DNA of 39,178 bases from a virus, in the IMG/VR virus record IMGVR_UViG_3300002161_000006, positions 1 through 39,178 of that record; one strand, written 5' to 3'. Under the pieces are notes generated by a model, which did no database searches, was not told the origin of the DNA, and was given only the letters and a program-made list of their open reading frames with translations. How positions within the stretch are numbered: the stretch's first letter is position 1; the number at the start of each line of letters is the position of its first letter. The translations under genes were made by a program, and so were the position numbers. Positions 1 through 39,178 of this stretch are shown piece after piece.

Positions 1-98
1 AACTCGGCGTACTTTTCCAACACTAACTCCAAAAGGATACCTTCTTGTTCAAAGGCATGTTTGGCACCTTTAGCCAGTTCTTGTATTCGTTCGTTCAT
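1..98 (-). CDS. MNERI-family small protein, 3' part missing (window edge)
   Basis: Starts with ATG at 96-98 and runs off the left end of the window after about 32 codons (MNERIQELAKGAKHAFEQ...EKYAE). The visible part is identical at base level to the start of the gene at 686-925, so this is a second copy of at least its first third. It belongs to the paralogous small-protein family that is spread over the first 6.5 kb. Its ATG overlaps the TGA of the upstream gene (ATGA), and a GGAG placed 7 nt upstream lies inside that gene's last codons. Function unknown. Confidence 0.8.
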   Translation of the reverse strand, partial: MNERIQELAKGAKHAFEQEGILLELVLEKYAE

Positions 99-101
99 TT
101 T
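1..101. repeat. 101-bp perfect direct repeat, copy 1
   Basis: Bases 1-101 equal bases 828-928 without a mismatch; the first difference is at 102 (T) versus 929 (C). The repeat may extend left of the window. It covers the 5' end of two MNERI-family genes. It is either a very recent duplication or gene conversion, or the end of an assembly contig that broke at a repeat. Confidence 0.95.
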
Positions 102-277
102 TCAACTCCAAAATGTTCTTTAATCATGTCACCAGTGCCAGCACAATTACCTGTTGCAATAATACATTCCCGCACGATCAATTCGGCAAACTCATCAGCA
201 ACATCTTGCCAGTTCATTGGTGTTTTTGTGTGCTTAACAACACACTGGGCCCAAAGTTCTCGGATAGGATCGTTCAT
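95..277 (-). CDS. MNERI-family small protein (60 aa)
   Basis: A 60-residue paralog with the three family blocks: a degenerate N-terminal MNDPIREL, the central EFAELIVRECI near residues 29-39, and the C-terminal EHFGVEK. Function is unknown; no membrane segment or catalytic motif is visible. ATG at 275-277 overlaps the TGA of the upstream paralog, and the GGAG at 285-288 lies inside that paralog's FGVEE codons. In the same way its own FGV codons supply GGAG for the next gene downstream. It is one link in a translationally coupled chain with 274-510 and the partial gene 1-98. Confidence 0.8.
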   Translation of the reverse strand: MNDPIRELWAQCVVKHTKTPMNWQDVADEFAELIVRECIIATGNCAGTGDMIKEHFGVEK

Positions 278-510
278 TCTTCAACTCCGAAATGTCGTTT
301 GATCTTATTTCCGACATATACCAATGCCTCGTTGAAGCCTTCATAATATTCGCTTTTGGTGTTGGTATATTGACTATTAACAGACAACTCAGCACATTCT
401 TTCACAATTAGTTCGGCGAACTTTTCTAAATCTTGCTCAATACCAAATCGTACCATTGATACCGCATCAAAACCAGCCTGTAGAGCAAGGTCTTTAATTC
501 GTTCGTTCAT
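274..510 (-). CDS. MNERI-family small protein (78 aa)
   Basis: A clear member of the family: MNERIKDLALQAG at the N-terminus, EKFAELIVKECAEL in the middle and RHFGVEE at the C-terminus. The linker between the centre and the C-terminus is variable and hydrophilic. The start ATG at 508-510 overlaps the stop of the upstream zinc-finger gene. GGAG at 518-521, seven bases upstream, is encoded in that gene's FGDEE end. Function unknown. The N- and C-terminal blocks look helical, so a small helical protein is a plausible but unproven picture. Confidence 0.82.
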   Translation of the reverse strand: MNERIKDLALQAGFDAVSMVRFGIEQDLEKFAELIVKECAELSVNSQYTNTKSEYYEGFNEALVYVGNKIKRHFGVEE

Positions 511-689
511 TCTTCATCTCCGAAATAACTATCAAAACATTTTTCGCACGTTCCGGAGATTGCTACTTCTGCATGTCCCTCTTTTGTGAAGATATTCACA
601 CCAAACTTGAACGGCTGCTTACAATCAATACACCTAGCGGTGTCCTTGTCAACCCATTCTCTACCTACTAGGCGTTGTTCAGTTGTCAT
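507..689 (-). CDS. Small zinc-finger-like protein (60 aa)
   Basis: Sixty residues with two CxxC pairs, CIDC at about 20-23 and CEKC at about 48-51, spaced as in a rubredoxin-type or treble-clef zinc knuckle. It is not a member of the MNERI family, yet it ends in YFGDEE, almost the same end as the paralogs. This end contains the GGAG that sits 7 nt before the ATG of the next gene. Start ATG at 687-689 overlaps the stop of 686-925. Zinc binding is inferred from the cysteine pattern; the role is unknown. Confidence 0.75.
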   Translation of the reverse strand: MTTEQRLVGREWVDKDTARCIDCKQPFKFGVNIFTKEGHAEVAISGTCEKCFDSYFGDEE

Positions 690-925
690 TGTTTAACTCC
701 AAAATGTTTTTTAATCACTGTTGAACCTGTTAGTAATGCTTTGTTATATCCGTTGTCAAAATCTTCAACTGATTCAAATACAGGGACAGTAATACTTTCT
801 AAAGTCAATGCACATTCTCTAACAATCAACTCGGCGTACTTTTCCAACACTAACTCCAAAAGGATACCTTCTTGTTCAAAGGCATGTTTGGCACCTTTAG
901 CCAGTTCTTGTATTCGTTCGTTCAT
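686..925 (-). CDS. MNERI-family small protein (79 aa)
   Basis: Full-length copy of the gene that is cut at the left window edge: MNERIQELAKGAKHAF, then EKYAELIVRECALTL, and C-terminal KKHFGVKQ. The first 98 coding bases are identical to 1-98. ATG at 923-925 overlaps the TGA of the small membrane-protein gene 922-1095. Its own FGVKQ end carries GGAG 7 nt before the ATG of the zinc-finger gene. Function unknown. Confidence 0.82.
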   Translation of the reverse strand: MNERIQELAKGAKHAFEQEGILLELVLEKYAELIVRECALTLESITVPVFESVEDFDNGYNKALLTGSTVIKKHFGVKQ

Positions 926-928
926 TTT
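828..928. repeat. 101-bp perfect direct repeat, copy 2
   Basis: Internal copy of the repeat found at 1-101; it spans the first third of the coding region 686-925 and three bases upstream of its ATG. Confidence 0.95.
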
Positions 929-1095
929 CTATTCATCCATCCGATAATGAAAAATATTGGCATCGCTGGCAACATAATAGGATAGTCATACCATTTGCTC
1001 TTTCGGAATTTATATCCCATAATATTCAGGAAAAACACAACTCCTGCGATAGTCCACAGAATGTAAATTGCTATACAAATCAGAAATGTCGTCAT
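922..1095 (-). CDS. Small membrane protein (57 aa, two TM segments)
   Basis: A short open frame filling what would otherwise be a gap. The protein starts MTTFLICIAIYILWTIAGVV, giving one hydrophobic segment at about residues 3-24. A basic loop follows (KFRKSKWYD), then a second hydrophobic segment (about 38-54), ending MNRK. Two-pass inner-membrane topology is likely. ATG at 1093-1095 overlaps the TGA of the upstream paralog and is served by the GGAG in that gene's FGVEE end; the stop overlaps the ATG of the next gene. Overlaps on both sides argue that it is real. Function unknown; small phage membrane proteins often act in lysis control or superinfection exclusion, but nothing here decides that. 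Confidence 0.75.
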   Translation of the reverse strand: MTTFLICIAIYILWTIAGVVFFLNIMGYKFRKSKWYDYPIMLPAMPIFFIIGWMNRK

Positions 1096-1322
1096 TCTTC
1101 AACTCCGAAATGTTTGCGGATGTTTTCAATGGACTTATCTACAGCCCAGACAACATCGTCGTTTTCACAATTGCTCACACCGATCATGGCAATTTGACTA
1201 ACACATTCCCGAATCAACAACTCGGCAAACTTCTCTAATTCTAGTCTACTAAAAGTCCAAGAATCGATTACTGGATAATCTCTCAGTACCTCGAGTGCGA
1301 TATCATATACGCGTTCATTCAT
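1092..1322 (-). CDS. MNERI-family small protein (76 aa)
   Basis: Paralog with MNERVYDIAL at the start, LEKFAELLIRECVSQ in the centre and IRKHFGVEE at the end. ATG at 1320-1322 is preceded by a good Shine-Dalgarno (GAGGAG, 1330-1335). Its last codons carry the GGAG for the membrane-protein gene 922-1095. The 20 bases spanning its leader are repeated before the gene at 1472-1738. Function unknown. Confidence 0.8.
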   Translation of the reverse strand: MNERVYDIALEVLRDYPVIDSWTFSRLELEKFAELLIRECVSQIAMIGVSNCENDDVVWAVDKSIENIRKHFGVEE

Positions 1323-1337
1323 CTAGATGCTCCTCAA
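1318..1337. repeat. 20-bp leader repeat (also at 1734-1753)
   Basis: The start codon and ribosome-binding leader of 1092-1322 are identical over 20 bases to those of 1472-1738. On the minus strand it reads TTGAGGAGCATCTAGATG plus two bases. It suggests that one gene start was copied from the other, or that gene modules were swapped at this point. Confidence 0.85.
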
Positions 1338-1444
1338 TTAAAAACCGTCACCAGCACCAAAAGAAGTACAGACATAGGCACATAGAGAATGTAGCACATC
1401 CAGAATAAACCTTCAATTAATGCATCAAACATATCACGCATCAT
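1334..1444 (-). CDS. Very small membrane protein (35-36 aa)
   Basis: Minus-strand frame MRDMFDALIEGLFWMCYILY followed by a strongly hydrophobic tail ending VLLLVLVTVFN. One transmembrane helix spans roughly residues 11-34, with a short acidic N-terminus. Two ATG codons are adjacent (1442-1444 and 1439-1441); AGGAG at about 1448-1452 fits the second better by spacing. Its TGA overlaps the Shine-Dalgarno of the next gene. Short length keeps confidence moderate, but the hydrophobic profile and the RBS support it. Function unknown. Confidence 0.6.
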   Translation of the reverse strand: MMRDMFDALIEGLFWMCYILYVPMSVLLLVLVTVFN

Positions 1445-1471
1445 GCGCTCCTATTTTGTTATAACTATTGG

Positions 1472-1738
1472 TCAAGCAAAGTCTTTACGATTGTGACGCT
1501 CGCGAGCAGAACTAGCGAAATTGCTGATGTTGCCACACTTGTCTTCCCAACGAAGCAGACTACGAGCAGTCCAACCAATGTCTATCTTGCTTTCGCAGAC
1601 AGCCTCTTGGTTCACAACACCATTGAGAAAGATACGCACATGATATCGACCGTTGATGCAGCGAACAGTAACTTCATGCTCGCACTCGCCTACGATGCAA
1701 CGCTGGATTTGGATAAGTTGAGTATAGCGGTCTTTCAT
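1472..1738 (-). CDS. Conserved phage hypothetical protein (88 aa)
   Basis: Eighty-eight residues containing GECEHEVTVRCINGRYHVRI and later ARSLLRWEDKCGN and ARERHNRKDF. I recognise this as a type of small protein seen in many tailed phages, without known function. It has no membrane segment. ATG at 1736-1738 follows a GAGGAG leader identical to that of 1092-1322. The product is mixed basic and acidic and probably a soluble cytoplasmic early protein. Confidence 0.75.
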   Translation of the reverse strand: MKDRYTQLIQIQRCIVGECEHEVTVRCINGRYHVRIFLNGVVNQEAVCESKIDIGWTARSLLRWEDKCGNISNFASSARERHNRKDFA

Positions 1739-1774
1739 CTAGATGCTCCTCAAATAGTACGTTCGTGTGCTGGG

Positions 1775-1897
1775 TTATTGAAACAAGTACAGTATTCCAT
1801 AGAGCACCAGCAAGGGTCCATAGAGTGTAGCACACACAATGCCCAGTAGCAGAAGAAAGGAAGCAAAGAACTCAACAAACTCGCCAAGTTCGCTCAT
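1775..1897 (-). CDS. Very small membrane protein (40 aa)
   Basis: Minus-strand frame MSELGEFVEFFASFLLLLGI continuing into a second hydrophobic stretch and ending LYLFQ. Residues about 10-38 are almost entirely apolar, giving one long or two short transmembrane helices after an acidic N-terminus. GGAG lies at about 1904-1907, a normal distance from the ATG at 1895-1897. It neighbours other tiny membrane proteins (922-1095, 1334-1444, 1908-1985). Function unknown. Confidence 0.62.
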   Translation of the reverse strand: MSELGEFVEFFASFLLLLGIVCATLYGPLLVLYGILYLFQ

Positions 1898-1907
1898 GCT
1901 ATTCTCC

Positions 1908-1985
1908 TCACTTACCCAGGTAGTGAACAATTACGGTGGGACCCACTAGGCATAGCATTGCTACGATACCAATCAGAATATCCAT
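1908..1985 (-). CDS. Micro-protein, single TM helix (25 aa)
   Basis: Minus-strand frame MDILIGIVAMLCLVGPTVIV ending HYLGK: one transmembrane helix with a basic C-terminus. A GAGGG ribosome-binding site sits upstream of the ATG at 1983-1985, within the end of gene 1987-2178. The TGA at 1908-1910 overlaps the ribosome-binding site of the next membrane-protein gene. At 25 codons it could be chance; its RBS, tight packing and fully hydrophobic content are the support. Confidence 0.5.
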   Translation of the reverse strand: MDILIGIVAMLCLVGPTVIVHYLGK

Positions 1986-1986
1986 G

Positions 1987-2178
1987 TTAACCCTCAATTC
2001 GTTGTTCAACCAGCTGCGCCATGTACAGAGTGTCCCGGTACCGAGCAACCCACGACTCTGAACTCATCGCATTTTCAAAGCTTTTTATCGCTTCTTGCTT
2101 AGTGCGATAAGAACCGAGCAGGAAGGGACCCTGCTCGTCTCTGCCACCTACCACATAGCCATGATCCCAGTTCTTCAT
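1987..2178 (-). CDS. Hypothetical protein (63 aa)
   Basis: Starts MKNWDHGYVVGGRDEQGPFL at ATG 2176-2178, with GGAGG eight bases upstream; a TTG two codons earlier is less likely. The rest, SYRTKQEAIKSFENAMSS, looks like the start of an alpha/beta small domain in which a query-dependent residue run is followed by a helix. It has no recognisable catalytic motif. It is transcribed behind 2181-2504 (two bases apart) and thus probably from the early promoter at 2541-2593. Function unknown. Confidence 0.72.
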   Translation of the reverse strand: MKNWDHGYVVGGRDEQGPFLLGSYRTKQEAIKSFENAMSSESWVARYRDTLYMAQLVEQRIEG

Positions 2179-2180
2179 GT

Positions 2181-2504
2181 TCAAGCCTCCACAGTCAGCA
2201 CCGGAGCTGGATCAGTAATACGGCCTTCGTACTCCAGCTGGCTCTTCTCGTACCAGGTCAGGAAGTCGTCTGCCACAACCTTGTAGGAAACGATGTACTC
2301 GCGATACCCCTCGTTGTTGCACTCAATTTGGCCACGCACACGGTCCACGATCACCTCGATCATGTCGCACTCGTCCACGTTCTTGACCACGTAGTCGCTG
2401 CCGCCCTTGGCCTTCCAGTAGGCATCAGCACCAGTACCCAGCGAACCATCTTCGCGCCAGGCGTAGTTTTCGAAACATTGAGTAGTGATCAGAAGTTTGG
2501 TCAT
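2181..2504 (-). CDS. Conserved phage hypothetical protein (107 aa), first gene behind an early promoter
   Basis: Starts MTKLLITTQCFENYAWREDG, with GGAGG 5-6 bases before the ATG at 2502-2504. I recognise the pattern LITTQC-ENYAWRED-GTG-YWK-KGG followed by QIECNN-GYREY and W-EKSQLEYEG from uncharacterised proteins of many T4-like and other large phages. It has no known function. The gene is GC-rich (about 63% over 2401-2460) compared with most neighbours near 40%. It lies directly downstream of the conserved promoter at 2541-2593, so it is likely expressed early and strongly. Only the family resemblance is recalled; no domain function is visible. Confidence 0.8.
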   Translation of the reverse strand: MTKLLITTQCFENYAWREDGSLGTGADAYWKAKGGSDYVVKNVDECDMIEVIVDRVRGQIECNNEGYREYIVSYKVVADDFLTWYEKSQLEYEGRITDPAPVLTVEA

Positions 2505-2540
2505 CGTTTCCTCCTTATCCCTAAGTGTTAATTTAAACAA

Positions 2541-2593
2541 TGAGACTATTATACATCAACCAATAATCTTGTACACTACTATTTTGTAACAAG
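2541..2593 (-). promoter_or_regulatory. Conserved early (sigma70-like) promoter, copy A
   Basis: On the minus strand there is a TATAAT -10 box (2548-2553) and a TGTACA -35 box (2570-2575) with 16 bp between them. The whole 53-bp block matches 9611-9663 at 43 of 53 positions without gaps, including bases upstream of -35 (GTTAC) and between the boxes (GGTTGATG). Such conservation beyond the core boxes suggests an extra protein contact. It drives 2181-2504 and probably the genes below it. Confidence 0.8.
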
Positions 2594-2594
2594 C

Positions 2595-2625
2595 AAAAAC
2601 CTGTAACTAAAGTTACAGGTTTTTT
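2595..2625 (-). terminator. Bidirectional intrinsic terminator
   Basis: A perfect inverted repeat: AAAAACCTGTAAC (2595-2607), a TAAA loop, and GTTACAGGTTTTT (2612-2624). A T-run lies on the right side and an A-run on the left, so it can act in both directions. It follows the end of 2651-2836 and precedes promoter copy A, separating two transcription units. Confidence 0.85.
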
Positions 2626-2650
2626 GAAACTATTTTACAGGTTACTAACT

Positions 2651-2836
2651 TTAATCGTCAATCCATTCGTGCTTATATTTCTTCCAGCACTGAATAGCCT
2701 TTTTTAGATTATCCATCTGTTCTAGACGAATATGATCCATGATTCCCCATTCATGATATGTGTTTGTCATCTTCCAAAGACGATCATGTCTCTCTTGTAG
2801 AGTTGCAATAACAACATCGTATTTTTCTTCAGTCAT
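2651..2836 (-). CDS. Hypothetical protein (61 aa)
   Basis: MTEEKYDVVIATLQERHDRL followed by a mostly helical, charged sequence ending KKYKHEWIDD. There are no cysteines in a metal pattern and no membrane segment. ATG at 2834-2836 overlaps the TGA of 2833-3111 (ATGA), so the two are coupled. It is the last gene before the terminator at 2595-2625. Function unknown. Confidence 0.7.
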   Translation of the reverse strand: MTEEKYDVVIATLQERHDRLWKMTNTYHEWGIMDHIRLEQMDNLKKAIQCWKKYKHEWIDD

Positions 2837-3111
2837 TGTTTACACCTTGCGCGGATAGCGGCTGCGCAGACGGAGATCTGCCATGCAGCACTGCGCAGAC
2901 TGATTGTTTCATCCGTATCTGCGCCGTCACATGCCTGTTCATTTTTCATTGCTTTGGCATCGCACACCTTCGCACACGCCTCACGCTCGGCAGCGGCAAC
3001 AAGTTCAGCAAAGCGCGCGAACACGGGGTAGAGATCGCGCTCTACCCACGCGACGTGTTCAAACATGGCCCCAGCCTCCTGCGCCATATGCATGATGTCG
3101 TCTCTGGTCAT
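2833..3111 (-). CDS. FAELVAAAEREACAKVC-type small phage protein (92 aa)
   Basis: Begins MTRDDIMHMAQEAGAMFEH, has FAELVAAAEREACAKVCD in the middle (about residues 34-51) and ends CAAAIRARCKQ. I know this layout from very common uncharacterised proteins in phages and prophages of Burkholderiales. Its central block resembles that of the MNERI family (FAELIV-EC), so the two may be distant relatives. The gene is GC-rich (about 60% at 3001-3060) against about 42% at 3181-3240, which suggests recent transfer or a host-like origin. GGAG lies upstream of ATG 3109-3111, inside the upstream gene's last codons. Function unknown. Confidence 0.78.
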   Translation of the reverse strand: MTRDDIMHMAQEAGAMFEHVAWVERDLYPVFARFAELVAAAEREACAKVCDAKAMKNEQACDGADTDETISLRSAAWQISVCAAAIRARCKQ

Positions 3112-3623
3112 GCTAACTCCTCATTTGGAAATTCTTTAGTTGGTCGAAACATATACTCCGACTTCTCAGGAATAACATATGGAAAAGTTACAGGAACTCT
3201 GGACTCATATGATGTGAAATGGGATTTAAACGGCTTACCGTCATTAATACTTGGAACTGATACCCATTCCCAGAACACTTTGCCATCGATATTGTATGCA
3301 CCATTGTTATCTTTGAAGACACTGCCGCAACGCTTGTTCTGAAACAGAGGACCTCCATCAGTGCCATAGGATCTGCTAATATCAACCCACTCCTGGTCTT
3401 CACCAGTTAATGGTGTAACTGGCTTGAATCTTGCAAGCGTATCAAACAAATTAAGCGTATATGGCGCAGTAGTTCCAGAGTGCCCTTCATCACTGAATGT
3501 CTCTAGCAACTTTAGAACGTGATTGCAAATTTGTTCTTGCATTTCGTCGGAGAACTTGCCGTTCTCATCCATCCAGCCAGCGGCCCTAAACTCATTCTTT
3601 GCGTAAAATTCGTAGTTGCTCAT
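3108..3623 (-). CDS. Conserved phage hypothetical protein (171 aa)
   Basis: Starts MSNYEFYAKNEFRAAGW at ATG 3621-3623 with GAGGG upstream; an extension to 3653 lacks a better start. Recognisable blocks are DENGKFSDEMQ, GHSGTTAPY, PLTGEDQEWV, QNKRCGSVFKD and IDGKVFWEW, and later SRVPVTFPY. Together they define a protein found in many unrelated tailed phages, uncharacterised to my knowledge. It is probably a soluble enzyme-like or nucleic-acid-associated early protein, but no catalytic residues can be named. Its TGA overlaps the ATG of 2833-3111. Confidence 0.82.
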   Translation of the reverse strand: MSNYEFYAKNEFRAAGWMDENGKFSDEMQEQICNHVLKLLETFSDEGHSGTTAPYTLNLFDTLARFKPVTPLTGEDQEWVDISRSYGTDGGPLFQNKRCGSVFKDNNGAYNIDGKVFWEWVSVPSINDGKPFKSHFTSYESRVPVTFPYVIPEKSEYMFRPTKEFPNEELA

Positions 3624-3692
3624 TCTAATCCCTCGTAAAACATTATGCGCCACATTTCTTTTACAATTTTAATCAAAAATCAACCTGCGCAA

Positions 3693-4031
3693 TTAATATT
3701 TTAAATGTAACCAACCAATATCCTTTTCCATTGGAGTTATAGTAACTTCTTTCTTTGAAGACTCAATCAAATTTGATAGAACACCCATTCCATAGACTGA
3801 GCATCCATACGCATTTTTGCTACACCCGTATGTTGAGCCTGACGCTCCACGAAAGTAGAAGCAATTTTCATCTTCAGAGACTGAAACAATTCCACTGTTC
3901 ATCTTCCAACTATCGCCTCCCGCAAACCCACCGACCCAAGTTGCAAAAACACGGTAGTGCTGTGGAAGCTCCTCTTTGATCGGTGTAATCTTTAAAACCA
4001 TCCACCTGTCTGGCATATAATCTTTGCTCAT
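3693..4031 (-). CDS. Conserved phage hypothetical protein (112 aa)
   Basis: MSKDYMPDRWMVLKI at the start, then FATWVGGFAGGDSWKMNSGI, YFRGASGSTYGCSKNAYGCS and GVLSNLIE. The glycine-rich beta-strand pattern resembles a family of uncharacterised phage proteins (PDRW-VLKI, V-ATW-GG---GDSW-LNSGI). ATG at 4029-4031 overlaps the TGA of the MNERI paralog upstream and is preceded by GGAG at 7 nt within that gene's FGART codons. Function unknown. Confidence 0.78.
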   Translation of the reverse strand: MSKDYMPDRWMVLKITPIKEELPQHYRVFATWVGGFAGGDSWKMNSGIVSVSEDENCFYFRGASGSTYGCSKNAYGCSVYGMGVLSNLIESSKKEVTITPMEKDIGWLHLKY

Positions 4032-4312
4032 GTACGTGCTCCAAATTGTTTTCTGATGATAGTGATCTGTTCATCAAGAATAGCATTTTTCTGATATAAT
4101 GAAGTTTGCCCTGAATATGTTCCACCGCTGTACGGATCATCTTTCTTACTTGTGTCTAAAACATTTATGCATTCATTCACAATTGATGTTGCAAAATCTT
4201 CAAGTGTCAACAGGGATTGGCCATGTCCTGAGAAAGATACAAATTCTCCATGCACGTCTTTTCCGAAGTAAAGCCCTGCTTGCTCTGCTAGACTTCTAAT
4301 TCGCTGATTCAT
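4028..4312 (-). CDS. MNERI-family small protein, long member (94 aa)
   Basis: The longest paralog here: MNQRIRSLAEQAGLYFGKD, central LEDFATSIVNECINVL (about 36-51) and the end IIRKQFGART. The central block has T-S where others have E-L, so this copy is more diverged. Even so its end keeps the TTT-GGA-G codons that give GGAG 7 nt before the next ATG. Function unknown. Confidence 0.75.
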   Translation of the reverse strand: MNQRIRSLAEQAGLYFGKDVHGEFVSFSGHGQSLLTLEDFATSIVNECINVLDTSKKDDPYSGGTYSGQTSLYQKNAILDEQITIIRKQFGART

Positions 4313-4315
4313 TAT

Positions 4316-4672
4316 TTAATCCTCTAATTTTATAAATCGCTTAGTATTTGTTTTACGAGTTCCGCTCATCCACGGTTGAATAGACATGTTGTTCAAATAC
4401 ATCTCCATTGTAGGAATGAAACCAAGATCCTGCTGAATATGATCCTCTGCAATGTCTCTAGGAGAATATTCTCTACCATCTGAATTTATGCGCGTACGAC
4501 CAAAAACTTTTTCTACTAAAAAGCACCCAAATGCGGAGTGTAAAATAGCGCGGTGGCGGACATCAGCAACTGCTTGCTTCGTCGAATCGATAAAGTCGTC
4601 AATGTCGGCATAGTCATCTGGCTTTCCACCATACTTCTTAACATGAATCTTACTGTGTAGAAATGGCTTCAA
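4316..4672 (-). CDS. DUF6915-like protein (118 aa), TTG start
   Basis: Begins with TTG at 4670-4672 (MKPFLHSKIHVKKYGG); the same N-terminus, LH---H-K--GG, is typical for DUF6915 proteins. Further signature blocks are DYADIDDFIDSTKQAVADVR, RHRAILHSAFG, EKVFG and IAEDHIQQDLGFIPT with WM near the end. The histidines, aspartate and arginine in DSTK-ADVRHRA-LH are conserved in this family as I recall it; the function is not known. The TTG overlaps the TGA of the upstream gene as TTGA, and AGAGG lies just upstream. The N-terminal match decides this start. Confidence 0.82.
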   Translation of the reverse strand: MKPFLHSKIHVKKYGGKPDDYADIDDFIDSTKQAVADVRHRAILHSAFGCFLVEKVFGRTRINSDGREYSPRDIAEDHIQQDLGFIPTMEMYLNNMSIQPWMSGTRKTNTKRFIKLED

Positions 4673-4941
4673 GGAAGCCTCTTGACTATTGATACGACTT
4701 CACCGCTGTTGGCTTCATAACTCATGCACCCTCGCTCAAGACACGAATGGTCAATCATGAATTTATTTTCAATCGATGTCGCGCTCATTGACGCTCGAAG
4801 ATGTTCAATTTCTATAGCAGCCTCTTCAAGGAGGTCAGCAATTCGGTCAGGCTTACCCTCCTGCACGCTCTTCCTCGATGGGATTTGGCGCCTAATCTCA
4901 GCACGCTTTCTTAGCCGATAAACAACATCATTCTCATCCAT
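4669..4941 (-). CDS. Conserved phage hypothetical protein with helical RIADLLEEAA block (90 aa)
   Basis: Starts MDENDVVYRLRKRAEIRRQI with a strongly basic first half, then KPDRIADLLEEAAIEIEHLR, a short helical or coiled-coil block common in small phage proteins that regularly show DRIADLLEEAA-EIE-LR. The C-terminal 35 residues are less typical and include two cysteines. ATG at 4939-4941. Its stop forms a TTGA overlap with the TTG start of the DUF6915-like gene. Function unknown. Confidence 0.76.
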   Translation of the reverse strand: MDENDVVYRLRKRAEIRRQIPSRKSVQEGKPDRIADLLEEAAIEIEHLRASMSATSIENKFMIDHSCLERGCMSYEANSGEVVSIVKRLP

Positions 4942-4942
4942 C

Positions 4943-5158
4943 TTATTCCTTTGACTCCATTGCCCAATGCACTACCTTCCAATCATCTAGACAGTCCTCA
5001 AAGCAGTAAATTGCATCAACATGGGTCTGACCATACTTTTCACACATCTTGCTATACCAGTAGGGCCAGTATTCTTTCCTCACATCTTCTTCAGACATTG
5101 TAACATATTCTGGGTCACCTGCATCATTTTTTGGTTGGACGAAGGTAAAGTATCTCAT
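4943..5158 (-). CDS. Conserved phage hypothetical protein, tryptophan/tyrosine rich (71 aa)
   Basis: MRYFTFVQPKNDAGDPEYVT, then MSEEDVRKEYWPYWYSKMC and FEDCLDDWKVVHWA: a compact family that I recognise from several phages but that has no assigned role. ATG at 5156-5158 is chosen because GGGAG lies 7 nt upstream; ATG at 5162-5164 would be too close to it. Contains three cysteines, not in a zinc pattern. It abuts the end of 5158-5346. Confidence 0.76.
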   Translation of the reverse strand: MRYFTFVQPKNDAGDPEYVTMSEEDVRKEYWPYWYSKMCEKYGQTHVDAIYCFEDCLDDWKVVHWAMESKE

Positions 5159-5346
5159 CACCATTCTCCCTCTGCGCAAGACATCAGGTACCTATAAACC
5201 GCCTCTGGATCTTTCTCAAATACTTCTTCTGGCGTGCAGCCAAAAAATTTATTATGTCTATTCCACCAATCCACAGCAAGGTCAAGTCCTAGCATACCAA
5301 CTAGAAGAGCGTGGCACCTCCTATGAAGATTATCAGAGGATAGCAT
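5158..5346 (-). CDS. Small WWN-xNKxF--TPEE protein (62 aa)
   Basis: The sequence DWWNRHNKFFGCTPEEVFEK followed by AVYRYLMS resembles the short C-terminal part of Xre/MbcA/ParS antitoxins (N-aF-g-TP-e, then YL). It also resembles a family of phage proteins with the same W-W-N-K-F-TPEE layout. The N-terminal half (MLSSDNLHRRCHALLVGML) is helical. Because the DNA-binding part is absent, an antitoxin role is only a possibility. ATG at 5344-5346 lies within the end of 5333-5623 (14-bp overlap). No good Shine-Dalgarno, so translational coupling is likely. Confidence 0.7.
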   Translation of the reverse strand: MLSSDNLHRRCHALLVGMLGLDLAVDWWNRHNKFFGCTPEEVFEKDPEAVYRYLMSCAEGEW

Positions 5347-5623
5347 CTTTAACTATTATCTTAGTTGGACAATCATCGCGTGGGCACACATAACCAATCA
5401 CCTCACCATTTGCGCCAATACCACAGACCGAGCACCCCTTATTCGCCCCAGGGACGTAAGGAGCACTTCGGTTTTCTCGTCCATTGTTCATTGCCTCAAG
5501 GTATCCACAATCATAGACGTTCGATAGCATCTGTGAAAATAAATCTGCAAAGTTTCTTGGCATACCTGCAGAGACAAGAGTGTCTACAGTATTTTCAATA
5601 ATTTGTTGCTTATATGTTTTCAA
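5333..5623 (-). CDS. Zinc-finger-like protein (96 aa), TTG start
   Basis: N-terminal helical part (MKTYKQQIIENTVDTLVSAG), a middle part with CGYLEAMNNGRE, and a C-terminal four-cysteine pattern CSVC (about 64-67) with CPRDDC (about 80-85), probably one zinc site. TTG at 5621-5623 is the start; the AAGGAG needed for it lies in the last codons of the gene upstream, and stop and start overlap as TTGA. Function unknown. Confidence 0.72.
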   Translation of the reverse strand: MKTYKQQIIENTVDTLVSAGMPRNFADLFSQMLSNVYDCGYLEAMNNGRENRSAPYVPGANKGCSVCGIGANGEVIGYVCPRDDCPTKIIVKDAIL

Positions 5624-5844
5624 GAGACATACTCCTTGACATTCTGCAATTTAAAATGAGATGCAATTTTATTTGAAACCGAAGTATCATGTGTATCGGT
5701 AATTTTTATACATTCCTGAATAATTAGCCGTGCAAACTTGTCGCGGTCAAATCGGTGATGCGTGCTAGGAAAACCACCGAAGCCAAAGTCACTCGGTTCT
5801 TCAACCCAGCATTTTGAGGAAATTTGATAAATTAAATCGCTCAT
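5620..5844 (-). CDS. Diverged MNERI-family small protein (74 aa)
   Basis: Has the central block RDKFARLIIQECIKIT (about 34-49) and a weak C-terminal block IASHFKLQN, but the N-terminus (MSDLIYQISSKCW) has lost MNER. It extends beyond HF by eleven residues; those last codons (KEYVS) supply AAGGAG for the downstream TTG gene. ATG at 5842-5844. This is the most diverged paralog here together with 5848-6045. Function unknown. Confidence 0.72.
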   Translation of the reverse strand: MSDLIYQISSKCWVEEPSDFGFGGFPSTHHRFDRDKFARLIIQECIKITDTHDTSVSNKIASHFKLQNVKEYVS

Positions 5845-5847
5845 TTA

Positions 5848-6045
5848 TTACTCACTTTTAAAATGGTCTTTTAGACGTTGGGAATACTCACTTGCAGGTA
5901 CGCGCCGATCAACAAGGTCTTGAACAACTGCAGCACATTCTTTAACAGAAAGTGCAAACAGCCTATCGAATTTTTCTTCATGAAACCACACGTCATAGTC
6001 ACCAAATTCAGCCTCATCTAAAATGCTCTTAAGTCTGTGATTCAT
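5848..6045 (-). CDS. Diverged MNERI-family small protein (65 aa)
   Basis: MNHRLKSILDEAEF, then KFDRLFALSVKECAAVV, ending LKDHFKSE. The spacing of the three blocks is normal but the FGV end is replaced by FKSE. Correspondingly the next gene is not overlapped by ATGA; it starts 3 bases later. This contrast supports a link between the FGV end and overlap-type gene junctions. ATG at 6043-6045 overlaps the TGA upstream. Function unknown. Confidence 0.74.
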   Translation of the reverse strand: MNHRLKSILDEAEFGDYDVWFHEEKFDRLFALSVKECAAVVQDLVDRRVPASEYSQRLKDHFKSE

Positions 6046-6248
6046 CGCTTAACTCCGAATTTTTCTGCCATATACCAGCCAACGCTAATATCCCGATCGT
6101 AATCGGGATATCCCTGCTCCTTCAACTCTGCAATTTTAGCACATTCCTGAACAATCAACTCGGCGAACTTTTCTGGATTAAGGTAGGCAGGACCAACACC
6201 GTCTTCTTCCCAGCATTGATCAACTAGTTCTTTAATTCGTTCGTTCAT
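6042..6248 (-). CDS. MNERI-family small protein (68 aa)
   Basis: MNERIKELVDQCWEEDGVGP, PEKFAELIVQECAKIAELKE, and the end AEKFGVKR. A canonical member. ATG at 6246-6248 overlaps the stop of 6245-6463, with GGAG 7 nt upstream inside that gene. Its own end (GGA-GTT-AAG-CGA-TGA) again carries GGAG for the next gene, here with KR instead of EE after FGV, showing that only the GGA-G bases and the length are kept. Function unknown. Confidence 0.82.
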   Translation of the reverse strand: MNERIKELVDQCWEEDGVGPAYLNPEKFAELIVQECAKIAELKEQGYPDYDRDISVGWYMAEKFGVKR

Positions 6249-6463
6249 TCCGAAACTCCGAAATGTTGTTCAATATAAGCACCAGCCATTAGTTGACCAG
6301 CATATAGTTCATTATTCGTACCGCGATTATAACATTGGTTCAAGCATTCTTTAATAATCAACTCAGCAAACTTTTCCGCAAACGAAACAGGATGTCCAAA
6401 GTCTGGACTTACCGCAGTTACTTCCCAAGCCTGTTCGGCAAGTTCTTTAACTCTCTCATTCAT
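6245..6463 (-). CDS. MNERI-family small protein (72 aa)
   Basis: MNERVKELAEQAWEV, FAEKFAELIIKECLNQC and the end EQHFGVSE. Canonical paralog. ATG at 6461-6463 overlaps the TGA of 6460-6711, whose end EGAGK encodes the GGAG at 6471-6474. Function unknown. Confidence 0.82.
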   Translation of the reverse strand: MNERVKELAEQAWEVTAVSPDFGHPVSFAEKFAELIIKECLNQCYNRGTNNELYAGQLMAGAYIEQHFGVSE

Positions 6464-6711
6464 TTTCCTGCTCCTTCAACTAGTGCCTGGAACTCATGCC
6501 AGTATTGAGGCATGCCCCAGGTTTCCTCTGTAGAGTTAGCCCACCTGTCAAATGTTCCATATCGCTCACTTACCTGGAATTGTCCATGCATATTCACCCG
6601 CCAATGTCGTCCATGACCCTTCCAGTTCAGACGACAGTTACGAAGCTTACGTCCTTCAGCGCGCAGCCCTGCCTTAGAAGCCCAATGGTGAATCTGCTTA
6701 GGCACTTTCAC
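6460..6711 (-). CDS. Basic hypothetical protein, KxPKxI family (83 aa), GTG start
   Basis: A basic protein, MKVPKQIHHWASKAGLRAEG, followed by NWKGHGRHWRVNMHGQFQV and FDRWANS. It resembles small basic phage proteins built as K-PK-----A-KAGL then KG-G--WRVN--G-F--------FDRWANS. GTG at 6709-6711 has AAAGG upstream; the first 14 bases overlap the end of 6698-7069. The strong positive charge and aromatic residues would fit nucleic-acid binding, but this is inference. Confidence 0.7.
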   Translation of the reverse strand: MKVPKQIHHWASKAGLRAEGRKLRNCRLNWKGHGRHWRVNMHGQFQVSERYGTFDRWANSTEETWGMPQYWHEFQALVEGAGK

Positions 6712-7069
6712 GGTTTAACCTTTTATAGTAGGGTTTTTCAAGCGAGTGCCAAAATAGATCAAAGTAGTCTTCAACTTGGTTGATATTATTAAACGAATTC
6801 ATGTCAATATTAAAGAATGGCTTGTCACTGCCAAGATTAAAATTTACTGTAGCCATAAACCCAAATTCTGGAAGGTTTAAGCGATAATCACTTGGATAAT
6901 TTTTACGATCATAGCAATATACAGTAATAAAATACCGAATACCAGCCTCATCATAAACTTCGCGCTGCACAATAAAATCAGCGTATTTATTTATCTCTTT
7001 GTTTGTCGATGAAAGAGGAAACTTTCGATACCCTCGGCTCAACCAATTTTCAACAGTTAGTTTATTCAT
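6698..7069 (-). CDS. Conserved phage hypothetical protein (123 aa)
   Basis: MNKLTVENWLSRGYRKF at ATG 7067-7069, then YADFIVQREVYDEAGIRYFI and VYCYDRKNYP. The pattern (short N-terminal -T-E-W--RGYRKF, then ADF-VQ---D--G-RYFITV) is shared by small phage proteins of unknown function. The ATG overlaps the stop of the phosphatase gene in ATGAATAA; an alternative ATG at 7082-7084 adds five residues. The rest is beta-rich without a known motif. Confidence 0.74.
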   Translation of the reverse strand: MNKLTVENWLSRGYRKFPLSSTNKEINKYADFIVQREVYDEAGIRYFITVYCYDRKNYPSDYRLNLPEFGFMATVNFNLGSDKPFFNIDMNSFNNINQVEDYFDLFWHSLEKPYYKRLNRESA

Positions 7070-7481
7070 TTTTGATGCTATCATATGATAGTCCGAGAGT
7101 CTTTAACATCTTCAGTTTAATAAGAAGGTTGGGCGATCTGAATTTTTCAGTATCGTAAAAACCTAGAATCGTTCCAATTTCGCATACTGCACCACTTCTG
7201 CAAACTCCAACCACGCAATGAACAACAACATTCATTCCAGAAGATAAAGCATGCGTCAGCAGTGAGCACAACTTCTCTATGTCCTCATCCTTCACCGAGT
7301 GCTTGCTAATTGGATCTTCTATGTCTAGAAATTTGAAGCCATGAATTTCTTTGAATGACTTAAGAGGCTTTGGAAATTCCATGTCAGGATCAACAATTTG
7401 AATAAGCATCGAATTTTCTCCAGCATCAAAGTGTTGACCCCTTTCTATGTCAGTCAGAGAAACATTTTCAATCCAAGGCAT
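7062..7481 (-). CDS. Protein-tyrosine/dual-specificity phosphatase-like protein (139 aa)
   Basis: Residues 88-97 read HCVVGVCRSG, the P-loop of cysteine-dependent phosphatases (HCX5RS/T): C89 would be the nucleophile and R95 the phosphate-binding arginine. Before it, VNDEDIEKL-type helix and the strand MNVVVHC have the usual layout, and the conserved general-acid loop may lie in FLDIEDPISKH (about 51-61). At 139 residues it is a minimal DSP-type domain. The substrate cannot be told; possible targets are host or virion phosphoproteins, or RNA 5'-phosphates as in RNA-triphosphatase relatives. The gene lies in the early region. ATG at 7479-7481. Confidence 0.78.
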   Translation of the reverse strand: MPWIENVSLTDIERGQHFDAGENSMLIQIVDPDMEFPKPLKSFKEIHGFKFLDIEDPISKHSVKDEDIEKLCSLLTHALSSGMNVVVHCVVGVCRSGAVCEIGTILGFYDTEKFRSPNLLIKLKMLKTLGLSYDSIKNE

Positions 7482-7538
7482 TTTAAATCTTCTTAGTATT
7501 TGTTACCACTCCAGAACACGTTACTTAGCAATAATCTT

Positions 7539-7931
7539 TCAGTCTTCTGGCTTTGTGTGCTCATCACAAGCAGTATATAACCATCCTTTTCCACGCATTT
7601 TTCCCGGATTACCACAGGTTTCACATATTCTTCCACTCAAGTCTTCTGCAAAAGAAATATAAGCATCAGTTATTTCATCACCACCGTCGACATAAAAGCG
7701 AAGAGTGCCAAACTTTTCCTTCACCTGTGCGCAGATAACTGGCTCAATCTTTTTCCATTCTACCCTGCGTTGAATCTTTTCACAGAGCATGTCAATTAGG
7801 TCAAACCACCCATCATTGCACTCAATGTAAAACATAGCGAGTGGTGTTTTGTCATTACTATCAGGATCTGCAATTCGCATGAAGATAGTTGGATACTTTT
7901 CTACGAGCAGTTTTGTTTTTTCTGGAGACAT
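7539..7931 (-). CDS. Conserved phage hypothetical protein with C-terminal zinc site (130 aa)
   Basis: Blocks: CNDGWFDLIDMLCEKIQRRV (about 38-57), CAQVKEKFGTLRFYVDGGDE, AEDLSGRICETCGNPGKMRG and GWLYTACDEH. I recognise this as an uncharacterised protein family present in many phages and prophages (GDGWF-L---LC, QVKEKFGTLRFY, CE-CG-PG--R---GW--T-CD-H). The C-terminal CETCG...C-EH probably binds zinc. ATG at 7929-7931. Role unknown. Confidence 0.8.
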   Translation of the reverse strand: MSPEKTKLLVEKYPTIFMRIADPDSNDKTPLAMFYIECNDGWFDLIDMLCEKIQRRVEWKKIEPVICAQVKEKFGTLRFYVDGGDEITDAYISFAEDLSGRICETCGNPGKMRGKGWLYTACDEHTKPED

Positions 7932-7941
7932 ACTATTTCAC

Positions 7942-8253
7942 TTATTGAATTTTTTGCCAACCTACAGGCATACATAGAAAAAGTTCCTCATCAACCTTTA
8001 CAATATCGCCAACACAAATCGATCGCTGGAAACCAAACAAGCGGTTACGCTCAGTTGAACGGCTAGGGTTGTTTGAAATGTCAAATACTTCTTCTGCTGC
8101 ATCAACCCCGTGCTTTTCAGTTTGTGCTGCGCAAACACTTTTATATTTACCTTCTCCCCACACTTTATCTACGTAAGTAATGAATTTGCTTTGCCATAGA
8201 AACTGAGAAATATCCACTGATTTATCAAAAAAAAAGATATTTACTGAAGACAT
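7942..8253 (-). CDS. YodL-like small protein (103 aa)
   Basis: Starts MSSVNIFFFDKSVDISQFLW at ATG 8251-8253 preceded by a long GGGGG tract as Shine-Dalgarno; longer frames have no better start. The C-terminal half has AAEEVFDISNNPSR, RSICVGDIVKVDEELFLC and GWQKI. The arrangement A-E-VF-I-NNPS...R-SVGDIV-V......GW resembles small phage proteins related to YodL-type domains, which also occur inside large polyvalent phage proteins. Function unknown. Confidence 0.72.
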   Translation of the reverse strand: MSSVNIFFFDKSVDISQFLWQSKFITYVDKVWGEGKYKSVCAAQTEKHGVDAAEEVFDISNNPSRSTERNRLFGFQRSICVGDIVKVDEELFLCMPVGWQKIQ

Positions 8254-8272
8254 ATCACCCCCTAACGTTGAC

Positions 8273-8512
8273 TTACTCTTCTTCTGTATCGTTTGGCGAC
8301 TCTTTGAAATGCCCCTTTGCAATAAGTTGCTCAAAGGTGCTAAACAACTTTTCAAACTTCATTTGATACAGAGTTTTCATTCCAAGAAGGACATTTGCCA
8401 ATTCATCCTCGGACATACGACGCTCGCAGGAGGTCTCAAACAACATGTCGATGTCATCAACAACGCCCCAGCACTTCATGATTTCCTGCTCAAGATCAAA
8501 TCGGTTAGCCAT
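8273..8512 (-). CDS. Conserved T4-like-phage hypothetical protein (79 aa)
   Basis: MANRFDLEQEIMKCWGVVDD, then MSEDELANVLLGMKTLYQMK and FEKLFSTFE. I recognise RFDLEQ-IM-CW-VVDDI...D---N-LLG---LY--KFEKLF--FE as a small protein common among T4-like phages, with unknown role. It is acidic and wholly helical by composition. ATG at 8510-8512 lies 2 bases after the stop of 8515-8922. Confidence 0.78.
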   Translation of the reverse strand: MANRFDLEQEIMKCWGVVDDIDMLFETSCERRMSEDELANVLLGMKTLYQMKFEKLFSTFEQLIAKGHFKESPNDTEEE

Positions 8513-8514
8513 TT

Positions 8515-8922
8515 TTATACTCCTTTTTCTGTGATTAAATTATAACCAGAGAAGTCATCCACTTCAAAGACTTTTTTGGTTGTGTATTCCTTAATTTTCT
8601 CAAGCACTTCCTCGTGCATCACATCTTCAAACTCAACTTTGTCAAAGGCGATTCTACCGTTAACACCTCGCTCGAATGCTTCTTTAAAGTAGTTCTCTCG
8701 CTTTTCCTTGTTTACCCAGCGGAAAGCCTTTCCGTTAATGATGTCAATAACTTCCATTTCATACACTTTGTGCGTCTGCGTGTCGATAATAATTGAAGCA
8801 GACAGTCCTTCCTTCAGGTCACTGTCAATATAATACGCATTTGGACCATAGCATGACCAACAGAACTCACTTCCACCAGTAATCCGATAGTTGATAGCAT
8901 CCAAGAATTTCTGTATTAACAT
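8515..8922 (-). CDS. Hypothetical protein (135 aa)
   Basis: MLIQKFLDAINYRITGGSEF is followed by CWSCYGPNAYYIDSDL, IIIDTQTHKVYEMEVIDIIN and a lysine/glutamate-rich C-terminal half. In the central part there may be a small beta-sheet like that of SH3-type proteins, but I can name no family. ATG at 8920-8922, two bases after the upstream stop. Probably soluble. Function unknown. Confidence 0.72.
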   Translation of the reverse strand: MLIQKFLDAINYRITGGSEFCWSCYGPNAYYIDSDLKEGLSASIIIDTQTHKVYEMEVIDIINGKAFRWVNKEKRENYFKEAFERGVNGRIAFDKVEFEDVMHEEVLEKIKEYTTKKVFEVDDFSGYNLITEKGV

Positions 8923-8924
8923 TT

Positions 8925-9104
8925 TTACTCCAATGTCAAAACTTCAAAGTCAACATATTCATATGTGCCTTGCTTGCTCAAAGTATGAACGAGGGCCCGC
9001 GCCTTTTCTTTACTGTCAACAGCGTGCAAAATATGGCGATCAACGGCGCATCCTGGCAAACCAGGAAATGGCTTTTGATCGCCAAACACAATAAAGACTT
9101 CCAT
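8925..9104 (-). CDS. Hypothetical protein (59 aa)
   Basis: The likely start is ATG 9102-9104 (MEVFIVFGDQKPFPGLPGCA) because AGGAAG lies 8 bases upstream; ATG at 9132-9134 would add ten residues but has no ribosome-binding site. Later residues are VDSKEKARALVHTLSKQG and a terminal strand YVDFEVLTLE, an alpha/beta pattern. It follows the hairpin at 9162-9223 and is the first gene downstream of the GC-rich gene 9234-9554. Function unknown. Confidence 0.68.
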   Translation of the reverse strand: MEVFIVFGDQKPFPGLPGCAVDRHILHAVDSKEKARALVHTLSKQGTYEYVDFEVLTLE

Positions 9105-9161
9105 CGTTGCAACTTCCTGCATAGTATTTCCCATGCTTGAATACGGTGGTCTTAGAGAGAA

Positions 9162-9223
9162 TGGGGAGGTGCTACTGGACCAGTCGTTTCACCGCCGAGA
9201 TCACTCAACGGAGCACCTCCCCA
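9162..9223 (-). other. Long-loop inverted repeat (12-bp perfect stem)
   Basis: TGGGGAGGTGCT (9162-9173) pairs exactly with AGCACCTCCCCA (9212-9223); the 38-base interval could fold further. It lies directly behind the end of 9234-9554 and before 8925-9104. A terminator, an attenuator or a stem protecting the mRNA 3' end are all possible; no long U-run follows on the minus strand, so a classic intrinsic terminator is doubtful. Confidence 0.55.
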
Positions 9224-9233
9224 ACTCAATACT

Positions 9234-9554
9234 TCAAGAAGCCTGCACAGGAGCGACTTCCGCCGGCTGCTCAACCACGGGAGTGGTTTGAGCCTGCAGC
9301 CGAGCAGCGACCTTCGTGCGCAGCGTGGCAACCTTCAACTTCTTGAGGTCAGCACGTTGGCCAACCTTGAGCGTCACAGCCTGCTCGAGCAACTTGGCAA
9401 AGTCAGCAGCCTTGCCTTCAATCACAGCGTGGTTCCAAACCGGTCCAAAGGAGAAGCGCTTGCGCGCAGCACGCTGAGCAACCGACTTCGGCACCACGGG
9501 GGTGACGGCAACTTCCACTTGGGCAACTTCAACAGTTTGAGTGACTTCATTCAT
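9234..9554 (-). CDS. Basic low-complexity early protein (106 aa)
   Basis: ATG at 9552-9554 with GGAG eight bases upstream (a TTG two codons earlier is less likely). The protein starts MNEVTQTVEVAQVEVAVTPV, has a basic core (RAARKRFSFG, RADLKKLKVATLRTKVAARL) and a Pro/Val/Ala end. Low-complexity flanks around a basic centre suggest a nucleic-acid or nucleoid-associated protein; this is inference. GC content is about 67% at 9241-9300, far above the neighbours. It is the only gene directly behind promoter copy B and has a stem-loop at its end, so it looks like a highly expressed single-gene early unit. Confidence 0.72.
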   Translation of the reverse strand: MNEVTQTVEVAQVEVAVTPVVPKSVAQRAARKRFSFGPVWNHAVIEGKAADFAKLLEQAVTLKVGQRADLKKLKVATLRTKVAARLQAQTTPVVEQPAEVAPVQAS

Positions 9555-9610
9555 TTTCAAAACTCCTTAATGATTGACGTTTCAGAGAATTCGGTTATTT
9601 GTTTAACCGA

Positions 9611-9663
9611 TGAAGCCATTATACATCAACCAGAAGTCTTGTAAACAACTTTTTCGTAACAAG
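9611..9663 (-). promoter_or_regulatory. Conserved early (sigma70-like) promoter, copy B
   Basis: Minus strand: -35 TTTACA (9640-9645), 16-bp spacer, -10 TATAAT (9618-9623). It matches 2541-2593 at 43 of 53 positions without gaps. It lies between the end of 9700-10182 and the start of 9234-9554. Confidence 0.8.
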
Positions 9664-9678
9664 AAATAAGATTGTAAC

Positions 9679-9700
9679 AATGTATCAAAAATGATACATT
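9679..9700 (-). terminator. Hairpin upstream of promoter B
   Basis: AATGTATCA (9679-9687), AAAA loop, TGATACATT (9692-9700): a 9-bp perfect stem just after the stop codon of 9700-10182. It is AT-rich and lacks a strong U-run, so termination may be weak. Its place, between a gene end and promoter B, mirrors the terminator before promoter A. Confidence 0.5.
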
Positions 9701-10182
9701 TAGGAGCCCAGCCGCTGCTCAATCCACCGGACAATTGCCTGCTGCAGCATGGGCTTGAGGTCTTCTTTGTTGAGGACCAGTCGCTCGTCAAAAGCCAATT
9801 CACCATCGGCAGTTACATCGGCGGCCCCGCTGCTGCAGAAGCAGTCCATAAGGTCAAGCGTGGCGTGCTCAAGTGCCTCATCAAAATCAACTATGCCAAC
9901 AAGATTTTCAAGCGTGCTTTCAAGTTCATCAACCCGCTGAAGTAGTTGATTTCTTTCTGACCTAGCAATTGCTAGGTCAATCGCCATTGTCTTCAGCGTC
10001 TGGTTCATGCTTGATAAAACATCTGACGCCTGCTGGATAAGACTTGGCAAATCTTCAGCAATTACGGCTATACCATTACCGCCAGGGGCAGTAATGGCTC
10101 CCATGCTTCCGTCGATGATGACCTGCTGTAGGCTTTGAAGGTTTGACTGCTCTTCATTTTTTCGGCTTACAATCGTTGGCAT
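9700..10182 (-). CDS. Hypothetical protein with coiled-coil centre (160 aa)
   Basis: MPTIVSRKNEEQSNLQSLQQ, then GAITAPGGNGIAVIAEDLPS and from about residue 53 to 100 a heptad-like run (MNQTLKTMAIDLAIARSERN... RVDELESTLENLVG) that should form a coiled coil. The C-terminus (LNKEDLKPMLQQAIVRWIEQ) is helical as well. ATG at 10180-10182 with GGAG five bases before. No known family; it might be a small structural or scaffold-like protein or a regulator. It is followed by a hairpin and promoter B, so it ends a transcription unit. Confidence 0.7.
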   Translation of the reverse strand: MPTIVSRKNEEQSNLQSLQQVIIDGSMGAITAPGGNGIAVIAEDLPSLIQQASDVLSSMNQTLKTMAIDLAIARSERNQLLQRVDELESTLENLVGIVDFDEALEHATLDLMDCFCSSGAADVTADGELAFDERLVLNKEDLKPMLQQAIVRWIEQRLGS

Positions 10183-10184
10183 TT

Positions 10185-10448
10185 TTACTCCTTGATATAA
10201 CCGACCTTTGCTTCAGTGCCTGGAGGACATAAAGAAATTAGATAATCTAGTTCCTCTTGAGATACATCCACTGGATCAACTGGGGGAAACCGATTTAGAA
10301 ACTTCTCTTCGTCCATCTGCCCCCTAAAGCCCGGTCCAGCGTACTGTACCTGATCAGGCCGCCGACGGATAACTGTCACATATGTATTCTTTTCTTCGTC
10401 TAGATAAATTTGACCCGCTGAAACACCAAAGTTTGCTTGAAAGTTCAT
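10185..10448 (-). CDS. Hypothetical protein (87 aa)
   Basis: ATG at 10446-10448 (MNFQANFGVSAGQIYLDEEK) is favoured since GAGG lies upstream; an in-frame alternative start at 10508 would run through the hairpin at 10464-10498. The sequence GQIYLDEEKNTYVTVIRRRP then FRGQMDEEKFLNRFPP suggests a small beta-barrel like those of many phage proteins with GQ-W-D---N--V-V at the start. Function unknown. Two bases separate it from 9700-10182. Confidence 0.7.
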   Translation of the reverse strand: MNFQANFGVSAGQIYLDEEKNTYVTVIRRRPDQVQYAGPGFRGQMDEEKFLNRFPPVDPVDVSQEELDYLISLCPPGTEAKVGYIKE

Positions 10449-10463
10449 TTTTACCTCAAGGTA

Positions 10464-10498
10464 GTGGAAGGATAAAATATTGTAGTCTATCCTTCCAC
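10464..10498 (-). other. Intergenic hairpin (11-bp stem)
   Basis: GTGGAAGGATA (10464-10474) pairs with TATCCTTCCAC (10488-10498) around a 13-base loop, placed between the end of the fibre gene 10522-13290 and the start of 10185-10448. There is no U-run on either strand. It could shield the 3' end of the late fibre message or act with a factor-dependent terminator. Confidence 0.55.
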
Positions 10499-10521
10499 CC
10501 TTGTACACCTGCGAATTTAGG

Positions 10522-13290
10522 TTATGTAACTGTAATAGTTATTGTACCTGTTGTTGCACTTCCAGGAACGTTTAGATTTCTGTCTGTTACGTTCAGAGTA
10601 AATGTATAGATTCCAGGAGTAGATGGAGTTCCTAGAATAATTACATCCCCATTGCTTCCTTGATTTGCTATTAGGCTTGTGCCTGGAGGTATTGCTCCAG
10701 AAGCAATCGTATAACTTGAAATTCCATTACCAAAGCCAGAAGTAACATATGCTACTGTCTTTCTTGGAGAGGTATACGTTGCTATTGGGCTACCAGATGC
10801 AAATGTCCAGTTGGTTGTTGCAACTGTAAATGCTGAAGAATTAACAACAAGATTTGTTGACCCAGATGCACTTCCACCGGAGTTTGTAACTGTCATCGAC
10901 AATAAACCGGCTGAACCTAGAGTTATCTCACCGCTATAAGAAATATTGCCACCGCTAAAATTGTATGTACCATAACCGGTAAATGCAATTCCACCGCTAA
11001 CAGTATATGTTCCAGGAGCAGTTGGTCCACCACTTACTGTAATTGAAGTTACAGTACCTGTGTATGTTCCAAGTGCAAATGTTCCAGCACCATCTAGGCG
11101 TGCAGTTGCTGAGGTAGTTGCTAGCATACTTAAAGTAGGTGCTGGCGCAGGTGCAGGTGCTGGCGCAGGTGCTGGCGCACTTGCAATAACAGTTACTGAA
11201 CGAGTAGCAACTGAATATCCCACTGCATTCGTGGCTCTCATCCAAACATTATGGACACCAGGAGGTAGAGATGCAACAACTGATGCACCTGCCGCACTTG
11301 TCTGATCAACACTACCATTTCCTGTAAAGTCCCATTCAATTGTTGTTGGAGAATTTGCAGAAGTATCAGTAAACGTAATAGACGCTGGGTTTCCTATTGC
11401 AGGGTTTGGACTTACTGCGAAACTTGCTATTGGCAATCCTGCGGGAACTGTTCCACTAGCTACAGTAATATACGCAATTTTTGTAAGAACGTCTGAACCA
11501 CCAGAGTTGGATGCACGTACTCTAACGCTATATTTTCCTGCTGTATAGTATTTGTAAGTTGGTATTGTCACAAATGGATAAACAAACGGAGTGAAATTAC
11601 CATTTCCTTCAAAATCAAATTCTATAAGAGATGGTGAACCAGTTCCTGTCCATGAAAATGTAACTAGACCACCAGATGCAGGGGAAACAGTATTTGCGGT
11701 AAAATCAACTATTGGTGCTGGTGTAAATGCCACATTAGCAAATGGAGCAGAAGTTCCTGCAGCATCAGTACCGGCAACATATGTCAATGGGGCTGGAAAC
11801 AGATCTATGTTGGATATACCATACGCTGTTCTATCTCTAATTACCTGCACGTTCACAGTAGAAGAACCAGTAAGACCTACATCTGATTGTAGCCGAACAT
11901 CTACGTTGAAACTACTCCCACTTGCAGAACCAGTAATCATTATGCCATTTGCCCCCGATGTTTTATTCACCAGTGTTGATAAAGACGAGATTGCATTTAT
12001 TAGACCTACAGCACTTGGTACTGCAGACATTACTAAAGGAATAATATTACCAAATGACCGTGTTTTATCTGCTGTAACTCTAAAATACGCGTTTGCGTCA
12101 TCGATAAATGCCTTGAATGCAGTATCAGCAGCTGTTGGTGATGGGCCATGTGTATATACAATTTGAATTTGAATTGCATTTCCGCCATAGATGAATGCAT
12201 CACGATCAGCAACTGAAGTAAAGTTAAATTTTGTGTTTACATATGCAGTTCCACCAGTCCAACTTCCTGAGCGAATGCAATGTAACTGTGATACTACTTC
12301 AGGAGAAAATGATGTTACAGTGCTTGAATTGCCAGCAATTCCTCTTAGAGAATATCGATTTTCTTCTGCAAGTTGAAGTGTGTTTGCTGTTTCTGTATAT
12401 GCACCAAACATTGTAATTGAACCAAACTTACGACTCATTCTTCTTTCTAGAGAAGGATACCGTACATCATTTGCTGGGAGTGCTAACAGGTCAGCAGGTG
12501 CTTGTCTGCCGTCCTGAACAAATGGGATTGAACTGATGCTTTCAACAGCGGCAGTAGGTAAATCTAGTCTGCTTACTGCCCATTTTGCAGCAGCAAGCAA
12601 CTTATCCCAATCCTGTGAATATGGTTGAGCCTCAAGTTGGGGTACTGTTATAGGAATCGCAATATTAGCATCGCTATTAAAAGCGGTATTTAGGTCAGAA
12701 TCTAGTGCAGTAAAATCTGTTAGATTGTTAATGAACTTTCCTACTGCACCATTACCCCCAGTTATTGCTGGGTCATCAATTAACTGACCTACAACTTCAC
12801 GTATTGCATTATATTCATATCTTACACCATCTGCTTCCACCTGTGGCCAAATTTGATTCCAGCCCCCATTTCCTGTACCAACAGGAAAACGTCCTAGACC
12901 GGTATAAACATAAAGAACAGCGCTGTTGTTTCCTGTGCGCTCGAGCCATAGGTCACCAGTGGTTGGAGATCCAGGTGCTGGATCTCCAGGTGAAGTAAAA
13001 CTTATCGTTCCCATTGTTCTCCACGTGATGGGAACTGTTGATGTACATAATTTTAGAACCTCAGCAGCAGAGTCATACCAAAGTTGCCCTGCAGTGGGGT
13101 ATAAAGGAGCAGTTGAATCTGCAAAGTTCTCAAGCAGCCTCAACAGGTTTTCTTGCTGTGCTTTACCGTAGTTTGCAGCGCCTTTGCCAGTTAGCACGAG
13201 TGATGTTGCAGTTGTTACAGTAGAAGCAACAGGCACTGAAATAGAAGTCTTTCCTACAATGGTAGGATTTTTCCAGACTAGAGTATACAT
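10522..13290 (-). CDS. Large virion fibre/adhesin with PKD and Ig-like domains (922 aa)
   Basis: Residues 1-75 (GKGAANYGKAQQENLLRLLE followed by NFADSTAPLYPTAGQLWYD) match the N-terminal block of T4-like phage fibre proteins (QEN-l-LLENFA---P--PT-GQLWYD), probably the virion-attachment part. About 140-500 is a long unassigned shaft or domain. Two PKD-type domains follow at about 525-611 and 618-703 (each with EFDFEGNG or EWDFTGNG). Then comes an AP linker (704-719), further Ig-like repeats, and a He_PIG-like domain at 855-922 (GAIPPGTSL, GTPSTPGIYTFTLNVTD). Such domains bind polysaccharide or other surface molecules, so host attachment is likely. ATG at 13288-13290; a late promoter lies about 65 bases upstream. 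Confidence 0.82.
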   Translation of the reverse strand: MYTLVWKNPTIVGKTSISVPVASTVTTATSLVLTGKGAANYGKAQQENLLRLLENFADSTAPLYPTAGQLWYDSAAEVLKLCTSTVPITWRTMGTISFTSPGDPAPGSPTTGDLWLERTGNNSAVLYVYTGLGRFPVGTGNGGWNQIWPQVEADGVRYEYNAIREVVGQLIDDPAITGGNGAVGKFINNLTDFTALDSDLNTAFNSDANIAIPITVPQLEAQPYSQDWDKLLAAAKWAVSRLDLPTAAVESISSIPFVQDGRQAPADLLALPANDVRYPSLERRMSRKFGSITMFGAYTETANTLQLAEENRYSLRGIAGNSSTVTSFSPEVVSQLHCIRSGSWTGGTAYVNTKFNFTSVADRDAFIYGGNAIQIQIVYTHGPSPTAADTAFKAFIDDANAYFRVTADKTRSFGNIIPLVMSAVPSAVGLINAISSLSTLVNKTSGANGIMITGSASGSSFNVDVRLQSDVGLTGSSTVNVQVIRDRTAYGISNIDLFPAPLTYVAGTDAAGTSAPFANVAFTPAPIVDFTANTVSPASGGLVTFSWTGTGSPSLIEFDFEGNGNFTPFVYPFVTIPTYKYYTAGKYSVRVRASNSGGSDVLTKIAYITVASGTVPAGLPIASFAVSPNPAIGNPASITFTDTSANSPTTIEWDFTGNGSVDQTSAAGASVVASLPPGVHNVWMRATNAVGYSVATRSVTVIASAPAPAPAPAPAPAPTLSMLATTSATARLDGAGTFALGTYTGTVTSITVSGGPTAPGTYTVSGGIAFTGYGTYNFSGGNISYSGEITLGSAGLLSMTVTNSGGSASGSTNLVVNSSAFTVATTNWTFASGSPIATYTSPRKTVAYVTSGFGNGISSYTIASGAIPPGTSLIANQGSNGDVIILGTPSTPGIYTFTLNVTDRNLNVPGSATTGTITITVT
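11138..11180. repeat. Short tandem GGTGCTGGCGCA-type repeat coding for an Ala-Pro linker
   Basis: Repeats of GGTGC(T/A) and GGCGCA over about 43 bases code on the minus strand for the alternating Ala-Pro linker (residues 704-719) of the fibre. Repeats of this type change length by slippage, which would alter the distance between the PKD part and the C-terminal domains without breaking the frame in 6-base steps. Confidence 0.8.
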
Positions 13291-13353
13291 TCATCTTCCT
13301 TTCACCGGCTTGAAAATATGGCGTGGTGCAACCGGTTTTAAGCATCCACTGCT

Positions 13354-13361
13354 TATTTACG
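13354..13361 (-). promoter_or_regulatory. Late promoter-like CGTAAATA
   Basis: Minus-strand CGTAAATA, six of eight matches to the T4 late consensus TATAAATA, 63 bases before the fibre gene start at 13290 and just behind the PhoH terminator. The distance is longer than at the other sites, so confidence is moderate. Confidence 0.45.
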
Positions 13362-13374
13362 CGGAAAAGACAAA

Positions 13375-13392
13375 GGGGGTCTTAAGACCCCC
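13375..13392 (-). terminator. Intrinsic terminator after phoH
   Basis: Perfect palindrome GGGGGTCTTAAGACCCCC. On the minus strand it is followed by TTTGTCTTTT, a U-rich tail. It ends transcription from the phoH gene before the fibre gene. Confidence 0.85.
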
Positions 13393-13413
13393 ATTATTGC
13401 TAAAGTTTCCTCC

Positions 13414-14172
13414 TTATGCTCGTAGGATAGATGGTTCTTGAGAAGACCTCTGTGTTTTGGTCTCAGGAGAATCAAGGTATGTTAGGAGTTCCCTAACTAT
13501 CTCTGAGCGCACGCAGTCCTGATTTGTAAAGCGAATAACATTTATATTGCGGCTGACGCCTGCCAATTTTCTGCTTATCCACCTTAGTCCATTCTCACTG
13601 CCACCACGTAAATCACTTTGAGTATCATCTCCATTAATGGCAAACTGACTGTATTCACCAATCCGTGTCACAAACAACTTCATTTGCTCTACAGTTGTGT
13701 TTTGCGCCTCATCTAGAATGACATAACAGTTGTTGAAGGTACGACCCCTCATATAGGCAAGAGGCGCAAATTCAATTTTGCCACTGTCAAGAAGTTTCTT
13801 TGACATAGTTGGACCAACTAGGTCATTCAAAGCATCTAGTAATGGGAGAAGATACGGTTGAATTTTTTCTTCAAAGGTGCCAGGAAGGAAACCTAGATTT
13901 TCTCCGGCTTCGCACACTGGACGTGTAATGACTACTTTTGAAACTTGGTTGCTTAGTAACTTTGAGACTGCTACCGACATTGCGATGAAGGACTTACCTG
14001 ACCCAGCAGGACCTGCGCCAATTGTGAGAGTTGATTCTTCTAGCGACTCTTTATACAGTCGCTGAGATTCATTTTTTGGAAGTGGATTGAATTTTATCCG
14101 AATTACTTTTGCACTTTCTTCATTAATTGGTTGAGGATAGCGCTGTTTTGCTACTGCTAATCGACGTCCCAT
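13414..14172 (-). CDS. phoH: PhoH-like ATPase (252 aa)
   Basis: Walker A is GPAGSGKS at 54-61 and Walker B VILDEAQN at 151-158. Other PhoH signatures are VVITRPVCEAGENLGFLPG (80-98), FAPLAYMRGRTF (135-146) and INGDDTQSDLRGGSENGL in the sensor region. PhoH is an RNA-related P-loop ATPase, structurally near helicase core domains, widespread in T4-like phages of freshwater and sea. Its exact phage role (RNA processing, phosphate response) is not settled. ATG at 14170-14172 has a GGAGGAAATA leader. It is followed by a strong terminator. Confidence 0.95.
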   Translation of the reverse strand: MGRRLAVAKQRYPQPINEESAKVIRIKFNPLPKNESQRLYKESLEESTLTIGAGPAGSGKSFIAMSVAVSKLLSNQVSKVVITRPVCEAGENLGFLPGTFEEKIQPYLLPLLDALNDLVGPTMSKKLLDSGKIEFAPLAYMRGRTFNNCYVILDEAQNTTVEQMKLFVTRIGEYSQFAINGDDTQSDLRGGSENGLRWISRKLAGVSRNINVIRFTNQDCVRSEIVRELLTYLDSPETKTQRSSQEPSILRA

Positions 14173-14205
14173 TATTTCCTCCTACAGGAAGGGCCGTTTG
14201 GATAT

Positions 14206-14226
14206 CCGGAGTTAAATAAACTCCGG
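14206..14226 (-). other. Intergenic hairpin (8-bp GC-rich stem)
   Basis: CCGGAGTT (14206-14213), AAATA loop, AACTCCGG (14219-14226). It lies in the 179-base gap between 14352-14711 and phoH and could terminate or attenuate transcription, but no U-run follows on the minus strand. Nothing else in this gap could be assigned; a 66-codon frame (14123-14323) overlapping phoH is doubtful. Confidence 0.5.
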
Positions 14227-14351
14227 GGCTTCGACAAACAGAGGGGCTGATAAATTTGCAACGAGGCGAAATGACCATTTCTTGCTCGAACATGGTGTAG
14301 GATAAGCCCTTGCTTGTATTCATATCAGGCGTTTTAAACCCTGAAGTGAAA

Positions 14352-14711
14352 TTAGTCTTGACGTGCCAGAACGTACTTCATCCAGTCAACTGGACAAGGT
14401 CCTGCTCCCCAAGGCATTTCTTTTCCTGCTTGTAGGCAGTCCTTGAGAAACTGTGCTAGTTTGACTGTCTCTTCTGGCGTCAATGATTTGATTGATTCAA
14501 CGACCTCAACAGATGTTGCACCAATTGAACCTGGATTTCTAAGCCCTGGCACAGTTGGCCTTACACCTTCATTGAAGTACTGTGATAGCCAACTAAGAAC
14601 AAATGTTTGATAGTGATTTGTTACTTTTCCAGCCTTGATAATCTCATCTAGAGTCAGGTCAACGAGTTGTTCAGAGTGACCTTCATTTGTGATTGAGCGA
14701 TGTAGATTCAT
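14352..14711 (-). CDS. Hypothetical protein (119 aa), late
   Basis: MNLHRSITNEGHSEQLVDLT, then LDEIIKAGKVTNHYQTFVLS, SIKSLTPEETVKLAQFLKD and the end CPVDWMKYVLARQD. Mostly helical; no known motif. ATG at 14709-14711 is 27 bases downstream of a perfect TATAAATA late promoter, so it is expressed late. Function unknown. Confidence 0.75.
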   Translation of the reverse strand: MNLHRSITNEGHSEQLVDLTLDEIIKAGKVTNHYQTFVLSWLSQYFNEGVRPTVPGLRNPGSIGATSVEVVESIKSLTPEETVKLAQFLKDCLQAGKEMPWGAGPCPVDWMKYVLARQD

Positions 14712-14737
14712 GATATGCTCTCAGGTTAGGATAAAAT

Positions 14738-14745
14738 TATTTATA
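14738..14745 (-). promoter_or_regulatory. Late promoter TATAAATA (minus)
   Basis: Exact T4 late consensus on the minus strand, 27 bases before the ATG of 14352-14711. It forms a divergent pair with the plus-strand site at 14767-14774. Confidence 0.85.
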
Positions 14746-14766
14746 GAAACGTGGTCATCTTTGCAT

Positions 14767-14774
14767 CATAAATA
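14767..14774 (+). promoter_or_regulatory. Late promoter CATAAATA (plus)
   Basis: Seven of eight matches to TATAAATA on the plus strand, 32 bases before the ATG of 14806-15030. One of only two plus-strand late promoters seen, each in front of one of the two plus-strand genes. Confidence 0.8.
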
Positions 14775-14805
14775 AATTTATAGCGCATATCAATATGGGA
14801 GATAT

Positions 14806-15030
14806 ATGGCCGAAAACACAGATGGTGAGTACTTTACAGACGTTCCGAGAACTTCTATCCCTAATGCAGATACCTGGGATACCCTATCTGCAAATCAACT
14901 AATTGAAACAAAAAATACGCTGATGAGTCAATTATTTGCATTTCAGAATAGACCTGAGATTGCAAAAACATTGCAAAAAGGAATTGCGAGGCTTGATGCG
15001 CTTATTTCTTTGCGGTCAGTCGGGTCTTAA
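14806..15030 (+). CDS. Conserved late hypothetical protein (74 aa), plus strand
   Basis: MAENTDGEYFTDVPRTS, then LSANQLIETKNTLMSQLFAF and KTLQKGIARLDALISLRS. The QLIE-KN-LM-Q-FAFQ...P-IAK-LQ-GIARLD-LI pattern looks like a small conserved protein of T4-like phages with no assigned role. GGGAG lies six bases before the ATG and a CATAAATA late promoter upstream. Its last 29 bases overlap convergently the end of clpP, so opposite transcripts would collide here. Confidence 0.78.
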   Translation: MAENTDGEYFTDVPRTSIPNADTWDTLSANQLIETKNTLMSQLFAFQNRPEIAKTLQKGIARLDALISLRSVGS

Positions 15031-15622
15031 TAGGTAGTTGGACTTCAGCGAAATCAACAACTCTATCAACTAGACCGAACTTTTTAAGTTCGATAGGTGT
15101 AAGGTACCTATCAGACGGTGAAAATAAAACGTCACGTATTTGACGCTCATTCATTGCTGAGTGTCTAAGGAAGTGGCGAATAAAGCGTTGCTCCAGCATT
15201 TTATAAGAAGTTTGTGTGGCAAGTAGTTCGTGGTGCTTGCCGCTAAAATAACCAGCAAATTGATGTGCCATAACTTCTGTATTTTTAGTGATTGCACGAT
15301 GGCCTTTTGCACCGCCGGAAAGTAGTAGCACCCCCATTGACATAATATTCCCAACTCCAACCGTAGCAATTGGAATTCTAGAAGTATCCATCAAGTCAAT
15401 GATAGCAAATCCTTCTGCACATTCACCACCCACTGTATTCAGAATAAGAGTGAGGTGAGAACGTTCTCTCTGCAGAATGTTTGATTTAAGAATAAAATCA
15501 CACGCTGCATATGATTTCTCTTCATCAACTTCACCAAAAAATAAATGAACACCCAAAGCATCTAAACTAATGGTGTCGTATTGATTTCCTGATTGGTCTT
15601 GGTCTTCAGGTTTCTTCTGCAT
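15002..15622 (-). CDS. clpP: ClpP-like serine protease (206 aa)
   Basis: The catalytic triad can be placed at S95 (GNIMSMG), H120 (MAHQFAG) and D171 (SPSDRYLTP), the same order and nearly the same numbering as in E. coli ClpP (S97, H122, D171). The strand LILNTVGGECAEGFAIIDLM and the C-terminal LTPIELKKFGLVDRV are typical. Phage ClpP-like proteins may act as head-maturation proteases or on regulators; no fused capsid or portal gene is next to it here. ATG at 15620-15622 with AGAGGG upstream and a TGTAAATA late promoter. The first 28 residues are copied in the chimeric gene 15717-16121. Confidence 0.9.
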   Translation of the reverse strand: MQKKPEDQDQSGNQYDTISLDALGVHLFFGEVDEEKSYAACDFILKSNILQRERSHLTLILNTVGGECAEGFAIIDLMDTSRIPIATVGVGNIMSMGVLLLSGGAKGHRAITKNTEVMAHQFAGYFSGKHHELLATQTSYKMLEQRFIRHFLRHSAMNERQIRDVLFSPSDRYLTPIELKKFGLVDRVVDFAEVQLPIKTRLTAKK

Positions 15623-15657
15623 CTAATATCCCTCTGCGGGGTAACCTTACCGATTTC

Positions 15658-15665
15658 TATTTACA
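15658..15665 (-). promoter_or_regulatory. Late promoter TGTAAATA
   Basis: Seven of eight matches to TATAAATA on the minus strand, about 36 bases before the clpP start. Confidence 0.7.
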
Positions 15666-15692
15666 GACAAAACAACCTCGTTTTGGGAGGGT

Positions 15693-15713
15693 GTATTTCA
15701 TAATATGAAATAC
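15693..15713 (-). terminator. Hairpin behind the chimeric gene
   Basis: GTATTTCA (15693-15700), TAATA loop, TGAAATAC (15706-15713), three bases after the stop of 15717-16121. AT-rich and without a run of U directly after it, so it may be a weak terminator or an mRNA-end stem. Confidence 0.5.
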
Positions 15714-15716
15714 AGG

Positions 15717-16121
15717 TCATTCAATGACTTCCAGCCCCCAATCAACTTCCAAGCAATTTTTTGAATACCACTCCATCCAGTCGATTTCCTGACCTCGGAA
15801 AGCCCTCATTATCTGTGAAAACAGAGGTGTTTTTGCGTATTTTTGAGCCATCTGCTTAACATCCATGTCAGCCGCGGTGCCCGAAATAATTGCAATAATA
15901 ACCTGCTCACGAGCGTCTTCAATCACCTCGCTGATGGTGCGCTGAACTAATTCAATCGGCTTAGTTGATTTTCCAACCATTACAAAAGCAGCCCTGAGGT
16001 CGTCAGCAGTTCCAGCAGCAACTGCGCGTGCAATGTCACCGAAGAAGAGGTGAACGCCCAGTGAGTTGAGCGATATGTCGTCGTACGTCAGAGCTTCCTG
16101 ATCCTGCGATCTACGGGTCAT
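15717..16121 (-). CDS. Chimera: ClpP N-terminus fused to RNA-ligase (Rnl1) C-terminal domain (134 aa)
   Basis: Residues 3-28 (SQDQEALTYDDISLNSLGVH plus LFFG) align with ClpP 5-30; with the next two residues, 16 of 26 positions are identical. From residue 29 to the end the protein aligns with RNA ligase 266-369 with one 2-residue gap. Matching blocks are D-[IV]-A-R, DDL---F--V-K---P, then LF--IMRA--G-EI---EWY-K--LE, with 17 of 34 identical in the last block. No ClpP catalytic residue and no ligase nucleotidyltransferase motif remain. In T4 Rnl1 the C-terminal domain is the tRNA-specific part, so this may be a stand-alone RNA-binding protein; this is inference. ATG at 16119-16121, GGAG 7-8 bases upstream, and GCTAAATA in late-promoter position. 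Confidence 0.85.
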   Translation of the reverse strand: MTRRSQDQEALTYDDISLNSLGVHLFFGDIARAVAAGTADDLRAAFVMVGKSTKPIELVQRTISEVIEDAREQVIIAIISGTAADMDVKQMAQKYAKTPLFSQIMRAFRGQEIDWMEWYSKNCLEVDWGLEVIE

Positions 16122-16153
16122 CTGTGTCTCCAGCAGAGCTGAACGAGCTGAAG

Positions 16154-16161
16154 TATTTAGC
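16154..16161 (-). promoter_or_regulatory. Late promoter-like GCTAAATA
   Basis: Minus strand, 33 bases before the chimera start, nearly the same distance as the clpP late promoter from clpP (36), as expected if promoter and gene start were duplicated together. Confidence 0.55.
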
Positions 16162-16266
16162 GAACCGGGCGAGGGGTGCTGAATTTTACCTGGTGAAATG
16201 CAGGTTAGAGGATCTCGACGACCTACGCGTGAAGGTGATAGTGTGATGAAGTATGTGTCTTGAGTT

Positions 16267-16274
16267 CATAAATA
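16267..16274 (+). promoter_or_regulatory. Late promoter CATAAATA (plus)
   Basis: Plus strand, 21 bases before the ATG of the HNH gene; identical to the site before 14806-15030. Confidence 0.75.
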
Positions 16275-16294
16275 CACTTCAAATGGAGAACATA

Positions 16295-17155
16295 ATGAAC
16301 TTTAAAACGTGGTATGAACAGCACCGCAGCAATCCCAACTGGGCAATTAACCTAAAAAAGCTTGATGAACCGCTATACAAAAAAGTTGCTTCATCCGTTG
16401 GCGATCGTTGGGCAGAGAAGGCCTATACCTTCATCAATCAGCTTTCTTCAAGACCTGTATGCCGCTGCGGTGCAGAGAGACCGTGGTATGGTCGTAGCTA
16501 TGCGCTGAGATGTAGTGTGCGGTGCTCAAATATTGAGACGGCTTCTTTTCGTGCGACAACTCTCAAGGCTAGAAGCGAAGAACAGAAAAAGAAAGTGGCC
16601 GCCAAGGCGCGTGCAACAAGCATTGAAAGATATGGCGAAGATTATGCAACTGCCCGGGCAAAAAAGCGATCAGCAAGCACTATCTCGCGTACTGAAAATG
16701 CTAGGAAGAAATCAATGCTTATTCGCTATGGAGTTTCAAATCCCGCGCAACTTGAAGAGGCACAGCAAAAGCGCAAATTAACCTACTCAAAGAGAACTGA
16801 TGAACAGCGAGAGGCAACAAGACTAAAGAACTTTGCAACAAGATGCGCTAGAGGCATATCATTGCCTAATGATCATCCCTCAATCTTTAAGTCAAAGAAA
16901 TCCTACACTCGTCGGGTGAGATACCTAACAAATGTTTCTGTGAAGCAGCATGGGCTTTTTTCAAGCAGATCACGAGAGCAACATGTAGATCACATCTTCT
17001 CTGTGCTAGATGGCTACAGGCATCATGTCTCACCAGAAGTATTAGCACATCCTGCAAACCTCAGGCTGCTGTGCGCAAGCAATAACAGCCGAAAAAACTC
17101 ACGCTCAGATATCACCATCGATGAGCTGTTCGCCCGCATCGAGCACTGCAAGTGA
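16295..17155 (+). CDS. HNH homing-type endonuclease (286 aa)
   Basis: ATG at 16295 (MNFKTWYEQHRSNPNWAINL) has GGAG at normal distance; earlier in-frame starts precede the ribosome-binding site. A four-cysteine zinc knuckle lies at C56, C58, C73, C77. A basic central region contains RYGVSNPAQ, a motif of phage HNH proteins with repeated DNA-binding modules. The HNH core is at 230-267: HVDHIFSVLDGY, AHPANLRLL, NNSRKN. Free-standing HNH proteins of this kind cut sites in related phages and spread by repair. It runs against all its neighbours, has its own late promoter, and its last 51 bases overlap the end of the RNA-ligase gene antisense. Its position between RNA ligase and the chimera suggests insertion there. 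Confidence 0.88.
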   Translation: MNFKTWYEQHRSNPNWAINLKKLDEPLYKKVASSVGDRWAEKAYTFINQLSSRPVCRCGAERPWYGRSYALRCSVRCSNIETASFRATTLKARSEEQKKKVAAKARATSIERYGEDYATARAKKRSASTISRTENARKKSMLIRYGVSNPAQLEEAQQKRKLTYSKRTDEQREATRLKNFATRCARGISLPNDHPSIFKSKKSYTRRVRYLTNVSVKQHGLFSSRSREQHVDHIFSVLDGYRHHVSPEVLAHPANLRLLCASNNSRKNSRSDITIDELFARIEHCK

Positions 17156-18244
17156 AAACTTGTGCTCGAGAACGTGCTTGTTATACCACTCGCGCAAGTT
17201 AATCTCCTTACCGTCCATCGCTCGCATGATCAATCCAAACAGGCGATGACCTTTTGCTGCTAGTGCTGCCTCCTTCTTTGTTTTACCAACAAGCTTTGCG
17301 TGCTCTGCCTCTACTTCAGCTTGTAGCTCTGCCAAATCTGCAAGGACAATGTTATTGATGCGTCGAACTGGCGTTGGATCCTTATCAACCAGTGCAAACT
17401 GGCCAATCAAGTCATCGATCTTATCATCAAGGGCCAAGCGTGCTACATCACGCTCACGTAGGAATACAATGGTCCTGTGCAGGTCGCAGTACCACTTCGT
17501 CTTCAACTTAACCATGTCGCCACTCTCAAACTGGATTACCCAGCCCTCAAAGTTCTGTGTAGTAAGTGCGGCGCTCTTTAGTTTCTCCCAGGAAACATTT
17601 CCACCCTCAAGAAAGTCAGACATGAAGTTCTTAACAAGCGGGAACGGGCAGCCACGAGCAGAAAGTTCTGCCTCAGTGAGGTATCTTCCTGAATTATTCT
17701 CACGAATATGTAGTAGCGTAAGTTCATCTGAATTATATCGCAACACTATTGGAAAACGTGGAGAAGTTACCTCAAAGGTTGGAGTCAAGTTTTGATTGAG
17801 AATGTCTTGAATCCATTCCTTGCACCCTGGAGTAGATGCGATGGAATCGGCAAGTGTCGCTTCATTTGTATGAAATGACTTCTTTGTCTTGAACTTGAAA
17901 CCTCCACCTACAAGTGGAACTGGTACCACCATAGAGCCGTCCCGCTTCTCCATGATGCGCGTTACCTTAGACCAGTTAATGTTTTCAGGCAGAGTGCTTT
18001 CACGCTCGCCAACATTGAAGAACTTATGCAGGTGCCGAGAAACTATTTTTCCATCTTTGCCAAAGGTAATACCTCGGCACTCACGCTCAATACTCTCATT
18101 CTCACCAGAAAATACATCATCGTCCTGCAGCATGTAGCAGATAACAGTTAGACCGAATTCTTCATCGGCTTTTACGCGTATCTGGGGGACGTGCTGAATA
18201 AACTTGGTGACATCTGAAATGTCACAAATAACTGGAAAAGGCAT
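17105..18244 (-). CDS. rnlA: T4 Rnl1-type RNA ligase (379 aa)
   Basis: Motif I is KRDGS with the nucleotidyl lysine K100 (T4 Rnl1: K99). RECRGITF at 54-61 is the usual upstream block, EVTSPRF is near motif IIIa, EGWVIQF (233-239) is motif IV and VKLKTKWY (245-252) motif V. Total length 379 is close to 374 of T4 Rnl1. The C-terminal part from about 260 is helical and corresponds to the tRNA-directed domain of Rnl1, which repairs tRNA cut by host anticodon nucleases together with Pnkp. It is downstream of a small membrane-protein gene and has no late promoter directly in front. The C-terminal 104 residues have a second copy in 15717-16121. Confidence 0.93.
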   Translation of the reverse strand: MPFPVICDISDVTKFIQHVPQIRVKADEEFGLTVICYMLQDDDVFSGENESIERECRGITFGKDGKIVSRHLHKFFNVGERESTLPENINWSKVTRIMEKRDGSMVVPVPLVGGGFKFKTKKSFHTNEATLADSIASTPGCKEWIQDILNQNLTPTFEVTSPRFPIVLRYNSDELTLLHIRENNSGRYLTEAELSARGCPFPLVKNFMSDFLEGGNVSWEKLKSAALTTQNFEGWVIQFESGDMVKLKTKWYCDLHRTIVFLRERDVARLALDDKIDDLIGQFALVDKDPTPVRRINNIVLADLAELQAEVEAEHAKLVGKTKKEAALAAKGHRLFGLIMRAMDGKEINLREWYNKHVLEHKFSLAVLDAGEQLIDGDI

Positions 18245-18250
18245 AGAGAT

Positions 18251-18403
18251 TTATGCTAGAAAATGGAGTGCAATAGTTAGGGCGGCATTTGCTACAAATG
18301 AAACAGCCAACCAAATACGAAGTTTTTTGATTTGATCTGTCTGCTTAGCATCAATTGCATCTACTTGTGACTTTGTAATTGATTCGCTGCTGTAACTTTT
18401 CAT
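18251..18403 (-). CDS. Small membrane protein (50 aa)
   Basis: Minus-strand frame MKSYSSESITKSQVDAIDAK, followed by a basic patch (KKLR) and a C-terminal transmembrane helix (IWLAVSFVANAALTIALHFL, about 30-49). A hydrophilic N-terminus of about 28 residues with Q/D heptads could form a short coiled coil; topology would be C-tail-anchored. ATG at 18401-18403 with GAGAAG upstream; the stop is 6 bases before the RNA-ligase ATG, so they may be co-translated. Function unknown. Confidence 0.7.
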   Translation of the reverse strand: MKSYSSESITKSQVDAIDAKQTDQIKKLRIWLAVSFVANAALTIALHFLA

Positions 18404-18410
18404 ATGCTTC

Positions 18411-19271
18411 TCACTCGTATATGATTTCACCCTTCACCAGTGTAGTTGGAAGTTCATGCTTTATCTCAACTACTGGTGCAACTTGTTTTTTCTTAGGAGA
18501 CTTTTGAGGAAGTGCTTCCTCTTTCTTCTCAGCAATTTTAACAACATCCCCAAACTTTAGTCCTATATTTGCAGGTTGAACCTCTGTTGGATCTGGTAAA
18601 GGAGTTTTAATTGGGGCAAATTTCTTCTTTGGTTCTTTTTCTGCTACGGTCTTAAGATTTTCAAGGACCTTCTTTGGCTTAGTATTGATTTCATCAACTA
18701 TTGATTTTGTTTCTTTGGATTGTTCATTTGAAGGTGGAGCAGTATCTTCAAATGAGAACATAAATTTCTTTACAACCGGCTTTTCGGGAGATTTTGCAAG
18801 TGAAATGCTTGGTACTTCTTTTTCTACTGGCGGAACTACAGCAGACTTAATATCTGTAGGAGATAAAACCGATGTCATTGATGGAGCAGAAATAGTGTGC
18901 GCATCACTTGGCAGTTCAGGAGCAAATTGTACTACCTCAGGTGGTGGTTCAGCAGCAATAGCCTGATCTTCTGGTTCAACTGTTTGAACTGGCGCTGCCT
19001 CTTCCTGGCGTGCTACAGTAACCTTCTTAACTAACGGCGTAAAAAGTCTGTTGTTAAGAACAACTTCAACTTTTAGATCATAGTCGCCTGCAGGAAGAGA
19101 TTCAGGAACTGCAACTTTTGCTGACCAGGTATCTGCACTCTTTGATGCGGTAAATGAAAAATTTGATGTAAGTGGATAACCACCAAGAACGAGCCTTACC
19201 ATAGGCTCAATTGATGTACCCATTACATTGACCTTGAAGGTTACGAGGTGTTCTTGTCCGGCTATTAACAT
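18411..19271 (-). CDS. Ig-like N-terminal domain with long disordered tail; probable virion protein (286 aa)
   Basis: Residues 1-88 form a beta-sandwich-like sequence (MLIAGQEHLVTFKVNVMGTS, then WSAKVAVPESLPAGDYDLKV). Its layout is like Ig-like domains of T4-like virion proteins: strands ending with PAGDYD-KVEV-LN-R-F-P. From about 90 to the end it is rich in P, E, K and S (for example PSNEQSKETKSIVDEI, KKKFAPIKTPLPDPTEV), so mostly disordered. A structural or internal-core role is likely, but I cannot name a T4 counterpart. ATG at 19269-19271 lacks a good Shine-Dalgarno; 3 bases separate it from 19275-19703, which suggests coupling. Confidence 0.68.
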   Translation of the reverse strand: MLIAGQEHLVTFKVNVMGTSIEPMVRLVLGGYPLTSNFSFTASKSADTWSAKVAVPESLPAGDYDLKVEVVLNNRLFTPLVKKVTVARQEEAAPVQTVEPEDQAIAAEPPPEVVQFAPELPSDAHTISAPSMTSVLSPTDIKSAVVPPVEKEVPSISLAKSPEKPVVKKFMFSFEDTAPPSNEQSKETKSIVDEINTKPKKVLENLKTVAEKEPKKKFAPIKTPLPDPTEVQPANIGLKFGDVVKIAEKKEEALPQKSPKKKQVAPVVEIKHELPTTLVKGEIIYE

Positions 19272-19274
19272 AGT

Positions 19275-19703
19275 TTATATCTCAAATTCAGTAATATTTA
19301 CGCTGATTTCTGGTTCTTCAAGTTTCCATGGAGGAACAATTTTTAGTTCTTCTGCAGAAACTTGTAGTTTTCCACCAGCGAGTCCAATTGCAAGATCAAA
19401 TGCAGCGACGAAAGTGCTTTGCACCGCTGCTTCAAGTTGCTGTGTTCCAACTTCACCAAGCAATTCTGCAGTTACAGTAATAAACGGCTGCTCAAACTGA
19501 AGTTGATGTGGTTCAAGATCATCGATTACGTGCTGAACCAGATCGGGACGAAGTTTGACGAACTGCTGACTTATCGATGAATTGTTTGTTCCGAGGAACT
19601 GCGTGTATTTGTCACGAATTAAGTTGTCAATAACAATTGCCCTGCGATTAGCGCAGAAGGCATTTATTGAAGACGTATTAATCGTGCAAAAATTTATACT
19701 CAC
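19275..19703 (-). CDS. Probable virion-associated protein (142 aa), GTG start
   Basis: GTG at 19701-19703 with AAGGAA upstream. N-terminus MSINFCTINTSSINAFCANR, then IRDKYTQFLG, LRPDLVQHVIDDLEPHQLQF, EQPFITVTAELL and a C-terminus ending ISVNITEFEI. A CCTAAATA late promoter lies 24 bases before it, so it is late and probably co-transcribed with 18411-19271. Fold unknown. Confidence 0.7.
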   Translation of the reverse strand: MSINFCTINTSSINAFCANRRAIVIDNLIRDKYTQFLGTNNSSISQQFVKLRPDLVQHVIDDLEPHQLQFEQPFITVTAELLGEVGTQQLEAAVQSTFVAAFDLAIGLAGGKLQVSAEELKIVPPWKLEEPEISVNITEFEI

Positions 19704-19726
19704 ACTATTCCTTTAAATCTATTCCT

Positions 19727-19734
19727 TATTTAGG
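19727..19734 (-). promoter_or_regulatory. Late promoter-like CCTAAATA
   Basis: Minus strand, 24 bases before the GTG of 19275-19703, in the 36-base gap behind the fibre operon. Confidence 0.6.
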
Positions 19735-19739
19735 AAGAT

Positions 19740-20252
19740 TTAACCTGGAAATGTAGCTGGCCAGTTTGAAGAGAAGTCATAGTTTGTAGGATCAGCAGAT
19801 GCCAGCATTGCTGCCTTATGCTGCTCAGCAGCAGTAAATGCCTGGATGTCGTGGGCTGCGATTGAATTAAAAATTTCAACCGCCAGGGCTGGTGTCATCT
19901 GGGTGAATGAATTGTCCATTGTCTTCCACATAATTCCTGATGGCATATTTGCACCCATCATTACAAGACCCAACTGCTGAATTCTGGATGTTGAATCAGA
20001 ATCAAACCACTTATTCACTGAAGCAATAAGCACACCACCACTTTGAACCTTTGAGCGCTTCTGCTTAATTTCCTGCCAGACGCGCTCCTTGGTCATATCA
20101 ACACCAGCAGCATCCAGAGTTGCCTTATCAGGTAAGGTGCCTTCCTGAGCGCGCAGGTTGTCGTAGTTCTGTGGAGAACCTTCGCTGTACGCAGAAACTG
20201 CTTGAAACTTTTCTGCGATGATCTCTAGGTAGTTTGGAAGTTGTACGCTCAT
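19740..20252 (-). CDS. DUF4376 tail-fibre-associated protein (170 aa)
   Basis: RVWQEIKQKRSKVQSGGVLI (about 57-76), WFDSDSTSRIQQLGLVMMGA, WKTMDNSFTQMTPALAVEIF and a C-terminus YDFSSNWPATFPG are all hallmarks of the DUF4376 domain, found in tail-fibre and fibre-assembly proteins. The N-terminal 50 residues (MSVQLPNYLEIIAEKFQAVS) are specific for this protein. Its ATG overlaps the stop of the long fibre gene (TAATG), so the two are translated together. A fibre tip, cap or chaperone role is likely. Confidence 0.85.
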   Translation of the reverse strand: MSVQLPNYLEIIAEKFQAVSAYSEGSPQNYDNLRAQEGTLPDKATLDAAGVDMTKERVWQEIKQKRSKVQSGGVLIASVNKWFDSDSTSRIQQLGLVMMGANMPSGIMWKTMDNSFTQMTPALAVEIFNSIAAHDIQAFTAAEQHKAAMLASADPTNYDFSSNWPATFPG

Positions 20253-23200
20253 TATCCGATCTCTGTAATTTCGTATGAAGAAACAAGTGTTCCACCTAGG
20301 TCATTTCCGGCGTTGGTAAGGTTAATGTACCACGTTCCACCGCCGCCACCAATACCTGCTCGCATTGAATAGGTGACTGGTGCTGTTGTTGCTGGTGAAT
20401 CGGAAACTGCCAGGCAGAGAGTTGTTGGGCGACCACCGCCTGTTGCGAAGAACACCGCTGAACCAATGTTTAGAGTTCCTCTGAACAATGAACAGATAAC
20501 AATTCTGTTTGAGGTGCTGACGTCAACGGTAAATGGCACAGTAAACTTAAATGTAGAAGCAACAGAAGATGGCGTAATCGTTCTTGACCAGATCTGCGTA
20601 CCTTCAGTATCAAGCGGAGCAGTATTGTCCCAAGGAATTGCTGTATTACCAGACGTACCAGGAATTGCGCCTGTGTAGATTGCAAGGTAGCCTGAGCCAC
20701 CGGGAGAAGTTAGACCAATTTCATACCAACCACCATTTTGATAAACTTCAGTTGCACCAAGCGTGGTGTTGTAGCGAATTGTTCCATTTGTTGGCGTTGC
20801 TGGGCGCTCAGCAGATGATCCAGTCGAAAGAACCATACCAGCGGTTCCTGGGAAGATAGGATTGTCTGCAATTGAGATGACCGGATTACCTGCAACACCA
20901 TTGCCATTAGTGATGGTAATCTGACTTGTTGTTCCGGTAATTGTTCTTCCAACAAAGGTATCTGGTGCAGTCTGTGTAAGAATACCGTTGGTGTTGTATG
21001 CTGCTAGCGCGGTGAGAGTGCTATCAATTGGCTGGAAGGCAGATGAACTTAGCCCGTCAAGTAAATCTGCATTCAAACCGGTAACTAACTGTCCTTGTGC
21101 ATTTGTACCAAGGAGGAATGGTGCACTTGCAGAAGTTGGATTAAAAGTATGTACTGCTGTAATTGTTCTGTTCTCAGTAGTATGAACATACTGCGGATGG
21201 TCATCATCTCCAAGACCAGAAAGTTCCCCGTGGTCAGACACACTTGTAAATGCTACGTTTGAAACCTTTACAGAGCGATAATCATCAACGTTTACCAACC
21301 TTGCTTTTATGTCATTGGAGTATGTTGAACTCGTCTGGTAGATCAAGCGGTACAGCAGTTTAAATTCTGTTTCTGGGAACCCGGTGAAGTTAAGTGCTGC
21401 TACTGTATTATTATTTTTAGCATTGTCCAGCGTCGTATCCTGACGCTGACCCATAAATGAAACAACAGGAACGCGAACATCATTTGTTGCAAATACCCAG
21501 GCAGCAACATAATTGCCCTCTGTCGCTTCTGTTACTGTCCAGTTGCCGCCATTTAGGTCATTAAAACCTGCCCTATTTGTTACCAATTCAACTGGGAAAC
21601 TTGTCAAGTTTCCACTAACCCAAACGCCACCAGTTCCGCTCTTTCTGAGTATCTTGAGACTTACTGCTGGTGTAAGTACCTGCTCAAAAAAGTTTGTTGG
21701 CGTGGCGCTGTGGGTAATTGTTGACCTGATGTCTTCGTCGCTGATAATACCATTCGTGAGACTGAATGTGGCATCTGAGTTGCTGTTTCCAGTTCCAGTT
21801 TCCGTAAAGTTTCCAATATCAAACCCACCGAGAAGTTGTGTTCCAAATGCTCTGTGCAGGTAAGAGTGTGTAGCACCATCCATTGTGATGCCGTGACGCT
21901 CTTCAGCAAAAACTGTTGACTTGGAATTTATTGCATCCCAATAAACATATGAGGTATAAGCAAAATTTTGGAAATCTGGAACAGTTGCTTGTGTTAGCGT
22001 ACCTGCAGCATCAAACTGAATAAAGTAGGCACCTGACGTATTTGGAAGTTGAATGCTGTCAGATGTTGTCTTTACAACTCTAACACCTTTTACATAGTAA
22101 ACATATGAACCGCTTACGGGAGCAATTGTAAAAGTACGTGTTGCATCATCAAAGCTAATTGTTGATTGCGTTCTATTGACGTGACCTGTTGGCTCAGCCT
22201 CTTCGCCCATAATGAGTGAACTCTTGAAGAACACCCACTGTGTGCCATCAAACATTTCAAGGTTGTCAGTGTCTAGATTTACTCTTAGGTCGCCTTCAAC
22301 AGGAGAACCAGGTCTCTCAGCAGAAGTTCCACCAGGTATCTTTACTGATTCGGTTCCAGGAAGAACTGGATTACTTGCAATTGCAATGGTAGGATTTCCA
22401 CTAATTCCGTCAGCATTCGTTACTGAAATTTGGTCAGTCGTACCTAGTATTTCTCTAGTTGCCCAAGTGTCCGCCGCAGTTCTCACTGCAATACCTGTTC
22501 CAGACAGAGATTCAACTGCAGCAAGGTCCCCTGTTAAGGAGAATGTTGGATTGCCTGCAACGCCATTGGCATTTGTGATGCTGATTCCACCAGTGGGTGC
22601 AACAAGCTCTCGTAACTGCCAGGTGTTAGCACCTGTGCGTGCTGCTATACCACCGCTGGCTAGTGCTTCAAGCGCTGCCAAATCATCAGACAGCGTGAAC
22701 GTTAAAGTTCCAGCAGAAGTGATTGGTGACCCTGAAATTGTGAAGCCTGCTGCAGGCGCTGTGGCTGCTACAGATGTTACTGTGCCAGATCCAGCAGGAG
22801 CAGCAGAGTTAATCCACTGTGTTCCGTCATACTGAAGCATTTGACCTGGCCCCGGAGAAACAATGCTTACATCGCCAAGGTCTGTTAAATCGTAATCGCC
22901 TTCTAGCGCTGTTACAGCACCTGTTCTTCCAAAAACTGAAGTAACAGGGAAATTAATATTTGCTTCAACTATATCAATAGTTGGATTACCAGCAACACCA
23001 TCACCATTCGTGACTGAAATTTTGTTAGAGCCGCCAGTAATAGAGCGAGTTGTAGAAGTGCCTACACCTGTGATTGTGTAGATGCCTGTAGTTGTTGTAT
23101 TTGCTAGCGCAGTTAGATCGCTATCAACTGGCTGAAAATCTGCTGCGTGCTGACCATCAAGCAAATCAGCATTCAACCCAGTAACTAACTGTGTCTGAGC

Positions 23201-24688
23201 ATTTGTTCCAAGCACAAATGGGGCAGCAGCTGCAGTAGGTGAGAATGAATGCTGAGCAGTGATAGTGCGCGGATTAGACGTGTGAACATATTGTGGATGG
23301 TCATCATCAGTTAATCCATCTAGTACGCCGTGGTCAACTATGTTAGGTGTTGATACCTGTATGATTGACAGCGTGCGATTGTCTTGAATGTCTCGAAGCG
23401 CTGCCTTTACACTATTTGAGAATGCATCTCTAACTTCAAAGATGAGACGATAGAGAGGTCTCATCTCCTTGAATGGCAAGTTTGATAGGTCAAGGGTATC
23501 CCACGTATTACCGCGCTGTGCCTGCTCGAGGCTGCTATCTTCTCTCTGACCAAGGATAAACATCACTGGTTCAGAAACATCATTTGTTGCAACTACCCAA
23601 GCTGCAACGTAGTTGTTATTCCCAGAATCAGGAGTTGTCCAGGTGCCACCAGTATTCAAATTATATGTGGGGCGCGCGGTTCCAAACTTTAAAGGAAAGG
23701 AAGTTGCGGTATCTCTATACCATGCTCCACCAACGCCAGTGCGGTAGATAGCAGGAATTTTTGCTGGAATAGCAAGATCTTGTTCAAAATTTGCAGTAGG
23801 AGTGGCTGTTGCAACAACCTCGATCTTGATGTCCTCATCAAAGATAGTTCCACTGGTGACTGCGATTTGTGCATCAGCACCGGCGCTACCACCACCAACA
23901 AGTGTGAAGTCGGAAATTGTAAATCCACTGCCATATTGCGCACCACGGGTTATATGCAAGTACTCGTGCGTCTGCCAGTCCATCGTGATGCCATGGCGTT
24001 CATCGCCAAACAGCGTTGCTTTTTGCTGCACAGAGTTCCAGTAGATAATTGCTACAGGAACGTCATTTTCTAAGTTGAAAAAATTCGTACTGCTCTGCAA
24101 AGAGGCAGAGGAGTTATAGTAAATGAAGTAGAGATTAGTAGTATCTGGTATGACTACACTCTCAGTAATTGTTTTTGTTATCTTTGCGCCCTTGTAATAG
24201 TACTCAAACTGAGTAGCAACGGGGGCAATTGAAAATGTGCGAGTTGCTGGAACAAATGAAATTTGACTTTCAGCGCGATCAATAAATCCTGTAGGTTCGC
24301 TGGTATCAAGTTGAACTGCAACTGTTTGGTCAGGTGCCCATTTAACTCCCTCAGGAGCAGTAGCATCTGCCATCAAAACATACCTGTCAGCACCTACAGC
24401 AAGCCTGACGTTGCCTGTTGCAGTTCTGACAATTAAATCACCTTTTGTTGTTGTGGGTGCAAGCCCATCAAATGTGACGTCAGACTGGCGCAGCACGAAC
24501 TGCCACTCAGCATCTGCTGCGCCAGTCTTTACGTATAATGAACCATCGGTCCTGATAAACAGGGAACCAATGGGAGCCGCTTCTCCTGGAGATGCAGAAG
24601 GATCTCCACTTCCCGTGAAAATACCCGTCTGCGTCTCGTCAAACGCCAGTCCGTCTTCAATTACGAATGCTGCGTTAATATCTGCCAC
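20252..24688 (-). CDS. Long tail fibre with large internal duplication (1478 aa), GTG start
   Basis: GTG at 24686-24688 behind GAGGAG. Residues 1-130 include short fibre-type stretches (GSLFIRTDGSLYVKTGAADA). Two homologous blocks follow at about 131-575 and 832-1275, each starting EPTG--[DN]R and containing ERHGITMD, NYVAAWV-ATNDV, DDDHPQYVHT, LVTGLNADLLDG and NG-GVAGNP. The part between (576-830) has shorter fibre repeats with a GVAGNPT or GISGNPT pattern. The C-terminus (about 1330-1478) is a separate glycine-rich domain, probably the receptor-binding tip. DHPQY-HT and NADLLDG are common in phage fibres. It is followed by the DUF4376 gene. Confidence 0.88.
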   Translation of the reverse strand: MADINAAFVIEDGLAFDETQTGIFTGSGDPSASPGEAAPIGSLFIRTDGSLYVKTGAADAEWQFVLRQSDVTFDGLAPTTTKGDLIVRTATGNVRLAVGADRYVLMADATAPEGVKWAPDQTVAVQLDTSEPTGFIDRAESQISFVPATRTFSIAPVATQFEYYYKGAKITKTITESVVIPDTTNLYFIYYNSSASLQSSTNFFNLENDVPVAIIYWNSVQQKATLFGDERHGITMDWQTHEYLHITRGAQYGSGFTISDFTLVGGGSAGADAQIAVTSGTIFDEDIKIEVVATATPTANFEQDLAIPAKIPAIYRTGVGGAWYRDTATSFPLKFGTARPTYNLNTGGTWTTPDSGNNNYVAAWVVATNDVSEPVMFILGQREDSSLEQAQRGNTWDTLDLSNLPFKEMRPLYRLIFEVRDAFSNSVKAALRDIQDNRTLSIIQVSTPNIVDHGVLDGLTDDDHPQYVHTSNPRTITAQHSFSPTAAAAPFVLGTNAQTQLVTGLNADLLDGQHAADFQPVDSDLTALANTTTTGIYTITGVGTSTTRSITGGSNKISVTNGDGVAGNPTIDIVEANINFPVTSVFGRTGAVTALEGDYDLTDLGDVSIVSPGPGQMLQYDGTQWINSAAPAGSGTVTSVAATAPAAGFTISGSPITSAGTLTFTLSDDLAALEALASGGIAARTGANTWQLRELVAPTGGISITNANGVAGNPTFSLTGDLAAVESLSGTGIAVRTAADTWATREILGTTDQISVTNADGISGNPTIAIASNPVLPGTESVKIPGGTSAERPGSPVEGDLRVNLDTDNLEMFDGTQWVFFKSSLIMGEEAEPTGHVNRTQSTISFDDATRTFTIAPVSGSYVYYVKGVRVVKTTSDSIQLPNTSGAYFIQFDAAGTLTQATVPDFQNFAYTSYVYWDAINSKSTVFAEERHGITMDGATHSYLHRAFGTQLLGGFDIGNFTETGTGNSNSDATFSLTNGIISDEDIRSTITHSATPTNFFEQVLTPAVSLKILRKSGTGGVWVSGNLTSFPVELVTNRAGFNDLNGGNWTVTEATEGNYVAAWVFATNDVRVPVVSFMGQRQDTTLDNAKNNNTVAALNFTGFPETEFKLLYRLIYQTSSTYSNDIKARLVNVDDYRSVKVSNVAFTSVSDHGELSGLGDDDHPQYVHTTENRTITAVHTFNPTSASAPFLLGTNAQGQLVTGLNADLLDGLSSSAFQPIDSTLTALAAYNTNGILTQTAPDTFVGRTITGTTSQITITNGNGVAGNPVISIADNPIFPGTAGMVLSTGSSAERPATPTNGTIRYNTTLGATEVYQNGGWYEIGLTSPGGSGYLAIYTGAIPGTSGNTAIPWDNTAPLDTEGTQIWSRTITPSSVASTFKFTVPFTVDVSTSNRIVICSLFRGTLNIGSAVFFATGGGRPTTLCLAVSDSPATTAPVTYSMRAGIGGGGGTWYINLTNAGNDLGGTLVSSYEITEIG
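20864..22195 (-). repeat. Tail-fibre internal duplication, distal block (residues 832-1275)
   Basis: Protein-level copy of the block at 22964-24298. Anchor motifs lie 700 or 701 residues apart along the whole length (131/832, 452/1152, 561/1261), so almost no net insertion or deletion has built up, although many residues differ. Confidence 0.85.
22964..24298 (-). repeat. Tail-fibre internal duplication, proximal block (residues 131-575)
   Basis: First copy of the duplicated block, nearer to the virion-proximal end of the fibre. Confidence 0.85.
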
Positions 24689-24714
24689 TGCGGCTCCTCT
24701 TTAGTTGCTAAAAA

Positions 24715-25836
24715 TTACACGATTGCTGTTAAGCGCTTAGCCTTAACATCAACTGCAGAGGTTGATGTTACACGCAGGTTTAGAGTGTCTCCACCGGTAA
24801 GGGTGACAGAAACTGATAGACCTGTGATTGCGCCATTCAGACGTAGAACACCGAAGGTTGTATAGTCAGGTGATGTGCCGTTGTGTGTAGCAAATACCTT
24901 TCCAGCCCATACGCGTGTTGGTGTTCCAACTTCACGTACAAATACATCCCACTCAGTCACGACCGATGTTGAAGCATCAATTGTGGTAATGGTGGTTACG
25001 TTGGCAACATCAGTCTGCAGAGTTGTTTGAGCAAGAGCAGCGTCTAGGTCGCCGATGGCGGTTACTAGGCTGTCGCCGTCTGTTACGAAGTTATTGGAAG
25101 CATAGTCAGGTGTTGAAGCACCTGCTGTCTTACCAATGAAGGTGTTGGCATAACCGGCTTCGGCATCCAACTTACCAATTGCTACTGTGTGGCTGTCATT
25201 GTCGGTAACAATGTTCTCTGAGGAATAGTCTGGAAGAACTGCGCCTGCAGTTGGCTTACCAATGTAATCACGGATGTAGCCAATTTCAGCGTTGGCTGTA
25301 CCTGTTGTGATTGTAATCCAAGCAGAACCATTGTACTGCCAGGTGCTATCAGCAGCCGTACCTTCTTGTACGAATACTGTATCACCATCGCTCTCATTGT
25401 TGATGTCTTCTGCGAAGGTACCTAGCGCTTGATCATAGACATAAACGTTAGGACCATCACCACCGGAAATGCTTGCAAATAGAACGCGCTGACCATTTCC
25501 GATTGAAACACCATCTACCGTAACTGGGCTACCTGGGGTGCCAGTTGGGAGAGTGGTAGCAACCGTGTCAATAACGCGTACTGGCTCTCTCCAGGAAATA
25601 CCTGTGGTGAGAACAGTTTGGACATAACTTTGTGTTGCCTGTAGGCTCCACTTATCAATGCCAGAGCCAGCGGCTGTTTTTGTCCAAAACTCGCCATTTG
25701 CTTGGTTTGTGTAGTATGAACCAACACCAGCGGCATCGGTATCAGCTGTAGAGCCTGGTGCGCCAGTGCCGGAAAGGAACTGGACAGCATCATCGAGCTC
25801 TAGGCCTCGATAAATACGAAAGAAATCTTGTGACAT
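24715..25836 (-). CDS. Tail-fibre/structural protein (373 aa)
   Basis: MSQDFFRIYRGLELDDAVQF, then FLSGTGAPGSTADTDAAGVG and SYYTNQANGEFWTKTAAGSG, a pattern known from N-terminal parts of fibre-like proteins (short description of a virion particle adaptor). WREPVRVID and a run of degenerate repeats (PDYSSENIVTDNDSHTVAIG versus PDYASNNFVTDGDSLVTAIG, about 203-270) follow. The C-terminal part (about 290-373) is beta-rich. AAGGAGA precedes the ATG 25834-25836, and a CATAAATA late promoter lies 50 bases upstream. Probably another fibre segment or baseplate-fibre connector. Confidence 0.78.
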   Translation of the reverse strand: MSQDFFRIYRGLELDDAVQFLSGTGAPGSTADTDAAGVGSYYTNQANGEFWTKTAAGSGIDKWSLQATQSYVQTVLTTGISWREPVRVIDTVATTLPTGTPGSPVTVDGVSIGNGQRVLFASISGGDGPNVYVYDQALGTFAEDINNESDGDTVFVQEGTAADSTWQYNGSAWITITTGTANAEIGYIRDYIGKPTAGAVLPDYSSENIVTDNDSHTVAIGKLDAEAGYANTFIGKTAGASTPDYASNNFVTDGDSLVTAIGDLDAALAQTTLQTDVANVTTITTIDASTSVVTEWDVFVREVGTPTRVWAGKVFATHNGTSPDYTTFGVLRLNGAITGLSVSVTLTGGDTLNLRVTSTSAVDVKAKRLTAIV

Positions 25837-25885
25837 TTTGCTGTCTCCTTAAGTTTATTGTTACATCACTTGACGTGACTTCATT

Positions 25886-25893
25886 TATTTATG
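25886..25893 (-). promoter_or_regulatory. Late promoter CATAAATA
   Basis: Minus strand, about 50 bases before the start of 24715-25836, and overlapping the stop of 25889-26563. Confidence 0.7.
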
Positions 25894-26563
25894 ACAATAA
25901 ATGTTGAATGCGAATAACGTCAACTGATGAAAAATTGACTGTGTCATTATTTGTTATTTGTAGAGACATGTCACTTGGCGAACCAATCACGGAAATTGCG
26001 AAATTGACAGCATCTCCAACACGAGCATATACGTTATAAGCAGGTGTTAAAGGCGCTGCTCTATGAACAGCCAAAACTTCTGCCATGGTTATTCTATTAT
26101 CTGCAGTGCAGATAGTGATGATCCACTTGCAGGTTTTATTGCCGGCAGAAATTAGCATAGTGTTAACTAATGAACTGGAGCCTATGGCAATAGTTGCACC
26201 ATTAGTTCCAACACCGAAGTTGCTGGGCGGCTTTACCATTGATTGCCGCAGTGTTTCAGCAGTCACGCGGTGGTCAACGAGCGTATCATTCCCGGAAGTT
26301 GCTCCCCAGGCTAAAGCCAAAGTTCCCTCCTGCGCTCGGTCAATGCTTGTGAACGTATTTCCTGCTCGTGCATTTACACGGATGATTTCACGTGTAGTTG
26401 CAGATTGGTTTTCAAGTGTTACTAAAAAATACTCTCCGGGTGCTGATGGCAATGGGAATAAAGCCCCATAGCCAGGCATAACTGTAAGTGAAGTGTCTGT
26501 AGCAGAAATTGGTGCTGCAAGAAGCGCTACAGCATTATTAGCAAAAAGTTGCGTGTCTGCCAT
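25889..26563 (-). CDS. Structural protein, fibre-adaptor type N-terminus (224 aa)
   Basis: MADTQLFANNAVALLAAPIS, LTVMPGYGALFPLPSAPGEY, FLVTLENQSATTREIIRVNA and FTSIDRAQEGTLALAW. This LFANNA--LLAA-I---T-L-V--G-G-LFP-P---E-F-VTL followed by EI--V-AR-G-T---I-RAQEGT-A--W is a common N-terminal domain in fibre or collar-type proteins of many myoviruses. The C-terminal half (about 120-224) is beta-rich. It stands directly before a fibre gene, fitting a proximal fibre or connector role. ATG at 26561-26563. Confidence 0.78.
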   Translation of the reverse strand: MADTQLFANNAVALLAAPISATDTSLTVMPGYGALFPLPSAPGEYFLVTLENQSATTREIIRVNARAGNTFTSIDRAQEGTLALAWGATSGNDTLVDHRVTAETLRQSMVKPPSNFGVGTNGATIAIGSSSLVNTMLISAGNKTCKWIITICTADNRITMAEVLAVHRAAPLTPAYNVYARVGDAVNFAISVIGSPSDMSLQITNNDTVNFSSVDVIRIQHLLS

Positions 26564-26564
26564 T

Positions 26565-26771
26565 TCAACCCTTTACTCTTCCGCCATGCTTTTCAACAAG
26601 CTGCATGATAGCGGGCTTGCTTTTGTCACCTTGCTCCTTAAATTCTTGTTCAAAAATTGGAACAGCCTTTAAAGGCACAAGAACTTTCAGCGTTTCAATT
26701 CCATGCTTCAGTGTGTATGTTTGATATGGAACTTTTTTCTCAAGAGCCGCAACATTGTTGAGGAGAGACAT
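26565..26771 (-). CDS. Hypothetical protein (68 aa)
   Basis: MSLLNNVAALEKKVPYQTYT, then a strand-rich middle (LKVLVPLKAVPIFEQEFKEQ) and a basic end HGGRVKG. No known motif. ATG at 26769-26771; genes on both sides lie within 2-3 bases, so it belongs to the late operon starting at 27265. Function unknown. Confidence 0.68.
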   Translation of the reverse strand: MSLLNNVAALEKKVPYQTYTLKHGIETLKVLVPLKAVPIFEQEFKEQGDKSKPAIMQLVEKHGGRVKG

Positions 26772-26773
26772 TA

Positions 26774-27265
26774 TTAACTTCCTCTATAGTCTGAATAGTA
26801 TGCTAGAAAGCGGTCCCTAGAAAACATGTCATTACCAATATCGCGCTCGATATCAACAATTTGTGTAAGACGAACTAACACCTTTTCCTCAGTATCCTTG
26901 ACATCTCCAAGCACAAATAACCCTTTTGCGAGTTCATTTCGCTTGTGAAGTTTTAAACCTGTGACCTTCATGGCCTGCGTTCCCATCTTATCCTTGAAGG
27001 TAACTTCGTCTGAGACTTGAGGTAATTGTATCTTACGCTTTATTTCTCCAGCAGACTTGAATATCTTTGAGCCAGGAATATAGTCCACAGTCTTTCCGTT
27101 TATTTTATTGATGTCGAAGAAATAAACGGCGTCAGATGGAACTCCCGCAGTGTGCTCAACATACACAGCAGGACCCCGGTCGCGATAATTTGTGAATGAT
27201 AAAACAGTAAAGGACACTCCGTCCTTCGTCTCAATTTTATCACCTTTTACTGGAACTACTAGCAC
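26774..27265 (-). CDS. Hypothetical late protein (163 aa), GTG start
   Basis: GTG at 27263-27265 (MLVVPVKGDKIETKDGVSFT) with GGGGAAA upstream. The N-terminus looks like a small beta-barrel of the SH3/KOW type (VKGDKIETKDG--FTVLSFT), followed by VYFFDINKINGKTVDYIPG, KRKIQLPQVSDEVTFKD and the C-terminus MFSRDRFLAYYSDYRGS. It is 22 bases behind a GATAAATA late promoter and heads an operon with 26565-26771. Function unknown; a structural or tail-related role is only suggested by the position. Confidence 0.72.
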   Translation of the reverse strand: MLVVPVKGDKIETKDGVSFTVLSFTNYRDRGPAVYVEHTAGVPSDAVYFFDINKINGKTVDYIPGSKIFKSAGEIKRKIQLPQVSDEVTFKDKMGTQAMKVTGLKLHKRNELAKGLFVLGDVKDTEEKVLVRLTQIVDIERDIGNDMFSRDRFLAYYSDYRGS

Positions 27266-27287
27266 GATGTTTCCCCGGTTTTCATTA

Positions 27288-27295
27288 TATTTATC
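27288..27295 (-). promoter_or_regulatory. Late promoter GATAAATA
   Basis: Seven of eight matches to TATAAATA on the minus strand, 22 bases before 26774-27265. Confidence 0.75.
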
Positions 27296-27318
27296 CCAGT
27301 CTTAGGGCAATAGGGGAA

Positions 27319-27516
27319 TTACTGATTTTTTACATCAGTGTATTCATCATCCTCGTAGCCGTAGTCTTCAAGTTCGGCATTCCTGATTTCGCGAACATAG
27401 TTCTTGAAAGAAACCCGTGCCTTGCGGGCAACTGGGTCCAGGTTTTCATTTGTGCGCTTCTTCTTGGTGCCTACGCGGCGGTCTTGATGCTTATCGTAAA
27501 TTTCAGAGTGCTTCAA
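27319..27516 (-). CDS. Small charged protein (65 aa), TTG start
   Basis: TTG at 27514-27516 (MKHSEIYDKHQDRRVGTKKK) with GGAG seven bases before it; no ATG fits. The first half is strongly basic, the last 15 residues strongly acidic (YGYEDDEYTDVKNQ). It has no known motif; such bipolar small proteins may bind nucleic acid or a partner protein. It lies between the late promoter at 27288 and 27535-28665. Confidence 0.62.
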   Translation of the reverse strand: MKHSEIYDKHQDRRVGTKKKRTNENLDPVARKARVSFKNYVREIRNAELEDYGYEDDEYTDVKNQ

Positions 27517-27534
27517 TCACAACTCCATTAGGTT

Positions 27535-28665
27535 TCAGGGGTTAAACTTAGTAATGCGGAACTGCACCTGAAGTGGTGTATATCCGCCCGTGGTTGCTCG
27601 ATATTCAATATCGTAATTTGCTTTTGTGCTCTCAAGTTTTATAGTTATCTGCTTTGTTTTTTCACTTGGATAACTAATTCTTGTAATCTTTAAATTATTC
27701 AATAATTCATCTTCTAGATACTCTTCAGTGATTTCCATGGCGGTAATGTCATCGCCTTTCTCACGAAGGTAAATGTAATTTGTGCCCCATAACTTCTTTA
27801 AAAGTTTCATGACGGTGCTATTAGGCTGTATTCTTTTGTCAACATCATCTACACTTGGAGTTTCTACGGGTACTTTAGTTTGATGTGCCTTTAGACCATC
27901 TTCAATTCGCTTAACATCTAGACCAAACGGCAGCATGTATGTCTTATACTCCGGTGACTTTACATCTACCTTTAGGTCCTTTGACAGGGCTGCAGCAATT
28001 CCAATATTTGCAATTGTCTTGCCAAGCATATTCTTTACGGAAATATAGTGTTCTTCACCATCTTCGGTCTTAACAATAATGTCAGCAACAATCTTTCCTA
28101 CATCTTCCATCTTTGTTTCAACAGACCTCTTAGTGCTTCCTGAACGCTTCTTTACCTCAACAATATTTTCAGGAGAGAATTTTGGATCAATTCCTTCAAG
28201 GGCTGTAAATGCTTTTTCTGCAAGTTCATTATATTCTCCATCGATATAATCTTGCATTGCTTTTAACAGGTCACTCTCAAATTTCTCACCTTTGTTTACA
28301 CCTTGACCAAGCATAAACTCATACTGACCATCAGCATATGTGAAGGTGATGCCGGAATATTTTCCAGAGTTTCCAGTATCTTGGTCATTTCTTACATTCT
28401 CAAACCCAAATTTCTTTCCTGACGGGCTCTTCATAATGGCAAAAAGTTGGTCCAACATATCATCTGGGAGTTCTTCTCCCTGCCGAGGCTTCACGCGAAT
28501 TTGGTAGTAGCCTGATGTATCGTAGTATTTTCCACGGTACTTTTCAATTTCATCTACTGGAAATTTGCTTTGCACGAAAGACAACAGAACGCCTGCCATT
28601 TTTATAACAGGGGCTGGGGCTTTTTCTTGTAGAATTTGTGCTAAAAACTGCTTAAATGAAATCAC
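27535..28665 (-). CDS. Putative PD-(D/E)XK nuclease-like late protein (376 aa)
   Basis: The first part MISFKQFLAQILQEKAPAPV has the FKQFL pattern seen at the N-terminus of several late proteins in T4-like phages. In the middle, EKFESDLLKAMQDYIDG, IVEVKKRSGS and DIIVKTEDGEEHYISVK (about 192-208) follow the order E ... D-x(8-12)-[IL]SVK typical for PD-(D/E)XK nucleases. The candidate catalytic residues are the D at the strand DIIVK, the E in GEE and the K in SVK. This is a motif guess, not a clear match. It has a perfect TATAAATA late promoter 27 bases before the ATG 28663-28665. Possibly packaged with DNA or used in late DNA processing. Confidence 0.55.
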   Translation of the reverse strand: MISFKQFLAQILQEKAPAPVIKMAGVLLSFVQSKFPVDEIEKYRGKYYDTSGYYQIRVKPRQGEELPDDMLDQLFAIMKSPSGKKFGFENVRNDQDTGNSGKYSGITFTYADGQYEFMLGQGVNKGEKFESDLLKAMQDYIDGEYNELAEKAFTALEGIDPKFSPENIVEVKKRSGSTKRSVETKMEDVGKIVADIIVKTEDGEEHYISVKNMLGKTIANIGIAAALSKDLKVDVKSPEYKTYMLPFGLDVKRIEDGLKAHQTKVPVETPSVDDVDKRIQPNSTVMKLLKKLWGTNYIYLREKGDDITAMEITEEYLEDELLNNLKITRISYPSEKTKQITIKLESTKANYDIEYRATTGGYTPLQVQFRITKFNP

Positions 28666-28691
28666 GTTATATCACAGTAAAAATGTATTTT

Positions 28692-28699
28692 TATTTATA
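28692..28699 (-). promoter_or_regulatory. Late promoter TATAAATA
   Basis: Exact T4 late consensus on the minus strand, 27 bases before the start of 27535-28665. Confidence 0.85.
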
Positions 28700-28718
28700 A
28701 TCAGGAGTAGTTTAACCC

Positions 28719-30473
28719 TCAACCGGCTGTATTTTCTGGAAGAGCATTCTTTATCTCATGTAGAAGTATAAGTGCCTTTGAGTTATGCGTAGCAACCGAA
28801 AGAACGTCACGAACTGCCTTCAGATTGGCTTCTTTTCCTGGTGCTTCAGGAATGCCAAATAACCTGAGAAAGCCACCTGGCAACTTATTAAGTATTTCCT
28901 GCTGGGTTGCTTGACCCCGGCGGTGGATATCAAATACTCTACCATTGTTCCAAATTAATCCTGCCTTGGTAAGAGAGTTGGCAACCCCGCTGTATATGCT
29001 TCCAGTATATGATTGGGTGAAGCGCTTTCCGCTTTTGATGTATACCAAAAAATCATCAATCTCTTTTAACACCAGATCATTGTCAAAAAGTGTTTCTACA
29101 GATGTTGCATCTAACTCTGCAACTGATACTCTACCAAAGCGATTGTGCGGAGGATTTTTAAATACGTCTGATATTATTCGCTGCTCATTCATTACGCTCT
29201 TAAGTTTCTTAATTGCGGTAATGGCGCTAGAGTGTTCTGGACCAGCATCAACTCCCAATTTTTCTATGTCAAGCGGTTCGATGTGCTTTTTGTAGTAATT
29301 GGTAATGGCCAAAACAAGTTTCATAAGTTTTGGCTTGAGTTCAGGGTCAATTAGTTTTTGATATGTTTCGGGGGTTTCTTTAAGGGCATTCGCCCACCTG
29401 AAGTGCTCAGTTGAAAAGTGAATTGGCTCCAAAGGAATTTTTAAAATCTTCTTGAAGAATTCAAGTGATTCTCCGATCTCATCAAGTGTGTCCTTCGTTT
29501 CTTCGTCCCTTGCAATTGGATCAACTTCACCTTCTCTAGTGAACTTATGAACGACGCGACAAAGTTTCTTTCCCTTTTTAAGAATAACCTTATTGATAAG
29601 ATCGCTTTCTGGTTTAATCCACTCTGGCTGAGTCTTAGTGGCAACTGAAAAATCAAACAGTACATCATCAGGATCGGCAAGCGTTGAAATAACGAAGCCC
29701 ATAATGTTTGGGCTTTCTACTTTATTATTCTTTTCAGACGAGGAATACCTGTAACCTTTTGTTGCCGCCTTCACCGCCATCTCCAGGTTTTTTGTCCACA
29801 TTGTAGGATTATCCCACTCAAGGTTTGCAACGCGAGTACCTTCGCGAATGCTCTTTAAGAACTTCACTCCTGTTCCCTGCGAAATGCTGGTAAATGATTT
29901 ACCAACCTCGGTCATTGCGGCAACATCAAATAGAACACCGCGGTAAAGACGAATTTTCTTATCTTCCTTGAAATTCAGTGATGAAAGTTCATCTATCGCC
30001 CCCAGCGTCAGGTTCACGTCACGGTTGTAGTTGCTGCGGGCGGCGGCTGTCTGCAGATCATCTAAAACTCCTCGCGTAATATGCTTAGAGGTAGATTGCG
30101 CAAGGTCAAAAAAGACGCTCGTAATGACTGCCTTTGCGGTTGCAAAGTAGTTCTCAATCTTAAACTTTTCTCCGGCACCATCAATCTTCTGGAACCAACT
30201 TTTAATGATAGAAGGAGTAACACTTCTTACGTTTTTCCACTGGAAGGAACTTACCTTATTAACATCGGCGCGGCTCTTAACGTACTCCTGAACATTCCTA
30301 TTGTTGAAGAAGTAAAAGTTAAGAGTTGTGACAAACTCCTCAGGATCTTTAATTTCAAATGGAGAAAAATCACGGTTGAAGAGCGACTTTATCCGAGGAT
30401 CCTTCCTCATTTTATCCCGTAGTTCATCAACAGGAATATTCGCAGCTTCGCTAAGTTGTTGTAGTAGGTTCAT
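28719..30473 (-). CDS. Putative ADP-ribosyltransferase-like late protein (584 aa)
   Basis: In the centre IRLYRGV (174-180) gives the R of an R-S-E type ADP-ribosyltransferase; SFTSIS (193-198) matches the STS strand. KPESDLINKVILKKGKKL (287-304) has the layout of the final E-containing strand (E-evil-p-G--f-v), though the usual E-x-E is not obvious. The N-terminal 165 residues are helical and the C-terminal 250 residues unassigned, rather like the long T4 Alt protein that enters with DNA and modifies host RNA polymerase. A late-type promoter ACTAAATA upstream fits a virion protein. The assignment rests on the LYRG and FTS-S motifs; other folds are not excluded. Confidence 0.55.
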   Translation of the reverse strand: MNLLQQLSEAANIPVDELRDKMRKDPRIKSLFNRDFSPFEIKDPEEFVTTLNFYFFNNRNVQEYVKSRADVNKVSSFQWKNVRSVTPSIIKSWFQKIDGAGEKFKIENYFATAKAVITSVFFDLAQSTSKHITRGVLDDLQTAAARSNYNRDVNLTLGAIDELSSLNFKEDKKIRLYRGVLFDVAAMTEVGKSFTSISQGTGVKFLKSIREGTRVANLEWDNPTMWTKNLEMAVKAATKGYRYSSSEKNNKVESPNIMGFVISTLADPDDVLFDFSVATKTQPEWIKPESDLINKVILKKGKKLCRVVHKFTREGEVDPIARDEETKDTLDEIGESLEFFKKILKIPLEPIHFSTEHFRWANALKETPETYQKLIDPELKPKLMKLVLAITNYYKKHIEPLDIEKLGVDAGPEHSSAITAIKKLKSVMNEQRIISDVFKNPPHNRFGRVSVAELDATSVETLFDNDLVLKEIDDFLVYIKSGKRFTQSYTGSIYSGVANSLTKAGLIWNNGRVFDIHRRGQATQQEILNKLPGGFLRLFGIPEAPGKEANLKAVRDVLSVATHNSKALILLHEIKNALPENTAG

Positions 30474-30503
30474 TTTGCAGACGACGCAGGAAACTTTACT
30501 GAA

Positions 30504-30511
30504 TATTTAGT
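30504..30511 (-). promoter_or_regulatory. Late promoter-like ACTAAATA
   Basis: Minus strand, 30 bases before the start of 28719-30473; six of eight positions match TATAAATA. Confidence 0.5.
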
Positions 30512-30523
30512 AAAAACCAGTAG

Positions 30524-31000
30524 TTATTCCTTATAAACTGATGCTGAAATGCCGTCCAAGGCTGCCGTCCAGTTTTCAAGAAGGGCTACTTGCCTTTTAT
30601 TTTCAGTAGAAATCTTCTTAAGAGAGTCTGAGAAGAAGAGCGCGTCGTGGAGCAGGTATTGATGAACTGGAGAGATAAAACTTACCATCGAAAGTGACCT
30701 CGAAAACGAAATAACGCTTTCAATAAGTTCATTAGTATTTTTTGAAGGTGGTATTACCGCAAAAACTTCTAAAAGTGATGGGTTGTTTCTAATTACCTCA
30801 GCCCTTGCATCGGCAATCTGCTTCGCCACCGCCTTGTTGTACAGATCATCAGTGTGGCACCGTGAAAAGGAAAACCAAAGAGTTGTTCCATTTTCAATTT
30901 CTTCAAAGCGAAGGCAAAGTCCGCCACGTGGCTGCGTTACCAGTTCAGAGCGCTTGTATTTAAATAGTACTGGGCGAATGTACCTGTAAAATGGCAGCAT
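30524..31000 (-). CDS. Hypothetical protein (158 aa)
   Basis: ATG at 30998-31000 (MLPFYRYIRPVLFKYKRSEL) stands one base after the stop of thyA, so coupling is likely; the longer frame to 31087 would run inside thyA. Blocks: QPRGGLCLRFEEIENGTTLWF, SRCHTDDLYNKAVAKQIADA and IPPSKNTNELIESVISFSRS. A alpha/beta protein without known motif. Its place in the thyA-dnaJ-topoisomerase group suggests an early or middle gene. Confidence 0.68.
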   Translation of the reverse strand: MLPFYRYIRPVLFKYKRSELVTQPRGGLCLRFEEIENGTTLWFSFSRCHTDDLYNKAVAKQIADARAEVIRNNPSLLEVFAVIPPSKNTNELIESVISFSRSLSMVSFISPVHQYLLHDALFFSDSLKKISTENKRQVALLENWTAALDGISASVYKE

Positions 31001-31001
31001 A

Positions 31002-31937
31002 TTATGCAGACATTTTAAAACTAATTGCAGGGTGAGGATCGTAGCCTTCAAGGACGAAGTCTGCCATCTTGAAGGAATCGATATCACCTGAACTGTTGTT
31101 AATTACGAGGTTTGGTAAGGCACGAGGATTACGTTCTAACTGCTCCTCAACACCATTAATATGGTCCTTATAGATGTGAACGTCTCCCATATTAATGATA
31201 AGTTCTGCAGGGGTATAGCCACATACACGTGCAAGCATATGTGTTAGAAGCGCGTACGACGCAATGTTAAATGGTAGCCCCAGCGCAGCATCTACAGAGC
31301 GTTGTGTCATCATACAACTTAGCATCTTGCCCTTTGAGACGTAGAACTGAGCAAACATATGGCAAGGAGGAAGTGCCATTTGATCCAATTCTCCAACATT
31401 AAGGGCGCTAAGAATGATGCGCCGGTCAGTTGGGTTGTTCTTTAGTTTATTAACCACAATGGAGAGTTGATCAACTTCTTCCTCAATAACTTTTGCACCA
31501 TAGTACGCTGTGCCACCTTCTGGAAAGTGTAGAAAATCGTTATACCCGTCGACAGTATGCTTCTTCCATTTTCTCCATTGAACACCGTAAATGCGGCCAA
31601 GGTCTCCAGGAAATTTCGGCTTGTATAAAGACCCTGACGTCCCTTCTGCATTTGGTGACCAGATTGTCTTCTTGTTCTCATCGCGCGTGCCGTGCAAAAT
31701 TTCTGCCAGCCGCCGCTCATCACCACTGCCCTCAATGAACCATAGAAGTTCAGAAAGAATAGACTTGAATGCCATCTTCTTTGTAGTGACTAAAGGGAAA
31801 CCCTGAGTAAGGTCAATGTTCATTGAATGACCAAAACTAGAGAATGTACCTGTGCCAGTGCGGTCAGCCCTTTCCTCTCCTCTGTCTATGAGATGGTACA
31901 GAAGATCTAGATAATCTGCTTCAAAGGTATATGACAT
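31002..31937 (-). CDS. thyA: Thymidylate synthase ThyA-type (311 aa)
   Basis: Methylates dUMP to dTMP with methylene-tetrahydrofolate. The nucleophile is C192 in LPPCHMFAQF; DRTGTGTFS (25-33) binds phosphate, TDRRIILSALN (170-180) and QRSVDAALGLPFNIASYALL (start of the dUMP-binding block, 212-231) are standard, and GDVHIYKDH (251-259) too. The C-terminus HPAISFKMSA keeps the flexible tail. T4 td has 286 residues; this protein has extra residues near 85-115, like many bacterial enzymes. No intron is seen in the frame. Start ATG 31935-31937 with AGGAG. It supplies dTMP for phage DNA. Confidence 0.97.
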   Translation of the reverse strand: MSYTFEADYLDLLYHLIDRGEERADRTGTGTFSSFGHSMNIDLTQGFPLVTTKKMAFKSILSELLWFIEGSGDERRLAEILHGTRDENKKTIWSPNAEGTSGSLYKPKFPGDLGRIYGVQWRKWKKHTVDGYNDFLHFPEGGTAYYGAKVIEEEVDQLSIVVNKLKNNPTDRRIILSALNVGELDQMALPPCHMFAQFYVSKGKMLSCMMTQRSVDAALGLPFNIASYALLTHMLARVCGYTPAELIINMGDVHIYKDHINGVEEQLERNPRALPNLVINNSSGDIDSFKMADFVLEGYDPHPAISFKMSA

Positions 31938-31965
31938 TATTTTCTCCTATACTTTACTTATCATT

Positions 31966-32874
31966 CTAGGGCGAAGAATTATTCAGGTCGCTGCTGTCTT
32001 GTACTACCATTTCGTAAAGAGTTTTTACCTTTTTGGGGTCAAGGTTTTTTGCTGAAGTGAATACCGGTTCAATCTTAACGTACAGATCTCCACGCAGGCC
32101 AGGCTTCTTTAGGTCGTGTATCCAGTTGAAGTAGCCCTTGCCCTTTACCTTCAGGCGCTGGTTGATTGAAAATCCCGAAGGCACCCGCACCTGAAGTTTC
32201 TCGCTGTTAAAGTCAGACACAAGGATCCAAGCACCCAAAATAATGTCAAGTGCATCGACCTGCATAGTGGTCTCAATATCGCCTGTCTCAATTACGACAA
32301 CAGCTCGACCATTCATTGTCTCATGGTGCCAACCGCATTCAGATGCCGTTTTAACCCTAAAGTCAGCATCGTGAATTCTTGTAATGATGTTTGCCGAAAG
32401 ATTTTCAGTTACATCAATCTGTGTCCTATACCCGTCAGGAGTTCCTGGTGGTACGTGTATGGTTTTTGAGCCGCCTTCAGGCAGTTGAACATCTATGGAA
32501 AAACCATCCGCTGCCTGCTTTAGTGTAACACCAGCCTGGAACTCCGTTACGTGCTTTACACCATGAAAGGGATTAAATCCTCCAAAGCCAGCCCTCCGCA
32601 TCTGTTCAAACATCTGCTCAATGTCTGGCTGTCCTCGGAAATTTCCTTGCGACCCTTGTGGATCTCCGCCACGGTCAAAGATACTCCGCCTACGGACATC
32701 AGAAAGCGTTTCATACGCCTCTTTTATTTCTTTAAATTTTTCTTCTGCTTCCTTCTTTTCAGCTTCAGCAACCTTATCAGGGTGGTACTTGCTTGCTAGC
32801 CGCTTGTACGCCTTTTTTATTTCCTCATCGGTGGCATTTCGTGCCACACCAAGGATTTCATAGTAATTTTTCAC
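31966..32874 (-). CDS. dnaJ: J-domain co-chaperone, DnaJ/CbpA-like (302 aa), GTG start
   Basis: J-domain at 1-66: [20 protein letters not shown] and the HPD triplet at 31-33, ending with the YETLSD helix. Next comes a short G/F region (about 72-103: FGGFNPFHG), no zinc-finger cysteines, and a C-terminal substrate-binding part ([15 protein letters not shown], then [34 protein letters not shown]). The layout is CbpA-like (type II). It should stimulate host DnaK ATPase and may direct it to phage proteins. GTG at 32872-32874 is the start since it gives the full J-domain, though no clear Shine-Dalgarno is present; it lies 8 bases after the topoisomerase gene. Confidence 0.93.
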
Positions 32875-32882
32875 AGGGAGAC

Positions 32883-34259
32883 TTAAAAGGAAAGAGCCTT
32901 CAGTTCACGACGATACATCTCAACAGCAGTGTCTTTCATAATCTTATCCATCTCATTCTTGAGGTCCTGTAGTTTCTTATTTAGTTCCTCAATTCTGTCA
33001 CGTGTAAGAGACCAGATCTGCATTGAAAGAAGACGATCGTAATCATCAAACTTGTTCTCAAGAAGAATAGCGATAAGGTCCTTCTTTGAGGTATCACGAA
33101 AGACCTTCACGTTTGCGAGGTAGAAGCGGATGAAGCGGATAACCTCGCTTGCATACCGAATTTGCTCAGTAAGATCAGCGATGATGTGCTGCCGGCGCGC
33201 CTCCATCATTTGAACCCGCCACTTCACGAAGATGTCAATAATTTCTTCAGGGCTACCGTAGCGCGTAAGAATGCCCTCAGTTGACCAGCACGTAATGTTC
33301 TCTGTATCCCTGCTTATTAGACCAAACTTCTTGTGAAGTTCTTCAGCATCCATTGCTGTAGTGCTACGAGGAACGCTGATGATGAACTCAAAGCCTTGTT
33401 CAGTTGAACGATCCTCATAGTCCTTGATGATCTCGGCGTCCTCAAGTTTATGCAGCCGCTCCTTGTATTGGTCAAGGTATGTTCCTACCGGAAGTTCAGT
33501 TATCTTGATGGTCGTGCTGTTTACAATCTCCATCTTGCCAGTAATTACCACCTGACCAGTTTCAGAATTGCGCGAAACATCTCCAGAAAACCCGTTGAAC
33601 CAAGGCGTAAGAGTACCAGGCTTTAGTTTCTTTCCAGCAAGAGCAGAAAGACATGCATTGCGAACTTCATCAGGGTTGTAATTCATGATGAAGCAAGCAT
33701 GACCAGTACCCGTGCCCTGAGCACCATTCACGAGCACCATCGGAAGAAGAGGAGCATAGGTCTTTGGTTCAATCTTTTCACCATCAACCTCGTGATGCTC
33801 GAGAATTGCATCATCAGCCTTAGGGAAAAGAGCACGAAACCAAGGAGACAACTTCGTTTCGATGTAGCGATGCGCAGCAGATTCAGCAGTAAGGCGGGAA
33901 CCAAACTGACCTTCTGGGATGAAGAGGTTAAGGTTGTTAGAGCCTGCATAGTTGTTCGCCATTCCAACAATCGTTTGCGCCAGGCTTCCAGTGCCGTGGT
34001 GATAGTCAGTGGCTGCGGCTACCTGAGCAGCCAGGCGCTCAACTTGAATAAGACCCGCATTTTCACCGCGGATAAGCGTGCCGTAGATTGCCTTCCGCTG
34101 AGATGGCTTTAGACCATCAGTTAGCATGGGAATAGATCGCACACCGTCATACAGCGAGAACTCCTTGAATGCAGTGTCGAAAAAGTGACGCATTGGAATG
34201 CGACGGGCGCTCAATTGATACTGATTTGGTGCGGTGCTCTTTTGTGCCATAGTTTTCAT
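32883..34259 (-). CDS. 52: Phage DNA topoisomerase II medium subunit (gp52-type, 458 aa)
   Basis: DNA-breaking subunit, the counterpart of GyrA/ParC in T4 (gp52, 442 aa). The N-terminus [35 protein letters not shown] and the catalytic tyrosine Y86 in [19 protein letters not shown] are all seen. [35 protein letters not shown] and PWFNGFSG are typical too, and the C-terminal part is a coiled coil ([19 protein letters not shown]). It works with the 34296-36257 product. The start may be ATG 34257-34259 or 34248-34250; neither has a clear Shine-Dalgarno, and an 11-bp tandem repeat takes the leader place. Confidence 0.95.
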
Positions 34260-34281
34260 GAATAGTTGGTGAATAGTTGGC
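34260..34281. repeat. 11-bp tandem repeat before the gp52-type gene
   Basis: GAATAGTTGGT (34260-34270) followed by GAATAGTTGGC (34271-34281), directly upstream of the ATG at 34257-34259 where a ribosome-binding site would be expected. Confidence 0.85.
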
Positions 34282-34295
34282 TGAATGATATTATA

Positions 34296-36257
34296 TCACA
34301 AAGACTCAAGGATGTAATCCTCAAAGTTCTTTGCAGGAGTTTCTAGCCACTTCTTTCGGTCATTTGCACGTTCGGGATTAAATGCTAAGTCAACTGCCTG
34401 CTTGTCTTCCTCTCCCTCACATGTAATTTGGAAGAGGTATTGATCTAGATGTTCCATATATGGAATAAAGTCAGGAGTCTTCGTGGTACCCAAACCCTTG
34501 AAGAATCTATGTGACCAACCCTTCGTAGAAGCGCCTGGCCCATTTGCCCATTCCTTGAACTCGCGCTCTGTGAAGAATTCCAAAACGGTCTTGTCCTTCA
34601 GATATACCTTCACTGTAGGAGTACGGAGGATGTGGACGAAGCCCAGGCGGAAGAGCTCCGGCCAGAAGGTGTCGAACACGTTCATCAGCAGACCGGCGAT
34701 GTGGGCACCGTCGACGTCAGCGTCGGTTGCGAAGGCGACCTTACCGAAGTTGAGCTCGGTGAGGGACTTGACTGGCTCGCCGATCTTCAGGCCGATGAGC
34801 GTCAGGATCTTCTGGATCTCGTTCGGCTCCGTCTTCTTGCCTTCCTTCTCGCGCTCCTTCTTCTTGTCGAGGCCGAGGACCCGACCGATGTCCTTCTCAC
34901 GGACGTTGAGCGGCTTGCCCTTGAGCGGGAAGGTACCAATGTACGGGTTCTTGCCGCGAGCCGCGAAGAGGGACTTGGCAGCGGAGTCACCCTCGGCAAG
35001 GAAGAGAATGCACTTGTGCCGCTGGATGCGCTCTTGAGCATCTGCAAACTTATCAATGCGCCTGAAATTTACCTTGTCAGTTTCTTTATTGACCTTACGA
35101 AGATCGGCAAGGATTGCGGCTTGCTCCTTTGCTTGAACCCAATCAAGAATAGACTTGATGATTTCGGTCTTTACAAGTTTGTTGATGAACTTGTCTGGAA
35201 CTGTCCAAGATGTTTTCCATTCAGAAGAAGGAGAAATCATATTCTCCTTGGTCTGAGATGAGAAGCGCGGACGATTAATGCTCGCGCTAATATAGATCCG
35301 CATATGCCCACGAATATCACCGGGGGATACCTTAACCTTATGCCGCTTTTCGATGTGGGCGCGCAGCGAATCCACAATCTGATTAATTGCGTAGGTAACG
35401 TGGGTGCCACCTTGAAAAGTCTCAACTGAATTTACGAAACTGATCTGCTCAAAACCATCAGACTTCGTAATACCGACTTTCCAGTCGGGCGTTTCGTCAT
35501 ACACGTATTCGGGATCATACAGCGCGATGTAGTCATCAAAACCACGCGTCATGATCCTATCGCCATTGATATAGAACTTAACGCTTGGGTTTGTAGCCGC
35601 AGCATCAACAACCTTCTTGACAATTCGAAGGCGATGATCTTCATCAAGCCCCTTTAACTTGAAGAACTCGTAGTCAGGAGTAAAGGTGATCTTTGTGAAA
35701 TGCTTGTCGTGATCTCTTACCTTCGGTTCAGAGCGCTTGCGCATTCCTTCAGTAAATTCCTGCTTGAACAACTTCTTGCCATCGGCGCTCTCAATCTTGA
35801 AACTGGTTGAAAGCACGTTGGTCAGTGTAGAGCCTACACCGTTAGTGCCAATCAACTGCTGATCTTCTTCATCATTGAAGTTTGAACCAGCACGGAGATT
35901 TGAAAACACGGTTTCGGCAACGTACCTGCCAGTTTGCGGGTGAATTTCTACTGGAATACCACGACCATTATCCAGAACTGAAATTGAACCATCATCAGAG
36001 AGTTCAACCCTGATGCTGTCCATTACATCAGAAGCCCGGCGGCTTTCATCAATGGCATTGTCAAGGATTTCAGAGAAGATCTTAATGAATGCTGGGATAG
36101 TTGTAATTTCCCGCTGCATCATCTTCTTTGAAGCGGTATCATAGACCCACTCAGTGGATGTCTGGAGGGAGGTTGAACCCGCGTACATACCAGTTCTTTT
36201 CCTGATGTGCTCAATTTCATCCAACACCTGGTACGTTTGTGCAATTTGCTTTGACAT
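34296..36257 (-). CDS. 39: Phage DNA topoisomerase II large subunit, unsplit (gp39+gp60 type, 653 aa)
   Basis: ATPase subunit (GyrB/ParE counterpart). GHKL motifs: E63 and N67 in EILDNAID, DNGRGIP at 96-102, and GTNGVGSTLTNVLS at 137-150. The TOPRIM domain has E422 in LAEGDSAAKS and D512/D514/D516 in DADVDGAH. In T4 this protein is split into gp39 (516 aa) and gp60; here it is one chain. The minus-strand bases 34621-35040, coding about residues 406-546 (TOPRIM), are far richer in GC than the rest of the gene. ATG at 36255-36257 has only a weak GAAGTGA leader. A promoter and a terminator lie upstream. Confidence 0.96.
   Translation of the reverse strand: MSKQIAQTYQVLDEIEHIRKRTGMYAGSTSLQTSTEWVYDTASKKMMQREITTIPAFIKIFSEILDNAIDESRRASDVMDSIRVELSDDGSISVLDNGRGIPVEIHPQTGRYVAETVFSNLRAGSNFNDEEDQQLIGTNGVGSTLTNVLSTSFKIESADGKKLFKQEFTEGMRKRSEPKVRDHDKHFTKITFTPDYEFFKLKGLDEDHRLRIVKKVVDAAATNPSVKFYINGDRIMTRGFDDYIALYDPEYVYDETPDWKVGITKSDGFEQISFVNSVETFQGGTHVTYAINQIVDSLRAHIEKRHKVKVSPGDIRGHMRIYISASINRPRFSSQTKENMISPSSEWKTSWTVPDKFINKLVKTEIIKSILDWVQAKEQAAILADLRKVNKETDKVNFRRIDKFADAQERIQRHKCILFLAEGDSAAKSLFAARGKNPYIGTFPLKGKPLNVREKDIGRVLGLDKKKEREKEGKKTEPNEIQKILTLIGLKIGEPVKSLTELNFGKVAFATDADVDGAHIAGLLMNVFDTFWPELFRLGFVHILRTPTVKVYLKDKTVLEFFTEREFKEWANGPGASTKGWSHRFFKGLGTTKTPDFIPYMEHLDQYLFQITCEGEEDKQAVDLAFNPERANDRKKWLETPAKNFEDYILESL
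34621..35040. other. GC-rich mosaic patch inside the topoisomerase gene
   Basis: By hand count 256 of 420 bases (61%) are G or C, against about 42% in 35041-35160 and about 48% in 34501-34620. In the patch nearly all codons end in C or G (CTC, GTC, ATC, GAC, AAG, GGC). The frame is unbroken and the protein stays canonical, so this is a replacement, not an insertion. It matches the TOPRIM domain. Confidence 0.85.
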
Positions 36258-36286
36258 AGTTGTTTCACTTCACTGAAGATAAAGTG

Positions 36287-36315
36287 ATTATATACTGTTT
36301 TTGACCAAAAAGAAA
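36287..36315 (-). promoter_or_regulatory. Possible promoter before the topoisomerase gene
   Basis: A TATAAT -10 box on the minus strand (36287-36292), about 30 bases before the ATG at 36257. The -35 position (36310-36315) reads TTTCTT, a weak match. It is not like the two conserved early promoters; a middle or activator-dependent promoter is possible. Confidence 0.45.
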
Positions 36316-36324
36316 TAAAATATT

Positions 36325-36353
36325 TTTCACCTGGTGGTTTTTACCAGGTGAAA
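36325..36353 (-). terminator. Hairpin terminator behind the guanylate-kinase-like gene
   Basis: TTTCACCTGGT (36325-36335), GGTTTTT loop, ACCAGGTGAAA (36343-36353): an 11-bp perfect stem. On the minus strand it is followed by AATATTTTATTTC, U-rich but not a pure run. It separates 36375-37082 from the topoisomerase unit. Confidence 0.7.
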
Positions 36354-36374
36354 TGTAGCAGTTTCTAGCAATAA

Positions 36375-37082
36375 TCAACCCATTCCGGCTGCTACTCTGG
36401 TGTTTCTAAGAGCAATACCTTCTTCAACCATCTTAACTGCCTTGGGAAGATCATCCCCGGGAACTACAAGATCCCAATTGAAAAGATTAATCCACCGGCG
36501 CTCATTACTAGTACAGCTTACTACCCTGCGCTGATGCTCAGTTGCTAGTTGGGAAAGAGTTCTCTTTGCAATTTCTGCACCTGTTTGAAAGAACTCATTG
36601 GTGTATTTTCCCGGTGATGGCTGCAACATATCAACAACATCCCAGGAATTTGCAATGGTTCGATGGAGCAGGCGCTGAAGGCGCTGTTCTTCCACACAAT
36701 GAACGTAGATCTTGAAAATATCCCAACCATTCTGGAAACACTTCTTCATATAGATTTCCAAGCCATTGGGCTCAAGTACAACAACCGGAGGTGTATCTGC
36801 TTCCATCTTCTTTTTCATTTCTACGTGTGTTACACCATAACGCGTCTTATTGAATTCTACAAGTTCAAAAAACAGACCATCGGCTTCTGCTTCCTTCGAC
36901 TGTTGGTTGCTAATAAAGTTGTAATCAATACCTTCTTTTTCATCTCGCCTTGGGTGACGTGTGGTTGTACTGACGATCCTGCCAAATCCCTGCTTTGAAA
37001 CAAGTTCATTCAGCAAGTAACTTTTACCGCTGCAGGTAGGGGCAGTAATGGCTATAAGAGTTGGTTTATTGAACTTTAACAT
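36375..37082 (-). CDS. gmk: Guanylate kinase-like protein (235 aa)
   Basis: P-loop APTCSGKS at 14-21 and the guanylate kinase signature VSTTTRHPRRDEKEGIDYNF (37-56), with the GMP-binding block FFELVEFNKTRYGVTHVEM. The middle strand VVVLEPNGLEIYMKK corresponds to the usual D-d--G at this place. The C-terminal part is longer and less typical than in bacterial Gmk (about 205 aa). It may phosphorylate GMP or dGMP for phage DNA synthesis, with thyA in the same region. ATG at 37080-37082, AAGGG upstream. Confidence 0.85.
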   Translation of the reverse strand: MLKFNKPTLIAITAPTCSGKSYLLNELVSKQGFGRIVSTTTRHPRRDEKEGIDYNFISNQQSKEAEADGLFFELVEFNKTRYGVTHVEMKKKMEADTPPVVVLEPNGLEIYMKKCFQNGWDIFKIYVHCVEEQRLQRLLHRTIANSWDVVDMLQPSPGKYTNEFFQTGAEIAKRTLSQLATEHQRRVVSCTSNERRWINLFNWDLVVPGDDLPKAVKMVEEGIALRNTRVAAGMG

Positions 37083-37100
37083 ATTAATTATCCCTTCGGC

Positions 37101-38297
37101 TTATTGATTATGCTCTGCTAAAAATTTCCCAGCGGTGCGTAGTGATTGAATAATGACTGCCCACATATCAAGATATTGAAATGTACCGCATCGCCCAATG
37201 AATGTCACTCCCCTTTTATTTTCTGCCATATCGACATATCGATTGTAGAGGGCACGATGGGGACAGTCCTTTTCTGTTGTCTTTACGGGGTAGTACCGCT
37301 CCAAAGAGTTGTCACGGTAATCACAGGGCTCCTCTACAGTTAGAGTTGTCCAGTGGGGGTTATCTCCGTGCGACGGCAAGTTTTTCCATTCTGTAACTCG
37401 CGTATGAGGACCAGAATGGGTAAAATTTAAAACTGATGTGCTTAGCACCCGTGGTAGTGGTACAGAGTACGTGTTCATCTTAACCGATCGCCAAGGTAGT
37501 TCTCCTAAAGAACAATCGAAATACATATCAATTGGTTCAGAAGTAAAAATGTGCTTAAATTCCTCTTTTTTCTGCACTTCGTCTCTTGAGCAGTTTAACT
37601 GTACGCTAATGTTTTCGTGATCTAAAATACGACGGAACATTTCAGTGTAACCATCTTTTGGCAGAAACTGGTACTTATCTTTTGGAAAATAGAGATAACT
37701 ACGTGTTTCAACGTTTGTTGGAATCCTTGCCGCAACTGAGGCAGGCAGTTCTTCAAGTTCTAGCCCCCACATCTTCTTCGTGTAAGGCGCAAAAAAGAGA
37801 TCACATAGTTCTTTTCCAACTGAGTTTTCAACGTGCTGACGGCTGTTGGTTACGGTTGGGTGGTGCTCAACCAACGTCTCAAGGAAGGCTGCATGCGAGC
37901 CCTTCTTGTAGTCGATCATAGCACCTTCTGCATCGTAGTCGATCTGGTCGTTGCGATCTGCCCAGACATCGAACTGATCAACGAAGACTTCCTCGATGGT
38001 ATCGTGGTTGATGGGTAGAGGAACACACGTACCATTTGGCAGAAGAGCCTCAACCTCGTGCTTGTACTCAACCCAATCAGTAAAGCGTGATGCCCATTTC
38101 TGCACATCGTCGTTGGACGTGTGCCATAGATGGGGGCCATACTTATGAACGCGGATGCCGTGCTCATTCACGTAGTCATATGCATTTCCAGCGATATGGT
38201 CACGCTTGTCAATAACAAGCACCTTTTCACCAGCCTCAGCCAGTTCTCGTGCAACAGTAGCACCCGCAAATCCAGCGCCGACAATTAAAATTCTCAT
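37101..38297 (-). CDS. glf: UDP-galactopyranose mutase (398 aa)
   Basis: Converts UDP-galactopyranose to UDP-galactofuranose with reduced FAD. The FAD-binding GAGFAGATVARELAEAG is at 7-23. DKRDHIAGNAYD (30-41), KYGPHLWHTS (52-61), FFAPYTKKMWGLELEELPAS (168-187) and the C-terminal FIGRCGTFQYLDM with the second nucleotide contact are standard. Full length, with no disruption. Phages rarely need galactofuranose; it may be used for changing host surface sugars after infection or for sugar on virion or DNA. ATG at 38295-38297 with AAGGA upstream. Confidence 0.93.
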   Translation of the reverse strand: MRILIVGAGFAGATVARELAEAGEKVLVIDKRDHIAGNAYDYVNEHGIRVHKYGPHLWHTSNDDVQKWASRFTDWVEYKHEVEALLPNGTCVPLPINHDTIEEVFVDQFDVWADRNDQIDYDAEGAMIDYKKGSHAAFLETLVEHHPTVTNSRQHVENSVGKELCDLFFAPYTKKMWGLELEELPASVAARIPTNVETRSYLYFPKDKYQFLPKDGYTEMFRRILDHENISVQLNCSRDEVQKKEEFKHIFTSEPIDMYFDCSLGELPWRSVKMNTYSVPLPRVLSTSVLNFTHSGPHTRVTEWKNLPSHGDNPHWTTLTVEEPCDYRDNSLERYYPVKTTEKDCPHRALYNRYVDMAENKRGVTFIGRCGTFQYLDMWAVIIQSLRTAGKFLAEHNQ

Positions 38298-38321
38298 TTG
38301 AATTATCCTTAGTTACAAGAT

Positions 38322-38558
38322 TTAAATATCCTCTACAGCATACTCAATTTCTTCGGATGAAACTGGAGACTTTAGAATTACGCTTAGAACGGTGTGAATT
38401 GACTTTGCTACCGCCAGCTCGCCTTGGTCCTCGCGAAACTGCCGCAGAACATCTAGGTTGTACGTAATAAGCGGAACATCAGGCTTATCGTGCAGGAAGA
38501 AGGAAAGAACTTCCTGTCCGTCTTGATTAGAAACCTGCTTAAAAAATCGATAGTTCAT
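38322..38558 (-). CDS. Hypothetical protein (78 aa)
   Basis: MNYRFFKQVSNQDGQEVLSF, FLHDKPDVPLITYNLDVLRQ and a C-terminal helix ending EEIEYAVEDI. Acidic; no known motif. ATG at 38556-38558 overlaps the TGA of 38555-39178 (ATGA), with GGAG inside that gene's LEAQK end. Function unknown. Confidence 0.7.
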   Translation of the reverse strand: MNYRFFKQVSNQDGQEVLSFFLHDKPDVPLITYNLDVLRQFREDQGELAVAKSIHTVLSVILKSPVSSEEIEYAVEDI

Positions 38559-39178
38559 TTTTGAGCCTCCAGTACTGCTTTGATTTCTTGCTGCTGAACG
38601 TTCTTGTCCAGCGGGTGAATTGAATAGATTGCCTGCTTTTGTGCATCAGCAATGTGTGAGAGTTCGCTGTCACTAGCGTGAATAAGGTCAGTCGCCTTTA
38701 GATCAATCAGAGGGAAGTCTTTGCCATAATAAACTTCAAGTTCTTTCTTCTCTCCGATAAGAATACAGTTTGCATCTGCAGTTTGCTGGGGACGTGAACG
38801 CCACCACCCGCTGCCAGCGTGTTCATAGCCGGGCATCAGACACGCCCAGTCACGGTAAAACACCTCGCACATCTGGTCTTCGGTAAGCCGCTTCTGTGTT
38901 TCTGCCTTTGAGCCATACAGATCAACTGGCCAGGAACCAATTGTACCTTCCTCATCATTCTTAGGATTGCCAGTATATCCCTGCTTCTTTAGCCACTTCT
39001 GCGTCTTTGATTGGACCAAACTTGCAAAGTTGAATCGACGCTCCTTCTTTGGTGCAGGCCCAGCAGTATATGATAGAAGTGATGGCGTAAAGGTTGAGTC
39101 TTCTACTCCTTCGTGAAGGAAATCACCTGGCTTGCGGTTGCGGTGATACGGGTTAGGGTTGAAGGTGTAGATGCGGTC
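38555..39178 (-). CDS. Hypothetical protein, 5' end outside the window (at least 207 aa)
   Basis: The frame is open to the last base of the window, so the true start lies beyond it. Visible blocks: DRIYTFNPNPYHRNRKPGDF (window edge), KKERRFNFASLVQSKTQKWL, GTIGSWPVDLYGSKAETQKR, YRDWACLMPGYEHAGSGWWR and LEVYYGKDFPLIDLKATDLI. The internal TTG at 39017-39019 is not needed as a start. No known motif; the tryptophan-rich SGWWRSRPQQTADANCILIG part could be an enzyme core. Function unknown. Confidence 0.75.
   Translation of the reverse strand, partial: DRIYTFNPNPYHRNRKPGDFLHEGVEDSTFTPSLLSYTAGPAPKKERRFNFASLVQSKTQKWLKKQGYTGNPKNDEEGTIGSWPVDLYGSKAETQKRLTEDQMCEVFYRDWACLMPGYEHAGSGWWRSRPQQTADANCILIGEKKELEVYYGKDFPLIDLKATDLIHASDSELSHIADAQKQAIYSIHPLDKNVQQQEIKAVLEAQK

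Follow-up and report, generated by a model that had tools for sequence, protein, structure and literature searches.

A clpP-RNA ligase chimera beside a putative homing endonuclease in a metagenomic phage, a locus that probably records aberrant homing

The combination of a foreign tail, an endonuclease gene and a displaced native tail has been documented for the fungal mitochondrial genes atp6, atp9, cox2 and nad3 (PMC3630166). In atp6 of Allomyces macrogynus and in atp6, atp9, cox2 and nad3 of Glomus, a resident core is fused to a foreign C-terminus, an endonuclease open reading frame (ORF) adjoins it, and the native C-terminus is displaced downstream, where it can be recognised by its better match to close relatives (PMC3630166). 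Insertion of endonuclease ORFs into important phage genes is exemplified by rnlA of Acinetobacter phage 133 and by mobE/mobA in T4-like phages, and one-sided homology repair with micro-homology joints has been documented for homing in phage T4 (PMC2988022). The locus described here appears to have the layout of the fungal cases, with a probably foreign C-terminus on the ligase core. Different from those cases, however, it is found in a phage, its HNH-like ORF lies on the opposite strand, and its displaced tail, far from being a dead fragment, continues the reading frame of a clpP start that has a leader of its own. Phage 133 and our phage have a related endonuclease ORF and the same target gene; the ligase of phage 133 is split near its start, whereas ours is whole, with an apparently changed tail and a spare, probably native one.

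The window, i.e., the whole stretch of DNA analysed, comprises 39,178 nucleotides (positions 1 to 39,178 of the IMG/VR record IMGVR_UViG_3300002161_000006). An earlier note on this DNA had described a gene composed of a ClpP start and the C-terminal domain (CTD) of RNA ligase 1 (Rnl1), and this description was borne out by shuffle-tested alignments, a ClpP-family motif and the predicted fold. The 134-aa chimera ORF was confirmed at 15717-16121 on the minus strand (Table 1). Local alignment of its start with ClpP scored 87, with 16 of 25 residues identical, and its residues 29-134 scored 112 against residues 266-369 of the window's own ligase; the best scores among 1000 shuffles were 54 and 53, respectively. 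No cross-match of either half to the other parent was found in the ClpP and Rnl alignments. The motif YD-ISL-SLG-H-[LF]FG[ED][IV] of the chimera start is common to eight related phage ClpPs and is confined to the chimera and clpP within the 78-kb record. A generic common leader, which the earlier note had named as a possible objection, was ruled out by this family specificity and by the motif's two occurrences in the record. By their alignment, residues 1-28 of the chimera are a ClpP start of the type found in this phage family.

Table 1. Positions of the features of the rnl-chimera-clpP locus in the window
Feature	Position	Strand	Basis
rnl catalytic (nucleotidyltransferase) core, codons 1-257, native	17474..18244	-	discriminating columns; groups with L001 and relatives
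rnl CTD, codons 258-379, probably foreign	17105..17473	-	discriminating columns; tree position
Putative HNH-type homing endonuclease, 300 aa	16253..17155	+	phrog matches; alternative ATG at 16295
clpP-type leader before chimera, TAAATA at 16154-16159, GGAG ribosome-binding site	16122..16252	-	aligns with L001 clpP leader
Chimera codons 1-28, clpP-gene start	16038..16121	-	alignment to ClpP; GC3 68%
clpP/rnl joint, GTGA in both parents (micro-homology)	16036..16039	-	sequence inspection
Chimera codons 29-134 and stop, most likely native, displaced Rnl1 CTD	15717..16037	-	identity to relatives' ligase CTDs; T4 Rnl1 CTD fold
Resident clpP leader, TAAATA at 15658-15663	15623..15716	-	
clpP, resident, 206 aa	15002..15622	-	Pfam CLP_protease 3.5e-26; 74% to L001 clpP

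The remainder of the chimera is homologous to the CTDs of phage RNA ligases, with 50 and 48% identity to those of the related phages L001 and L002 (E 1e-30). Its AlphaFold2 model is confidently all-helical from residue 27, with pLDDT >90 over residues 31-120 and a disordered start. As the earlier note had proposed to check, the predicted fold superposes on the CTD of T4 Rnl1: VIA-align placed chimera residues 23-132 on residues 253-374 of 5tt6 with a Z of 9.4, which helical folds may reach by chance (rmsd 3.6, 106 aligned); the runner-up had a Z of 3.2. Despite that caveat the assignment was accepted, because the gap to the next row, the coverage of the full domain and the sequence homology agree. 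Foldseek alone listed no significant match for the chimera, T4 Rnl1 included. Pfam PF20819 matched the chimera at 17.4 bits (E 0.0056), below the curated cut-off of 27, a profile of 15 domains matched T4 Rnl1 at E 0.05, and the Pfam search gave no PF20819 row for the full-length window ligase. The likeness to the T4 RNA ligase 1 CTD (PF20819; PDB 5tt6, 2c5u) consists of a weak sequence profile match and a full-domain fold match, and in the predicted structure residues 29-134 are a complete T4 Rnl1-type CTD. Different from T4 Rnl1, whose second domain has been described as an RNA-binding domain (PMC11494293), the chimera is free-standing, has a ClpP-derived disordered start and lacks a catalytic domain. 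The KxDG nucleotidyltransferase core, present as KRDG at residues 100-103 of the window rnl, is absent from it. Moreover, it contains only those ClpP residues that precede the head domain, predicted to be disordered, and not the ClpP fold with the catalytic Ser-His-Asp. Neither ligation nor proteolysis is expected of its product.

A putative endonuclease ORF, whose last 51 bases overlap the 3' end of rnl, fills the 0.9 kb that separates rnl from the chimera. The earlier note mentioned neither this ORF nor the pattern of divergence, which is at odds with a simple internal duplication. The ORF matched phrog_3339, a homing endonuclease profile (5e-8), and phrog_23051 (2.5e-10); with Pfam HNH its E was 0.53, and its assignment is one of distant similarity only. 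In Acinetobacter phage 133, its best annotated relative divides rnlA into rnlA-A and rnlA-B, and relatives that are inserted into and split genes were found in three phages (rnlA, nrdA and a gp18-like gene). As far as this distant similarity goes, the ORF is a member of a family that invades genes and has inserted into rnl on at least one other occasion. The split rnlA of phage 133 (L100, 2550-4627) is an independent invasion of the same gene. In Klebsiella phage KP13-7 (L104, 1985-3494), the relative lies beside an nrdA fragment and is annotated as a hypothetical protein only; the same annotation is carried by the relatives amid gp18-like tail sheath fragments of Campylobacter phage CP21 (L106, 796-4166). 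In Serratia phage BF, the relative sits in a tRNA cluster.

Comparison of the two ligase tails with those of other phages points to the chimera as the carrier of the native one. In addition to the values for L001 and L002, the identities of the chimera CTD to the ligase CTDs of L004, L003 and L006 were 47, 44 and 41%, and it was only 29% identical to the CTD of the window's own ligase. That ligase was 61-56% identical to those of L001-L004 in its core, the fold of which is that of T4 Rnl1, but just 41-33% identical in its CTD. At columns that discriminate related from more distant ligases, the related type was found at 27 of 32 positions in the window core, 8 of 25 in the window CTD and 17 of 22 in the chimera (core versus CTD, Fisher 9e-5); for individual related ligases, the fraction at the CTD columns ranged from 0.57 to 1.0. 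The window CTD was often of neither type, so its source lineage is unsampled. In a 25-sequence tree, the chimera CTD fell inside a clade with 14 relatives (support 96/94) and the window CTD outside, and a sister relation of the two was rejected (AU p 0.029, and 0.031 with a smaller set); these trees, on which the term "foreign" rests, have about 120 columns and place the window CTD on a long branch. The ligase core fell in the related clade, and a tree placing it just outside was not rejected (p 0.31). Of 24 conserved CTD columns, the chimera kept 22, with two conservative misses, and the window ligase tail 17. The displaced tail is closer to the relatives than the inserted one by identities, columns and trees, and because of these three lines the chimera tail is regarded as the original and the ligase tail as the divergent newcomer. 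Most likely, then, the tail in the chimera is the native, displaced one, whereas that of the intact ligase is foreign and arrived together with the endonuclease; fast divergence of the ligase tail in place is a less likely alternative to its replacement.

The start of the chimera differs from the resident clpP as well. The chimera leader aligned with the clpP leader of L001 with a score of 66 (best of 500 shuffles, 52.5) and with the resident clpP leader with a score of only 32, matched by 41 of 500 shuffles. The third-position G+C was 68% in the clpP part of the chimera and 31% in the resident clpP (Fisher 2e-4). Because both the leader alignment and the codon composition depart from the resident gene, they suggest that the chimera's clpP start also came from outside. 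Late-promoter-like sites before the chimera and clpP, placed by the earlier note 33 and 36 bases upstream, were present as TAAATA cores, although these begin 38 and 41 bases before the start codons, presumably through another counting base. The leader, ribosome-binding site, TAAATA element, start codon and frame of the chimera are all intact. The closest relative, L001, represents the empty site, in which rnl is followed by 260 bases and then clpP, with the endonuclease and the chimera absent. A proline-rich 58-aa ORF lies between rnl and clpP of L001 (7140-7316); the window's resident copy is without it, and the chimera stop directly adjoins TGACCTG, a conserved part of the clpP leader. The order rnl then clpP is a recurrent pairing, seen in the window (clpP at 15002-15622), L001, L094, L095, L098, L099 and L103, and in L003 and L004 clpP is a few kb off on the other strand.

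The locus probably records an aberrant homing event, by which a foreign tail and the endonuclease came in and the native tail was displaced. An endonuclease would have cut resident rnl near the core/CTD boundary, or a repair tract would have reached it. The broken core end would have been repaired by copying a co-infecting phage through its rnl tail, endonuclease gene, gap and clpP start. Copying would have ended early, at codon 28 of the donor clpP, and the new strand would have been joined via the 4-base GTGA micro-homology, by itself a weak indication, to the other resident end, the native CTD. The outcome would be a working ligase with a foreign CTD, the endonuclease gene, and the native CTD in frame behind a clpP start, which would have given the displaced tail a start codon, a ribosome-binding site and a late-promoter-like site. 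We infer both the break site and the order within a single event. It counts against the homing model that a duplication could have occurred independently and before the endonuclease came in. If true, the model would describe a phage in which an endonuclease swapped an enzyme's substrate-binding domain and left the old domain as a ready-made new gene; the joint, still readable, would link selfish gene homing to domain swapping and chimeric gene birth.

On balance, the chimera is somewhat more likely than not to be, at present, a by-product that the invasion left. Its 134-aa protein is expected to be expressed late and, according to the model, to fold as a helical Rnl1 CTD with a disordered 20-residue tail. 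The C-terminal domain of T4 Rnl1 is its tRNA-specific part. The main alternative, a tentative one that can coexist with a homing origin, is that selection has kept the free-standing domain as an RNA-binding protein, which would act in trans and either assist or oppose the ligase; for instance, it is possible that it keeps the native tRNA specificity lost by the tail swap. This would agree with an ORF that is intact over the in-frame joint, conserved domain columns retained (22/24) within the range of working ligases, a complete predicted fold, and the presence of a promoter-like site and a ribosome-binding site. Split phage genes can work in trans, as does nrdA of Aeh1 (PMC2988022). In a codon model, a neutral chimera branch was strongly rejected (lnL -4250.8 versus -4237.2 for one ratio). 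From the two-ratio model, in which the branch was unbounded (omega 0.006, length 33), only this rejection of an omega of 1 and a split-branch bound were used. However, the branch also covers the period prior to the event, in which the domain still belonged to a ligase. The bound limits neutral evolution of the chimera CTD to about 0.2 changes per codon, or about 7% neutral drift per base, and it is a rough one, as the amount of neutral change allowed is larger for L001 and L003 than for the chimera. Youth explains the intactness as well as selection does, because the clpP leader part is also undecayed, as expected of a simply young gene. Moreover, the stand-alone domain occurs in no second phage: all 14 relatives found are full-length ligases. 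The earlier note had read the base-level divergence as a sign that the gene is old and has been kept. That divergence reflects two ligase lineages and not the time since the event; given the limit on neutral drift, the chimera CTD is either young or constrained. More speculatively still, and improbably in our view, the phage may have a two-part system, in which a ligase that has acquired its tail and its substrate range is accompanied by a late, stand-alone native RNA-binding tail that supplies the old specificity in trans, widening tRNA repair against host anticodon nucleases.

For the origin of the locus, the earlier note had proposed a tandem duplication of rnl and clpP followed by a deletion. 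That origin needs sister CTDs, but the two are 29% identical and their sister relation is rejected at p 0.03; because the chimera CTD groups with the ligases of other phages instead, tandem duplication is unsupported. Moreover, the two steps are unnecessary, since one illegitimate joint yields the same gene order. A one-step internal tandem duplication, from rnl codon 266 to clpP codon 28, with fast divergence of the ligase tail thereafter and later insertion of the endonuclease in the gap, would fit the gene order exactly, would need a single event and would agree with the long branch of the window CTD. It is nevertheless unlikely, as the same rejected sister relation bears on it, the deviant copy is the one retained by the ligase, where constraint would be expected (17/24 versus 22/24 conserved columns), and the chimera start departs from the resident clpP in its leader and in its codon composition. 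Joining of two phage strains of one sample during assembly is conceivable for a metagenomic virus contig (78,389 bases) but very improbable, as no word of at least 11 bases that spans the joint of clpP and rnl is repeated in the window and synteny with L001 holds on both sides.

Searches of viral contigs, bacterial and archaeal genomes and annotated phages found full ligases only and no second chimera, an absence that is weak evidence; the exact clpP/rnl junction had no second instance either. No relatives of the endonuclease were found in viral contigs, and the searches yielded neither a close strain of this phage nor a donor phage that has this endonuclease or a ligase tail of close similarity; a profile of the window CTD and distant CTDs was too variable for searching. 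Among the other features of the window (1-39178), late-promoter-like TAAATA hexamers occur 17 times on the coding (minus) strand and 7 times on the plus strand. Finally, similar to T4-like phages, the window encodes thymidylate synthase and two type II topoisomerase subunits at 31005-36257.
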